From the NCBI GenBank assembly GCA_030432305.1, contig JAUIHN010000001.1:1-47368 (forward strand): a stretch of 47,368 bases of DNA, written 5' to 3'. The notes under the pieces are model-generated. The model searched no databases, was not told where the DNA came from, and saw nothing but the letters and a program-made list of their open reading frames with translations. Of this stretch, positions 1 to 47,368 are shown piece after piece. This DNA comes from a bacterium. Lineage in GTDB: Bacteria; Patescibacteriota; Saccharimonadia; Saccharimonadales; Saccharimonadaceae. Made by a program: the position numbers and the translations under genes. How positions within the stretch are numbered: position 1 is the first letter of the stretch; every line of letters starts with the position of its first letter.

Positions 1-23
1 TGAGGAATGACAAAAAAACAAAC

Positions 24-746
24 ATGGATGTACTCACCCCCCTCGCCGCAATCGCTCTCGCTGGACTTATCCACGCCAGCTTTCAATTGAGCATAAGTAC
101 ACTCACGCTCCTCAGTGGTCACGCGCTGGGTAAAAACGCTTCCAGAACACGGCTCGTCAAGCTCGTCAGCGGCTTCTCTCTCGGCACTGTCCTCATGACG
201 CTGCTGCTACTTTCGGCCACCACACTGTGGCTTCAGCTGGCGTTTGAAGGCAGCGTACCTGATATCGCCTGGGCGACGACGTGCGGTTTCTTACTTGGCC
301 TCAGCATCGCTGTATGGGTGTTTTACTACCGCAGAGAACCCGGCACGAGTTTATGGGTGCCACGAGGGCTGGCTCGCTATCTGGTAAAGCGCAGCAAAGC
401 CACCAAGGCATCGGCCGAAGCATTTGGGCTCGGCATGACCAGTGTTGTTTCTGAAGTGCTATTTATCGCCGGACCGCTTCTGGTCACTGCACTGCTCATT
501 CTCCAGCTTGAGCCGCTCTGGCAGATCACCGGCATCGGCATTTACGCGCTTTTGTCGCTGCTGCCATTTCTGTTCGTGGCAGCGCGGATTTCTGGCGGTT
601 ACAATATCGGGAAGATTCAGCGCTGGAGAGCCGACAACAAGGGATTTTTGCAGTTCATTGCTGGTCTCGGCCTAGTGGTGTTGGCATTTTGCGTGTACGT
701 GAGCCAAGTTAGCCAGGGTGCCGCGTTCCTGGGCGAGGGGCTATAG
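24..746 (+). CDS. Polytopic membrane protein, about six TM segments, function unknown
   Basis: A 240-residue, strongly hydrophobic protein. Apparent membrane spans lie near residues 5-30, 48-75, 82-100, 140-160, 168-187 and 212-232, with basic loops between them (for example around residues 103-128). The size and six-span layout recall small exporters such as LysE or CcdA, but I recognise no diagnostic motif and assign no function. It is the first gene of an apparent operon: its TAG stop abuts the ATG of the next gene with no spacer, which suggests translational coupling. The start is uncertain because the only SD-like bases (GAGG at 2-5) lie too far upstream. The first bases of the window may be the tail of a preceding gene. 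Confidence 0.7.
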   Translation: MDVLTPLAAIALAGLIHASFQLSISTLTLLSGHALGKNASRTRLVKLVSGFSLGTVLMTLLLLSATTLWLQLAFEGSVPDIAWATTCGFLLGLSIAVWVFYYRREPGTSLWVPRGLARYLVKRSKATKASAEAFGLGMTSVVSEVLFIAGPLLVTALLILQLEPLWQITGIGIYALLSLLPFLFVAARISGGYNIGKIQRWRADNKGFLQFIAGLGLVVLAFCVYVSQVSQGAAFLGEGL

Positions 747-1031
747 ATGAGCAACACGACCTACATCGTGAAGCGACGAGGCAAACGACCGACCGAAGCC
801 TTTAGCCGCGACAAGTTGCACACCAGCATAGTGGCTACCTGCCTCAGCGTGCGCGCGCCCGAAGGCCAGGCACATGAGATTGCGAACAAAGTCTGTGATG
901 CGGTATCTGACTGGCTCGGCAATAAACCCGAAGTCACCAGCGAAGACGTGCGCCGAAAAGCCACGACCGTGCTAGCAAAGTACCACTCTGAGGCCGCCCA
1001 TTTATACAAACATCACCACATGGTTATTTAA
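747..1031 (+). CDS. Stand-alone ATP-cone domain protein
   Basis: A 94-residue protein made almost entirely of an ATP-cone domain. The N-terminal VKRRGKR strand, the FSRDKL segment, and the C-terminal helix ending AKYHSEAAHLYKHH follow the ATP-cone pattern of NrdR and class I/III ribonucleotide reductases. ATP-cones bind ATP or dATP and act as allosteric switches. Here there is no attached zinc ribbon (as in NrdR) and no reductase. The ATG directly follows the stop of the upstream membrane gene, and the flavoprotein gene begins 11 bases after this stop, so the three are probably co-transcribed. It may act as a nucleotide-sensing regulator, but its partner is not visible from the sequence. Confidence 0.8.
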   Translation: MSNTTYIVKRRGKRPTEAFSRDKLHTSIVATCLSVRAPEGQAHEIANKVCDAVSDWLGNKPEVTSEDVRRKATTVLAKYHSEAAHLYKHHHMVI

Positions 1032-1042
1032 GGAGACTACCT

Positions 1043-2416
1043 ATGGCAAGAAAACCCTCATTCGACTACGACCTCATCGTTATCGGTAGTGGTGCCGGCG
1101 GTAGCGCTGCCGCCACCATCGCTGCCCGCGAAGGCAAAAAAGTTGCCATTATCGAAGAGAACGAATTCGGCGGCGAGTCGCCAAACTGGGGCGACATACC
1201 ACGGCGCGCCCTGCTTCACGCCGCGCACATCTACGACGAAGCCAGAGGCGGATCAAAATTCGGGCTGCGCTCGGCTACGATTGGCTACAACTACCCGCTC
1301 CTCCAGCACTGGAAAAGCTTGGCCGTCAAGCGCATTGGCAGCGGCAACAATCGCCACTACTACGAAAAACAAGGCGTCGCTACGTACGCGGGTGCGGCTC
1401 GTTTCTTGTCGCCGCACGAAATTACCGTTCATCGGCGGCATCTTTCGGCCGAACGCTTTTTGATCGCCACTGGCGCACACTATAGCGTGCCTGATATCGT
1501 GGGGCTCGAAGAAAATGGTCATCACACCCCGCGCACGATTTTGGAGCTCACCCGGCCGCCAAAGAGCCTCTACATTATCGGCGGAGGCGGTATGGCGCTC
1601 GAACTGGCGCAGCTGATGGCGATTTTTGGCACGCAAGTCTACATCGCCGAAGTTGCTTCTCGCCTCTTGCCTGGCCTGGATAACGAAGCCGGCGAGCTTA
1701 TGTCTAAACTCTTGAAAGACCAAAAAGGCGTCGTCACGCTCACCGAAACCCGTACGCTGTCTGTCGAAAAAGAAGGTCTGGCAAAGCGTGTCATCTACAC
1801 GCGCGGTGGAAATGAAAAGAAAGTCCGCGTCGATGAAGTGTTGGTCGCGGCTGGTCGCATGCCAAACGTCGACCTTGGTCTCGAGAACGCCTCTGTTTCT
1901 TACACGCCAAAAGGCGTCGATGTCAATGACCACCTCCAAACCAGCGCTCGGCATATCTACGCCGCGGGCGATGTATTGGGCAAAAGCACACAGACGCACA
2001 CCGCTCTTATGCAAAGCCGTATCGCCGCGCATAATTTGTTCAAGAAGAATAAGGTAACGCCAGATTACACCGCCACGCCACGCCTGATTTCTACCTACCC
2101 AGCCATTGCCGCTGTTGGCCTGAGCGAAGACGATTGCTTGCGGCGCGACCTCGCGATTTCAACTGCTATGGTGCCGCTTTCCATCGTAGCCAGAAGCACC
2201 ACGGCTGGACTTGGCGATGGGTTTGTAAAGATTATTACCGATAAAAAAGGTGTCCTTCTAGGCGCCACTGTCGTATCACCCGCAGCCGGCGAAATGATTC
2301 ACGAGCTCGCCCTAGCTGTTAAATACGGCCTAACCGCCGAGGAGCTTGCTGAGACACCTCACGCTTTCTTGAGCTGGAGCGAAGCCATCAGAGTAGCGGC
2401 AACGAAAATCGGGTAG
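1043..2416 (+). CDS. Pyridine nucleotide-disulfide oxidoreductase family flavoprotein lacking the redox cysteines
   Basis: A full-length (457 aa) relative of dihydrolipoamide dehydrogenase and mercuric reductase. Visible parts are the FAD Rossmann motif VIGSGAGG (13-20), a second Rossmann motif IIGGGGMALE for NAD(P)H (near 180), the second FAD motif IYAAGD, and the C-terminal dimerisation domain. The active-site motif, normally GGxCxNxGCxP, reads GGESPNWGDIP, so the two cysteines are Ser46 and Asp51. The C-terminal His of the HPTxxE motif is Phe442, although Glu447 remains. Loss of disulfide and base together argues against dithiol chemistry. An NAD(P)H oxidase or quinone/diaphorase-type activity is possible. 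A good SD (AAGGAGA at 1030-1036) precedes the ATG. It is third in the operon and ends 1 bp from a convergent gene. Confidence 0.88.
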   Translation: MARKPSFDYDLIVIGSGAGGSAAATIAAREGKKVAIIEENEFGGESPNWGDIPRRALLHAAHIYDEARGGSKFGLRSATIGYNYPLLQHWKSLAVKRIGSGNNRHYYEKQGVATYAGAARFLSPHEITVHRRHLSAERFLIATGAHYSVPDIVGLEENGHHTPRTILELTRPPKSLYIIGGGGMALELAQLMAIFGTQVYIAEVASRLLPGLDNEAGELMSKLLKDQKGVVTLTETRTLSVEKEGLAKRVIYTRGGNEKKVRVDEVLVAAGRMPNVDLGLENASVSYTPKGVDVNDHLQTSARHIYAAGDVLGKSTQTHTALMQSRIAAHNLFKKNKVTPDYTATPRLISTYPAIAAVGLSEDDCLRRDLAISTAMVPLSIVARSTTAGLGDGFVKIITDKKGVLLGATVVSPAAGEMIHELALAVKYGLTAEELAETPHAFLSWSEAIRVAATKIG

Positions 2417-2417
2417 C

Positions 2418-3248
2418 CTACTCCCTGTGGCGAGCTCGTCGCACTAGCGACCATACGGCCGCCACGATCAGCAAACCTGCGCCAAGACCAAAAGCTACCG
2501 CCCATCCGGACAACACCGTTGGCAAATACACATCTACCTCCCGTAGTGCTAGCCCCACTGTGTCTCTTTGTTCTGAGGGCTCGGGTGGGCTTGATGAATT
2601 CGTAGCTACCACAGACAGCCCAAACGCCAGCGCTCCCAGCCAACTCGCCAGCACGAGCACGACGCCCGGGGTGATGAGACGCCCCAGACCAGCGCTGAAA
2701 TAGACAGCGGGAGCAACTAGAATAATAAGCGCTGCCAGTGCTAGCCAGCGAATGCCAGACAGCCTCTCGTGACTCTCGCTGCTCACCAGGCCAAGTAACT
2801 GAGCGTCGTTTTCGAACTTCTCCCGCTCGACCGGATCATCAGAAATCGAAGCCGCAAAGCCTTCCACGCCGTCATCATACAGCGGCTCGGCCATTTGCCT
2901 GGCTACCGCCAGCCGCAGCTCACGTGCCGACAATGTTTCCACTTGCTCTCTGGTGAGTACGATTGGCATGCCTTCGATTGGCCTGAATTCCTCTTGGTCG
3001 CTCGCCAGCCACTGTGTTCTTATTTGCTCCATGCCGGTGTCTTCATCAAGCCCATCGGGGCTAAACTGCAACGCCACCAGCGTGGTCGTCACCGGAACAG
3101 CTACTTCTCTGTCTGTGGCTTGGGTCGCCGTGTCTATCCATAAAAATACAATTACCGCCACGCCGAGCAGCAAAGCGAAAATCCATTTCGCATCGACATG
3201 CCAGTACGGGCGCGTCCTAGCGGTAACCTTATTCGCCGTTTTTGCCAT
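2418..3248 (-). CDS. Membrane protein with one N-terminal and three C-terminal TM segments
   Basis: A 276-residue protein with a TM segment at about 21-38, a roughly 125-residue polar region probably outside the membrane, then three TM segments near 167-185, 191-213 and 247-265, and an RRARHRE tail. The polar part is acidic and predicted helical, with no cysteines. I recognise no family. The gene is convergent with the flavoprotein gene, with a single base between stops. Upstream there is no SD. A weak -10-like GATAGT sits six bases before the ATG, which would fit the leaderless pattern elsewhere in the window, but it is too poor to count. Confidence 0.65.
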   Translation of the reverse strand: MAKTANKVTARTRPYWHVDAKWIFALLLGVAVIVFLWIDTATQATDREVAVPVTTTLVALQFSPDGLDEDTGMEQIRTQWLASDQEEFRPIEGMPIVLTREQVETLSARELRLAVARQMAEPLYDDGVEGFAASISDDPVEREKFENDAQLLGLVSSESHERLSGIRWLALAALIILVAPAVYFSAGLGRLITPGVVLVLASWLGALAFGLSVVATNSSSPPEPSEQRDTVGLALREVDVYLPTVLSGWAVAFGLGAGLLIVAAVWSLVRRARHRE

Positions 3249-3279
3249 GCTCTTACTATCGCCGTGTTGGTTATGGTTG

Positions 3280-4182
3280 TCAAATAACCAGCTTACTCTC
3301 CAGGTGTTCGTGCAGCCACTGAGCAGTCTCCTTGCTCTTTGCCTTGTCTGCGAACTCTATCGTCCAGAGTGCATTTGTCGCCCGGTACAGGGCCTCCCTT
3401 TCGTCCAAATGCTCTGCCTCAAGACCAAACTTTTTGGCAAACTCATACTTCTCGCCGTATCGTCCGGGCCACCAAAAATCCAAACGAGCAAAGTCGCTCA
3501 TCCAGTCTCCATACGCAAGCTGAGCCCAGTCAAGCACCGCCGCAACCTGACCGTCATGCACTAACATATTATCAAACGCTGGATCACCATGAAGTAGTCG
3601 ACGCTCTTCTGAGGCAAATGACAGGTTTGCTCTATACTGTTCAAAGAACGCATCAACTAGTGTAGTAGGTAGCCCTATGCTCGCAGCATTGGCCTTGAAA
3701 GCCTCAACGCCAGTCTTCTCTACCGTTTTTACATGTTCGTGCCACGTGCTGTGCTTTGCGCTTCCGCTCAAGACATTTACTTCGCCGTATCCTGTGCTAA
3801 ACGAGATATCGGCATGAAAAGTGGCAGCAAGTGTATTTTGTATGCTCGGCAAAGCTTCGGCGAGCTCTTCGTCCTTCAAGGTGTTGCTTGTCTTGCCGTT
3901 TGCAAAATCGGTGACGCAGTAACTGACTTCACCATTAAAGTCACCAATCTCCCTGACCTTTGGTATTGGCATTATTTCACCAAAACGTTCAAAAGCAAAC
4001 TCATCGACCCTGAAGTTCGCATCTGTCTCGGCTAGCCGCAGCACACACTTCTCGTCGCCAGCCCTAAAGCTATAGGCCTGGGAAATATGACCCTCAACCA
4101 GCGGACAAACACTCTCCGGCGCAGCCTGCCAAGAGGCGCTCAAGAAGCGAACGACCTCCGGTACCGTGTACTGCGTTTTCAT
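3280..4182 (-). CDS. Aminoglycoside phosphotransferase / choline kinase-like (APH family) enzyme
   Basis: A 300-residue APH-fold phosphotransferase. The catalytic loop HGDPAFDN is near residue 196 and the metal-binding segment VLDWAQLAYGD near 217; the N-terminal lobe has the usual short beta strands. Such enzymes transfer phosphate from ATP to hydroxyls of small molecules such as aminoglycosides, homoserine, choline or fructosamine. The substrate cannot be told from sequence, and resistance should not be assumed. It ends in TGA, one of the genes showing that UGA is a stop here. It lies 12 bases downstream of the 119-aa gene on the same strand and is probably co-transcribed with it from the promoter near 4563. 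Confidence 0.8.
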   Translation of the reverse strand: MKTQYTVPEVVRFLSASWQAAPESVCPLVEGHISQAYSFRAGDEKCVLRLAETDANFRVDEFAFERFGEIMPIPKVREIGDFNGEVSYCVTDFANGKTSNTLKDEELAEALPSIQNTLAATFHADISFSTGYGEVNVLSGSAKHSTWHEHVKTVEKTGVEAFKANAASIGLPTTLVDAFFEQYRANLSFASEERRLLHGDPAFDNMLVHDGQVAAVLDWAQLAYGDWMSDFARLDFWWPGRYGEKYEFAKKFGLEAEHLDEREALYRATNALWTIEFADKAKSKETAQWLHEHLESKLVI

Positions 4183-4194
4183 ATCAATTCTTGG

Positions 4195-4554
4195 TCAAAT
4201 CTGATATCTCTTCGGCTCAGCCTGCTCAGACCCTTCGCTATCGCTAAATGTTTGGCTCAGGCCACGTGTATTACCATGCTCGTCGGTGAGCACCCTCCTA
4301 AAGCCTTGTTCTGCTTCATCGTATACATATTCGATTCCCCGTCGCGTCACCAACACCGCACCTTCTTTATCCCCCCAAACGTGCCAATTTCGATATTTAC
4401 TATCGTCGGCCCCAGAACCGAGAGACCAAGGATCAAGTCCGTCTTGACGCATCCTTGCTTCATCGTATTCACTCCCCCAGATCTCTCGAGCAAGTTCTCT
4501 AGCACGATCTATTGGGGTTCTTTCAGGGAGGCTTTGTATACTTTCAAATGACAT
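4195..4554 (-). CDS. Small hypothetical protein
   Basis: A 119-residue soluble acidic protein with no recognised domain. The middle (around residues 55-90) looks beta-rich, with aromatic residues and a GAVLVTRRGIEYVYDEAE segment resembling a small beta-sheet domain. The rest is polar, and the C-terminus (QTFSDSEGSEQAEPKR) is low-complexity. It is first in a two-gene unit with the APH-type kinase, which could mean an accessory role, but nothing proves it. The start codon is preceded by TGCTATAAA with only eight bases between hexamer and ATG and no SD, so translation is probably leaderless. It ends in TGA. Confidence 0.6.
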   Translation of the reverse strand: MSFESIQSLPERTPIDRARELAREIWGSEYDEARMRQDGLDPWSLGSGADDSKYRNWHVWGDKEGAVLVTRRGIEYVYDEAEQGFRRVLTDEHGNTRGLSQTFSDSEGSEQAEPKRYQI

Positions 4555-4562
4555 CTACATAT

Positions 4563-4571
4563 TTTATAGCA
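4563..4571 (-). promoter_or_regulatory. Extended -10 promoter 8 bases before the start codon
   Basis: Minus-strand TGCTATAAA, followed by eight bases and then the ATG at 4554. Transcription would begin at or within a base or two of the start codon. Confidence 0.6.
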
Positions 4572-4690
4572 TATTTTTGAAGCTACGACAACCATTGCCC
4601 TGAGACGCGATTGCCAAAGGAGCGGACAGAATGGCACGGCGTAAACCTCGCGAAAGAAAAAACGACCATCTTTCGATAATCGTTTTTTCC

Positions 4691-4767
4691 TGGTTGCGGG
4701 GAGAGGATTCGAACCTCTGACCTACGGGTTATGAGCCCGTCGAGCTACCAGACTGCTCCACCCCGCG
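4691..4767 (-). tRNA. Initiator tRNA-fMet (CAT)
   Basis: A 77-nt cloverleaf on the minus strand that closely matches bacterial initiator tRNA. Position 1 is C, opposite A72, so the first acceptor pair is unpaired as required for formylation and initiation. The anticodon stem has three consecutive G-C pairs flanking the CTCATAA loop. The 3' CCA is encoded (4691-4693). A TACAAT hexamer at 4775-4780 lies seven bases before the mature 5' end, so the transcript may begin at or next to the mature 5' nucleotide. A truncated copy of the 5' half lies upstream at 4839-4867. Confidence 0.96.
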
Positions 4768-4838
4768 TCGTATAATTGTACTTCGTCGCTTCTACACCCC
4801 GTCATAACCAGGGTTATTCGCGCTTTATGATTCAGAAG

Positions 4839-4867
4839 GAGCTACCAGACTACTCCACCCCGCGTCG
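4839..4867 (-). pseudogene. Truncated duplicate of the 5' part of tRNA-fMet
   Basis: These 29 bases match 4742-4770 with one substitution (g to a). They cover the acceptor 5' strand, the D arm and the start of the next helix of the initiator tRNA, plus a few leader bases. Beyond this the similarity stops: the anticodon arm, T arm and CCA are not intact, although a CATAA remains nearby. It has the same orientation as the real gene, about 70 bases upstream. It looks like a decayed tandem duplication or an insertion scar at a tRNA. Confidence 0.8.
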
Positions 4868-4911
4868 ATAAAAACGCAGTAAAGCGCACGTACTATTCTA
4901 GCAATCAAACG

Positions 4912-5352
4912 CTATTTTTGCAAGTTACGGCGGTTTCGTCCGGACAAAAAATCCATCCACTGCTTGAAGTTACTCGGAGGCTCGCCCGTCACACTTGCCC
5001 GCACTATATTCTCTGCCGGCTCACTACTTGCCGTGCTCGGTGGAAGTATCAGCACTTTCTCGCCTTCGGTACCTAGCCCCAGATACTGCCGCGCGGCCAG
5101 CTCTTTATACTCATCGCTCTGGTAGTAGCGCTGCTCAAACGCCAGCGTCGCGTTTTTGAGCTCGGCCAGCGTCTCTTCACGTTGTTTTATATCGAGAGTG
5201 CGCTGCAGAGTATAATTGCGCTGCATCATCTCTATCGAGCCCCACGCCCAATTAGCACCAATCACGACAGCAATCGCCAGCACGACATTGTTGAGCGTCA
5301 GGTATCGCCAGCGCAAATGGTAGAGCAATTTTCGGATGTTTATTTTTGCCAT
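4912..5352 (-). CDS. FtsB/DivIC-type septum formation initiator
   Basis: A 146-residue bitopic protein. A short basic cytoplasmic N-terminus (KINIRKLLYHLRWR) is followed by a TM segment (about residues 20-38), a coiled coil (about 40-75), and the family's conserved tail ELAARQYLGLGTEGEKVLIL at about 82-101. FtsB/DivIC proteins bridge FtsL and FtsQ/DivIB in the divisome. It is longer than typical FtsB (about 100 aa) because of a roughly 45-residue Ser/Pro/Glu-rich C-terminal extension. An extended -10, TGCTACACT, at 5365-5373 would give a leader of only about five bases. No other division genes lie in the window. Confidence 0.82.
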   Translation of the reverse strand: MAKINIRKLLYHLRWRYLTLNNVVLAIAVVIGANWAWGSIEMMQRNYTLQRTLDIKQREETLAELKNATLAFEQRYYQSDEYKELAARQYLGLGTEGEKVLILPPSTASSEPAENIVRASVTGEPPSNFKQWMDFLSGRNRRNLQK

Positions 5353-5402
5353 AACCCTAATAATAGTGTAGCACTTTTATGGCGTAACAGGGGAAAATAC
5401 AG

Positions 5403-5408
5403 TATACT
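5403..5408 (+). promoter_or_regulatory. -10 element of the CAT-anticodon tRNA
   Basis: TATACT with 11 bases before the mature tRNA 5' end, predicting a 5' leader of about four bases. I see no convincing -35. Confidence 0.5.
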
Positions 5409-5419
5409 AAGCAAGCAAT

Positions 5420-5495
5420 GGGGGTGTAGCTCATCGGTTAGAGCAGGATGCTCATAACGTTTTGGTAGGTGGTTCGATTCCACCCACCCCCACCA
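5420..5495 (+). tRNA. tRNA with CAT anticodon, probably tRNA-Ile2 (lysidine type) or elongator Met
   Basis: A 76-nt cloverleaf. The acceptor GGGGGTG pairs fully with CACCCCC, the T stem GGTGG/CCACC encloses TTCGATT, and the CCA is encoded at 5493-5495. The loop CTCATAA gives anticodon CAT. The initiator features are absent: pair 1-72 is formed and the GGG/CCC anticodon stem is missing. The AGAGCAGG...CTCATAA...TTGGT context resembles tRNA-Ile2, whose C34 is modified to lysidine by TilS, more than elongator Met. The anticodon stem is weak, with several G-U pairs. Identity between Ile2 and Met is not settled. Confidence 0.9.
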
Positions 5496-5533
5496 TGAAA
5501 AATACCAGGTCACTTGGCCTGGTATTTTTCATA
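5496..5533 (+). terminator. Hairpin terminator after the tRNA
   Basis: ATGAAAAATACCAGG pairs with CCTGGTATTTTTCAT around an eight-base loop. The right arm contains the T run, so it should end tRNA transcription. Confidence 0.75.
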
Positions 5534-5687
5534 GACGAGCTGGGTGGGAGCGAACCATCCTTTTGTGCAACAAAAGTGGTTCGTGAAGCGAGAAAAGGAA
5601 ACGAAAAGTTCTTTTCGTCCCTTTTTGAGCGGACATAGGGAGCGAAGCGACCGCCTTCCACCTACAACAACGCCTGGTATTTTTCAT
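5518..5687. repeat. Hairpin-rich insert between 15-bp direct repeats
   Basis: CCTGGTATTTTTCAT occurs at 5518-5532 (also the right arm of the tRNA terminator) and again at 5673-5687. The roughly 140 bp between them hold two strong foldbacks. At 5551-5583, CGAACCA and CTTTTG pair with CAAAAG and TGGTTCG. At about 5588-5630, GCGAGAAAAGG/AAACGAAAAG pairs imperfectly with CTTTTCGT/CCCTTTTTGAGC. No credible gene is present: open frames here run through the tRNA. It resembles a small palindromic insertion or terminator-associated duplication. Confidence 0.6.
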
Positions 5688-5704
5688 CGTGGCTCGCCAG
5701 GGCA

Positions 5705-5750
5705 CAAAAAAGCCCCTCAGAGACAGGATTTGCAGCCGTCTCATTGGGGC
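5705..5750 (-). terminator. Rho-independent terminator of the 68-aa gene
   Basis: Read on the minus strand, GCCCCAATGAGAC pairs with GTCTCTGAGGGGC around a 13-base loop and is followed by TTTTTT. It lies about 60 bases after the stop at 5810. Confidence 0.8.
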
Positions 5751-5809
5751 AATTTTGGCACCTGTTTGTTTGATACTACTGTATCATCAAACCGGTCATG
5801 TTTTCAAGC

Positions 5810-6016
5810 TTATTTTTTCTTGCTGATAGTCAGGAAGCCGTTTCGTGGGTTTTCACGCACTTCGCGGTCTGCTGGTAGATCTGTTGGTGTACCCTTGGCG
5901 TTGTTGTCGGTCTTGGCGAAGAAGAAAATCGTCTGAGGCTTGCCGCCACGGAGAGTTACTTCGCTCTTATATAGATAGTAGGTTACACCCTTACTGTTAG
6001 TGTGCTGGTAAGCCAT
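5810..6016 (-). CDS. Small basic conserved-type protein (68 aa)
   Basis: Starts MAYQHTNSKGVTYYLYKSEV and continues with a TLRGGKPQTIFFFAK strand and a basic KKK tail. It has no TM segment or cysteines and looks like a small all-beta domain. Short proteins of this appearance (VTLRGG...IFFFAK, then ...ENPRNGFLTI) are, from memory, common in Patescibacteria genomes and of unknown function. Strong SD GGAGG about ten bases before the ATG, its own terminator downstream, and location next to tRNA genes suggest a stand-alone, well-expressed gene. A nucleic-acid or ribosome-associated role would fit size and charge but is only a guess. Confidence 0.75.
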   Translation of the reverse strand: MAYQHTNSKGVTYYLYKSEVTLRGGKPQTIFFFAKTDNNAKGTPTDLPADREVRENPRNGFLTISKKK

Positions 6017-6076
6017 ATGTTCTTATACCTCCAATTAGCTTTACAATCTCAAGAGTAGCGCCCCAGGCGACCCCTG

Positions 6077-6715
6077 TCAACTACCGATGTCTTTCTTGCG
6101 CTGTTTTATGACAAGTTGGAGGAAGCCGAAGTGTAGCCAGCGCCCCAGGATAATAAGGGCGATGACTAGGGCAAATAGGGTGGAAAATCCGGCGAAATCC
6201 GGCGACCAAAGCGGCGACACAAAACTGTGTCGGTAGAGTGCCGGATTTGGTAATTCCAGCGTATCATCAATCTCCGGCGCTGCCGGATACTTGCTAATCT
6301 CATCTAGAAAACACTGTAAATACCCGGGTGAATACGAGCTAAAACGCGGCCGACAAATCGCTTCTGCTTGAGCGTTTATGTTGCCGTTTGGGTTGCTGTC
6401 GTTAGTGGCCGCCTGGATAGCTTCGTCGACATCGCGTTCATACTGCTGGGTAAGATCAAACTGGCCGGTGCCGGCGTTCATATGCGCTGCTGCATAGCGT
6501 TGTAAATCGTACATCCGATTGTAAGCATCTTCGTCGCGGCCGTCTTTATCCGCCTGCAACACCGCCTCGCGCCGCTGCGCCATGCCGATGTTATTGAGTC
6601 TCAAAAACGTCGCCGCCACAAAGCCAGCCAACAGCAAAATAAGCAACAGCTGCCAGGTCTTGACGCGCTGAACCTGCTGATACACGTGCCGGATGTGATA
6701 GTATATATGCCTCAT
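6077..6715 (-). CDS. Two-TM hypothetical envelope protein
   Basis: About 212 residues. I chose the ATG at 6715 because AGGTGG sits five bases before it; an in-frame GTG at 6724 would overlap that SD. A TM segment near 20-38 is followed by a polar, presumably external region of about 125 residues (with Cys pairs in AICRPRFSS and LQCFLDE), then a second TM (about 180-198) and a basic tail. The external part is helical with many Tyr/Arg/Asp. An extended -10, TGCTACAAT, lies upstream at 6755-6763. I recognise no family. It ends in TGA. Confidence 0.65.
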   Translation of the reverse strand: MRHIYYHIRHVYQQVQRVKTWQLLLILLLAGFVAATFLRLNNIGMAQRREAVLQADKDGRDEDAYNRMYDLQRYAAAHMNAGTGQFDLTQQYERDVDEAIQAATNDSNPNGNINAQAEAICRPRFSSYSPGYLQCFLDEISKYPAAPEIDDTLELPNPALYRHSFVSPLWSPDFAGFSTLFALVIALIILGRWLHFGFLQLVIKQRKKDIGS

Positions 6716-6802
6716 GACGTCCACCTAGAAAGCCTTTTTAACTACTGTCCATTGTAGCATGGTGTTTATGCGAGTAGCGAATTTGCTTTTTTACGAAAAA
6801 TA

Positions 6803-6829
6803 TTGACAAATACAATCGATATATATAGT
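6803..6829 (+). promoter_or_regulatory. Promoter of the 89-aa small gene
   Basis: Perfect -35 TTGACA (6803-6808) and TATAGT (6824-6829) with a slightly short 15-base spacer in an AT-rich stretch. It implies a leader of about 85 bases that can form hairpins (CTCCGAAG...CTTCGG near 6868-6890). Confidence 0.6.
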
Positions 6830-6900
6830 TACTTGCAAGCGAAGTCCACTTGGACCTTGCTGGTCTCCGAAGGGATGTTCTCTTCGGTTGTTCGTACCTA

Positions 6901-6915
6901 CCACCTAGGAGGTGG
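6901..6915 (+). promoter_or_regulatory. Hairpin burying the Shine-Dalgarno of the 89-aa gene
   Basis: CCACCTAGGAGGTGG: CCACCT pairs with AGGTGG around AGG, sequestering the AGGAGG SD that lies six bases before the ATG at 6919. Confidence 0.5.
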
Positions 6916-6918
6916 AAG

Positions 6919-7188
6919 ATGGCAAGGATGAAGCACGGACGCTACCCGATGACGGTCACATGCAAGTGCGATGAGTGCGTCGCCGCTAAATATCGTCAGC
7001 GAAACAATCGCGGCGGTATGCACGTTGGTCGACCGCACACCAGTCGGAACGACCATCGCGTCCACGTAACCTCTACGTTGCGCGACAGCAACGGCAAGAA
7101 GGTTCGCAACGACACGCACCACTCCAGCCTCGGCGCGATCGCCTACGGACAGGCAGCCTACGAAGAGAGCCAAGAGGATGAGCCCTAG
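6919..7188 (+). CDS. Small Cys/His-rich hypothetical protein (89 aa)
   Basis: The ATG at 6919 is chosen over an upstream in-frame start because AGGAGG lies six bases before it. The product is rich in basic residues and His, with a CxCxxC cluster (TCKCDEC, about residues 14-20) and several later histidines (for example DHRVHV and DTHHSS) that could complete a zinc site. The C-terminus is acidic (YEESQEDEP). No named family is recognised. Its strong promoter, SD-hairpin leader and rather GC-rich codon choice match the 69-aa gene at 32608, so the two may be controlled alike. Confidence 0.65.
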   Translation: MARMKHGRYPMTVTCKCDECVAAKYRQRNNRGGMHVGRPHTSRNDHRVHVTSTLRDSNGKKVRNDTHHSSLGAIAYGQAAYEESQEDEP

Positions 7189-7216
7189 CTTCGCAGGCGT
7201 AAGCCATAGCAGACCT

Positions 7217-7246
7217 GGGTAAGTCTATAAACTACCCCATTTTTCT
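7217..7246 (+). terminator. Weak terminator after the 89-aa gene
   Basis: GGGTA pairs with TACCC around an 11-base loop and is followed by CATTTTT. The short stem makes this tentative. Confidence 0.4.
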
Positions 7247-7272
7247 TAATACTGATACAGTGAGATGCAACG

Positions 7273-7566
7273 ATGTCACAAAGCAATACCCCAGATTGGA
7301 TTAAGAATTTACATCGACCCCCGAAGGATAACAAGGAGTATCCCCCGGAGGTAGATGCCGAGATTCTTGGTGGTCTTCAAAAATTATCATTTGACGAGCT
7401 TGATGAGCTTGCGGGAATTAGCGGCGTCAGAGACATTACAGGTGAACTAACTCCTCCGGAAGACTGGGATAGGGATCAGTATATTGAAATTTTAAGTGAT
7501 ATCGGCGACATGACCGATGGCCAAGTAAACAAAATTCGTGCCTTTTTAAATATCGACCCTAAATAA
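7273..7566 (+). CDS. Small acidic hypothetical protein (97 aa)
   Basis: An acidic, soluble 97-residue protein with no recognised family. Two predicted helix-turn-helix-like stretches (ILGGLQKLSFDELDELAGI and ILSDIGDMTDGQVNKIRAFL) resemble a duplicated helical hairpin, each with an internal (S/T)-(F/D)-(D/G)-E/Q-L/V pattern. There is no SD. A TACAGT at about 7256-7261 could be a -10 giving a very short leader. The gene lies between the 89-aa gene and murC. A small protein-interaction module is possible but not shown. Confidence 0.6.
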   Translation: MSQSNTPDWIKNLHRPPKDNKEYPPEVDAEILGGLQKLSFDELDELAGISGVRDITGELTPPEDWDRDQYIEILSDIGDMTDGQVNKIRAFLNIDPK

Positions 7567-7595
7567 TACGCAGCGACAAGCGCTGCTGTCCTAGA

Positions 7596-7604
7596 TGCTA
7601 TACT
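7596..7604 (+). promoter_or_regulatory. Extended -10 promoter 7 bases before murC
   Basis: TGCTATACT, then seven bases and the ATG at 7612; no SD. Predicts a leaderless murC mRNA. Confidence 0.65.
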
Positions 7605-7611
7605 AAAGCCA

Positions 7612-8859
7612 ATGAACATTTATTTCTCTGGTATCGGCGGGGTGGCTATCGGGCCTCTGAGCGAGATTGCACTGGATGCCGGACACGAAGCGCAGGGCTC
7701 TGATCTAAAATCGAGCCTTGTCACCGAGCGGCTTGAAAAACGTGGCGTGATGGTCGCTATTGGCGAGCAAGATGGGGCGTTTTTACGTGAGCGCCATGAA
7801 AAAAAGCCGATTGATTGGTTTGTTCACACAGCTGCCCTGCCGAGTGACCACCCCGAACTCGCCCTGGCGCGGGAGCTCGGCATCAAAACCGCCAAACGCG
7901 ATGAACTACTCGCGCACATTATTTCAGAGAAAAACCTCAAACTCATCGCCGTAGCAGGCACGCACGGCAAAACCACCACCACCGGCATGATCGTCTGGCT
8001 CGCCAAATACTTTGGCATTCCGGTCAGCTACAGTGTCGGCACTACCCTTTCGTGGGCGCCGAGCGGTCGCCTCGTTAAAGGCAGTGAGTATTTTGTCTAT
8101 GAATGCGACGAATTCGATCGCAACTTCCTGCACTTCCAGCCATACGTCTCGCTCATCACCTCGCTTGATTACGACCATCCCGATACTTACGAAACTGAAG
8201 CCGACTACGCCGATGCATTTAAGCAGTTCGCTCAGCAATCCGAAAAGGTCTTCACCTGGCGCGAGTACGAAGCAGCCCTCGGCGACAATGACAACATGCA
8301 CTATCTCGACACACCAGATCTTTCGCTCAAGCTCCACGGCGAGCACAACCGCCGCAACGCCAGCCTGATACTGGCTGCGCTCGAAAGCTTTGGCCTGCCT
8401 GCAAAATACGCCGCTGATGGACTGAATAAGTTCCCCGGCACCGACCGTCGTTTCGAAAAGTTAGCCGATGGCCTTTACAGCGATTACGGCCACACACCGG
8501 CAGAAATTGAAGCGACACTACAGATGGCCAAAGAACTCTCCAGCGACATCATACTTGTCTACCAGCCGCACCAAAACGTGCGCCAACATCAGATAAAAGA
8601 CGACTACAGAGATGTATTTACGGCCGCTGAAAAAATCTACTGGCTCCCCACCTACCTTTCTAGAGAAGATGCCAGCCTTGCTATTTTGACACCAGAAGAA
8701 CTCACGGCGGAAATCGCAAACAAAGAGAGTATCGAAATAACCGACCTAAGCGACGAGCTCTGGGAAACAATACAGCGGGCTCTTAGCGACAAAAAACTCG
8801 TGCTCCTCATGGGTGCCGGCAGTATCGACACCTGGGGACGCGAGAAGCTAAACGCTTAG
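7612..8859 (+). CDS. murC: Mur ligase, probably UDP-N-acetylmuramate--L-alanine ligase
   Basis: A 415-residue Mur ligase. The N-terminal Rossmann-like domain begins IYFSGIGGVAIGPL. The central ATPase domain has the P-loop VAGTHGKTTTT (about 106-116) and the metal/substrate segment ECDEFDRNFL. The C-terminal domain has the DYGHTPAEI motif near 288. MurC adds the first L-Ala of the peptidoglycan stem to UDP-MurNAc in the cytoplasm. It is somewhat shorter than typical MurC (about 450-490 aa). The recycling ligase Mpl is the nearest alternative, but the FLHFQP segment after the CDEFDR motif favours MurC. The gene stands alone, not in a dcw cluster, and appears leaderless. Confidence 0.85.
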   Translation: MNIYFSGIGGVAIGPLSEIALDAGHEAQGSDLKSSLVTERLEKRGVMVAIGEQDGAFLRERHEKKPIDWFVHTAALPSDHPELALARELGIKTAKRDELLAHIISEKNLKLIAVAGTHGKTTTTGMIVWLAKYFGIPVSYSVGTTLSWAPSGRLVKGSEYFVYECDEFDRNFLHFQPYVSLITSLDYDHPDTYETEADYADAFKQFAQQSEKVFTWREYEAALGDNDNMHYLDTPDLSLKLHGEHNRRNASLILAALESFGLPAKYAADGLNKFPGTDRRFEKLADGLYSDYGHTPAEIEATLQMAKELSSDIILVYQPHQNVRQHQIKDDYRDVFTAAEKIYWLPTYLSREDASLAILTPEELTAEIANKESIEITDLSDELWETIQRALSDKKLVLLMGAGSIDTWGREKLNA

Positions 8860-8938
8860 CGCGAACGTCTGATTTTCTTAAGGTCAGCAGGTTTTTTCTA
8901 TATTACGAGAAATAACAGATGAAAAGAAGAGTTCTTTT

Positions 8939-9268
8939 TTAGCGATTGTCGCCGCTGCCGCCAATTGCGCCACGCTTTAAGCGATCTGCGAGTTTGGCGA
9001 TGTTTTTCTCACCGACTTCTTCGAGCGGGATATCAAAATAGTCAGCGATTACGGCTACATGCCACAGCACGTCGCCGAGTTCTTTGACGATATCTTCTCT
9101 GTCCCACTGCGAAAAGTCGCTGTCTTTATCGCGAATTATTTTCTTGGCTTTTTCGGCGATTTCACCCGACTCACCACAGAGCCCGAGCAGCAAATGAAAC
9201 AGTTCGTTTTTCTTATCTTTTGGCGCGGCGGTTCGTAGTGCCAACTTCTGATATTCACTTAAATTCAT
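8939..9268 (-). CDS. MazG-like nucleotide pyrophosphohydrolase
   Basis: A 109-residue all-alpha NTP-PPase. The metal-binding pattern is visible: LCGESGEIAEKAKK (about 30-43), then KELGDVLWHVA (about 64-74) supplying the acidic residues of the EExxE...ExxD signature. MazG-type enzymes hydrolyse (d)NTPs to monophosphates and PPi, as house-cleaning or stress control. It is a single-domain form, not the tandem E. coli MazG. SD GGGAG precedes the ATG by six bases. It is the last gene of an operon behind two envelope-protein genes, 11 bases after the 125-aa gene. Confidence 0.85.
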   Translation of the reverse strand: MNLSEYQKLALRTAAPKDKKNELFHLLLGLCGESGEIAEKAKKIIRDKDSDFSQWDREDIVKELGDVLWHVAVIADYFDIPLEEVGEKNIAKLADRLKRGAIGGSGDNR

Positions 9269-9279
9269 ACGTCACTCCC

Positions 9280-9657
9280 TTACTGCGTCTGAGCCGTAGG
9301 GGCGTCAATACCCAGCGCTTCATTACTCATCACACTGCCACCAAAGCTCTCCACGGCAGTTGCTCGCTCGAGCTGCTCGTCATATAATTTTCTAAATTCA
9401 TCAAGCGCAGCCTCGTCTATCACGCCAGAAGAAGCATAGCCCTCAAAATCAGTATCCTGCCCCACCTGATCTCGCACCGACTGGTAGCCAGGGCGACTCA
9501 GGTCAAGTTGCGCTGCTCCGCTAGTGTTATACAGCCAAAGCGACACCGACACCAGCACAAGCGAAAGTGCAATGGTGAGGCCAACCAACACCATGAACTT
9601 GTGCCGCTGCCAAGCGTTGAGGTGCTCCGCCTCGGCTATCAGCTCTTCTTCGCTCAT
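9280..9657 (-). CDS. Single-pass membrane protein, function unknown
   Basis: A 125-residue protein with an acidic N-terminus (MSEEELIAEAEHLN), a TM segment at about 22-43 and a roughly 80-residue external, acidic, helix-forming C-terminal domain. No family is recognised. Its ATG overlaps the TGA stop of the upstream secreted-protein gene (ATGA, 9654-9657), so the two are translationally coupled and probably act together, perhaps as a membrane-anchored/secreted pair. It lies in the operon that ends with the MazG gene. Confidence 0.65.
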   Translation of the reverse strand: MSEEELIAEAEHLNAWQRHKFMVLVGLTIALSLVLVSVSLWLYNTSGAAQLDLSRPGYQSVRDQVGQDTDFEGYASSGVIDEAALDEFRKLYDEQLERATAVESFGGSVMSNEALGIDAPTAQTQ

Positions 9658-10184
9658 TCAGCCCCTCCTCCGAAGTCACTGGAAAAATCTTCAAATTCAG
9701 TCTTGTAGGCACGTAGAAGCATAGTGAGTGTCTCGGTGTCTTCATGAAGCCGCTGACGTTTCTCTCGCGTCTCCTGCACACTCTCATAAAATTCCGCCGG
9801 CTGCTCGGCACAGTTTATTTGCAGCAGGCGCGACATCGACTCTTCGTAATCTTTGTAGCTCGAACGAAACACATCGGTCTGGCGATCATACTCGAGCGTT
9901 GTCGCCGCTAGCTTCAGGCCTTCGTGTCTATTCAGCGCGATGCGGCTATTAAGCGGCGCCATCAGTTTGGTAGAAATATTTTCGTAGAGCTGGCCACGGT
10001 TAACCCTAAGCAGCGCGTCGCTAGCATGCAGTTGATTGAGTGCCGTTTGCGCAGTCACGCAGTTTTGGCGTATACGCTGCAGATGCTGCTCAGACAGCGC
10101 CGATTGCGCGTGCACCGCCTGCGAGGCGACTGCGCCAAAAAGAAGCACAGCGAAAAAAGATAGGGCGACGAGCAGGCGATTCAT
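9654..10184 (-). CDS. Secreted helical protein of a CPR-type family
   Basis: A 176-residue protein with a clear signal peptide (hydrophobic run 4-20, AxA-like end near residue 26) and no later TM segment. The mature part is almost wholly helical. Two cysteines (QNCVTAQ near 42 and INCAEQP near 124) could form one disulfide. The segment around RVNRGQLYENISTKLMAPLN is one I recall as conserved in Saccharibacteria/CPR proteins of unknown function. A periplasmic or surface coiled-coil role is likely. First gene of the mazG operon; TATAAT lies eight bases before the ATG with no SD, so it should be leaderless. Confidence 0.72.
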   Translation of the reverse strand: MNRLLVALSFFAVLLFGAVASQAVHAQSALSEQHLQRIRQNCVTAQTALNQLHASDALLRVNRGQLYENISTKLMAPLNSRIALNRHEGLKLAATTLEYDRQTDVFRSSYKDYEESMSRLLQINCAEQPAEFYESVQETREKRQRLHEDTETLTMLLRAYKTEFEDFSSDFGGGAE

Positions 10185-10192
10185 GTTACCCC

Positions 10193-10198
10193 ATTATA
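10193..10198 (-). promoter_or_regulatory. Consensus -10 (TATAAT) 8 bases before the start
   Basis: Minus-strand TATAAT, then GGGGTAAC and the ATG at 10184. Predicts a leaderless transcript for the secreted protein-mazG operon. Confidence 0.65.
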
Positions 10199-10227
10199 CT
10201 ACGGATACTGTCTGCTACACCAATACC

Positions 10228-11046
10228 CTATCTCGTCAAATGAAAAACGGAATCTGTCTGGGTAACCAACCCGTCCTTTACGAGACTGTTCAGTGCCGGC
10301 TCAAAGCGCTCATCGGCCGCGGCCATGTCTGCCAGGGCGTCCCGCGTCAAGTCGCCTTCGCCAAGTAACCGGACGATGCGGCCGCGCACCTCTCGGACAC
10401 TGCCACTAAATTTCGACTGTTTTTTATAATGGATGCTCTTAGCATTGGAGCTTTTGGTATGCTTTTTGAGCCATGCCCCGTAATCCATCAGCGCCCTGTA
10501 AAATTCGCGCGGGTTCTCCTGATCCATGGTTTCTGTAATGAGCGGCAGTAAAGCGGCGTCGCTCACTTTGCTCTCATCAGCAAAAAAGCAGTGAAAATAC
10601 ACCGCGCGCACATTGGTCTCGATAAATGGTACCGGTCGGTTAAACGCGTACACCATAATCGCACCGGCCGTAGCGTCGCCAACGCCAGGCAACCGCTTGA
10701 TTGCCTCCAGCGTATCCGGCATGCGCCCATCATGGTCACGCTCGATAATTTGTGCCGCCATATGCAGATAACGGGCACGCCTGTTGTAGCCAAGGCCGCT
10801 CCAGTACTTTAGGACTTCAGCCAACGGCGCCTTGGCTAGCGTTTTCGTATCGGGAAAACGAGCAATGAACGCCTCGAATTTTGGCACGACCCTCGCGACC
10901 TGCGTTTGCTGCAGCATCAATTCGCTCACCAAAATATAATACGGCCGGGTGTCACGCCGCCACGGCATGTCGCGGTATAGGTCGTGGCCCCTTGTTTTTA
11001 CTAGCTCCTGAAACGTAGCTTTTTCCATCTCCAACCAATATCTCAT
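10228..11046 (-). CDS. MutY-like A/G-specific adenine glycosylase without Fe-S cluster
   Basis: A 272-residue HhH-GPD glycosylase. The N-terminal catalytic segment SELMLQQTQV holds the family's catalytic Glu, and the helix-hairpin-helix is LPGVGDATAGAI. The second catalytic position, normally Asp in (L)DGNV, is Glu in FIETNV. The four cysteines that bind 4Fe-4S after the catalytic domain are absent: the equivalent region (MDYGAWLKK...KQSKFSGS) is Cys-free. The C-terminal MutT-like 8-oxoG recognition domain is replaced by about 45 residues resembling a small winged-helix tail. A Cys-free 'IETN' subfamily seems to exist. The start could instead be the Met at residue 7. Confidence 0.82.
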   Translation of the reverse strand: MRYWLEMEKATFQELVKTRGHDLYRDMPWRRDTRPYYILVSELMLQQTQVARVVPKFEAFIARFPDTKTLAKAPLAEVLKYWSGLGYNRRARYLHMAAQIIERDHDGRMPDTLEAIKRLPGVGDATAGAIMVYAFNRPVPFIETNVRAVYFHCFFADESKVSDAALLPLITETMDQENPREFYRALMDYGAWLKKHTKSSNAKSIHYKKQSKFSGSVREVRGRIVRLLGEGDLTRDALADMAAADERFEPALNSLVKDGLVTQTDSVFHLTR

Positions 11047-11048
11047 AT

Positions 11049-11077
11049 AAAAATACCGACCACACGGCCGGTATTTT
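11049..11077 (-). terminator. Terminator after the YtxH gene
   Basis: Minus strand AAAATACCGGCC...GGTCGGTATTTTTAT: an eight- to nine-base stem followed by a T-rich run, just after the stop at 11094. It also overlaps the start region of the mutY-like gene. Confidence 0.65.
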
Positions 11078-11093
11078 ATAAAGCAGATGTATC

Positions 11094-11423
11094 TTAGCTT
11101 TTCTTCGCAGATTGTTTGGTTTTTTCAGCTACGTCGCCGGCTCGTTGCTTGGCTTCATGACCAAGAAAGTTGGCCTCGGCGGCGATAGTACCAGCCGATT
11201 TCTTAACACTTTTTGCCATGCCGCGGGCTTCTACTTCAGCGCGAGCTGCGCCATCTTTTAAAACTTCTTTGGCCTTTTCAGTCTTTTCGTCGGCAACTTT
11301 CTTGCCTTCACGAGCCTTTTCTTTGATATCTTCTCTGGTTTCTTTGCCAGATTTTGGCGCCAGTAGAATACCAGCGGCGAACCCAACAGCAACTGCAGCG
11401 ATAGTATTGATAGCTTTACCCAT
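11094..11423 (-). CDS. YtxH-domain protein
   Basis: A 109-residue protein with a short N-terminal hydrophobic/glycine segment ending VGFAAGILLAPKSGKETR, the classic YtxH signature, then a long Lys/Glu/Ala-rich amphipathic helix (about 28-100) and a KKS tail. YtxH-like proteins are membrane-tethered, often general-stress-induced in Firmicutes, and structurally like LEA or apolipoprotein helices. SD AAGGAG precedes the ATG. Encoded 21 bases after the 69-aa TM protein and followed by a terminator, so the two form a small stress-type operon. Confidence 0.85.
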   Translation of the reverse strand: MGKAINTIAAVAVGFAAGILLAPKSGKETREDIKEKAREGKKVADEKTEKAKEVLKDGAARAEVEARGMAKSVKKSAGTIAAEANFLGHEAKQRAGDVAEKTKQSAKKS

Positions 11424-11444
11424 AGTTCGTACTCCTTATGTTAT

Positions 11445-11654
11445 TTATTTACGAAAAACTTTAAACGCTTCGGTAAGCACCTTGGCCGGTGATAGCCATG
11501 CGGTGGCGCTAGCCATATTGTCAGTGATATGATTGACATTTTTCATCATACGGTTGACCCGGACAATCATAATAGTGACAGCCGTAAGTAGTGCGATGAT
11601 AACAATCGATAGCAGTATCACGGTGATTGCCAGCAATACGACGAGTGTTTCCAT
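11445..11654 (-). CDS. Small single-pass membrane protein (69 aa)
   Basis: The N-terminal 32 residues form one long hydrophobic helix (LVVLLAITVILLSIVIIALL and on), followed by a basic amphipathic segment (RVNRMMKNVNHITDNM) and a KVFRK tail. The layout is that of DUF948-like or other partner proteins commonly encoded next to YtxH genes, though this one is very short. A strong SD (AAGGAGA) precedes the ATG at good spacing. It is probably the first gene of the YtxH operon. Function unknown beyond a membrane/stress association inferred from the neighbour. Confidence 0.7.
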   Translation of the reverse strand: METLVVLLAITVILLSIVIIALLTAVTIMIVRVNRMMKNVNHITDNMASATAWLSPAKVLTEAFKVFRK

Positions 11655-11814
11655 TTGGAAATCTCCTTCCTTTTTAGGTGGTTGTACCTTGTTTTATTCT
11701 ACTACGCAGGCCGATACTATCCTGTAAGATATTTATCATCCGTAGCCTTGATATGTTTGTGTTGAGTATATCAACGATGCTTATAATAGCATAAGTTTTA
11801 TAAAAATGCAATAG

Positions 11815-13125
11815 CTACGGCGCGAGCCTGTTGATATCACGCGGGAAGAGAGTCGCCTCTTTAACGTTATTTAGGCCGATAATTTTCTGCGTAACGCGCT
11901 CTAGCCCCATGCCAAACCCGCCATGTGCTGGCATGCCGTACTTCATCGCGCTAAGAAATGGTTGAAATCCTGGATCGTCTTCGCGACCGCCAGCTAGACG
12001 CTTTAACTGTTCGACAACCTTCTCGTAGTTATGTTCGCGCATGCTTCCTGTGGTAATCTCAACTCCGCGGAATAAGAGATCAACCCTGTCTGCAATTTCA
12101 GAATTTTCGTCGTTTACTTTGTGGTAAAACTTCATTTCACTCGCTGGCCATTCACTAACAAATACCGCTTCTGACTTAAGTGACTTTTTAGCGTACTCAC
12201 AAATCCAGCGCTCTTCGTCAGGTCGAAGGTCTTTCTCGCCAACTGTCTTTTCGCCCGTAGCTTTGCTATACATTTCGTGGATTTCTTCCATAGAAAGTGT
12301 AGGGATTTCTTCTGTCAGCATCGGTTTTGTCGCATTCCAGCGTTTTAGCTCTGTTTCGTGAGCCTCCCAAACATCGTCGACAGCCGCGTTTAGCAGACCG
12401 CTCAGAAATAGTTTGAGGTCATTTAGTGTAATAAATCCCATTTCGCCGTCAATAGAAGTATATTCTGTCATGTGTCGTGTTGTGGCGCTTGGCTCAGCAC
12501 GGTACACTGGCGCGATTTCAAACACTCGCTCGAACACGCCCACCATCATTTGCTTATAGAACTGCGGACTCTGCGCCAGAGTGGCGGTCTTGCCAAAATA
12601 ATCCATAGTGAATACCTCGGCACCACCCTCGGTAGCCTCAGCAAGAAGTTTGGGCGTATGTATTTCGGTAAAATCGTGTTCGCTAAAATAACGCCGCAAG
12701 GTTTGCGTGATGGTGTCTTGCACCTTGAAGATTGCCTGTTCTTGTAAGTTGCGTAGGCCGATTACGCGGTGGTCAAGTAGAGTATCGAGATTTTCAGACT
12801 TATGTCCAAGAGGTTTGTCGATTTCGATTGGCGGCTCGTTCGTCACTGGCGAGATAACCTCTATTTTTACATCATGTAACTCCGCGCCGCCCGGTGCGCG
12901 TTCGTCGGCCACCAGTGTGCCGGTGAGGCTCAAAACCGTACCAATCTGCATGCCCCGTAATTTCTCAAGCTCATCTTTAGCTTCGACAAGGCTCTGGACC
13001 ACGCCACTGCGATCGCGAAGCGTGATAAAGTTCAGCCCTCCAAGTAGGCGCTTTTTATGCAACCAACCACTAACCGTGACCGTCTCGCCAATCTGGCTAG
13101 GCAGTTCTCGTACTAACGTTCTCAT
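11815..13125 (-). CDS. aspS: Archaeal-type aspartyl-tRNA synthetase, possibly non-discriminating (Asp/Asn)
   Basis: A 436-residue class IIb synthetase: N-terminal OB-fold anticodon-binding domain (SGWLHKKRLLGGLNFITLRD, about 19-38), motif 2 around RAEPSATTRHMTEY (about 208-221), and motif 3 GGFGMGLERV near 405. The size and lack of the bacterial GAD insertion identify the archaeal/eukaryotic-like type rather than the roughly 590-aa bacterial AspRS. Enzymes of this type often charge both tRNA-Asp and tRNA-Asn, with GatCAB then amidating Asp-tRNA-Asn; neither gatCAB nor asnS is in the window. SD AAGAGA lies near the ATG. A possible 23-codon leader ORF precedes it. Confidence 0.92.
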   Translation of the reverse strand: MRTLVRELPSQIGETVTVSGWLHKKRLLGGLNFITLRDRSGVVQSLVEAKDELEKLRGMQIGTVLSLTGTLVADERAPGGAELHDVKIEVISPVTNEPPIEIDKPLGHKSENLDTLLDHRVIGLRNLQEQAIFKVQDTITQTLRRYFSEHDFTEIHTPKLLAEATEGGAEVFTMDYFGKTATLAQSPQFYKQMMVGVFERVFEIAPVYRAEPSATTRHMTEYTSIDGEMGFITLNDLKLFLSGLLNAAVDDVWEAHETELKRWNATKPMLTEEIPTLSMEEIHEMYSKATGEKTVGEKDLRPDEERWICEYAKKSLKSEAVFVSEWPASEMKFYHKVNDENSEIADRVDLLFRGVEITTGSMREHNYEKVVEQLKRLAGGREDDPGFQPFLSAMKYGMPAHGGFGMGLERVTQKIIGLNNVKEATLFPRDINRLAP

Positions 13126-13172
13126 ACTATTCTCTTTCTAAGTTAAAAGTTGATGTCGGCTGAGAAAGGGCT

Positions 13173-13244
13173 CTAGGCAACGCGCACGCCGGGGGCATTA
13201 CCAGCCCCTGGATTGATATCGTTTTGGTTGCTCCAGATAAACAT
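13173..13244 (-). CDS. Candidate 23-aa leader peptide upstream of aspS
   Basis: ATG at 13244 to TAG at 13173-13175, 48 bases before aspS. The peptide begins MFIWSNQNDIN and contains four Asn, one Asp and one Gln among 23 residues. The ATG sits six bases after an extended -10 (TGCTACACT), the same leaderless geometry seen at true genes here. The ORF contains a strong hairpin (13189-13211, CCAGGGGC/GCCCCCGG). An attenuation-type leader sensing Asn- or Asp-tRNA is conceivable; chance is not excluded because no SD or comparison supports it. Confidence 0.4.
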   Translation of the reverse strand: MFIWSNQNDINPGAGNAPGVRVA

Positions 13245-13250
13245 GGCCTT

Positions 13251-13259
13251 AGTGTAGCA
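13251..13259 (-). promoter_or_regulatory. aspS: Extended -10 promoter of the aspS transcript
   Basis: Minus-strand TGCTACACT. Transcription should start near 13244, giving an aspS leader of about 120 bases that includes the 23-codon ORF. Confidence 0.55.
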
Positions 13260-13277
13260 CACAAACGACCTCTAGAG

Positions 13278-14198
13278 CTAGCGGTGTTTTACACCTACGA
13301 GCGCCTGCACGATATCGCTAAGACTCACAATACCTACCATCTGGCCGTCGCTATCGACCACAATGAGGAGCGATTCTTTGGCGCGAATAAATACTTCTAG
13401 CGCTTCGCTGAGCGTAGCTGTCTCATTAATTTTAGGCACGTCGGTATGCATGACGCTACGTACATACACCGATTCTTTGGTGTGTAGATCGATATGGTCG
13501 CGGCTATCGAGCAGGCCAACGACCGCTTCGTCTTTTACGACTGGGAAAATAGTGTGACCGGACTTATGGAGATCATCGAGCACCAGCGGACCAAGTAGTT
13601 CAGAGTCGGCCACTGTCACGACTTTACTTTTCGGCGTCATCAATTCTCCCACCGTACGCTGCCGGAAACGAAGCGTGTTCTCCAAAAGTTGCTTGTCGTC
13701 GTCAGAAAACATCGGCGAGCTTTCCATGAGATGCAGTAATTCTTCTTTGGACCCAATAGGAGGCTGATGCTCCTCTGGAGGTCGCTTGCCGCCAATCGCT
13801 CGAGTTGCCTTTTTGTATTTTGACACCACGCCAAGAAGCCTTTGTTCATTCCGCCTGTACACCTTATTCGCAAGCTTCTTTACAAGCGGGATAGAAGCGA
13901 TACGGCCATAGAGCAGCGCGACCGCAAAAGCGCCCGCCAGGCCAGCTGTCCAGCCGAGTAGATAGATAAGCAGTGCCGTGATCGACACCAATAGCACGGC
14001 CAACAGCGGCGTATACAGCACAGACGCTTGACCTAGCAGCGCTTGGCGTCGTAGTTCGTCCGACGCATTTTTGTCTCTCAGGTGTTGCCTGCGACGCAAC
14101 TCATACAAACTATGTGCCGCGCGCGGTGGACGAGCAGCCGCAAGCACTATAAGCAAAGTAAAAAGCCCACCAGCCAGAATAAACAAAAATACGCTCAT
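13278..14198 (-). CDS. CBS-pair membrane protein, CorC/HlyC-like
   Basis: A 306-residue protein with an N-terminal hydrophobic span (about 3-20), two more spans near 58-105, and a cytoplasmic C-terminal half holding two CBS motifs: FRQRTVGELMTPKSKVVTV...GLLDSRD (about 178-235) and RSVMHTDVPKI...GIVSLSDIVQALV (about 245-302). The helix before the first CBS (SDDDKQLLENTLRFRQRTV) is the same as in CorC/HlyC proteins. CBS pairs bind adenosine nucleotides or Mg-ATP and gate transport. The DUF21 transmembrane domain is not obvious, so the transport role is inferred. TACAAT lies eight bases before the ATG with no SD, predicting a leaderless mRNA. Confidence 0.8.
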   Translation of the reverse strand: MSVFLFILAGGLFTLLIVLAAARPPRAAHSLYELRRRQHLRDKNASDELRRQALLGQASVLYTPLLAVLLVSITALLIYLLGWTAGLAGAFAVALLYGRIASIPLVKKLANKVYRRNEQRLLGVVSKYKKATRAIGGKRPPEEHQPPIGSKEELLHLMESSPMFSDDDKQLLENTLRFRQRTVGELMTPKSKVVTVADSELLGPLVLDDLHKSGHTIFPVVKDEAVVGLLDSRDHIDLHTKESVYVRSVMHTDVPKINETATLSEALEVFIRAKESLLIVVDSDGQMVGIVSLSDIVQALVGVKHR

Positions 14199-14225
14199 GT
14201 CTTTTTATTGTACTCTTTTGATACC

Positions 14226-14256
14226 AAAAAACACCCCGGTGCCTGGGGTGTTTTTT
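14226..14256. terminator. Strong bidirectional terminator
   Basis: AAAAAACACCCC pairs with GGGGTGTTTTTT around about seven bases. It works on either strand and ends the minus-strand unit that starts near 14451. Confidence 0.85.
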
Positions 14257-14457
14257 GATTTTTAGTGTTCGATATACAGTTGCCACTGGGCAGGCACAAC
14301 ATCTACTGCAATCTTTTTGCGCCGTGAGGGCACAAAGTCGATAGCTACTAGCATGTGATTAGTCTTCTACTCCCTTTGCTCTCTCGTACCCGACCGCTTC
14401 GACCTTTAGTTTAAATTTCGCGTGGATCTAGGGCATTTCATCGAAAGATACCGACCA
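14226..14457 (-). ncRNA. Short transcription unit of about 225 nt: candidate structured RNA or decayed small gene
   Basis: Bounded by a near-consensus promoter (14458-14486) and a strong terminator (14226-14256). TTCGAT near the 5' end can pair with ATCGAA just before the terminator, closing the molecule, and inner helices are possible (AAAG-GTCGA with TCGACTTT; CAGT-GGCA-ACTG). Small frames in different phases are also present, the last a 30-codon ORF at 14262-14354 ending just before the terminator, with a GGGAG too far upstream to be a convincing SD. An orphan AAGGAGG at 14499-14505, right after the YihY stop, has no start codon at useful spacing. I cannot assign it to 6S, tmRNA, SRP or RNase P. 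Confidence 0.4.
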
Positions 14458-14486
14458 ATAGTAGCAACCAAGCCTAGGACGGTCAA
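14458..14486 (-). promoter_or_regulatory. Near-consensus promoter with extended -10
   Basis: Minus-strand TTGACC, 17 bases, TACTAT, with TGC immediately before the -10. Confidence 0.6.
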
Positions 14487-14507
14487 GGATAAGCTACTTA
14501 CCTCCTT

Positions 14508-15497
14508 TTAGTAGCGACCCTTCCTAAAGAGTCCGCCTCGTTTCTTGTGCCCGACTTGCTCGAGCTGATGGTTTATCTCGGCGCCAAGCAGCACAATAAG
14601 CGCTGAGAGATTCATCCATATCATAAATACGATAATGCCCGTGAAAAGACTATACGACTGCGTATAGCTTGCGAAACTACGTACGTAAAAGAAAAACGCC
14701 GAGGTAGCAATCAGCCAGGCGACCGTCGCTAATACCGCCCCCCAAGCCACGCACTGCCAGCGCACACGCGGACGATTTGGACCGTACTTGTAAAAAACAG
14801 CCAGGCCAAACATGCAAAATAAGAGCAGCACCAGCCAACGCACATACAGTACGAAAGTGATGAGCACCGGCGGCAAACCAAAATGCTCGAGCACGCCGCC
14901 GTTGACTGCCAATAACGCCAATGTGACCGTGACAAATCCTATGCCCACCAGCGTCCAGAGAACGCCCCACAGCTGCTGCGCTAGCCAACCGCGCGATTCC
15001 TTTACGCCGTAAACTGCGTTGCTGGCGACCACCAATCCTTTGGCGGCGATTGAGGCACCAAAAATTGCTATCGCGATGGCAATGGTTGCCGCCACGACAT
15101 TATCCGAGCGACGACTCACCAGATTTTGTAGCTGTGTAGCGACGACTTCAGAAATGTCGGCCGGCAAATAACGCTGCGCTGTAACTGTCAGCGTTTCTAA
15201 CTGCTCCGGCGAAATTACCAGCGCCGCCACTGCCACCAGCGCGGCTAGAAACGGGAAAAATGCCAGCACCGAATAGTAAGCCACGCCAGCAGCAAAAGCC
15301 GGAATATGTCGTTCGCCAATAGCGTCTTTTGCCGCCAGCAGCGCCACCTTCCAGTCATCAAACGATAATTTCATGGGCGCACTATGCGCGACGTGTACAT
15401 CTTGATGATGTCGACGACCCTTCAGCCCGGCCGCCAATGCACCGGCGACGACACCGATGACGGCTAGTTTTTTACTTTTGTCCTTAGCTTCTGTCAT
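14508..15497 (-). CDS. YihY/BrkB-family inner membrane protein
   Basis: A 329-residue polytopic protein of the YihY/virulence factor BrkB family. After a basic cytoplasmic N-terminus come about six TM helices. The family hallmarks are AFAAGVAYYSVLAFFPFLAA (about 68-87), the YKYGPNRPRVRW loop near 233-244, and the YSLFTGIIVFMIWMNLSALIVLLGAEIN end (about 281-308). E. coli YihY was once misnamed RNase BN, and the real function of the family is unknown. The C-terminus is basic (KKRGGLFRKGRY). It is preceded on its strand by a terminator (15512-15535), so it has its own promoter, possibly within the short 15498-15511 gap. Confidence 0.88.
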   Translation of the reverse strand: MTEAKDKSKKLAVIGVVAGALAAGLKGRRHHQDVHVAHSAPMKLSFDDWKVALLAAKDAIGERHIPAFAAGVAYYSVLAFFPFLAALVAVAALVISPEQLETLTVTAQRYLPADISEVVATQLQNLVSRRSDNVVAATIAIAIAIFGASIAAKGLVVASNAVYGVKESRGWLAQQLWGVLWTLVGIGFVTVTLALLAVNGGVLEHFGLPPVLITFVLYVRWLVLLLFCMFGLAVFYKYGPNRPRVRWQCVAWGAVLATVAWLIATSAFFFYVRSFASYTQSYSLFTGIIVFMIWMNLSALIVLLGAEINHQLEQVGHKKRGGLFRKGRY

Positions 15498-15511
15498 ATA
15501 CTCTTAAAAAT

Positions 15512-15535
15512 AAAATAGCCCTTCCGGGCTATTTT
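15512..15535 (-). terminator. Terminator after the 25-aa ORF
   Basis: AAAATAGCCC/GGGCTATTTT with a four-base loop, followed on the minus strand by ATTTTTAAG. Confidence 0.8.
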
Positions 15536-15584
15536 ACCAGCAACCCCTGCTCAGGTGCCAGCAATTGTCAGACGGCGCGGTAGG

Positions 15585-15662
15585 TTATCCAAGCGACTCG
15601 AGCTTCCTGTGCAGGAATGTGTGTATTTTTTTATCTAGCTCTTCGTTTGTATAGTGTCTCAT
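15585..15662 (-). CDS. Candidate 25-aa small protein
   Basis: ATG at 15662 preceded at three bases by a strong purine SD (AAAGGGGGTGG), TAA at 15585-15587, then a terminator about 50 bases on. The peptide begins MRHYTNEELDKKIHTFLHRK and is a single predicted charged amphipathic helix. A -10-like TATAGT at 15737-15742 would give a leader of about 70 bases that contains a foldback (AATCCGC at 15700-15706 with GCGGATT at 15744-15750). It is divergent from the Crp/Fnr gene and shares the intergenic palindromes. The complete signal set makes it more than a random ORF; function unknown. Confidence 0.55.
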   Translation of the reverse strand: MRHYTNEELDKKIHTFLHRKLESLG

Positions 15663-15742
15663 GTACCACCCCCTTTGTACGTTGACCTATTACCTCTCCA
15701 ATCCGCCGGTTATGTGCTTGGCGCACGTTACTCATTACTATA

Positions 15743-15764
15743 AGCGGATTGCCCACCGTCCGCT
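15743..15764. promoter_or_regulatory. Inverted repeat in the divergent intergenic region
   Basis: AGCGGA and TCCGCT, perfect six-base arms around ten bases, at the likely start of the 25-aa gene's transcript. It could be an operator or RNA hairpin. Confidence 0.35.
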
Positions 15765-15774
15765 ATGAAGTACA

Positions 15775-15791
15775 TTACAGTCAAATTGTAA
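15775..15791. promoter_or_regulatory. Putative Crp/Fnr-type operator, TTACA-N7-TGTAA
   Basis: A 17-bp palindrome of the size and symmetry bound by Crp/Fnr dimers, five bases upstream of the -35 of the Crp/Fnr gene and centred about 49 bases before its predicted start. Autoregulation is the obvious hypothesis. Confidence 0.45.
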
Positions 15792-15796
15792 TATTT

Positions 15797-15825
15797 TTTA
15801 CTAAGTGTCTATTTCGATGTATCAT
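15797..15825 (+). promoter_or_regulatory. Promoter of the Crp/Fnr gene
   Basis: TTTACT, 17 bases, TATCAT. An SD (AAAGAGGTG, 15837-15845) follows before the ATG at 15854. Confidence 0.5.
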
Positions 15826-15853
15826 GAGTATAGGATAAAGAGGTGCTTTCTAG

Positions 15854-16519
15854 ATGAGCGAACTGCATGCGATTATAAAACAGTATGGCCTGCCTCGTTT
15901 TGTAAAAAAGGGTACAATTTTACTCTATCAGAGCGAAGTGCCGCGACGTGCCTTCTTCGTGAAGCAAGGCTTGTTGCGTGTGTACGCCATAACCAGCGCC
16001 GGCGAGGAGCGCACCGTCGCGCTGCATGATAGCGGCGATTTACTGCCGCTATCATGGCTCTTTGGCGAGACCTCTACCAGTCTTTTCTATTATGACACTC
16101 TGGTAGACAGTGAAGTTGTAGCTGTACCCAAAAACGAACTTGTCAGCGCTATTGCCAAAAATCCCAAAGCCATGTCAGAAGTCATGGCAATGACAATGAA
16201 CGAATATACTTCGCTGCTGCTTCGTATCACCGCCCTCGAGCAATCAAGTGCAGCCGAAAAAATCGCCCTCACGCTGTACTACCTACTCTTTCGCCACGGC
16301 GAGGAAATAAAACCTGGCGTGTACACTATAAAAATGAAAATGACGCAATCGATGATTGCGAGTTTGGTCGGCCTGACACGCGAGAGCACAGCCGTTAACT
16401 TGAAGTTACTGAAGAAAAAAGGCATCGTCAGCTACGGCAACTTTAACTATTCTGTCGACAAAGCCCAGCTCGAGCGCTTCGTCGGCGAAGATAGCTTCAA
16501 GAACGCCCTAGAATCGTAG
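15854..16519 (+). CDS. Crp/Fnr-family transcriptional regulator
   Basis: A 221-residue regulator. An N-terminal cyclic-nucleotide-binding-type beta-roll (about 15-110; RAFFVKQGLLRVYAITSAGEERTV is typical) is followed by the long dimerisation helix (about 112-140) and a C-terminal winged helix-turn-helix whose recognition part is MTQSMIASLVGLTRESTAVNL (about 164-184). No N-terminal cysteine cluster is present, so it is not an oxygen-sensing Fe-S Fnr, and the residues for cAMP binding are not clearly conserved. The effector is unknown. It is the only classical one-component regulator seen here apart from the LexA-like protein. It ends two bases before the convergent response regulator gene. Confidence 0.88.
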   Translation: MSELHAIIKQYGLPRFVKKGTILLYQSEVPRRAFFVKQGLLRVYAITSAGEERTVALHDSGDLLPLSWLFGETSTSLFYYDTLVDSEVVAVPKNELVSAIAKNPKAMSEVMAMTMNEYTSLLLRITALEQSSAAEKIALTLYYLLFRHGEEIKPGVYTIKMKMTQSMIASLVGLTRESTAVNLKLLKKKGIVSYGNFNYSVDKAQLERFVGEDSFKNALES

Positions 16520-16521
16520 CG

Positions 16522-16911
16522 TTACTCCTGGTCGTTCGCCATGGTGTCTTTGACGATTTTGATAAGCTCTTTTGGCGACGCCCACGCCTTTAAAACATAG
16601 CGCTCAGCGCCAAGTTCATACGCCTCGTCAACTTCTTGCTGCATATCGTAATTACTAAAAACAATAATCTTGACGTCGGGGTGGTCAGTCTTCGGCTTAT
16701 ACGCTCTTAAAAATCCAATACCATCGAGTACTGGCATACGAAGGTCAAGAAAAATAATATCTGGCTGACTTTCCTTAGCGAGCTTGAGCGCCTCTTTGCC
16801 GTTAAACGCCGTCCTGGTGTCATAGCCTGCGCTGAGCAAAATTGTCTTGTATGCATCGTTTAGCGAAGCATCGTCTTCGACAACAAGGATTTTTGGCTCT
16901 TTCTCCGTCAT
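16522..16911 (-). CDS. Stand-alone response regulator receiver (CheY-like)
   Basis: A 129-residue REC domain with no output domain. The acidic pocket EDD (12-14), phospho-acceptor Asp56 in FLDLRMP, the Ser/Thr position in IVFSNYD and Lys near 108 (VLKAW) are all visible. It lies 23 bases downstream of the hybrid-type kinase gene on the same strand and is its likely phosphorelay partner, acting through protein contacts rather than DNA. TGCTAGAAT lies upstream with a ten-base gap to the ATG, so it may also have its own short-leader promoter. Confidence 0.9.
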   Translation of the reverse strand: MTEKEPKILVVEDDASLNDAYKTILLSAGYDTRTAFNGKEALKLAKESQPDIIFLDLRMPVLDGIGFLRAYKPKTDHPDVKIIVFSNYDMQQEVDEAYELGAERYVLKAWASPKELIKIVKDTMANDQE

Positions 16912-16934
16912 ACTACGTCCTATTCTAGCATATG

Positions 16935-18056
16935 CTATTTATACAGTAACCTCGGTAGGTGAACGAGAAATGTCGTGCCTCCCCCGGGACTTGATTCAAC
17001 TTCTATTTTGCCGTTATGCAAATCGACCACCTTTTTCGCCCAGTACAGGCCAAGACCGCTACCGCCAGCTTGCGTTGAAAGCGGGTTGTGAATACGAGAG
17101 AATTTCTCGAACAATTTGCTCAAGTCCTCTTCCTCGATACCCACGCCTTGGTCGATAACCTTGACGACAACCGATTTCTTATTTACACGTACCACTACCT
17201 CGATAGTGGTGTCTCTCCTGGAATACTTGCTGGCGTTGTCGATGAGGTTTTCGAACACCATGCGAATCGTGTCTTTGTCCACCCACGCCGTCGCCGGCTT
17301 CGAAGCGGGTTTTAGTTTTATCTTCTGTCCACGCTTTCTGGCAATTTCTGACTCCTCCGAAGCGACTTCGGCGAGCAGCTTGTTCATGTCGGTTTCAGCC
17401 TCTTTTAATATCACTTTGCCGGCATCAACCCGCGCTACTTTTAGCAGGTCGGAAACAATCCGCAGCTGCCGCTCGTTGCTGTCATAGGCTTTTAAAAGCA
17501 CCGCTTCTTGCGTGGGCGTGAGCTCTCCGAACATGCCATCGAGCAGCATGCCAATATACTGCTTGACTCCGGTCGCTGGTGTGCGCAGCTGGTGCGATGC
17601 CACTGATATAAATTCATCTTTGGCTTGGTTTAGTTCAATCAAGTGCTCGAAGCGCTGCGCCTCGGCTTGCTTTCTTCCTAGCGAATAATTAAACGAGTTC
17701 GACAGCAGCTCGGCATCGAACGCACCCTTCACCAAATAGTCAGAAGCGCCGAGCTTCAAGGCCTGCCGTTCGATGGTGCGATCGGCAACGTCTGTCAGCA
17801 GAATAAATGGTTCGGGGCGTTTGTCCGGCTCAACCATTCGCAGCAAATCCATGCCAGAATGCTCGCCCAGCTTGTAATCTATCATATACAAATCGTGCGA
17901 GTGCTGCGCGATCAGTTCTTTGGCTTTTTCAAACGACGAACACCACTCCAGCTTGCACTTTGGCTCGGTCACCCTTTTAACAAGACGATTCGTCGAAAGA
18001 TATTCTTTTTTATCGTCGTCTACGAGCAGAATGGAAATATATGATACGGCCGGCAT
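16935..18056 (-). CDS. Sensor histidine kinase with N-terminal receiver domain
   Basis: Using the Met at 18056, a 373-residue soluble kinase. Residues 5-120 form a REC domain (LLVDDD; Asp60 in MIDYKLG; Lys110), 135-205 a HisKA domain with the H-box SVASHQLRTP (His155), and 255-370 a HATPase with the N box (FENLIDNASKYS), G1 box DQGVGI and G2 box GGSGLGLYWAK. It has no TM segment or sensor domain, so it probably receives its signal through the REC domain. I reject a longer N-terminal extension because the TGCTACAAT promoter at 18103-18111 lies inside it. The next gene encodes the CheY-like protein. Confidence 0.9.
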   Translation of the reverse strand: MPAVSYISILLVDDDKKEYLSTNRLVKRVTEPKCKLEWCSSFEKAKELIAQHSHDLYMIDYKLGEHSGMDLLRMVEPDKRPEPFILLTDVADRTIERQALKLGASDYLVKGAFDAELLSNSFNYSLGRKQAEAQRFEHLIELNQAKDEFISVASHQLRTPATGVKQYIGMLLDGMFGELTPTQEAVLLKAYDSNERQLRIVSDLLKVARVDAGKVILKEAETDMNKLLAEVASEESEIARKRGQKIKLKPASKPATAWVDKDTIRMVFENLIDNASKYSRRDTTIEVVVRVNKKSVVVKVIDQGVGIEEEDLSKLFEKFSRIHNPLSTQAGGSGLGLYWAKKVVDLHNGKIEVESSPGGGTTFLVHLPRLLYK

Positions 18057-18156
18057 ACTTGTCTGGTTCGAACCGTTTTCCGGTCGAAGCTCTGACGATA
18101 TTGTAGCATTCTGCCGCTCGCTCACTCTGCTCCTCACGCTGTCCCTACTATCGCTC

Positions 18157-18426
18157 TTAGGCGCCTACGCTGCGTCCACCGGTTAGAAGCTTCACTATAG
18201 CCAGCAAGATAACTGCTCCGAGAACAGCCACCAGCAGACTCATAAGGCTGAACCCTTCGGTGTCCATGCCGGTCAGAAACCGCACTACAAATCCACCGAT
18301 AAACGCGCCCAAGATACCGACAACGATATTACCGATAGCGCCCATCTGCGCATTTGTATTCATTATCATGGACGCGATCCAACCGGCCAGCGCACCGAAC
18401 ACAATCCACAGTAAAATATCAATCAT
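18157..18426 (-). CDS. GlsB/YeaQ/YmgE-family stress membrane protein
   Basis: An 89-residue protein with three glycine-rich TM helices. The pattern IVFGALAGWIASMIM, then IGNIVVGILGAFIGGFVVRFL, then LLVAVLGAVILLAIVKLL is typical of the transglycosylase-associated/GlsB family, small stress-induced inner-membrane proteins of unknown mechanism. An excellent SD (GGGGAGGAAG) precedes the ATG. The 100 bases up to the kinase start hold the kinase promoter and no other gene. Confidence 0.9.
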   Translation of the reverse strand: MIDILLWIVFGALAGWIASMIMNTNAQMGAIGNIVVGILGAFIGGFVVRFLTGMDTEGFSLMSLLVAVLGAVILLAIVKLLTGGRSVGA

Positions 18427-18512
18427 TACTCTTCCTCCCCTTTTCGTTACATGATTCTTTCATCGTATACGGGGTACCTTAGAGGCGCTGTAATCTTTTT
18501 TACTAAATCTAG

Positions 18513-18896
18513 TTATTGTCCGCGTGATTTCAGAGCGCGTAACGACGACACAAGGTGATCGGAATTAAATACTACCTGTCGCTTTTCCTCGCGGCCGCGC
18601 TGACGCCAGTAGGCAATCGTTTCCACCAAACCGCGGCGTTTGCGATACTTGAAAATCAAAAACACCATCGTCGCGTAGAACACAACAAATGTCGCATTCA
18701 CATACATATAGGCAGTCGCCCCAATCGACGAGGCATACAAAAACGAAATTGACTGACAGCAGACCCACACCGACCAGGTCGTGAGGCTAAACCCGTCAGA
18801 CTGCTTAATAATCATTAATTTTCGGATCTGAGGAATCATCGCCAAAATGCCGATGGACGCGCTTATCAGGTAGATTGTTTGGATGGAGATATTCAT
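18513..18896 (-). CDS. PQ-loop / SemiSWEET-like transporter subunit
   Basis: A 127-residue protein with three TM helices (about 6-24, 38-56, 63-82) and a basic C-terminal tail. The first helix ends in AMIPQIRKL and is followed by KQSDGFSLTTWSVW, the PQ-loop signature of SemiSWEET sugar transporters. SemiSWEETs work as homodimers; the substrate is not predictable. The cytoplasmic tail (residues 84-127, rich in Arg/Lys) is longer than usual for SemiSWEET. No SD is obvious. Confidence 0.8.
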   Translation of the reverse strand: MNISIQTIYLISASIGILAMIPQIRKLMIIKQSDGFSLTTWSVWVCCQSISFLYASSIGATAYMYVNATFVVFYATMVFLIFKYRKRRGLVETIAYWRQRGREEKRQVVFNSDHLVSSLRALKSRGQ

Positions 18897-18966
18897 GGTT
18901 GTTTGTTTTTGTGTGTGTAAACAGATATTATATTAGCATAAGTAATTATAAATGTCAATACTGTAC

Positions 18967-20592
18967 TTAAGTAGCTTGTTCGAGCTCTTCGGGATAAAAG
19001 GCAGCTTGCACCAGAAGCTGCTGCAATGCCTCGACATCGACTATCTTCTGCTTGCGTATCCTTTGGTCTTCCTCACTGTAGAGCACCTCTTCGCCACCCT
19101 TTTCAAGCAGTGCCCACTTACGATGATTGGCGTGAAGCATGTCGACACTATTGCCCGGTACGTTTCCTGGCAAACCAGATTTAGTGCCGTTCTCGGCTTT
19201 ATACGTAAGGTGTGAGGCTCCTCCCAAGCGCGAGCTGTTGCGATCCATGATTGTCTGGAATTGAATCTCGACAGGCAGCACTTTGTCGCCTCTTTTTACA
19301 TTAAAAGTGACTTTTAACACCTGAAACGGCTCTTTTACTGTGCCGGGTATAGGCTTTCCTTCATCAATTTCATCTACGAATTTAGGTCCGTTTTCTTCAT
19401 CCTTCAATCCAACTTTCACCGCGTCCATATACTCCTGCGTTCCCTTAATGTGCACAGGAAAGTCTTTTGACGGTGCCGACACTAGTTCACAAACGCCTGC
19501 CTTCTCAAGAGCTTTGATATTAGCGTACACCTCTTTAAACCTCGTCACCATTTGGTCGACATCGTCAACAACGACTGTACCGGCGTAGATATCCTGAGGC
19601 ATTTTGCCTTCGTTGTGATGCACTGACTTATCTGTTGCCGAGCCGGGAGATTTAATACGAGAGATAAATCTAAATGGCACGCCAGATTTACTTGTAGATC
19701 GTACGGCACTATAGTAGCTTTTACTACCATATGGCGTCTCTTCATTGTCGATGATGAAGCTGTAGTTATTTTCTTCAAAATCTACGCCTACGACGTCCGT
19801 GATAACATCTTCGACGAGCCCACTTTCTCTCGCCGACTCAATATACTCAGACATCTCATCGTATCTTTGACGAATATCCTCACGGCCTGCTGCCATCAGG
19901 CGTGCCTTCTCGGCGTGGTGGCGCAGGATTGCTTCGCTCGCGTGTAGGCCGAGTATATCAAGAAGTGGAGCGTAAACAGTCTCTATTTCAAGAACATCCT
20001 TTAATAGCTTGCTGTCGTGCGTAGTAGTAGTCGCTATTCGATCAAGCAAAAGCGCAGACCGCGCAACTATCGACTCTACGTTAACGTGCCGGCTAAGGCC
20101 AACAATTCTTGGCACGTCGGCACCAATCCTGATATTGTGCCAGTCTGCCTCTTTTATCTCGACATTACCGGCAAGCGCATCGAGAGCCGCTTTACTTTCT
20201 TTGGTGCCATATTCTTCTAGACGTTGCCCGTAGTAGCTCGCCTCTTTATCAATCATCTTGAAGTCAACCCACAGATTACACATGTACTCTGCTTCCTTTT
20301 CTGTCGGGGACATATCAGGATCGGTAAGGTACTGCATAACCTGCCAAGCCGCGAGATGACGCTCCTGCGGGGAAAGTGGGTTATCTTGAACCGTATCAAC
20401 TGGCGCCTGCAACCTCGCTGCATCAATGGCGTGATCGCTCAACAGTCTTTCATCCGCAAAGATTCTCAGACACTCACCGATACGTTGGCCCTGGGCCGAG
20501 AAAAACTCCGGGTTATACGATAGCGCCTCCTCAGTGGATGCTTCAGGAGTTGAGTTCGCTAGCTCGTAGGCAATCTCGGAGCTTGTATTCAC
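18967..20592 (-). CDS. RelA/SpoT-like protein with degenerate hydrolase and synthetase sites
   Basis: A 541-residue protein. The region around RSALLLDRIATTT...LEIETVYAPLLDILGLHASE (about 176-220) aligns with the end of the RelA/SpoT HD domain, where ADRLHNM and ETLEIYAPLANRLG normally stand; the catalytic HD itself is not evident. The later part aligns with the (p)ppGpp synthetase: SRIKSPGSATDKS matches the R-K-S-K motif, and LPVEIQFQT...GGASHLTYK matches EVQIRT...GxAAHWxYK. The Asp of the IYD motif is Ala in DIYAGTVVV. No TGS or ACT domain is present. It may be an inactive or altered alarmone-family regulator. GTG start; TGTTATAAT lies six bases before it, so probably leaderless. Confidence 0.6.
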   Translation of the reverse strand: MNTSSEIAYELANSTPEASTEEALSYNPEFFSAQGQRIGECLRIFADERLLSDHAIDAARLQAPVDTVQDNPLSPQERHLAAWQVMQYLTDPDMSPTEKEAEYMCNLWVDFKMIDKEASYYGQRLEEYGTKESKAALDALAGNVEIKEADWHNIRIGADVPRIVGLSRHVNVESIVARSALLLDRIATTTTHDSKLLKDVLEIETVYAPLLDILGLHASEAILRHHAEKARLMAAGREDIRQRYDEMSEYIESARESGLVEDVITDVVGVDFEENNYSFIIDNEETPYGSKSYYSAVRSTSKSGVPFRFISRIKSPGSATDKSVHHNEGKMPQDIYAGTVVVDDVDQMVTRFKEVYANIKALEKAGVCELVSAPSKDFPVHIKGTQEYMDAVKVGLKDEENGPKFVDEIDEGKPIPGTVKEPFQVLKVTFNVKRGDKVLPVEIQFQTIMDRNSSRLGGASHLTYKAENGTKSGLPGNVPGNSVDMLHANHRKWALLEKGGEEVLYSEEDQRIRKQKIVDVEALQQLLVQAAFYPEELEQAT

Positions 20593-20598
20593 TCTCTT

Positions 20599-20607
20599 AT
20601 TATAACA
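20599..20607 (-). promoter_or_regulatory. Extended consensus -10 (TGTTATAAT) 6 bases before a GTG start
   Basis: Hexamer, AAGAGA, then GTG at 20592. It sets both the promoter and the start of the RelA/SpoT-like gene. Confidence 0.65.
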
Positions 20608-20665
20608 TAAAAGTGTTTATGTGTCTATGACGATCCATAGTCTAATTTAGGTGGGGCTAAATCCT

Positions 20666-21361
20666 CTAGTAGTCAGTCGTTTCGTAGTAATATTTCTTCT
20701 CAAAAACCCCGCCATCGCCGTTCTTGGCGAATTCTGTTATTTCTGCGATTGATTCAAAAACCTTTTCTTTCGCCTCTAGTTCTTCGACGCTTAGCCATTC
20801 GTTATGATGGCCTTCTGAGTCGACAATCTCCCCTTTTGGGTTCTTGCCGTGCATGACCATGAAATATTTGTCTTCCAAAAACTCGCCTGACTTTTCGTAG
20901 TCCATTTTGTGGTACAGCCCAGCATACCGAAACTCGGCGGTCATACCAGTCTCTTCTTCTAGCTCGCGGTTTGCAGCTTCTTCGAGCGTTTCGCCCCAAC
21001 GAACTTTGCCCGTAGCACGACCCCAAAATCCGTAAAACGGCTGCTTGAGTCGCTGCTGAGCCAGTAGTTCCCCGGCGTCATTTTCAACGATAAGCAGCAC
21101 CGATACCTTTGGCTGTCTCTCGAGTACCTTTTCGTCGGTGTCCATGCGGTTGGCGTATTCCTTGCCAGCGCGCGTCAGCCTGTACGCAGTGTCATGCTTT
21201 TCCAGATACCCGGCGTCAATCAGTTGTTTGATATGGAAATTAAAGTGGGCGCTCGTCAGACTAGTCGCTTTTAGTACATCGCTAAAAGACGCTTCCTGCA
21301 TAAAAAGCAGCTTGCGCAGAATTTCCATTTGGGCCTCGTGGGCATTGGCTTCGTAACTCAT
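20666..21361 (-). CDS. Winged-helix DNA-binding domain fused to a Nudix hydrolase
   Basis: A 231-residue two-domain protein. Residues 5-72 are an ArsR-like winged helix (SFSDVLKATSLTSAHFNFHI then KQLIDAGYLEKHDTAYRLT). Residues 83-220 are a Nudix domain whose box is intact: G(x5)E...RELEEETGM near 118-140. Fusions of this kind resemble NrtR-type regulators in reverse order, where the Nudix domain senses a nucleotide-sugar or NAD metabolite; here the catalytic residues are kept, so it may also hydrolyse. SD AGGAG sits seven to eight bases before the ATG. It lies next to another Nudix gene on the same strand. Confidence 0.85.
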   Translation of the reverse strand: MSYEANAHEAQMEILRKLLFMQEASFSDVLKATSLTSAHFNFHIKQLIDAGYLEKHDTAYRLTRAGKEYANRMDTDEKVLERQPKVSVLLIVENDAGELLAQQRLKQPFYGFWGRATGKVRWGETLEEAANRELEEETGMTAEFRYAGLYHKMDYEKSGEFLEDKYFMVMHGKNPKGEIVDSEGHHNEWLSVEELEAKEKVFESIAEITEFAKNGDGGVFEKKYYYETTDY

Positions 21362-21428
21362 ACATATCTCCTGATTACACTGCCTTTATCGTAATCGGAG
21401 CTCGTGTTGGCGTCTAGTAAAGTGGGCT

Positions 21429-21899
21429 TTAGTGAGACTCGCCGAACTGATTTGTCACTAGCACAGGCTGTATAGTTTCTACATACCCGCCTAGGTCGAT
21501 GGTAGAGATGAAGCTTGGCAGCACTCGCTCTTTGGTCGGGTCGATAAATTCGCAGAGGGCTAGCTCGTCGAGGCCGTGCGAGCTGGCAGTGAAATCTACC
21601 TGAGCGAAATCATCTGAATTTTCCACCAAAAAGAAGAATTCCAGCTCTTCGTCGCGATCTTCGCGTGTCGATGTGAACTGCTGGATAAACAGTAAGCGAC
21701 CAGGTACTACTTCAACACCTAGCTCTTCCATGACTTCACGCCGTAGCCCATCCTCAAGTGATTCGCCCGGGTCGAGACCACCGCCAGGAATCGCCCAGAA
21801 ATCTTTGGGCTGGCCGTCCTTTCTGCTTTTATGTTTGACGGCTAGAATCTGGCCGTCTTTATAAATAATCGCGCGTACACCGATGCGTCGTTTGTCCAT
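21429..21899 (-). CDS. Nudix hydrolase
   Basis: A 156-residue single-domain Nudix hydrolase. The Nudix box GGGLDPGESLEDGLRREVMEELGV (about 42-65) has every catalytic residue. It would cleave a nucleoside diphosphate linked to another moiety; substrate unknown. I chose the Met at 21899 because GGAGAGGA lies 5-10 bases before it. An upstream in-frame ATG would place the SD inside the gene. A 23-codon ORF and a well-formed promoter lie just upstream. The gene is 67 bases from the winged-helix-Nudix gene, so the pair may be co-expressed. Confidence 0.88.
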   Translation of the reverse strand: MDKRRIGVRAIIYKDGQILAVKHKSRKDGQPKDFWAIPGGGLDPGESLEDGLRREVMEELGVEVVPGRLLFIQQFTSTREDRDEELEFFFLVENSDDFAQVDFTASSHGLDELALCEFIDPTKERVLPSFISTIDLGGYVETIQPVLVTNQFGESH

Positions 21900-21919
21900 C
21901 TTCGTCCTCTCCATATAAC

Positions 21920-21991
21920 TTAGGTAGTGAGGCGCCAGTGGTCGGGCTCGTCCCGACGTGTTTCACGCATAGCGGAACCTGTACGGTTCAT
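21920..21991 (-). CDS. Candidate 23-aa upstream ORF before the Nudix gene
   Basis: ATG at 21991, ten bases after a TATACT -10, TAA at 21920-21922, and 20 bases before the Nudix start. The peptide is polar and Arg-rich (MRETRRDEPDHW near the end). The segment folds into two hairpins (GAACC...GGTTC and GTCGGG...CCCGAC). It has the same length as the uORF before aspS. It could be a leader peptide or merely part of a structured 5' UTR. Confidence 0.3.
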   Translation of the reverse strand: MNRTGSAMRETRRDEPDHWRLTT

Positions 21992-22001
21992 AGTAGAGAT
22001 T

Positions 22002-22030
22002 AGTATACAGCGCTCTGAGTATACGAACAA
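22002..22030 (-). promoter_or_regulatory. Promoter of the Nudix gene
   Basis: Minus-strand TTGTTC, 17 bases, TATACT. Transcription start near 21995, giving a leader of about 95 bases. The -35 abuts the stop of the upstream gene at 22031. Confidence 0.55.
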
Positions 22031-22600
22031 CTAGTCAGCTACGCTTCGGAGAGCCGTATCGCCAATCTCTTTCCTGAGGCGCCTTCTCTCACGATCTAAC
22101 TCAGTTTTATTTTCTGAGCCAGAGAACCGATCCTTGATTGCGTTAATTACCTGGTGAGTTCTCGTTACTTCCTGTACGCTTTCAGCAGCAGTCTCGCCCC
22201 AAAGAAGTGTGTGCACACCTTCTAGCTGACTCTGCATTTTGGTCTCCACATCCCTCATGTTTTGAGGGGTGCCGTCTTTGTTGCCGCTTTTATAGGCTTG
22301 TAGTAATCCGCCAAGCTGAAAGTAGCCGCCTTTTCCGGAGAGAATTTTTAGCAGCTTATCCATAGTGTCATCGTCAATATACACGCCCGCATAGGTTTTC
22401 GGTGACACTTCCTCTTCCCACTCCTGGTAATACGCGTCTGGCATCCCTTCCGAAGCGGCCACCTGAACGCCGTAAGGGTCGATGTCGTCAGGATAATCAG
22501 AGTCGTCCCTGCGGTCGATGTCGTCAAATATAGCAGCCCGTTCTTCAGAATCAGACAGAAGTACTACAGGATGTTCGTAACTAGACTGTTCAATCGCCAT
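22031..22600 (-). CDS. Hypothetical acidic protein (189 aa)
   Basis: A soluble acidic protein without TM segments. The N-terminal half is Asp/Glu-rich (SDSEERAAIFDDIDRRDDSD); the middle contains KLLKILSGKGGYFQLGGLLQ; the C-terminal third is helical and charged (FSGSENKTELDRERRRLRKE). I recognise no domain. TGTTATAAT lies eight bases before the ATG and there is no SD, another leaderless start. The start is therefore well placed although the function is unknown. Confidence 0.65.
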   Translation of the reverse strand: MAIEQSSYEHPVVLLSDSEERAAIFDDIDRRDDSDYPDDIDPYGVQVAASEGMPDAYYQEWEEEVSPKTYAGVYIDDDTMDKLLKILSGKGGYFQLGGLLQAYKSGNKDGTPQNMRDVETKMQSQLEGVHTLLWGETAAESVQEVTRTHQVINAIKDRFSGSENKTELDRERRRLRKEIGDTALRSVAD

Positions 22601-22608
22601 ATAACCCT

Positions 22609-22617
22609 ATTATAACA
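22609..22617 (-). promoter_or_regulatory. Extended consensus -10 (TGTTATAAT) 8 bases before the start
   Basis: Followed by AGGGTTAT and the ATG at 22600. Confidence 0.65.
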
Positions 22618-22647
22618 CGCAAGATGGAAAAATCAACTTCCCGCTTG

Positions 22648-22656
22648 TGCTATGCT
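22648..22656 (+). promoter_or_regulatory. Extended -10 (TGCTATGCT) 7 bases before the start
   Basis: Followed by GGTACGT and the ATG at 22664. The in-frame ATG at 22652 lies inside the hexamer and is not used if this is the promoter. Confidence 0.55.
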
Positions 22657-22663
22657 GGTACGT

Positions 22664-22993
22664 ATGGAAACACAGCAGACAGTCGTCATACCAGAGGGCT
22701 CCGTAGATATCAACGAGCAACTTTCCGACATCACCGCCTCGTTTAGCGAGATGTTAGCGCCGTTTATTTTGCTCTCTTTGGCTGTCACGGCTGGCTTTAT
22801 GATTTTATCGATAATTTCTATGGTTCGACGCCGCAAACTAGAGAACGCTCTGCTCGACATGCAAAAGACACTGCACGAAATGAACGAGCGCGACAAGGCA
22901 CGCGACAAACCGCAACAGAGCCAAGCTCGGCCTGAATCACGGAATGAGACGATAGCAGCTGCCGATTCTTCCGAGAAAACTATCGCCAGCTAG
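22664..22993 (+). CDS. Single-pass membrane protein with polar tail (109 aa)
   Basis: A polar N-terminus (METQQTVVIPEGSVDINEQL), a TM segment at about 30-52 (APFILLSLAVTAGFMILSII), a basic stop-transfer sequence (RRRK), a short coiled coil (ENALLDMQKTLHEMNERDK) and a disordered Gln/Ser/Glu tail. No family recognised. The start follows from the promoter position; a 12-base longer version from 22652 is possible. Confidence 0.65.
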   Translation: METQQTVVIPEGSVDINEQLSDITASFSEMLAPFILLSLAVTAGFMILSIISMVRRRKLENALLDMQKTLHEMNERDKARDKPQQSQARPESRNETIAAADSSEKTIAS

Positions 22994-23066
22994 TGCGAAG
23001 TGGAGAAAAGTAGCTTATACTTATAGGTGAACTACTTAGGGGTGTGGAGAAAGCTATTTTATCTAA

Positions 23067-24317
23067 ATGTCATCACACGAAACCACTCCTATCGAAACAG
23101 ACTTTCGCGTAGATAAGCGATTTTCAATAATCACTTCCCCGGAAGTACTCGAGCAAGCAACCGAGCGAGTCGAGAGAGTGCTATCGCTCGGCGAAATAGC
23201 CGAAGACTTTAAAGATGTCACCCGAAAACCACGTGTGGCCTCTGGTCGAAAGGAGAATGATGCCGAACATAGCTGGCACCTAGGTGTGGTGGCCGCTGAT
23301 TTAGCAGCGAAGTATTACCCAGACCTTGACATAGAGAGGATTCGAGCCTTCTCGGGTGTTCATGATTTACCGGAGGTTGGCTATGGTGACATATCAACTT
23401 TTGGACTAACAGATGCCCAAATGGCCGAGAAAAAACGTCTCGATGAAGAGGGCAAGGAGCAAATGCTTGTTAGGCTTGGTGACGGCATAGCAAGAGATGA
23501 CCTCGAAGAATACGAGCGACAGGATACTGCGGAAGCTAGGTTTGTGCGCGCAGTCGATAAGCTGCTGCCAATAGTTGTAACGCTTACCAGTGGCAACTTG
23601 CAACCGCTACGCGATTATGGAGTTGATAGCCTAGAAAAACTCAAAGAGTTCTATGATGTTATTCATGCACGCATTAAAAAGGACTTTGAGGACGAGTACC
23701 CAGAGCTAGTGGCCACACACGCTGTGCTATGCCGCCTGCTAGAGGAGGAATTTGTGCGAGTCTCTGGCGAACCAGATGCAAATGAGACGCAGAGGAGTAG
23801 CATTGAGTTCGAGTATAAGTACCTTGTTGATCTTAGCGAGGTGCCTGACTGGGTATTCACAGGCTCCAATCTAAGACGAGAAGAATTGCGCCAAGGATAC
23901 TCTGGTATTGGTGACGATGGGTCTGAGGCTCGTGTTCGCAGCTACGACGATGAGCGATTTGATATCACCGTCAAGCAACCCGGCACAATCGAGCGCGAGG
24001 AGGAAGTCATCCAAATATCGAAAGATTTATTCGAAGACATGTGGTCGAAATGTGAAGGCCAGAGGTTAGAAAAAATCAGATATACAATCCCCTATGGTCA
24101 GTGGCGGATTGAGCTCGACATCTATCCCGATGGTTCAGCTGTTGCCGAAGTTGAATTTAACAAAGATAACCGCATTGCAGATGCGAGGCTCCATGCCAGT
24201 ACGTTCGAAGCCCCAGAATGGTTTGGTGAGAATGTAAGTGAAGATAACCGGTATAAAACGCAAAATGTTGCAAGGTTTGGCCTACCAAATAGAGGGATAG
24301 TGGGCGCTAGCTCCTAG
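23067..24317 (+). CDS. HD-domain phosphohydrolase fused to a CYTH domain
   Basis: A 416-residue fusion. Residues 25-225 form an HD domain like the YfbR/5'-deoxynucleotidase group: metal ligands are in AEHSW (His68), GVHDLPE (His99-Asp100) and AVDKL (Asp164). Residues 245-405 form a CYTH (adenylate cyclase/thiamine triphosphatase) domain starting with the ExExK signature EFEYK (247-251), followed by the basic strands EARVRSY and ITVKQP and by RIELDIY...AEVEF. CYTH enzymes bind triphosphates in an acidic/basic tunnel, and HD enzymes remove phosphates from (deoxy)nucleotides. The two activities could act in sequence on a (d)NTP. No clear SD; a TATTTT lies six bases before the ATG. Confidence 0.82.
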   Translation: MSSHETTPIETDFRVDKRFSIITSPEVLEQATERVERVLSLGEIAEDFKDVTRKPRVASGRKENDAEHSWHLGVVAADLAAKYYPDLDIERIRAFSGVHDLPEVGYGDISTFGLTDAQMAEKKRLDEEGKEQMLVRLGDGIARDDLEEYERQDTAEARFVRAVDKLLPIVVTLTSGNLQPLRDYGVDSLEKLKEFYDVIHARIKKDFEDEYPELVATHAVLCRLLEEEFVRVSGEPDANETQRSSIEFEYKYLVDLSEVPDWVFTGSNLRREELRQGYSGIGDDGSEARVRSYDDERFDITVKQPGTIEREEEVIQISKDLFEDMWSKCEGQRLEKIRYTIPYGQWRIELDIYPDGSAVAEVEFNKDNRIADARLHASTFEAPEWFGENVSEDNRYKTQNVARFGLPNRGIVGASS

Positions 24318-25750
24318 CTAGCGTATTCGCTACTTTTCGGGCGGCGAATTGTTTTCTGCTGCTTGCCGATGCTGATTGGATATTCGCCCGTAAAGGCTGC
24401 GAGGTTGAGTTGTTTTTTGGGCACGCCGATGGCATCGACAAGCGCCGAGACTGAGAGGAAGCCGAGATAATCCGCACCGATGCTTTCTCGCATTTTTTCC
24501 ACCGACATATTGGCTGCCATCAGTTCATCCTGAGTTGGCGTATCGACTCCGTAAAAATCCGGATACCGCACCGGTGGCGATGCGATAAGGATAGTTAACG
24601 ACGTGGCACCGAGTTCGCGCGCCAAAGCCACCAGCCGTGGCAGCGTATTGCCTCGCACTATCGAATCATCGATCATCACGACATCTTTGCCGGCAATAAG
24701 TTCTGGTATCATGGTGTGCTTCAGACGCAAGTTGTCTTGCCGGGTTGCCTGCGTCGGCTGCATGAAAGTGCGGCCAATGTAGCGATTTTTAATAATGGCC
24801 GTGCGATACGGCAGACCAAGCTCGGCCGCGTACGATTCAGCCGCAGGCACAGACGTATCTGGGACTGCCGTCACGACAATATCTTTTTTATCCTCATCGG
24901 GCTGATGCATTTTGGCCAGCTCGGCACCGAAGCGCCGGCGCACCATATCGACGCGCTTCCCCATCAGCACGCTGTCGTGACGGGCAAAGTAAACAAGCTC
25001 AAAAGCGTCGAGCTGCTCTTTGCCCTCAGCAAACTGATACGAGTCGACGAGCTTGCCGCCACGAATCGTCACGATCTCGCCTGGGTTGACCGAGCGGACG
25101 TGTTTGGCACCGACAGTGTCAAGCGCACAGGTTTCGCTAGCAAGAATCATGCCGCCCTTAAACTCACCAATCTCGAGCGGGCGAATGCCGCGAGGGTCGC
25201 GAAAGCCGACCAAATCTCCACCATGTGTCGCCACGCAGGCGTAGGCACCAGACGTAATGGCGCTCACTTCCGTCATTGCATCATGAAATGTGCGACCGCC
25301 GTGCAACTTGCTCGCTAGGGCGTTTCCAAAGAGCTCAGAATCATTGTACTGATCGGTAATGTAGCCACGTTTATGGAGGTATGTTTCTAATTCTTCGGTG
25401 TCAGGGATATTGCCGTTATGCGCCAGCGCGAAGCCGATTGATTCGTTGAGTACTGGCTGGAGATGCGCGTGGCGATTGCCGCTGGTGGAGTAGCGATTGT
25501 GACCGACCGCGATGCCACCGGTCAGTTTTTCGATATCGGCCTGCTGAAAAACATCGCGCACCATGCCCGGTTTTCGCACCGTCATGACAGTGCCGCCATC
25601 GGTCGAGGCAATACCCGAGCCTTCTACGCCGCGGTGCTGCAACGCAAACAAAGCTTTATAGGCTATGTGGGCGGCTTCGGTGTTTTTTATTTTGGTTGAC
25701 ACGCCGACAACGGCGCACTTTTCACGAAACTTGTCGTCAAAGTAGTTCAC
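24314..25750 (-). CDS. purF: Amidophosphoribosyltransferase (glutamine PRPP amidotransferase)
   Basis: GTG start at 25750, giving 478 residues. An 11-residue propeptide (MNYFDDKFREK) precedes the catalytic Cys12 of the Ntn-hydrolase domain (CAVVGVS). Glutaminase motifs GHNRYSTSG and HNGNI follow, and the PRTase domain has the PRPP loop VVMIDDSIVRGNT. It catalyses the first committed step of purine synthesis. The C-terminal region, where B. subtilis PurF has CxxC ligands for a 4Fe-4S cluster, reads LAAFTGEYP, so the cluster is probably absent. No other pur genes are nearby. TGCTACACT six bases before the GTG makes it leaderless. It overlaps the convergent HD-CYTH gene by four bases. Confidence 0.93.
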   Translation of the reverse strand: MNYFDDKFREKCAVVGVSTKIKNTEAAHIAYKALFALQHRGVEGSGIASTDGGTVMTVRKPGMVRDVFQQADIEKLTGGIAVGHNRYSTSGNRHAHLQPVLNESIGFALAHNGNIPDTEELETYLHKRGYITDQYNDSELFGNALASKLHGGRTFHDAMTEVSAITSGAYACVATHGGDLVGFRDPRGIRPLEIGEFKGGMILASETCALDTVGAKHVRSVNPGEIVTIRGGKLVDSYQFAEGKEQLDAFELVYFARHDSVLMGKRVDMVRRRFGAELAKMHQPDEDKKDIVVTAVPDTSVPAAESYAAELGLPYRTAIIKNRYIGRTFMQPTQATRQDNLRLKHTMIPELIAGKDVVMIDDSIVRGNTLPRLVALARELGATSLTILIASPPVRYPDFYGVDTPTQDELMAANMSVEKMRESIGADYLGFLSVSALVDAIGVPKKQLNLAAFTGEYPISIGKQQKTIRRPKSSEYAS

Positions 25751-25756
25751 TGTACT

Positions 25757-25765
25757 AGTGTAGCA
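25757..25765 (-). promoter_or_regulatory. purF: Extended -10 of purF, 6 bases before its GTG
   Basis: Minus-strand TGCTACACT, then AGTACA and GTG. It fixes the start at the propeptide predicted for PurF, independent support for the leaderless model. Confidence 0.65.
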
Positions 25766-25778
25766 TTCGCGGGCGTAG

Positions 25779-25784
25779 TATAAA
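25779..25784 (+). promoter_or_regulatory. -10 of the PPC-domain gene, divergent from purF
   Basis: TATAAA (within TATAAAAT), eight bases before the ATG at 25793. The two divergent -10 elements are only about 17 bases apart. Confidence 0.5.
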
Positions 25785-25792
25785 ATGAAACC

Positions 25793-26212
25793 ATGAAGAA
25801 TTACACGAACAAGCAAGCAGGTGTTTTGATACTGAAGCGTGGCGAAGAGCTCATGAGCGTGCTGGAACAGTACACCGTAGAGCACAGCCTAACCGGCGCA
25901 TGGCTGCAAGCTGGCGTGGGTGGCGCTGGAAGCGCAGTGCTGTCTTTTTACGACCTCGACCGGCGGGAATATGTAGACAAGACCTTTGATAAGCCGCTCG
26001 AGATTTTGAGTCTTCAAGGAAACTTAGCGTGGGTGGATGACAAGCCATTTTGGCATGTGCACGGCGTGTTCGGAACCAGCGAGTATGGCACGGTTGGCGG
26101 GCATGTACAGCGGCTCGATATCGCGCTGACTGGCGAGCTGCTCATAACGCCGCTCGAGACAAAAATGACGCGCGGCTACGATGAGACAACCGGGCTAAAA
26201 CTTATTCAATAA
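25793..26212 (+). CDS. PPC/DUF296 domain protein
   Basis: A 139-residue protein consisting of one PPC (plants-and-prokaryotes-conserved, DUF296) domain. The hallmarks are LKRGEELMSVLEQY, the turn GAWLQAGVGGAGSAVLSFYDL, and the metal-binding histidines in HVHGVFG and GGHV. Prokaryotic PPC proteins form trimers, and the histidines near the trimer interface often bind zinc. In plants the domain is linked to AT-hook DNA binding; in bacteria the role is unclear. It is divergent from purF and shares its very short intergenic region. Confidence 0.88.
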   Translation: MKNYTNKQAGVLILKRGEELMSVLEQYTVEHSLTGAWLQAGVGGAGSAVLSFYDLDRREYVDKTFDKPLEILSLQGNLAWVDDKPFWHVHGVFGTSEYGTVGGHVQRLDIALTGELLITPLETKMTRGYDETTGLKLIQ

Positions 26213-26314
26213 CAAGCATTCATTTTATCATGGTTTTGCTCGAAAAAGCATTAGCGTTATAAAAAATACTACATATATTTATATCTGTTATATGCCAAAT
26301 ATTGTCTAATACTG

Positions 26315-26342
26315 TTGACGATATGTATGCATGCGATATGCT
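26315..26342 (+). promoter_or_regulatory. Promoter of the LysM-CHAP hydrolase gene
   Basis: TTGACG, 16 bases, TATGCT, then about 90 bases of leader. The rest of the 225-bp gap (26213-26437) is AT-rich and shows no other feature. Confidence 0.5.
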
Positions 26343-26437
26343 TGACTTTGTGTCTCGAAAAATGTGTGGGGCACGAAATGCACGCCACTACCCTAATACG
26401 GTCTATGTTATTAACCGGCGTGTAAGGGAGTAAGACT

Positions 26438-27112
26438 ATGAAATCTATAGTAGCTTTGGCACTGAGTGCGTCTATTGCACTTGTGCTACTTGGCGGTTCG
26501 TCCGCTGGTGCCGAACAGAAATCAACAGAGGAAAAAGAAGTTATCGTCACCGTTAAAGCAGGCGACACGCTGACTTCTATCGCCAAAGAGCACGATGTCA
26601 CGTACGTTGAGCTGTATAACGCCAATGAGGATATCGCCAACCCGGATGTTATCGACGTGGGCGACAAAGTGCGTGTGCCACAAGAGGATGAGGAGCTGCC
26701 TGATCGTTTTTCAGGCTATCAATCTGCGGCCACGGCTGCTCCGGTGGTCTATCAGCAAACAGCCACTACCTACACCACCCGAAATTACACTTCGGTACCG
26801 GTAAACTCGTCGAGTTACTACGTCGGTAACGGCATGTGGTGCACCGACTACGTGCACAGCAAGCGCCCTGATGTGGCGATTTACGGTAATGCAGGCTATG
26901 GCTGGATTGGCGCTGCTCAAGCAGAAGGCAAAGCCACCGGTAGTACGCCAAAGGCCGGCGCGGTCGCTGTTATGAACGGTCACGTGGCATATGTCGAGAA
27001 CGTGAACCCAGACGGCAGCTACGTTATCTCGGAAATGGGTTGGAACTACCAGGCCGGTAACTACAACAAGCGTACCGTGCAGCCTGGAGCCTTCGGCGCG
27101 TTTATTTACTAG
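26438..27112 (+). CDS. Secreted LysM-CHAP peptidoglycan hydrolase
   Basis: A 224-residue secreted protein. A signal peptide (about 1-24, ending SSAGAEQ) is followed by a LysM domain (about 35-80: VKAGDTLTSIAKEHDVTYVELYNAN...GDKVRVP), a Thr/Ser/Tyr-rich linker (about 85-125), and a CHAP amidase/endopeptidase domain to the end. In CHAP the catalytic Cys is in GMWCTDYV and the His in NGHVAYVE, with ISEMGWN completing the site. It would cleave its own or a host cell wall; for an episymbiotic bacterium this is of interest. A strong SD (AAGGGAG) is at the right spacing. Confidence 0.92.
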   Translation: MKSIVALALSASIALVLLGGSSAGAEQKSTEEKEVIVTVKAGDTLTSIAKEHDVTYVELYNANEDIANPDVIDVGDKVRVPQEDEELPDRFSGYQSAATAAPVVYQQTATTYTTRNYTSVPVNSSSYYVGNGMWCTDYVHSKRPDVAIYGNAGYGWIGAAQAEGKATGSTPKAGAVAVMNGHVAYVENVNPDGSYVISEMGWNYQAGNYNKRTVQPGAFGAFIY

Positions 27113-27116
27113 TCTT

Positions 27117-27785
27117 CTAGTCTTTAAGGTCGGTATCGCTGATTTTGCGTGGAGAAATGTACTTTCTATACAAAATCCACGCGAAGATACCGGCTCCGAT
27201 AAGCCCCAGAATAATGGTGACGATGGAATTGGCGTCTTCGAGGCCGTGCGTGATTTGATCGGCGGCGGCGATGCCCGTAAAGCCAACGTACAGATAGACG
27301 AAATCGCGCACGATGGTGCCAAAGAATGTACTAATGAGAAAAAGCTTTTTAGGCAGGGCTATGAGGCCGCAAATAAGCGAGATCGGTGCACTTGGGATAA
27401 TTGGTGTGGAACGAATCAGAAGCAGCGTGACATAATCTTTTGGCGTGCCTTGAAAACGATTGCCGACTCTTTCTACTTGCTTGTGCGTCACGCCGATATA
27501 GCGGCCGACTTTTGATAAAACAATGTCTTCTGTTTTGTCGGCGATAAGATAGAGAATAATCGCGCCAATTGTTTTACCGACAGCCGCGATAACAGCCACC
27601 ACGAAAAGATACCAAAACGGCGAGCCATTGGCAGAAACCATGGTTCCGGCCAGCGTCATCACTACGGGCGATGGAATAGGCGCTATCAGTTCTTCGATAA
27701 ACGATCCGAAGAAAGCGAACAGCTCAACCGGAACATGTTCGGCGAGCTGTTCTAGAAAATCAATAAGTGTTTCAACAATCTGCAT
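27117..27785 (-). CDS. DedA family membrane protein
   Basis: A 222-residue polytopic protein of the DedA/VTT family. The N-terminal re-entrant-type segment FFGSFIEELIAPIPSPVVMTLAG (about 24-46) and the conserved arginine segment LLLIRSTPIIPSAPISLICGLI (about 125-146; RxxP..P) are diagnostic. DedA proteins are linked to lipid (undecaprenyl phosphate or phospholipid) flipping and membrane potential. Immediately downstream of the large repeat protein gene on the same strand. It has its own extended -10 (TGGTATAGT, 27804-27812), and an AGCGATA...TATCGCT foldback covers its start. Confidence 0.88.
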   Translation of the reverse strand: MQIVETLIDFLEQLAEHVPVELFAFFGSFIEELIAPIPSPVVMTLAGTMVSANGSPFWYLFVVAVIAAVGKTIGAIILYLIADKTEDIVLSKVGRYIGVTHKQVERVGNRFQGTPKDYVTLLLIRSTPIIPSAPISLICGLIALPKKLFLISTFFGTIVRDFVYLYVGFTGIAAADQITHGLEDANSIVTIILGLIGAGIFAWILYRKYISPRKISDTDLKD

Positions 27786-27803
27786 AGCGATAGTTACTTA
27801 TCA

Positions 27804-27812
27804 ACTATACCA
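27804..27812 (-). promoter_or_regulatory. Extended -10 of the DedA gene
   Basis: Minus-strand TGGTATAGT with 18 bases before the ATG at 27785, predicting an 11-base leader. Confidence 0.45.
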
Positions 27813-27828
27813 TTATCGCTGGCTGTTT

Positions 27829-29652
27829 TTAGAAGAGTCGGCGGACACCTATGACCGAGCTGCCGATAAGGATGATGGCGCCGGCAACGATGAAGAATAG
27901 ATAGTTCTGCTCTTCTTCTGGCTGCTCGCTGGCGCTACCGCCGTCTGTCGCGCCCATAACTTCAGCTTCTGGCGCCGAATCCGTCTCGCCTTCTGCTTCG
28001 GTTGTGGTTTCGACCGCTACGACAGCAGGCGTACTGAGGTTGCGGCTGTCGACGATAACTCTCCTGACGCTCGCAGCGACACTTTGTCCGCCCGACGTCT
28101 TCTCTTTCGGTACGAATTCTACTGGCCCGTTTGGATTTGGTTCTGGCTCCTCAGGTGTATTGCCGTACTTGGTCTTCATACCCAAGCTGCCAAACCAATC
28201 TCCCATGATGTTTATAAAACATATGCCGAACCAGCCGCTCAGACTCAGAGAGCTGTTTGAGACATTGGCAACGTTTGCTAGCGCATGAGCGCTGCCGCTA
28301 GTGGCATCGCCAGCCTTGGTGTTATTTGCTACCGTGGCGTCGCCCGAGCCAGCCGTTACGGAAATATTGTTGGTGATGCCGTGCTTTGATTCTGATTCGA
28401 TAGTGAGGTCTGGAGCATACTTCTGGTCGGTTGTGACGCCGGTGCCTATCATGGCGGCGGTGGCGCCAGCCGGTGCATCGACAATCATGCCGACCCATTT
28501 TCCGAGCACGTTCACGAACACCAGCATGCTGTTCTCTGCCACGATATCCCTGCCGGTGACGTTGAATATCACGACATTTGAATCGGCGTCGCCCGTCGTG
28601 GCGCTGCCTGCTTCGGTATTACCAAAGACACTGGCCGCGCCACTCTCGGCAACCGCGGAGATGTTATTTACAATCGTAGTCGTGTCTTGCTTGGATACTT
28701 TGGTGCTCGAGCTTCCCTCACTACCGCCATTGCTGGCCAGCATCTGCGGGATGAAGTCTGGCGCAATCAGAATGTCGCCCTCAAGACTACCGTATATGTT
28801 GATAGTGCCGATAAACGAATCTTGCATCGCTATCATTGAGTTCAGTATATTGACGACATTAGCCATCGCCGCGGCATTGCCAGAGGTGGCATCGCCAGCT
28901 TCGGTATTGTTCTTAACCGACGCGTCACCGCTCTGGGCATTGAGCGTAATGTCATTATTGACGTCGAAATCGGTAGTGGCGTTGATCTTTGTCTTCTCAG
29001 TGCTCTCCGCCTGCTGTTCGAGCATGGCTTTTAGCAGGAGTGGATAAAGGACAATATCACCCTTGACGTCACCCATAATATCTTTAGAAAAGGTCGAGAC
29101 TTTTTGGTTGCCACTAGCGCCAACACTTGAATTGACGGCATTTATAATATTGGCTACCGCTGAGGCATCGCCAGATAGGGCGTTACCACCGCGTGTATTG
29201 CCAGCCACAGAGGCATTGCCAGATAGGGCGTCTGAGAGGATCTCATTATTAATCCCGACTTCTGTGTTGCTGCTCTTTTTGGTTGATGAGTCGAGGTCTT
29301 GCTGGACCGCCTCATCCTGAGACTTCTGCGTTTGTGGCCCTTGGTGATTTGGAAGTTGCGGCGCTACTGGTTCAACAATCGTCGGTGCTGGCGGTCGCTC
29401 GTACTTGCCGGTTTCTGGATTAAATTGCCACCGCTTACTATTCCACTTCTTTGTTTCGGGGTCGTATGTGTAGGCCGGGCCTTTCTTCTCCTCCTCAGGA
29501 GCTTGGCTCTCAGACTGTGCCTCTGCTGAGGCTTCTGAGTTTACCGCTGGCTGCTCCGTGGTGGCCATCGCCGTGGTTGGATAACCAGCCACAAGGACTA
29601 ATGCGCTGATGTAAAGAATGACCTTCCGCGCTGCATCGACAGTCTTTTGCAT
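27829..29652 (-). CDS. Large secreted repeat protein with C-terminal membrane anchor
   Basis: Taken from the Met at 29652 (SD AAAGGGG six bases before it), 607 residues. Signal peptide about 1-30; a Glu/Gln-rich stretch; a YDPETKKW...FNPETGKYE motif pair (63-85) like those seen in other CPR surface proteins; then four repeats of about 97 residues starting near 134, 231, 328 and 427. Each repeat begins NN-x-I...SG(D/N)A(S/T)VxxNTxxG(D/N)AxSG and ends near GDI(V/L)xxP. The C-terminus has a linker, a TM helix (584-602) and RRLF, without LPxTG. The repeats look like a beta-solenoid. Related repeats occur in the proteins at 29725 and 31398. Confidence 0.85.
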   Translation of the reverse strand: MQKTVDAARKVILYISALVLVAGYPTTAMATTEQPAVNSEASAEAQSESQAPEEEKKGPAYTYDPETKKWNSKRWQFNPETGKYERPPAPTIVEPVAPQLPNHQGPQTQKSQDEAVQQDLDSSTKKSSNTEVGINNEILSDALSGNASVAGNTRGGNALSGDASAVANIINAVNSSVGASGNQKVSTFSKDIMGDVKGDIVLYPLLLKAMLEQQAESTEKTKINATTDFDVNNDITLNAQSGDASVKNNTEAGDATSGNAAAMANVVNILNSMIAMQDSFIGTINIYGSLEGDILIAPDFIPQMLASNGGSEGSSSTKVSKQDTTTIVNNISAVAESGAASVFGNTEAGSATTGDADSNVVIFNVTGRDIVAENSMLVFVNVLGKWVGMIVDAPAGATAAMIGTGVTTDQKYAPDLTIESESKHGITNNISVTAGSGDATVANNTKAGDATSGSAHALANVANVSNSSLSLSGWFGICFINIMGDWFGSLGMKTKYGNTPEEPEPNPNGPVEFVPKEKTSGGQSVAASVRRVIVDSRNLSTPAVVAVETTTEAEGETDSAPEAEVMGATDGGSASEQPEEEQNYLFFIVAGAIILIGSSVIGVRRLF

Positions 29653-29724
29653 AATACCCCTTTCTATAAGTTCTGGACGAGGCGGCGACATACGCCGCCG
29701 CCCCTCTCTTCGCACCGTGTCTAA

Positions 29725-30330
29725 CTAGTTAGTGATGCTGACGTTAAAGCTTGATGAGCTTGTGTTTGAAACGCTACCACTTGTAGCATCGCCACCTGTG
29801 GTGTTGAATCGCACCGTAGCTTCACCAGACTCAGCTGATTGCTCAACAGTGTTGTTGATGTCAACGTAGTTTCGGTTTTCGATGTCAACCTCTACCTCGT
29901 GTTCGATCTCAACTTCGTTTTCTGAGCGAGGACCAGTGTTTTCGATAGTCGCCTCTACATCACCAGCTCCGCCCCATGAAACAGCATCGCTCACCGCTGC
30001 AGCTGATCCAGAGTTGTCATACATGACAGTTGCTGAAACGCTGTTTGAGTTGTCTGCGTCGCCGCTCATTGCGCTACCACCAGTTGTGTTGTAGCGTACT
30101 GTAGTCTCACCACTTTGAGCGCTCTGAGAGCTAGAGTTGTTAAGATCTAGATCGTTTTTATTCTCGATGTCCAGTTCTACTTCACTCTCGTATTCAATCT
30201 CGTTTTCAGAGTTAGGACCGGTTGTATCAATCGTGCCGTTCAATGCTCCGGCGAATCCGGCCATACCGAACACGAGCCCAACTGATAGTACACCAGCACC
30301 CGCTAGCTTCTTGATATCTACTTTTTTCAT
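29725..30330 (-). CDS. Secreted two-repeat 'TGPNSEN' protein
   Basis: A 201-residue protein: signal peptide (about 1-30, basic MKKVDIKK start), then two tandem repeats of 95 residues starting at TGPNSEN (37) and TGPRSEN (132). Each repeat runs GPxSENE(I/V)E, an acidic strand ending (V/L)DIEN(K/R)N, then the shared module SGExTVRxNTTGG(S/D)AxSG. There is no TM, sorting signal or cysteine, so it would be released or bound non-covalently. Strong SD (AGGAGGG). It precedes the large repeat protein by 72 bases and is probably co-transcribed. Likely a surface or matrix subunit; function unknown. Confidence 0.82.
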   Translation of the reverse strand: MKKVDIKKLAGAGVLSVGLVFGMAGFAGALNGTIDTTGPNSENEIEYESEVELDIENKNDLDLNNSSSQSAQSGETTVRYNTTGGSAMSGDADNSNSVSATVMYDNSGSAAAVSDAVSWGGAGDVEATIENTGPRSENEVEIEHEVEVDIENRNYVDINNTVEQSAESGEATVRFNTTGGDATSGSVSNTSSSSFNVSITN

Positions 30331-30558
30331 ACACCCTCCTATTAGGTTACTTCTGTCCGCAGGATTGGTAAAAGAGATTCCCTCTTCGTTATGTTCGCAC
30401 TACCAACGACGCAGCGCCCAAGCCCTTTAAAAGGGATTCGTTTGCTTGGAACTTTATGCCTCGCATGCATTCGTTCATAGTTTTTAAACATCGCCCTGAG
30501 ACCTATATTCAGCCTATCGTCTCTTAAATTTTTTGTATGCGAGAAATATTACATAATG

Positions 30559-30578
30559 ACTGTAAAATTTCTTACAGT
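30559..30578. promoter_or_regulatory. Palindrome ACTGTAA-N6-TTACAGT upstream of the TGPNSEN gene
   Basis: Perfect seven-base arms around AATTTC in the 261-bp gap between the sortase gene and the 201-aa gene. It has no T run, so an operator is likelier than a terminator. One half (TTACAGT) also occurs in the palindrome upstream of the Crp/Fnr gene. The rest of this gap shows no gene and no clear promoter. Confidence 0.4.
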
Positions 30579-30591
30579 AACATTTCCAGCT

Positions 30592-31389
30592 TTATGCAAC
30601 CCCTTTTAAGGCGAAGACAGCCAAGGTTCTGTGTTGGTCGAAGAGCCCCGAGCATGTCTGTAAAATCAGCTTTGGACTACCCTCTGCCGTCAACATACTG
30701 ACGTCTGAAGGCTCGACTTGCTTGACCAGCTCAAGGGAGTAGACAAAGCGAGTGCCCTCTATGGTATAAACGCTAGCTTCGGCTCCAGTCTGGACATCGG
30801 GCAGCGCCCCAAATATCCCCCATTTGGCATGGCCGTATATCAGCGTGGTGCCGTTGGAATCGTTGACTGGAACCGTGGTGCCGGCGTGAAAGGCCGAACT
30901 GTCATCTACGTGCCACGAGCTAGATGCCACATCGTACGCTCCGGGCTGCACGCCGATATCAATGCTAACGCTCGGCACAACTATGCGGTTAGCCTTCCCG
31001 ATGATAGGAGGGTCGATTTCTTCTCTTTGCTCCTTTTCGGGTTCACTTTCCCTCTCGCCTACGGCTATGACCGGCGCCGGCACGATGAATTTCGAGGAGC
31101 CTGCCCGCTTTGCCAAAGCCGAGAATAGTTCTCCCGAAGTGGCAGTTCCACCCGTCAAAACAAACGGCATGCCCATACGATATGCTGTATGGGCATGCGT
31201 TCTTTTCTTTTCTGTGACTACTGCGCTAGGCTGCTGCTTGTCCGCCACTGCCTCGTGGCTGTAGTCTTGGCTCGCCACGTATTCGACAATCGTGGTCTGC
31301 TCAGACTCCACCATCGGCGCAGGGAGCGGCAAAAACGCCGCGACTACACCTGTGGCCAGTAAAAATCGACTGAGGTGTAGCCCAAACAT
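30592..31389 (-). CDS. Sortase (class E/F-like transpeptidase)
   Basis: A 265-residue membrane-tethered sortase. N-terminal signal/anchor (about 5-25), a long variable stem (about 28-130), then the sortase beta barrel from IIGKANRIVVPSVSIDIGV (about 129-147). The catalytic triad is visible: His187 in TLIYGHAKW, Cys246 in LILQTCSG and Arg254 in QHRTLAVF. Sortases cut LPxTG-like signals and attach proteins to the wall or to each other. The substrate is probably the adjacent LPVTSG protein, whose gene ends eight bases upstream. SD GGAG precedes the ATG. A 32-bp palindrome lies in the stem-coding part. Confidence 0.9.
   Translation of the reverse strand: MFGLHLSRFLLATGVVAAFLPLPAPMVESEQTTIVEYVASQDYSHEAVADKQQPSAVVTEKKRTHAHTAYRMGMPFVLTGGTATSGELFSALAKRAGSSKFIVPAPVIAVGERESEPEKEQREEIDPPIIGKANRIVVPSVSIDIGVQPGAYDVASSSWHVDDSSAFHAGTTVPVNDSNGTTLIYGHAKWGIFGALPDVQTGAEASVYTIEGTRFVYSLELVKQVEPSDVSMLTAEGSPKLILQTCSGLFDQHRTLAVFALKGVA
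31167..31198. repeat. 12-bp inverted repeat within the sortase gene
   Basis: GCATGCCCATAC and GTATGGGCATGC, perfect arms around eight bases, in the stem-coding region. It could form an mRNA hairpin; no T run follows. Confidence 0.6.
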
Positions 31390-31397
31390 AGGTGCTC

Positions 31398-31946
31398 CTA
31401 GTCCTGGAGCTGCAAACGACGGTACGCCGCTGCGATACCAGCTACGGCAGCAAGGCCACCGATTGAGGCGAGCACGACAGGAGCCGAGCTACCACTCGTC
31501 ACAGGCAGGGCTGTTGGCGTAACATCTTGCTCCGGCTCAACACCGCCACGGCCTGGCTCTTTTGGCTCTTCAGGAGTCTCTTTAGCAGGTACAACGTGTC
31601 GTGCAAAGCAAGGCTCTTCGCTGCCGTTATCGATAGCTACTGTAAAGTTCACAGTATTGTTGTTTGAGCTTGTGCCAGACGTAGCACCGCCGCCCTGACC
31701 GCTATTATCTACAGTAACGTCACCACTCGTCGCCACTTGCTCGTTTTCAAAGTTAATATTCACTTTGTTCTCGTTATCTACTTCGCAAACATATGTCTGC
31801 TCTGAAACACACTCGTTCTCCGAGTTTGGTCCGGTATAACCAACCTCACAGCTGAATGTTGACTGCGCATAGCTTGGCGTGCTCACTGCCAGTGGCACAA
31901 ACGCCAACAACGCGGCCACAGCCGCTACATTAAGTAGTCTTTTCAT
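31398..31946 (-). CDS. Surface protein with TGPNSEN module and LPVTSG sorting signal
   Basis: A 182-residue protein: signal peptide (1-27, ending YAQ), one TGPNSENE module (38-45 and on), the shared SGDVTVDN...GGATSG segment (74-91), four cysteines (33, 46, 54, 113), a Pro/Glu-rich wall-spanning linker (117-142), then LPVTSG (147-152), a hydrophobic helix (155-175) and RR. This is the layout of a sortase substrate, with Ser-Gly following the LPxT. It is immediately upstream of the sortase gene in the same operon, as expected for a dedicated substrate. SD AGGAGG. Confidence 0.85.
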   Translation of the reverse strand: MKRLLNVAAVAALLAFVPLAVSTPSYAQSTFSCEVGYTGPNSENECVSEQTYVCEVDNENKVNINFENEQVATSGDVTVDNSGQGGGATSGTSSNNNTVNFTVAIDNGSEEPCFARHVVPAKETPEEPKEPGRGGVEPEQDVTPTALPVTSGSSAPVVLASIGGLAAVAGIAAAYRRLQLQD

Positions 31947-32012
31947 AGTAGTCCTCCTATTACTAACTTCTGATTATTACTGTTATTTTGGTTTGCCTGT
32001 ATGTTTGTAATA

Positions 32013-32041
32013 ATGATAGGACTATCGAAAATAACTTGCAA
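32013..32041 (-). promoter_or_regulatory. Promoter of the substrate-sortase operon
   Basis: Minus-strand TTGCAA, 17 bases, TATCAT, about 65 bases before the ATG at 31946. Confidence 0.5.
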
Positions 32042-32112
32042 ACATATGCATAATGTTTTATAGATGCTTATGGTTACTCTGTTATTTTGAATGTTTGAGT
32101 ACCAAAAGATAA

Positions 32113-32135
32113 CCGACCTCGTCTACTGAGGTCGG
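32113..32135 (-). terminator. Terminator after the DUF427 gene
   Basis: CCGACCTC/GAGGTCGG with a seven-base loop, followed on the minus strand by TTATCTTTT. Confidence 0.65.
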
Positions 32136-32156
32136 CCGCTATGCTGCTAGGATTAG

Positions 32157-32459
32157 TTATTCGGTAACTTCTACGCCGCGCCAAAACGCTACGTAATTCG
32201 TAAAGTCTTTTTTTACGCGCTCGAGCGCACCGTCCATCGGCTGCGGATAATACCAGGCCGCGCCAAGGTTAGTCTCACCGTTCACCTCGATATCGTAGTA
32301 GCTGGCTTCGCCCTTCCAAAAGCACGTAGTGTGATGGTCGCTCTCTTTTAAATATTCCTTCTTCACCAATTCCGGCGGAAAATACCAGTTGCCCTCGATT
32401 CGTATCAGGTCTTCTTTGCTCGCCTCAGCGATGATTGTGCCGTTCCAGACTGCTTTCAT
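32157..32459 (-). CDS. DUF427 family protein
   Basis: A 100-residue single-domain DUF427 protein. The family pattern is clear: KAVWNGTIIAEA at the start, IEGNWYFPPELV near 21-32, TTCFWKGEASYYDIEVNG in the middle, AAWYYPQP near 68 and NYVAFWRGVEV at the end. DUF427 is a small beta-rich domain of unknown function, widespread in bacteria and fungi. TATACT lies six bases before the ATG with no SD: another leaderless start. A terminator follows. Confidence 0.92.
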   Translation of the reverse strand: MKAVWNGTIIAEASKEDLIRIEGNWYFPPELVKKEYLKESDHHTTCFWKGEASYYDIEVNGETNLGAAWYYPQPMDGALERVKKDFTNYVAFWRGVEVTE

Positions 32460-32465
32460 ATATCT

Positions 32466-32471
32466 AGTATA
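32466..32471 (-). promoter_or_regulatory. -10 (TATACT) 6 bases before the DUF427 gene
   Basis: Hexamer, AGATAT, then the ATG at 32459. Confidence 0.55.
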
Positions 32472-32529
32472 CCCTCAGCAGGTAGCCTGGCAAAATCACC
32501 GGATAGTAAAATAGCCTAGCCAATGGGTA

Positions 32530-32558
32530 TTGACTCTTAATACTATATATTGTATTAT
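32530..32558 (+). promoter_or_regulatory. Near-consensus promoter of the 69-aa gene
   Basis: TTGACT, 17 bases, TATTAT; leader of about 43 bases. Confidence 0.65.
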
Positions 32559-32583
32559 GCATGCAATCTCCGAGGTACCCGCA

Positions 32584-32605
32584 TTACCTATCCGCAAGGA
32601 GGTAA
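32584..32605 (+). promoter_or_regulatory. Hairpin covering the Shine-Dalgarno of the 69-aa gene
   Basis: TTACCT pairs with AGGTAA around ten bases, burying part of the AAGGAGG that precedes the ATG at 32608. Confidence 0.45.
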
Positions 32606-32607
32606 CA

Positions 32608-32817
32608 ATGACCTGCATGGCAGCCGTCGTTACGGTGGAGACTATCGCGGACGGAGTTCAGCGAGGGGCGTTTCCGCCTCCTTTTGTTGACTTCGTCGTT
32701 CTACAGGTGGGAGGGGATTATTTCTTCGCAGCAACGAAAGTCGGACAACTTCGACCCGGCCAAGTTGTTGCCGTGACCATTTCCAGGTCAACAGATGAAG
32801 TAACCCTCGCCGCCTAG
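32608..32817 (+). CDS. Small hypothetical protein (69 aa)
   Basis: The ATG at 32608 follows AAGGAGG at ideal spacing, so the longer upstream frame is rejected. The product begins MTCMAAVVTVETIADGVQRG, has a PPPFVDFVVLQVGG segment and a GQLRPGQVVAVTISRS strand, and looks like a small all-beta (OB/SH3-like) domain. No family recognised. It has a near-consensus promoter, an SD-sequestering leader hairpin and a strong terminator, the same arrangement as the 89-aa gene at 6919. Its GC-rich codon use differs from its neighbours at 33060-33764. Confidence 0.65.
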   Translation: MTCMAAVVTVETIADGVQRGAFPPPFVDFVVLQVGGDYFFAATKVGQLRPGQVVAVTISRSTDEVTLAA

Positions 32818-32826
32818 CCCGCCCAG

Positions 32827-32880
32827 ATAGCCCGCCGCCACAAACGTGGTTGCCACCCGGCATCTCGGCGGGCTATTTTC
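32827..32880 (+). terminator. Strong terminator of the 69-aa gene
   Basis: ATAGCCCGCCG pairs with CGGCGGGCTAT, with a small inner hairpin, followed by TTTTC. The stretch from here to 33059 shows no gene. Confidence 0.8.
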
Positions 32881-33059
32881 TTTGTTTCGCCAAACGGCTT
32901 CTGAACCGTATACGGGAGGACTCTGTCCCGAACTCTTCAGCTGCAACACCCTTCCGCCCCAAAAAGCCTGCTAGAAAGGGTACGTTTTACTACCTACATT
33001 TTTGCCGGTTTTTAAACCTACCTGAATGGCATCCAATCTTCGGTATTACATGCTCTACC

Positions 33060-33371
33060 CTAGTGCGTTACCAAATGTTCATATGCGGAGCTAACTTTCT
33101 CAGTATTAGTCTCCAGTGGTACCAGCCTAGGCGACCACACAAGCCCTTCTGCGCCATACGGAGTCGAGTAGTAGTCTTTACCGTCAAGCACTCGGTCTGC
33201 TTCAATTGCAGATATCTTGCCTGTAGGATATTCCCAAATCTGGTACCTTTTCTCTACCACATCGCCATATTCAAGACGTTCGAGTAGTTGATCAATATCA
33301 GTTCCGAGCTCATACGGATTGTATCTGCTCTTGCCACTAGCTTCAGCTAGAATGTATATTGCGTTAGCCAT
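33060..33371 (-). CDS. Hypothetical protein (103 aa)
   Basis: A soluble 103-residue protein beginning MANAIYILAEASGKSRYNPY, with ELGTDIDQLLERLEYGDVVEKRYQIWEYPTG-type alternation in the middle and a YEHLVTH end. It looks like a small alpha/beta domain; no family recognised. No clear SD or -10, so the start is uncertain. Its base composition is more AT-rich than the neighbouring 69-aa gene. It is separated from the next gene by 96 bases. Confidence 0.5.
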   Translation of the reverse strand: MANAIYILAEASGKSRYNPYELGTDIDQLLERLEYGDVVEKRYQIWEYPTGKISAIEADRVLDGKDYYSTPYGAEGLVWSPRLVPLETNTEKVSSAYEHLVTH

Positions 33372-33467
33372 ATTAGGGCTAGAAAGCAGCCTTTGATAAA
33401 GTTGATAATATTTTCACTCTTTGAAGAATGTTTCCCATGACCGACAACGTTACACCTCCTATTAAGT

Positions 33468-33764
33468 TCAATCCGTCCAGACATCAAATATATTCTCTTC
33501 AGTAAATTTTATCTCGTCTCCAGACTTAACTGTATTTAAATATATTGGATCATTGTCAAGACTGCCCTTAAGCACATCTTCTGACACTTTAGTTACTTGA
33601 ACCCACATACGCTCTGCATGTATCAGGTTTCCTTCTTTGTCAGACGCTGGCTTAATTAACTCAAACACCAACTTAACGGTATCTCCGACCTTTACCCGGG
33701 GTACTCCCTTTAGGAGGGTTTCTTGGTTGCCCGATGAATTAAATTTGCGTAGAGTATAGTCCAT
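33468..33764 (-). CDS. Small protein resembling DUF2314
   Basis: From the Met at 33764 (CAGGTG SD nearby), 98 residues. The C-terminal half ERMWVQVTKVSEDVLKGSLD, followed by NDPIYL..VKSGDEIKF, fits the pattern of DUF2314-like domains (a Met/Trp-containing strand, a GxLDNxP turn, GDxxxF, then a final Asp-Trp). The N-terminal half has a VPRVKVGDTVKLVFEL strand. A longer TTG-started version reaching 33812 would put the start next to a -10-like element and is less likely. Function unknown. Confidence 0.55.
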   Translation of the reverse strand: MDYTLRKFNSSGNQETLLKGVPRVKVGDTVKLVFELIKPASDKEGNLIHAERMWVQVTKVSEDVLKGSLDNDPIYLNTVKSGDEIKFTEENIFDVWTD

Positions 33765-33842
33765 TAAAACACCTGAGGTTCTTCTTGCGAAAAGCCGCCC
33801 TTCTAATGGCAAATTTTATCATGATATAAAATTTTAAGATAC

Positions 33843-33867
33843 AAAACACCGCTTAATGTAAGTGGTG
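33843..33867 (-). terminator. Terminator after tRNA-Asn
   Basis: Minus strand CACCACTTA/TAAGCGGTG with a three-base loop, then TTTTG; 22 bases after the tRNA CCA. Confidence 0.75.
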
Positions 33868-33889
33868 CAGTAATCAACAAACAAATTCT

Positions 33890-34200
33890 TGGCTCCTGCG
33901 ACTGGGCTCGAACCAGTGACCTAGTCGTTACACGTACCCGGTATTTTCATATCGGTGTGGACTATCTCATCATCCTACAAGTAGGATGCAGGGCGCTTAT
34001 GAAGGAATATCGTTCGGCTCACCTTCTAGTCTCTGAACCTTCCGAAGTCTCTTAACCTAACTTCGGCTTGGCTGCGGATTCGCATATCTTGTCTTGTAGA
34101 CAAGACGTAGCCTTCCCGCAATTCACCCCGTTTTCACGCTCGCGTTACCGCCAGCGGCTGCAATTTACAGCGACCCGCTCTACCACTGAGCTACGCAGGA
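33890..34200 (-). tRNA. tRNA-Asn (GTT) interrupted by a group I intron
   Basis: Exon 1 is 34167-34200 (34 nt: acceptor TCCTGCG, D arm, anticodon stem GGTCG and loop CTGT). Exon 2 is 33890-33930 (41 nt: TAA, CGACT, variable loop, T arm CTGGTTCGAGCCCAG, acceptor CGCAGGA, G, CCA). Joined, they make a 75-nt tRNA with loop CTGTTAA, anticodon GTT, close to other bacterial tRNA-Asn. The intron lies between anticodon positions 35 and 36. CCA is encoded. Read without splicing, the loop would show GTA (Tyr), but the rest of the tRNA matches Asn. Promoter at 34247-34276, terminator at 33843-33867. Confidence 0.93.
33931..34166 (-). other. Group I intron (IC3-like), 236 nt, in the tRNA-Asn anticodon
   Basis: Inserted after U35. 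P1 is visible: exon GCUGU pairs with intron GCAGC around AAAUU, giving the conserved U-G at the 5' splice site; the last intron base is G. Core elements: P near 34113-34123 (AATTGCGGGAA) and Q at 34066-34080 (AATCCGCAGCCAAGC), whose TGCGG/CCGCA form P4; R at 34027-34038 (GTTCAGAGACTA) and S at 33959-33967 (AGATAGTCC), whose GACTA/TAGTC form P7. A perfect hairpin CATCCTAC/GTAGGATG follows the core region. These match the cyanobacterial/Azoarcus tRNA intron class. No homing endonuclease ORF is present. Confidence 0.9.
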
Positions 34201-34246
34201 ATAGATGCCAAGAATTTGGTTGTCGATGTGTCAAAGTACAGAGGGT

Positions 34247-34276
34247 ATTATATCTATAAATCACCTCTTTAGTCAA
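34247..34276 (-). promoter_or_regulatory. Promoter of tRNA-Asn
   Basis: Minus-strand TTGACT, 18 bases, TATAAT; leader of about 40 bases containing the arm at 34207-34222. Confidence 0.65.
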
Positions 34277-34289
34277 TAATGCGCGGGCT

Positions 34290-34318
34290 TTGCATATAGC
34301 TGCCAAGCTTGCTACGCT
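34290..34318 (+). promoter_or_regulatory. Promoter 6 bases before the MscS gene
   Basis: TTGCAT, 17 bases, TACGCT, with TGC before the -10; then GGAGAC and the ATG at 34325. The GGAG is too close to the ATG to act as an SD. Confidence 0.6.
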
Positions 34319-34324
34319 GGAGAC

Positions 34325-35197
34325 ATGATTGAAAAAAGCCTGACTCAACCTGGAATCATATCAAACGAGGCTCCCGGAGTAGTTGTCTCGATTGCAATAA
34401 TTATTCTTGTAGCAATCGTTGCTTCGCTCGCTAGCCAGCCGATACTAATCCGCTTGGTGAACCGCTTGGTAAAAAGTCAGGACGACATGTCGGAGGTTCA
34501 GAAGCAGAAGCGTGCCGACACGCTCGTGGCGGTATTTGGCACGGCGGTTCATGTGCTCATCTGGGTGATTGCGGTGTTGGTTATCTTGAGTTATTTGCAG
34601 GTCAATCTCGCCGCGCTGGCAACTGGCGCCGGGCTGCTGGGTATCGTGATTGGTTTTGGCGCCCAGAGTACGATAAAGGATATTCTAGCTGGTATCTTTA
34701 TTATCGCGGAGAACCAATACCGTGTCGGAGACATTGTCTCGCTCTACGCTTCCGGCAAAGATGTTGCGGGAGTGGTCGAGCGCATTACTATCAGGATTAC
34801 CCAGCTGCGCGACCTGGACGGCAATCTTCATCTCATACCGAATGGCGCAGCTGACGTTATCACCAATCTCAGCTTCGACTACGCCAACGTGAATATAGAT
34901 ATCGGTGTTGATTACAGCGCCGACATAGACAAGGTCGAGAAGATTATTAATGAAACCGGACAGGTACTGGCCGATGACCCTGAGTGGAAAGAACATATTT
35001 ATGAAGCTATACAATTCTTGAGGCTCGATGCGTTTGAGGACTCGGCCGTGCGCGTGAAGGCTCTGGGCAAAGTAGAGCCCGCCAAGCAGTGGCAGGTCTC
35101 GGGTGAATTCCGCCGACGCATCAAGAAGGCGTTTGAGAAGGAAGGAATTTCTATTCCTTTCCCTCAGGTTGTGGTGAGCCAGCGGGACCAAAAGTAG
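34325..35197 (+). CDS. MscS-family mechanosensitive channel
   Basis: A 290-residue small-conductance mechanosensitive channel. Three TM segments (about 20-40, 65-88, 94-120); the pore-lining TM3 is the Gly/Ala-rich GAGLLGIVIGFGAQSTIKDILAG (about 98-120), followed by the beta domain (YRVGDIVSL...GVVERITIRITQLRDLDGNLHLIPNG, about 131-178) and the alpha/beta C-terminal domain. It releases solutes on osmotic downshock. The end overlaps the convergent LexA-like gene by 47 bases. Leaderless by promoter position. Confidence 0.93.
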   Translation: MIEKSLTQPGIISNEAPGVVVSIAIIILVAIVASLASQPILIRLVNRLVKSQDDMSEVQKQKRADTLVAVFGTAVHVLIWVIAVLVILSYLQVNLAALATGAGLLGIVIGFGAQSTIKDILAGIFIIAENQYRVGDIVSLYASGKDVAGVVERITIRITQLRDLDGNLHLIPNGAADVITNLSFDYANVNIDIGVDYSADIDKVEKIINETGQVLADDPEWKEHIYEAIQFLRLDAFEDSAVRVKALGKVEPAKQWQVSGEFRRRIKKAFEKEGISIPFPQVVVSQRDQK

Positions 35198-35555
35198 CCG
35201 ACTGCTTGCCTTCTAGTATCGCCAGTGCTTGCTGGAGTGTTTCAGCCTCTTCGCTGCCGATAGCGCGCTTCGCAATTTCACTGCGGAGCCATGCAAGATG
35301 AGCGTGCTCGGTGTCGACGGCCGCGCCTTCAACATTATCGGGAACAACCTGCAGCGAGCGGGCTGAATTCTCTTTTTTTAGCAAATAGCCGCGCGCGATG
35401 AGTCCGTTGACATGTGTTGCGACAGTTGAAACCGATTTCAGATCGAGTGCGCGCATTACTTCGCGGTAGCTCGGGCCAAACCCGTTCTCATTTATAAACG
35501 TCTCGATATAGTCAAATACTTCTTTTTGTTTTTTGCTTGGTCTTTCTTTTTCCAT
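35151..35555 (-). CDS. LexA-type DNA-binding domain protein without protease domain
   Basis: About 134 residues. The first 65 match the LexA N-terminal winged helix: KQKEVFDYIETFINENGFGPSYREVMRALDLKS...VATHVNGLIARGYLLKK. The S24 autoprotease domain (Ser/Lys dyad, Ala-Gly cleavage site) is missing. Instead there are about 65 helical, acidic residues and a Gly/Pro tail. It could repress without SOS-type self-cleavage, perhaps of the neighbouring surface-polysaccharide genes. SD AGGAGG lies two and five bases before two consecutive ATGs; I use the second. The gene starts inside the 3' end of the O-antigen ligase gene, so it may be translationally coupled to it. Confidence 0.8.
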   Translation of the reverse strand: MEKERPSKKQKEVFDYIETFINENGFGPSYREVMRALDLKSVSTVATHVNGLIARGYLLKKENSARSLQVVPDNVEGAAVDTEHAHLAWLRSEIAKRAIGSEEAETLQQALAILEGKQSATFGPAGSPQPEGKE

Positions 35556-36840
35556 CATGTCCTCCTGAAGCAATCGCGGTGGCGGCAAGGCCCCACCAGA
35601 TTAGTGCTACTGTATCATCTGCCCACACCGGCAGCAATATGCCAATCAGTGCCAGACCAATGCCGCTCGCGAGCACGCCCAGGCTAAGCCAGTCCTGGCG
35701 CTGCTGCCATAGCCTGGCGAGAATCAGGAAAAATAATAGCAGGAACAACAAAAGACCAAACCAGCCAACTTCGTGCGCCACGAACAAATACTGGTTCTCA
35801 ATAATAAGCGCCGAATCGCCCAGTAATGAAGCCGAGCCGGTACTGCCAATGCCACCGCCAAATGGCTGGCGCAGCATCCGCTCCGTGCCGTCGATAAGCG
35901 ACTCGATATGATCATCGTTCGAACTAATGGCGCTACCGCCTTCGTCATTTTCGTGCAGCACGACGTTTTCTACAAACGAATGTTCGCGCCCCAAAACGAT
36001 ACCGCCAAGCAGTGCAAATACTACGATACAGCCGGCAATCCATAGGCGACGAGAAATTAAGTGTCGGGCGGCGATGACAATTGCCAGAAACACCGCCACG
36101 CCCGCCGCCGCCACGGCACTTCTGGAGTACGTTACCCATAGGACGATGAGGCTCGCCACGGTCGCGATGGCAACCTTGAGCGCCATCTTTGGTCGGAAAA
36201 TATCCACCCGACGACGCAGCACCGCCGCACTCAAGATGCCAAGCGCAATAACAATATACGCACCGAGTGGATTCGGCCCCCTAAGCGTGCTGTTTATCCG
36301 CACGTAATCCGGGTTTTTATCAACCGTCAGATACGGCTGAATAGTATCCTCGCCGTAGCCAATGTGCGAGAGGATACCTGGTGGCAAAAACAGCTGCATC
36401 ACACCAAACCCGACCACGATGAGAGCACCGGCGGCGACAACTTTTAGTATTTTTGTCCGATACTTAGGCGCAAGCTTGACGAGAACATAGACCAGCACGA
36501 AAAAAGCCACGTAGCGCAGGTCAATCGCCAAGCCGGCCAGCGTCGCCAACGACCCGTTCAAAAAGGCCGCGGCTATTAGTACATGGAGTGCGCTGTAGAC
36601 ACCGGCAACTTGTACGATGCGGTCACCGAGCAGCTCACGCCATATATCTTTTTGCCAGACAAGATAGACCGCCAGCGGCGTGGCCAAGAGCATCAAAAGT
36701 TCTTTCCATGATTTTATGAGTAACTCAATGCCGGGAAATGTCGTCCCGAAACCAACACTAAAAGGCGCGTGCAGTACGATGCCTGCGAATATCACCAGCA
36801 CGATAATCCCGTAAAATTTGGTAAGCTGCCCCACGTTCAT
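35512..36840 (-). CDS. O-antigen ligase/polymerase family membrane protein
   Basis: A 442-residue protein with about 11-12 TM helices. The central periplasmic loop begins after GIVLGREHSFVENVV and includes DDHIESLIDGTERMLRQPFGGGIGSTGSAS, the usual Wzy_C/WaaL region, with ENQYLFVAHEVGWFG after it. Members ligate or polymerise undecaprenol-linked glycans outside the membrane. The ATG at 36840 is chosen because TACACT is eight bases before it; a longer TTG start is rejected. It is divergent from the glycosylphosphotransferase gene, together forming a surface-polysaccharide locus. The C-terminus is highly basic (KRKTKQKTKR) where it overlaps the lexA-like start. Confidence 0.85.
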   Translation of the reverse strand: MNVGQLTKFYGIIVLVIFAGIVLHAPFSVGFGTTFPGIELLIKSWKELLMLLATPLAVYLVWQKDIWRELLGDRIVQVAGVYSALHVLIAAAFLNGSLATLAGLAIDLRYVAFFVLVYVLVKLAPKYRTKILKVVAAGALIVVGFGVMQLFLPPGILSHIGYGEDTIQPYLTVDKNPDYVRINSTLRGPNPLGAYIVIALGILSAAVLRRRVDIFRPKMALKVAIATVASLIVLWVTYSRSAVAAAGVAVFLAIVIAARHLISRRLWIAGCIVVFALLGGIVLGREHSFVENVVLHENDEGGSAISSNDDHIESLIDGTERMLRQPFGGGIGSTGSASLLGDSALIIENQYLFVAHEVGWFGLLLFLLLFFLILARLWQQRQDWLSLGVLASGIGLALIGILLPVWADDTVALIWWGLAATAIASGGHDGKRKTKQKTKRSI

Positions 36841-36848
36841 CTCTCTCA

Positions 36849-36854
36849 AGTGTA
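36849..36854 (-). promoter_or_regulatory. -10 (TACACT) 8 bases before the O-antigen ligase gene
   Basis: Followed by TGAGAGAG and the ATG at 36840. Confidence 0.55.
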
Positions 36855-36863
36855 GCCCAAAAA

Positions 36864-36872
36864 TGCTATAAT
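36864..36872 (+). promoter_or_regulatory. Extended consensus -10 (TGCTATAAT) of the glycosylphosphotransferase gene
   Basis: Ten bases before the ATG at 36883, giving a leader of about three bases and no SD. Divergent from the ligase promoter. Confidence 0.65.
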
Positions 36873-36882
36873 ATCACCACTA

Positions 36883-38319
36883 ATGCCTGGCAAACACACC
36901 AAATTCTATAGTCTTATTCTGATAGCGGTCGACTTTTTGGTACTGCTGTTTGCCTTCAGCCTGGCCTACATTTTACGCGTGCAGCGCGACCCGCGCCCAC
37001 TCCTCACCAAAGTCTATGCTGACGAGTATTTTTTTAGCTTGCTTACTATTATTCCTTTTTGGATTGTAGTATTCGCGGCTCTCGGGCTCTACAGCGCCAC
37101 CGTCTACAACCGGCGGCTTGTCGAGTGGAGCAAGCTCGCGATTGGCTCATTCATTGGCATACTTATCGTGATTGGCTGGGAGTACGTGAGTAATGAAGTC
37201 TTGTTCCCGGCACGGCTCGTGGCGGTCTATGCGCTGGTTGGTTCGTTCGTACTTTTGGTGACAGAGCGAGAAGTGTTGCGGTGGGTGCGAGGTATTCTTT
37301 TTCGGTTCGGCCGCGGCACCAGCAGGGTGCTTATTGTCGGTAACTCGGCTGCGACGTACGACATTGCCGATAGTCTCGCCGACACAGGTAGGAGCGGCTA
37401 CGAAATCGTGGCCATCGCCGGGCCAAAAAAGGTCGTACCGCGTGGCCTCGACGTGCGGCAATTTAGCTCTATCGACACAGCGCTCAGCCACATCAACGAG
37501 CTCGGCATCACGACAATCATCCAGACCGACCTCTACGACTCAGCTGAACGTAACCAGCTGGTGCTCGGCGCTGCGCAGATGCACCACATCGGTTACAGTT
37601 TTATACCCGGCGAGGCAGAGTTTTATACCGGCAAAAATACAGTTGATGTTTTCCTGGGCTACCCAATGATTTCAGTCAGTCAGACGCCGCTGATTGGCTG
37701 GGGCGCCGTCGTCAAACACGCCTTTGATATCGTCACCTCCGCCCTGCTTTTGCTGCTCCTCTCGCCGCTCTTTTTGCTGCTGATTATTCTGCAAAAAATT
37801 CTCAACCCCGGCCCGGTATTTTATGTGTCAAAACGCCTGAGCCGCTTTTCCGAGCCAATCAGTCTTATTAAGTTTCGTAGCATGGGTGCAGAGTACGGTA
37901 AGACGGACGCCGCCGATGAATTTCGCGCCATGGGTCGAGATGATCTAGCGAAAGAGTACGAGAAGCACCGCAAGGTCGAGGACGATCCGCGCATTACTGG
38001 CTTTGGCAATTTTTTGCGCAAGACCTCGCTCGATGAGCTGCCGCAACTCATAAATGTTTTAAAGGGCGACCTTAGTCTGGTCGGGCCGCGCCCAATCTTG
38101 CCGCAAGAAGCTAAGGATTTACAAAAGCGCGCGGCGCTTCTGCACAGCGTCAAATCCGGCGTCACCGGCCTCTGGCAGGTGTCCGGTCGCAGCGCCCTGA
38201 GCTTTCACGAGCGCATCGAACTCGAACTCTTCTACGCACAGAACTGGAGCTTTTGGCTTGATATCAAGATTCTATTCAAAACACTCGCCGTGGTTGTGAG
38301 GCGACGAGGGGCGAAGTAA
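36883..38319 (+). CDS. Polyprenyl glycosylphosphotransferase (WbaP/WcaJ-like)
   Basis: A 478-residue initiating sugar-phosphate transferase. Four N-terminal TM helices (to about 125), a CoA-binding-like Rossmann domain (RVLIVGNSAATYDIADSL, about 148-165), a re-entrant/TM helix (about 283-305), and the bacterial sugar transferase domain: NPGPVFYVSKRLSR...IKFRSM, KTSLDELPQLINVLKGDLSLVGPRP and TGLWQVSGRS. It starts lipid-linked glycan assembly by moving a sugar-1-phosphate onto undecaprenyl phosphate. It and the divergent ligase probably begin and end the same pathway, with the GT4/GT2 and ManC genes supplying sugars. Confidence 0.93.
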   Translation: MPGKHTKFYSLILIAVDFLVLLFAFSLAYILRVQRDPRPLLTKVYADEYFFSLLTIIPFWIVVFAALGLYSATVYNRRLVEWSKLAIGSFIGILIVIGWEYVSNEVLFPARLVAVYALVGSFVLLVTEREVLRWVRGILFRFGRGTSRVLIVGNSAATYDIADSLADTGRSGYEIVAIAGPKKVVPRGLDVRQFSSIDTALSHINELGITTIIQTDLYDSAERNQLVLGAAQMHHIGYSFIPGEAEFYTGKNTVDVFLGYPMISVSQTPLIGWGAVVKHAFDIVTSALLLLLLSPLFLLLIILQKILNPGPVFYVSKRLSRFSEPISLIKFRSMGAEYGKTDAADEFRAMGRDDLAKEYEKHRKVEDDPRITGFGNFLRKTSLDELPQLINVLKGDLSLVGPRPILPQEAKDLQKRAALLHSVKSGVTGLWQVSGRSALSFHERIELELFYAQNWSFWLDIKILFKTLAVVVRRRGAK

Positions 38320-38322
38320 CTG

Positions 38323-38709
38323 CTACTGGCTGGACTTTAAGTCTTTTAGAAACGGGTTTTCTTCCCCGGCTGCTTCGAGATGAGGGAACCGCCAATTGTT
38401 TTTCTCCGCAGACAAGCCAGATCTTTCCGCCTCTATTGGTGTACAGAACTGATCGGGAGAGAGGCGAAATAGTGAAAAGGTGGGTGGGCTATGATAGTAA
38501 AAAGGGCCATAATCTGGACCAATTGAATCAATCGCCTCAACCACCGGTTTCTGCCCACATTCAAGCCATTTCGCATAAAACCTAATATTGCCGCCTATCC
38601 CTATAGCATCGATAGCTAGCCAGAGAGCCAAAATGACCCCCGCAGCGATGGCAATAGATTTTTTATGCAGAGAACTACTCTTGTTGGTTTTTTTTGCGCT
38701 TGAAGACAT
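38323..38709 (-). CDS. Small membrane-anchored hypothetical protein
   Basis: A 128-residue protein: basic Ser/Lys-rich N-terminus (MSSSAKKTNKSSSLHKKS), a TM segment at about 19-36, then an external domain of about 90 residues rich in Pro/Phe/Tyr (PDYGPFYYHSPPTFSLF) with two Cys. No family recognised. Its start lies inside the end of the SGNH gene (35-base overlap) with SD AGGAGGGG, so the two are translationally coupled and likely act together at the cell surface. Confidence 0.6.
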   Translation of the reverse strand: MSSSAKKTNKSSSLHKKSIAIAAGVILALWLAIDAIGIGGNIRFYAKWLECGQKPVVEAIDSIGPDYGPFYYHSPPTFSLFRLSPDQFCTPIEAERSGLSAEKNNWRFPHLEAAGEENPFLKDLKSSQ

Positions 38710-41332
38710 AACCTACCCCTCCTACTAATAATACACCACTAAAGGCTATAGCTACTGCCCAAGGCCTGTCTCTCGAGACCCCCTTTACATCTCCCCCGCC
38801 GTCTATTATCACTTCCTCGCCCGCACCTATAATCCACGCATCATCCGTCAAAGCCAGCTTTCCATCCTGTCCTAGTTGAACCCTGCCATCAACTAAAGGA
38901 GCACCACTACTCGGAATATAACTTTTCTCTACCTCATCACCACCACTATCTCCAGGGGGCTCTCCTACTTCATCAAGAGGGAAGGTTTGTTGTGGTGGAG
39001 CAAGAACAGTAATGTATTGATAGTACTTAACTGGCGCACCGAGAGGCGTAGTCCCCTCAAGCACCAGGAGATGCCTACCGGGCTGCATTGCAGATATATC
39101 CACCGTCTCATTCATCCCCCCTTGAGGAGTAGTTTCATACACGCCTAAGCTCACCTTGTCCGAGTAGCCAACTAAATTGACAAGCGAACTGGGATCAAAT
39201 GTGAACGGCTTGGTGATAATCTTTATAGATGAACCAAAGGCCGCTTGAGCGTCTTCGACCAGCTTCGTCGGCAGTGAAGTGACCGCATCCTCTCTTGGTG
39301 TATATTCAACTCGTTCGGGTATTTTATCTGTCTCAAACACACCCTCCTGTTTTATCTTATTCGCAATTTTCTCGTGGCCAAGAGCGTTTGGATGGAATAT
39401 TTCTTGCACACTCTCGCCAGATATAACATCTTGATAGCCAGCAGCAGTGATTCCCGTCATATACTTTGAACCTTCACACATACGACCTCCATTTAGCACA
39501 TCCTGGATATCCACATACGAAACAGCTGTATTATGTGCAAGCCTTCTGAGCATAGTGTTCATGTGTGAAATCGCTTTATTGATGGCAACCCGCTCTGCTT
39601 TTGATAACGATCCGGAGTTATATGTCAAAGAGCAAGAGAAATCGTCGCTACTTATAAAACTCGGATACCCCAAAATAATAATTCTCGTATCCGGGGAACT
39701 CTCTTTGATGCTTTCTACAAGCTTTTTGTTGTATATGTATTGAGTGTCAATTGCGTCAAGTAAAAGCTTCTCTAGCTCCGACCCTGGTGTTGCATAGCCG
39801 CAGTCTGTAATCGAGCTTGGAAGAACAAGGTCTTCCCACTGCGGGAAACCACAATAGGTGAGTATATCTGAAAAGCCGACATCATTCCCGCCGCCAGTGA
39901 GCGTAACTACCTCTGGAGTGTACCTTTTGACAAATTCAAGTTGAGGGACAATACCTGGGAAAAAATTGTCAATGGCATCCTGACGCATACGTTCTCGGCC
40001 AGCCTCGTCCTGCTCAGCTAGCTCATTATGCTGTCCAACGTAGCTCTTCATGTTCGACCAATAGTCGAAGACAATCTGTGCTCCCGAGCAAGCAACCGAT
40101 TTCATACCTTCTTCAGAAATTCCATAATGATCACGCAAGAGAAACGGGTAAGAGCGGCTACTAATATGGCATTTACCTCTATCTTCTGTACCCGGCAAAT
40201 AATATGACGACCCGTCTGGTTTCTCGCCAACATCCCCCTCACCACTACTATACGAATCCCCCATTGCCAGATATTTCAACCGATATGGCTCGACATAGCC
40301 CGGCTTAGTGAGTTTTACCCATCGCTCCTGGTTACCGCCCAGTTTTTCTAAAAATGTTATGAAGTTCCCACTGCTATCAATATCGACATACCTGACGCTT
40401 CTGACATGTCTAGAGGAGTAGTCGACGCCGCTTGAGCTACTGAGCACGTCAACGAGCAATTTGCTAGGACAGCTAGTCTGCGCTTCATCATTCAATGAAC
40501 CGAGCGGGTCATCAAAAATAGAGACCGGTGCTTGAGCACAATTGCCGTCAACCTGATAGATACTGGCCTTCTGCCTACTCTCTCCGGTAATGACACTCCT
40601 TCCATTATCCGAGATGCCGAACACATAAACATCCCGAGAGAACGCTTCACTCGAAAAGCCTTGAAGTGTTCCGTTTGATAAGTCGATACGAAACAGTCCG
40701 TACCCTTCCAGCCCGCCAACCAGCCAATCTCCATTGGAGGACATTGCCACATTTATAGTTCTTGATTGGTCGCCAAAGTAACTGCTGCCGCGTGCGCTTA
40801 AAGTATATTCCTGGCCTTTGTAGCTATATGCAGTGTCTATAGCAGCAAGCAAATCAACGATTACCCTGACAGACCCAGCGTCATTCAAGACAACGGTATC
40901 GCTCATAGGCGACACATGCCAACTATAGCTCTGCCAGTACGGATATAGGTTGTTAATCCGATAAAAATTCGGGTCGTCATCTGTTTTGACCGCCATCGTG
41001 CTGGTGTTGTTGCAGCCCCAGCGAGTCTGAGTGCACTCCTCGATGTAGGCAAATTGGAATGACTTCGCCTGGTAAACACAGCCGTCCACTGCCTCAGAGA
41101 AGCTGCCCACCTTAATCTCCCGCTCCTGGCACTGATGGGTGTGGTTGGCTATGCGTGGAGTGCCGACCAAAGGATCGTCGATGAGCTCAGCAGTTGCACC
41201 AGCCGAAAACCAGCTCAGAGCCTCCGCATGTGTTGCCTCTGCCGACATATAAAAAACGACGAGTACACTCGCCGCAATCACCATCAAAAAAGCCCAATAT
41301 ATCGAAGTTATCTTTTCCAAACAACGTTTCAT
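38675..41332 (-). CDS. Large surface-anchored SGNH/GDSL hydrolase
   Basis: An 885-residue envelope protein. Signal/anchor helix (12-30); a beta-rich region (about 60-345) with repeated strands resembling a propeller (NVAMSSNGDWLVGG, FGISDNGRSVITG, VDIDSSGNFITFLEK); an SGNH hydrolase domain (350-665) with GDSYS (Ser360), GGND (481-484) and HPNALGH (His647, His653); then a beta-sandwich-like region, a Pro/Gly linker and a C-terminal TM helix with KRKKNQQE. SGNH enzymes are esterases, lipases or glycan deacylases. The paired propeller-like and hydrolase domains with membrane anchoring suggest processing of surface glycans or host lipids. Flanked by polysaccharide genes. Confidence 0.88.
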   Translation of the reverse strand: MKRCLEKITSIYWAFLMVIAASVLVVFYMSAEATHAEALSWFSAGATAELIDDPLVGTPRIANHTHQCQEREIKVGSFSEAVDGCVYQAKSFQFAYIEECTQTRWGCNNTSTMAVKTDDDPNFYRINNLYPYWQSYSWHVSPMSDTVVLNDAGSVRVIVDLLAAIDTAYSYKGQEYTLSARGSSYFGDQSRTINVAMSSNGDWLVGGLEGYGLFRIDLSNGTLQGFSSEAFSRDVYVFGISDNGRSVITGESRQKASIYQVDGNCAQAPVSIFDDPLGSLNDEAQTSCPSKLLVDVLSSSSGVDYSSRHVRSVRYVDIDSSGNFITFLEKLGGNQERWVKLTKPGYVEPYRLKYLAMGDSYSSGEGDVGEKPDGSSYYLPGTEDRGKCHISSRSYPFLLRDHYGISEEGMKSVACSGAQIVFDYWSNMKSYVGQHNELAEQDEAGRERMRQDAIDNFFPGIVPQLEFVKRYTPEVVTLTGGGNDVGFSDILTYCGFPQWEDLVLPSSITDCGYATPGSELEKLLLDAIDTQYIYNKKLVESIKESSPDTRIIILGYPSFISSDDFSCSLTYNSGSLSKAERVAINKAISHMNTMLRRLAHNTAVSYVDIQDVLNGGRMCEGSKYMTGITAAGYQDVISGESVQEIFHPNALGHEKIANKIKQEGVFETDKIPERVEYTPREDAVTSLPTKLVEDAQAAFGSSIKIITKPFTFDPSSLVNLVGYSDKVSLGVYETTPQGGMNETVDISAMQPGRHLLVLEGTTPLGAPVKYYQYITVLAPPQQTFPLDEVGEPPGDSGGDEVEKSYIPSSGAPLVDGRVQLGQDGKLALTDDAWIIGAGEEVIIDGGGDVKGVSRDRPWAVAIAFSGVLLVGGVGYVFKRKKNQQE

Positions 41333-41392
41333 ATGAATGTCAATCTCTCTACCCGCTAGTGTACTCTACTATGCTGGATTCGCATAGCCCGC

Positions 41393-41398
41393 TATACT
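41393..41398 (+). promoter_or_regulatory. -10 (TATACT) 6 bases before the GT4 gene
   Basis: Followed by TACAGT and the ATG at 41405; no SD. Confidence 0.6.
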
Positions 41399-41404
41399 TA
41401 CAGT

Positions 41405-42541
41405 ATGTCTAAAACACCAAAAATCGCCATCGTCGCCGAGTTCTTGACTGTTATGGGCGGGGCGGAGAATGTCGTGCTGGCGCTTCATGAAGCCTTTCCA
41501 AGCGCCACTGTTTTTACTGCCATCTACGACGAAGAGCGCGTGCTGCCAGCTTTCAAGGAAATGGATATCCGCACGACGTGGCTACAGAAGTTTCCAAAAA
41601 AACTACGCAAAATGTACAAGCTATTTCCGACCCTGCAAGTTAAGGCTTTTCAAGACCTCGACCTCAGCGAATTTGATATCATCATCACCAGCTCGTACTT
41701 AAACGCCAATCAAGTACAAAAAACCAGGTCAGATCAGGTCTTAATTTCCTACTGCCACACGCCGGCGCGGTACTACTGGAGCCACTACGAGCAGTACAAA
41801 AAACAGCCCGGCTACGGCAAACTTGACTCACTCATTCGTCTGCTCATACCGCTGCTCGTGCCGCACCAAAGAAAGCTTGACTACGAGGCAGCTCAAGAAG
41901 TCGATGTTTTTATCGCCAACTCCACCGAAACCCAAAGGCGTATCAAAAAATATTATGGCAAACCTTCGCTGGTGATTCACCCGCCGGTTGACATTGCGCG
42001 CTTTACTCCAACTAAAACCAGAGGCGAGCATTATGTCACTATGGGGCGGCAGCTGCCATACAAGCGCTATGACCTTGTGGTTGAAGCCTGCACGAGGCTG
42101 AATGTCCCGCTCAAAGTATTTGGCAATGGCCCAGCGCATAAAGAACTGGAAAAGCTGGCCGGCCCATCTGTTTCCTTTCATACCGATCGCTTCGGCGACG
42201 CCTCGGACGCCGAGCTTGAAAAGGCGCTGAACACCGCCAAAGGCTTTATCTACGCCGCCGAAGAAGATTTTGGCATCGTGCAAGTGGAGGCACTGGCCGC
42301 CGGCGCTCCCGTTATCACGTACGGGAAAGCCGGTGCACTCGACATCGTACAAGACATGGAAAGCGGCGTGTTATTTTATCAGCAAACCGTCGGCTCGGTA
42401 GTCGATGCAATCAAGCGTGCCGAGCAGGTAGATTTCCTGCCCGCCACACTAAACCGTAAATCTCGTCGTTTTGATAAAAGCCTTTTCTTGACCAAGATAA
42501 AGAAGGTTGTGAGCGACAGTATTGTGACACCAAAGGCATAA
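41405..42541 (+). CDS. Family 4 glycosyltransferase (mannosyltransferase-like)
   Basis: A 378-residue GT-B enzyme. The N-terminal acceptor domain begins KIAIVAEFLTVMGGAENVV, YCHTPARYYW is typical of WbaZ/WbdB-like mannosyltransferases, and the C-terminal donor domain contains YVTMGRQLPYKRYDLVVEA and the E-x7-E motif in EEDFGIVQVEALAAG. The donor is probably a GDP- or UDP-hexose; with manC 2.5 kb away, GDP-mannose is a reasonable guess. No TM segments; cytoplasmic, membrane-peripheral. Leaderless promoter geometry. It ends next to the convergent YdcF-like gene with no spacer. Confidence 0.9.
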   Translation: MSKTPKIAIVAEFLTVMGGAENVVLALHEAFPSATVFTAIYDEERVLPAFKEMDIRTTWLQKFPKKLRKMYKLFPTLQVKAFQDLDLSEFDIIITSSYLNANQVQKTRSDQVLISYCHTPARYYWSHYEQYKKQPGYGKLDSLIRLLIPLLVPHQRKLDYEAAQEVDVFIANSTETQRRIKKYYGKPSLVIHPPVDIARFTPTKTRGEHYVTMGRQLPYKRYDLVVEACTRLNVPLKVFGNGPAHKELEKLAGPSVSFHTDRFGDASDAELEKALNTAKGFIYAAEEDFGIVQVEALAAGAPVITYGKAGALDIVQDMESGVLFYQQTVGSVVDAIKRAEQVDFLPATLNRKSRRFDKSLFLTKIKKVVSDSIVTPKA

Positions 42542-43111
42542 TTAAATATCAGCAGCCTGAGACGCAGCTGCCAACTTAGCTCGCCATTTTTCCATGGCTG
42601 CGCGCTCACTCAGTTCATCATCAAGCTGCCAAGTTTCTAGTTCTCTCGCCCAAGAGTCGTCCATAAACCCTAATGCTCTTCTACCAACATCGACGACACG
42701 TTTCAAATGAAACGGGTGAGAAACAAGTCCAAGCTTTCGTTTGCCACTAATAATATCGGTGAAGAATTCTGAATGTTTCCCTTGACTCCTTAGAAAATTC
42801 TCTTCAGTGTCTGTCGACTCATCCTCAATCAGAACCACCTCCTCCTTTATCGTGTCATACTGTTCAAGCAAAAATTTAGCCATAAGACGCGCCTCTCTAT
42901 TGACAGGTGGGTTGTCATTCAACTCCTTGCTATAGCCACCGGAAATTAAAATCAGGCCAGACTCCTTATTAAAATTGGGGTCAAGCCATGCCTCAGCAGT
43001 ACGATGCACGCGGCACTTTGCCATATCTGACAAGAACAACTCACCATCTTCGGCAATGCCAGCCGTACCAAAAGTCATTATCCGATTGCCAGGTCCATAG
43101 TATCTACTCAT
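42542..43111 (-). CDS. YdcF/SanA-like DUF218 domain protein
   Basis: 189 residues from the Met at 43111; a longer frame running back through glmS is rejected. The DUF218 signature is LILISGGYSKELNDNPPVNREARLMAKFL (about 62-90) with VVLIEDESTDTEENF (about 101-115) and an HPFHLKR later. DUF218 proteins (YdcF, SanA, ElyC) bind nucleotide-like ligands, and ElyC/SanA affect envelope polymer synthesis. No TM helix is present, so this one is probably cytoplasmic. Located eight bases after the glmS stop. Confidence 0.82.
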   Translation of the reverse strand: MSRYYGPGNRIMTFGTAGIAEDGELFLSDMAKCRVHRTAEAWLDPNFNKESGLILISGGYSKELNDNPPVNREARLMAKFLLEQYDTIKEEVVLIEDESTDTEENFLRSQGKHSEFFTDIISGKRKLGLVSHPFHLKRVVDVGRRALGFMDDSWARELETWQLDDELSERAAMEKWRAKLAAASQAADI

Positions 43112-43119
43112 GGCAGATT

Positions 43120-44949
43120 CTACTCTACCGTCACACTCTTTGCCAAATTTCGCGGCTGATCGACGTCGTTGCCGCGGGCGACTGCTACGTAGTAGGCCAG
43201 GAGCTGGGAGATAACATTGAAAACAAGTGGGGTGAATAGCTCGAGCTTGGTATTCACCCGAATCACCTTCTCGGCCGCTATTCGCTTGGAGGTGTTGGTA
43301 ATGGCGATAGCGTGCGCGCCGCGGGCGTTCATTTCTATGAGGTTGCTCTGGCTTTTTTCGTACAGCCAATTGTCCTGGATGTAGCAAACTTCAAAGAAGC
43401 GGTCGTCGATGAGCGCGATCGGCCCGTGTTTGAGTTCGCCAGCAGCGTAGCCTTCGGCGTGAACGTAACTAACTTCTTTTAGTTTCAGGGCGCCTTCGAG
43501 CGCAATCGGGTATAGCGCGTCGCGACCAATGTAGAGCGCGTGTTCGTAGTGAGCATAGGCTTTGGCAATCTTCTGCACTTCTTTGTCGTGTTTTTTGAGT
43601 ACCTTTTCAATTTCACTTGGCAAGGCTTCGAGTTCGTGAATATAGCTGCGAAGCTGCATTTGCCCGACACCCTTGGCCTGAGCTAGCATGAGGCCAAAAA
43701 TCGTGATGGCCGCGACCTGCGAAGTAAAGGCCTTGGTGCTGGCTACGCTGATTTCTGCCCCCACGTGTACATAGACACCGCCGTCAACTTCGCGCGCAAT
43801 CGTGCTACCGACAGCATTCACCACACCAAGGCACTTCACGCCGCGACGCTTTAGTTCTTGCAGGCAGGCCAGCGTATCGGCAGTCTCACCGCTCTGGCTG
43901 ACGATGAGCGCCACGGTGTTTTTTGGTACAGTGAACGAACGATACCGGAGCTCGCTGGCGATTTGCGAACTAAACGTCACGCCGTCGAGGAATTGCTCAA
44001 TAAAGTAACCGGCCTCAAGCCCTGCGTAATATGCCGTACCACAGCCAATCACCATAACGTGCTCGACTTTCCGAATCTCATTATCGCTCATGTTGAGGCC
44101 ACCTAGGCGAGCTCTGAGCGGATCGGCACTAACACGTCCCAGCAGTGTGCTATTAAGACTCTCTGGCTGCTCGTAAATTTCCTTTAACAGGAAATGGTCG
44201 TAGCCTTTCTTTTGAATCGACTGGAGATCGAGCTCCAATTTTTCAACACTGGCATTGATTTCGTTTGCCTCGATGTCGTATAGCTGCACACCTTCGCGTG
44301 TACAGACGCCAATTTCGCCGTCTCGCATATAAATCACTTGGTCGGTGTGCCCGACCAGAGCAGAGGCATCGCTGGCAACAAATACTTCGTCGTCGCCTAA
44401 GCCCACAATCAGCGGACTGCCCTTTCTAGCTACCACAATTTCGCTTGGATTCTTAACGCTGAGAACAGCGATGCCGTACGCGCCCACTACCATTTTCAGC
44501 GCCTGACTGACGGCGCTCACTAGGCTAGTGCCGTCTTTTTTGTAAATGTAGTCGACCAGTGCGGTCAGAACTTCGGTGTCGGTTTCGCTCTTGAAGTCGT
44601 AATCGTATTTTGTCAGCTCGGTCTTTAAATCCTGATAATTCTCGATAATGCCATTGTGCACCAGATAGATATCGCCAACATTGTGCGGGTGGGCATTGCG
44701 CTTGCTTGGCGCACCGTGTGTCGCCCAGCGCGTATGGCCAATGCCAACTTCGTCGTCTTTTTTGTGATTTAGTATCTTCTTTTCAAGCTCCGCCACCTTA
44801 CCCTTTTCGCGTAGTGAGGTCGGCTCACCCGAAGCACCAAGCGTGACAATCCCGGCGCTATCGTAACCACGATACTCGAGCCGCTTCAAGCCGCTTAGTA
44901 GCACCTGTTGCGACTCCTTGTCGCCAATATATCCAACGATTCCGCACAT
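43120..44949 (-). CDS. glmS: Glucosamine--fructose-6-phosphate aminotransferase (isomerizing)
   Basis: Full-length, 609 residues. The N-terminal class II glutaminase begins with the nucleophile Cys2 (MCGIVGYIGD) and has GHTRWATHG near 73 and NGIIEN near 98. Two SIS domains follow (GCGTAYYAGLEAGYFIEQ and SQSGETADTLACL; then LYIGRD...LKLKEVSYVHAEGYAAGELKHGPIAL), ending PRNLAKSVTVE. It makes glucosamine-6-P from fructose-6-P and glutamine, the entry to UDP-GlcNAc for peptidoglycan and glycans. SD AAAGGA. The 112-bp gap upstream is too short for, and does not resemble, a glmS ribozyme. Confidence 0.97.
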   Translation of the reverse strand: MCGIVGYIGDKESQQVLLSGLKRLEYRGYDSAGIVTLGASGEPTSLREKGKVAELEKKILNHKKDDEVGIGHTRWATHGAPSKRNAHPHNVGDIYLVHNGIIENYQDLKTELTKYDYDFKSETDTEVLTALVDYIYKKDGTSLVSAVSQALKMVVGAYGIAVLSVKNPSEIVVARKGSPLIVGLGDDEVFVASDASALVGHTDQVIYMRDGEIGVCTREGVQLYDIEANEINASVEKLELDLQSIQKKGYDHFLLKEIYEQPESLNSTLLGRVSADPLRARLGGLNMSDNEIRKVEHVMVIGCGTAYYAGLEAGYFIEQFLDGVTFSSQIASELRYRSFTVPKNTVALIVSQSGETADTLACLQELKRRGVKCLGVVNAVGSTIAREVDGGVYVHVGAEISVASTKAFTSQVAAITIFGLMLAQAKGVGQMQLRSYIHELEALPSEIEKVLKKHDKEVQKIAKAYAHYEHALYIGRDALYPIALEGALKLKEVSYVHAEGYAAGELKHGPIALIDDRFFEVCYIQDNWLYEKSQSNLIEMNARGAHAIAITNTSKRIAAEKVIRVNTKLELFTPLVFNVISQLLAYYVAVARGNDVDQPRNLAKSVTVE

Positions 44950-45061
44950 ATATCAATCCTTTCAACAAAACGTTTCATGTTTGATATATTCAATACTACT
45001 CCGATTTTATTGAAAATTCATAGAAATGTCTATATTACAACATATAATATACATCCAGCCC

Positions 45062-46144
45062 CTATAGGTAGCGCGTATTGTTGGTATCTTTTAGAAGCGC
45101 CTGGATATCCTTAATCTTGTCGATGTCGTCTTTCGGTACAACCAGCAGCGCATCGTCACTATCGACGACCACCATATTCTTGAGCCCAGCAACAGCCACG
45201 AGTTTATCCTTCCGCCTTGCCTTCACTAGCGTGCCACTTGTATCGACTGCCACGACATTGGCATCGAAATGATTTTCGTCATCGTCGGCGTCAAACTCGC
45301 GCACACTCTCCCATGTGCCGACATCGGTGTTTTTAAACGGCAACAGAATCACGACGGCTTCGCCCGAATCCATAATCTTGCGCGTTACATCTTCGGTCGG
45401 CCCCTTTTCCATGGTTTCATATATCGCCCGGATTGCCTCTTGCTCACCCGGCTTATCGAAGGCGTCTTTTATTTTCATCAGTGCTTCGTACCAGTCCGGG
45501 CGGTGTTTTTTGTACGCCTCAATAATCTTCGTGGGGTACCAACACAGATGATTCCAATGCGTCACAACCCTGAAATTTTCGACCAAGTCCCTGGTCTCGC
45601 GCAGCGTTTTCTTGCGGTAATGAAATTTCGCTAACCGATAGGCTTCGACGGCGTCATTCTCTACAGAGTCACCGAGCTCCAGATAGTCAGCACCCATATT
45701 CGGCCCGGTTGCCTTGACGCCGCCAGTGATATAGCAACCAGTCTCGGCGACAATCTTCTCTGCCGCCTTTATCATTTCGATAAACTTCTCGCCCGGCTCG
45801 CGTACCATATCGCCCTGCACATAAAACACCGGCTCGTCCGGAAATAGCATCGAGAGCCGCAGGAATGCCAGCCCTTCGCCCGGGCCGCGATCGAGCGCGA
45901 TATCCGGTTCGACGATGTAATTTTTCAGAGGAATTTGCGGCGATTGTTCGGAGATATATTTGATGAATTTATGCTTGGTAGATACAAAAATATCCTCCGC
46001 CGGATAAGCCGTGAGGAGAGTTTCTATACAGAATTGATACGCCGAGACCTCGCCGATAATCGGCTGGAATTGCTTTGGTTTATCCTGCCTGGAGTATGGC
46101 CACAGCTTCGTACCCTGGCCACCCGCTACCACAAGTATTTTCAT
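45062..46144 (-). CDS. manC: Mannose-1-phosphate guanylyltransferase
   Basis: A 360-residue nucleotidyltransferase of the GMP/ManC type. The pyrophosphorylase motif is VVAGGQGTKLWPYSRQDKPKQF (5-26; Lys instead of the usual Arg in GTRLWP). Also visible are EPDIALDRGPG near 82, FYVQGD near 110 and the FKNTDVGTWESV segment (about 263-274) typical of GDP-Man pyrophosphorylases. It makes GDP-mannose from GTP and mannose-1-P. It lacks the C-terminal phosphomannose isomerase domain of bifunctional ManC. SD AGAGGT. It probably supplies the GT4/GT2 enzymes nearby. Confidence 0.88.
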   Translation of the reverse strand: MKILVVAGGQGTKLWPYSRQDKPKQFQPIIGEVSAYQFCIETLLTAYPAEDIFVSTKHKFIKYISEQSPQIPLKNYIVEPDIALDRGPGEGLAFLRLSMLFPDEPVFYVQGDMVREPGEKFIEMIKAAEKIVAETGCYITGGVKATGPNMGADYLELGDSVENDAVEAYRLAKFHYRKKTLRETRDLVENFRVVTHWNHLCWYPTKIIEAYKKHRPDWYEALMKIKDAFDKPGEQEAIRAIYETMEKGPTEDVTRKIMDSGEAVVILLPFKNTDVGTWESVREFDADDDENHFDANVVAVDTSGTLVKARRKDKLVAVAGLKNMVVVDSDDALLVVPKDDIDKIKDIQALLKDTNNTRYL

Positions 46145-46212
46145 GTCTACCTCTTTAGCTACATTATTCTACGTTTATTATATAGCAGGTGGCGGCTGTT
46201 GACGTCACGAAC

Positions 46213-46221
46213 TGCTACAAT
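46213..46221 (+). promoter_or_regulatory. Extended -10 (TGCTACAAT) 7 bases before the GT2 gene
   Basis: Followed by GATAGTT and the ATG at 46229. It sets the start; a longer frame into manC is rejected. Confidence 0.65.
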
Positions 46222-46228
46222 GATAGTT

Positions 46229-47173
46229 ATGCGAGTTTTTGTTCAAATCCCCTGCCTCAATGAAGAAGAAACCCTACCTTTAGTCCTCAAATCTATTCCA
46301 AAGAAAATTAAGGGCGTCGACGAGCTTATCGTCCTCGTTATCGATGACGGCTCGAGCGACAACACCGTAGGCGTCGCGAAGAAGCACGGAGTAAAACACT
46401 TCGTCCGCCACACGCGCAACATGGGTCTAGCACGATCGTTTCGAGACGGCGTGGACTATGCACTAGCTCACGGTGCGGATATCGTCGTCAATACCGACGG
46501 TGATAATCAATATCCGCAGGCTCGTATCGCAGATTTAGTACAACCGATCATCGCCGGCGAGGCTGATATCGTGATAGGCGATCGCCAGACTGCTAATATT
46601 GCTCATTTCTCACCATTCAAGCGGCTGATGCAGCGATTCGGGAGCTGGGTTGTCAATCAAGCCGCCGGCACCGAACTCCCCGACGCCGCCAGTGGTTTTC
46701 GTGCCTACTCGAGAAAATCTCTCATGATGCTGAATATCGTGACGCAGTTTAGTTACTGCATGGAAACTATTATTCAGGCTGGCAATAAACGGCTCAAGAT
46801 AGCCAGTATCCCTATCGAAACCAACGCCAAAACCCGTGAATCACGCCTATTTAAAAATATATGGCAGCACATATTCGCTTCTGGAAAAGCGATCATTCGC
46901 AGCTACATCATGTATCGTCCTTATGTGGTATTCATCACGCTTGGCCTTATTTTGCTCGGTGCAGCGGCAATTCCAGCCATCAGGTTCCTGGTGTCATTCG
47001 TGGAAGGAGAAGGCGAAGGGCATATCCAGTCACTGATATTTGCCAGCGCTATGCTGGTTGGGTCGCTGCTGTCTTTTGCCCTCGCCGTTATCTCCGACTT
47101 GCAGCGCACAAATCGAATACTGCTCGAGGACCAGCTTGAGCGCACCAAGCACATACAATTCCCTAAATCTTAG
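46229..47173 (+). CDS. Family 2 glycosyltransferase with C-terminal TM segments
   Basis: 314 residues from the Met at 46229. GT-A domain: VQIPCLNEEETLP (5-17), VIDDGSSDNTVG near 43, the metal-binding NTDGDNQYP near 89 (a DxD variant), and GFRAYSRKSL near 158. Two C-terminal TM helices (about 230-255 and 268-288) make it like the DPM1/GtrB/ArnC polyprenyl-phosphate glycosyltransferases, which transfer a sugar to undecaprenyl phosphate. Its neighbour on the minus strand is a YbhN/UPF0104-like protein, a frequent partner of such transferases. The two genes converge and overlap by three bases. Confidence 0.92.
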   Translation: MRVFVQIPCLNEEETLPLVLKSIPKKIKGVDELIVLVIDDGSSDNTVGVAKKHGVKHFVRHTRNMGLARSFRDGVDYALAHGADIVVNTDGDNQYPQARIADLVQPIIAGEADIVIGDRQTANIAHFSPFKRLMQRFGSWVVNQAAGTELPDAASGFRAYSRKSLMMLNIVTQFSYCMETIIQAGNKRLKIASIPIETNAKTRESRLFKNIWQHIFASGKAIIRSYIMYRPYVVFITLGLILLGAAAIPAIRFLVSFVEGEGEGHIQSLIFASAMLVGSLLSFALAVISDLQRTNRILLEDQLERTKHIQFPKS

Positions 47174-47368
47174 TTCTTTGACTTGAGGTGTATAAGAAAA
47201 ATAGCAACCGCCCCTAGTAGCATGTCGATGACAAATACCAAAATACGCCAGTAAATTATCGCTACACTACTAACCGAAAAGAACGCGTACACGACTTCCC
47301 TAATTCCAAGGCCGCCGGGCGCGAAGAAGGCCAGGATGCCAAGAGAAAAGGCGATGGTGTTGGCGGCC
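47170..47368 (-). CDS. YbhN/UPF0104 (LPG synthase TM-like) membrane protein, C-terminal fragment
   Basis: The last 65 codons of a gene that continues beyond the window. Two hydrophobic helices, with the family motif FFAPGGLGIREVV between them (the P-x-G-x-G-x-R-E motif of lysylphosphatidylglycerol synthase-like flippase domains), then IIYWRILVFVIDML and a basic end HLKSKN. Such proteins are thought to flip or transport lipid-linked substrates and are often encoded with GT2 enzymes, as here. Truncated at the window edge, not a pseudogene. Confidence 0.8.
   Translation of the reverse strand, partial: AANTIAFSLGILAFFAPGGLGIREVVYAFFSVSSVAIIYWRILVFVIDMLLGAVAIFLIHLKSKN

Follow-up and report, generated by a model that had tools for sequence, protein, structure and literature searches.

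Known bacterial tRNA hosts of group I introns include those for Leu, Arg, Ile, and fMet (PMC3984707, PMC8450103, PMC5733544). The IC3 intron of Azoarcus tRNA-Ile(CAU) (structure cited in PMC3984707) is, like the intron described here, a small bacterial tRNA intron in the anticodon loop, whereas its host is tRNA-Ile(CAU) and not tRNA-Asn. The introns of cyanobacterial and plastid tRNA-Leu(UAA), Agrobacterium tRNA-Arg(CCU), and cyanobacterial tRNA-fMet are likewise anticodon-loop ribozymes—sporadic in their distribution and partly mobile—and differ from the present one by their host tRNA. Within the anticodon loop, the Azoarcus intron occupies a different position from that of the tRNA-Asn intron.

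Candidate Phyla Radiation bacteria, the same broad host group, carry the same ribozyme class in rRNA genes, mostly with LAGLIDADG endonucleases, in contrast to the tRNA host found here; the rRNA of Saccharibacteria is reported to be nearly free of group I introns, and tRNA is not mentioned in that study (PMC11270868). Introns claimed to be group I in cyanobacterial tRNA-Arg, -Gly, and -Lys share the anticodon-loop position (PMC5733544), but at 22–49 nt they could not accommodate a group I core and are not comparable. Beyond bacteria, an archaeal survey found group I introns only in rRNA (PMC6125680), and all phage group I introns known by 2014 were located in protein genes (PMC3984707). A publication naming tRNA-Asn as a group I host was not found in the openly licensed literature; a subscription paper could exist.

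The locus described here lies within the window, by which we mean the whole 47,368-nt stretch of Saccharimonadaceae DNA that was analyzed. A tRNA-Asn(GUU) gene spans positions 33,890–34,200 on the minus strand, where two exons of 34 nt (5′) and 41 nt (3′) flank an insert of 236 nt (Table 1). ARAGORN in its default mode missed this gene; in intron mode, it places tRNA-Asn(gtt) at c[33890,34200], the anticodon loop being interrupted by an intron of 236 nt—which bears out the original prediction of two tRNA-Asn(GUU) halves 236 nt apart and places them on the minus strand. When joined, the exons form a standard 75-nt cloverleaf in ARAGORN, a perfect tRNA-Asn with anticodon GUU and an encoded CCA, as expected of a spliced tRNA. 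The predicted insertion between U35 and U36 is likewise recovered by the RF00028 match, ARAGORN, and covariation; U35 is the U of the P1 U–G pair. On the same strand, cmscan aligns 34,178–33,938 to the full length of the Rfam group I intron model (RF00028, model positions 1–253) with 85.2 bits and an E-value of 2.1e-20, over the gathering score of 50. The window's genome yielded no further group I intron. The IC3 assignment is one of resemblance, based on conserved core sequence, size, and the tRNA anticodon-loop setting. A group I intron thus interrupts the anticodon of tRNA-Asn(GUU); very probably, it is spliced from one pre-tRNA to give the sole tRNA-Asn of this organism.

Table 1. Features of the split tRNA-Asn(GUU) locus in window coordinates.
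Feature	Position	Strand	Evidence or remark
Candidate sigma-70-type promoter, TTGACT-18-TATAAT	34247–34276; −10 box 34252–34247	−	11/12 consensus matches; likely
5′ leader strand of clamp (ATCGACAAC CAAATTCTTGGC)	34207–34227	−	Perfect 12-bp complement to trailer; +8 bp in MFE fold
5′ exon, tRNA-Asn positions 1–35	34167–34200	−	ARAGORN with introns
Group I (IC3-type) intron, 236 nt, terminal G	33931–34166	−	RF00028 85.2 bits and covariation
P1: exon GCTGT (34171–34167) with guide GCAGC (34161–34157), U–G at 5′ splice site	34157–34171	−	Invariant in nine introns
P2 hairpin	34137–34156	−	Double-sided changes in 6/6 counted pairs, nine introns
P3: CGGGGTG (34130–34124) with CGCCCTG (33995–33989)	33989–34130	−	Nine introns: 100% paired, double-sided changes at one pair
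P4 (34120–34115 with 34078–34073) enclosing P5 (34112–34082)	34073–34120	−	P4 100% paired; P5 compensatory changes
P6/P6a	34037–34072	−	Compensatory changes
P7: GACTA (34031–34027) with TAGTC (33964–33960), guanosine-binding helix, pseudoknot with P3	33960–34031	−	Invariant, 100% paired
P8 hairpin	33971–33988	−	Perfect 7-bp stem in window; weaker among relatives
P9 hairpin, GAAA loop	33938–33955	−	RF00028 alignment; compensatory changes
3′ exon, tRNA-Asn positions 36–76, CCA encoded	33890–33930	−	ARAGORN
Trailer strand of clamp (GCCA AGAATTTG TTT GTTGAT), overlaps G73-CCA	33873–33893	−	Complementarity to leader; MFE fold

Within the family, the intron is present at the same site in nine sampled genomes—that of the window (G000) and eight relatives—from seven genera. 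In intronless relatives, the orthologous site reads exactly CTGT/TAAC (the slash marking the insertion point), and the gene is unsplit. The acceptor stem carries U4–A69 in the window and G4–C69 in the intronless genomes G016, G145, and G072; this compensatory change spans both exons, which hence appear to evolve, and to be read, as one tRNA. Both intron-bearing (G004, G008, G026, and G061) and intronless genomes (G099, G104, and G125) have a lexA-like gene upstream of tRNA-Asn. In the window, an mscS gene, not found in those other genomes, is placed between the lexA-like gene and the tRNA.

The shared site in seven genera and the lexA-like synteny in several genomes are what purely vertical inheritance of the intron in the family, devoid of any mobility, would produce. 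Nevertheless, we consider such a history improbable. Intron-bearing and intact-gene species both occur inside the same genera, and in a FastTree phylogeny of 50 introns the family introns fall into two separate groups, the window intron clustering with those of G201 and G026 (local support 0.95); sporadic presence together with two intron clades is consistent with mobility. In addition, the leader–trailer clamp described below and the lexA-like neighbor ally the window genome with G004, G008, and G114, unlike the intron tree. This discordance between intron and context—moderate evidence, as the alignment is short—suggests a transfer or replacement of the intron. On the reading that includes mobility, the window intron is probably a mobile element whose homing endonuclease has been lost; an open reading frame of at least 80 aa overlapping the 236-nt intron, as sought for a homing endonuclease, was not found.

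A second tRNA-Asn gene was not found in the window's genome by tRNA model, pattern, or BLAST search of an assembly that comprises 64 contigs and is 88.8% complete, so that a further copy could sit in the missing part; several other tRNAs likewise went undetected. Thus, the premise of the original prediction, a single tRNA-Asn gene, holds within this assembly and gains firmer ground from the relatives: the strict pattern detected no intact tRNA-Asn in any of the nine intron-bearing family genomes, and five of the intron-bearing relatives without an intact copy are 98–99% complete. The case for the split gene as the sole tRNA-Asn of the genome is strong but not final. The fragmented assembly and its undetected tRNAs would also accommodate a dead split copy, whose intron no longer splices while an intact tRNA-Asn resides in the unassembled part. 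This is very unlikely, since constraint is evident on both the core helices and the exons, the promoter is retained—its TATAAT box being kept in three relatives—and the intact gene is also absent from the five 98–99% complete relatives.

Some candidates were rejected during these searches. A looser pattern adds no hits among the nine genomes beyond the following: a weak tRNA match at G000:C9:8–69 that carries TGTTAA is not Asn and, on reading, represents a truncated tRNA-Leu, and the matched sequence of two further hits in G004 is incompatible with tRNA-Asn. Genera g2, g12, and g36 were dropped as extra carriers of the split gene: the strict pattern had missed an intact variant with GGTT in the variable loop, which the looser pattern revealed in the members checked.

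The fold of the intron was assessed in an alignment of nine tRNA-Asn introns from one bacterial family, with P1–P9 written out and P7 treated as a pseudoknot. Standard pairs occupy 91.9% of the cells, and 25 of the 62 pairs show double-sided changes that still pair. The covariation score of 0.416 compares with a shuffled mean of 0.125 (0/500 shuffles as high), and sliding the partners by 1–3 columns lowers the pairing to 35–43%. P1, P4, and P7 are invariant and, hence, contribute no covariation, though they are fully paired. The core—P3–P8 and P4–P6 with the P3/P7 pseudoknot—is present with covariation support, and the U–G-bearing P1 and the terminal G are invariant across the nine family introns. 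The alignment recovers, as first proposed, P1 (GCUGU/GCAGC with its U–G), P4, P7, and a terminal G, and adds P2, P3, P5, P6, P8, and P9 to them. P9 is imperfect, and a P10, sought by eye, was not established. The whole pre-tRNA fold lies 6.4 SD below shuffles. That the insertion merely resembles group I and is protein-spliced or unspliceable—for example, an archaeal-type bulge-helix-bulge intron—may be prompted by its place in the anticodon loop, where intron types other than group I occur as well, but it is hardly credible next to a full-length RF00028 match 35 bits over the cut-off, the P3/P7 pseudoknot, a P1 with U–G, and the terminal G.

For a group I intron at this site, processing would start from a single pre-tRNA transcript that covers both exons and the intron, and the intron would fold as a group I ribozyme. 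An external guanosine would then cleave behind U35, which contributes the U to the P1 U–G pair, and attack at the terminal G of the intron would join U35 to U36 and free the intron. Asn decoding would rely entirely on the product, tRNA-Asn(GUU). While splicing proceeds, a leader–trailer clamp might keep the two exons together. We infer this chemistry, its operation in cells, and the exon-holding role of the clamp from sequence.

The clamp pairing itself is perfect: leader CAAATTCTTGGC is complementary to trailer GCCAAGAATTTG throughout, G73 and CCA included. The predicted helix comprises 12 bp, or up to ~20 bp in the fold, with the CCA end paired. In G004 and G114, the 12 bp are kept while the middle bases differ—a case of covariation—and in G008 one mismatch is seen by inspection; the loci of the relatives with a clamp are L025, L044, and L026. 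When 295 family genomes were searched by pattern, the leader motif appeared in five, namely the window genome, G004, G008, G114, and the intronless G111, the trailer of which is no match. Elsewhere, in ten further intronless and four further intron-bearing genomes, the pairing comprises at most 6 bp. As the four clamp genomes are related, the tie between clamp and intron presence is suggestive only.

The distribution of such introns was followed in a species scan, in which a single genome represented each species; it sought the P7 3′ strand with the U36-A37-A38 3′ exon behind it and yielded at least 116 stretches. Both exons were located by the exon finder in at least 73, at least 69 of which are tRNA-Asn(GUU) with the same insertion point. 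Among the matches listed, the hosts are Cyanobacteria, Acidobacteria, Omnitrophota, Elusimicrobia, Nitrospira, Deltaproteobacteria, Ignavibacteriae, many Patescibacteria, and two Pacearchaeota. Rfam scored 11 of 15 scan loci from outside the window's order over the gathering score, with L127, L128, L134, and L147 below it. Within the phylum, 69 of 380 genomes have pattern matches, ~5 of which are contiguous tRNAs by inspection; their removal leaves roughly one genome in six, a figure for pattern matches whose host tRNA was not read individually. In viral contigs (L231–L350), group I-like introns split about 39 distinct tRNA genes, and the exon finder assigns 20 of these to Asn. The remaining phage cases are probably Lys, Arg, Thr, or Ile, the anticodons being uncertain for non-Asn introns that do not end in G, where the script misplaces the joint. 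Pattern matches in genomes and viral contigs include chance contiguous tRNAs.

The original prediction could name no tRNA-Asn host, and no publication naming one was found, but the rarity it implied is not supported, as these introns are common in sequence collections—at least 69 in the species scan, besides those of the viral contigs. The tRNA-Asn intron appears to be a frequent, under-annotated representative of an established intron class. We give about even chances to a broader proposal: that tRNA-Asn(GUU) is a major uncatalogued home of group I introns across bacteria (approximately one in six sampled genomes of the phylum), reaching into archaeal and phage tRNAs, and that one clade evolved an exon-clamping leader–trailer helix so that the ribozyme makes its only Asn tRNA.

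Several individual loci deserve mention. In Pacearchaeota, L120:1910–2184 is a tRNA-Asn with a group I-like intron (RF00028, 83.1 bits) beside archaeal KH-domain and aIF2-beta-like genes; L128 (~950–1350) is another, below the RF00028 cut-off and adjoining an archaeal KH-domain gene. Such tRNA introns would widen the range of archaeal group I hosts past the rRNA of the earlier survey (PMC6125680). In G052, from the same order as the window genome, the tRNA-Asn intron (L028:1205–1759) measures 555 nt and includes a 106-aa frame (1233–1553) with HNH-like Cys/His motifs by eye and without a Pfam match. In L053 (G190), the 5′ exon appears twice around an N run, perhaps due to an assembly join. In genus g36 of the window's family, a tRNA with a CAU anticodon carries group I introns (L043, L045, L047, L050, and L051), with an insert of ~610 nt in L050 and L051; most of these are labeled Leu(taa) by ARAGORN.

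If splicing is confirmed, this organism—a member of a reduced-genome group—would depend on an RNA enzyme to translate each of its Asn codons. Standard tRNA finders miss or mistype this common class of split tRNAs: the window gene escaped ARAGORN in default mode, and in relatives the intron mode returned Leu or Thr. The Leu(taa)/Thr(tgt) labels for L027, L046, L048, and L049 were rejected, as the exons, when read, are all tRNA-Asn. Genomes with such a gene therefore look as if they were without tRNA-Asn.

Elsewhere in the window, an MDR-NUDIX RNA motif (RF02918, 63 bits) is located at 21,932–21,994 on the minus strand. This RNA is typical of Saccharibacteria, for which a literature search gave no confirmation. 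At 27,829–31,946 on the minus strand, several consecutive genes encode secreted-looking proteins that bear repeats such as GDATSGNA/GNTxAGDATSG, with a sortase-like open reading frame at 30,592–31,389.
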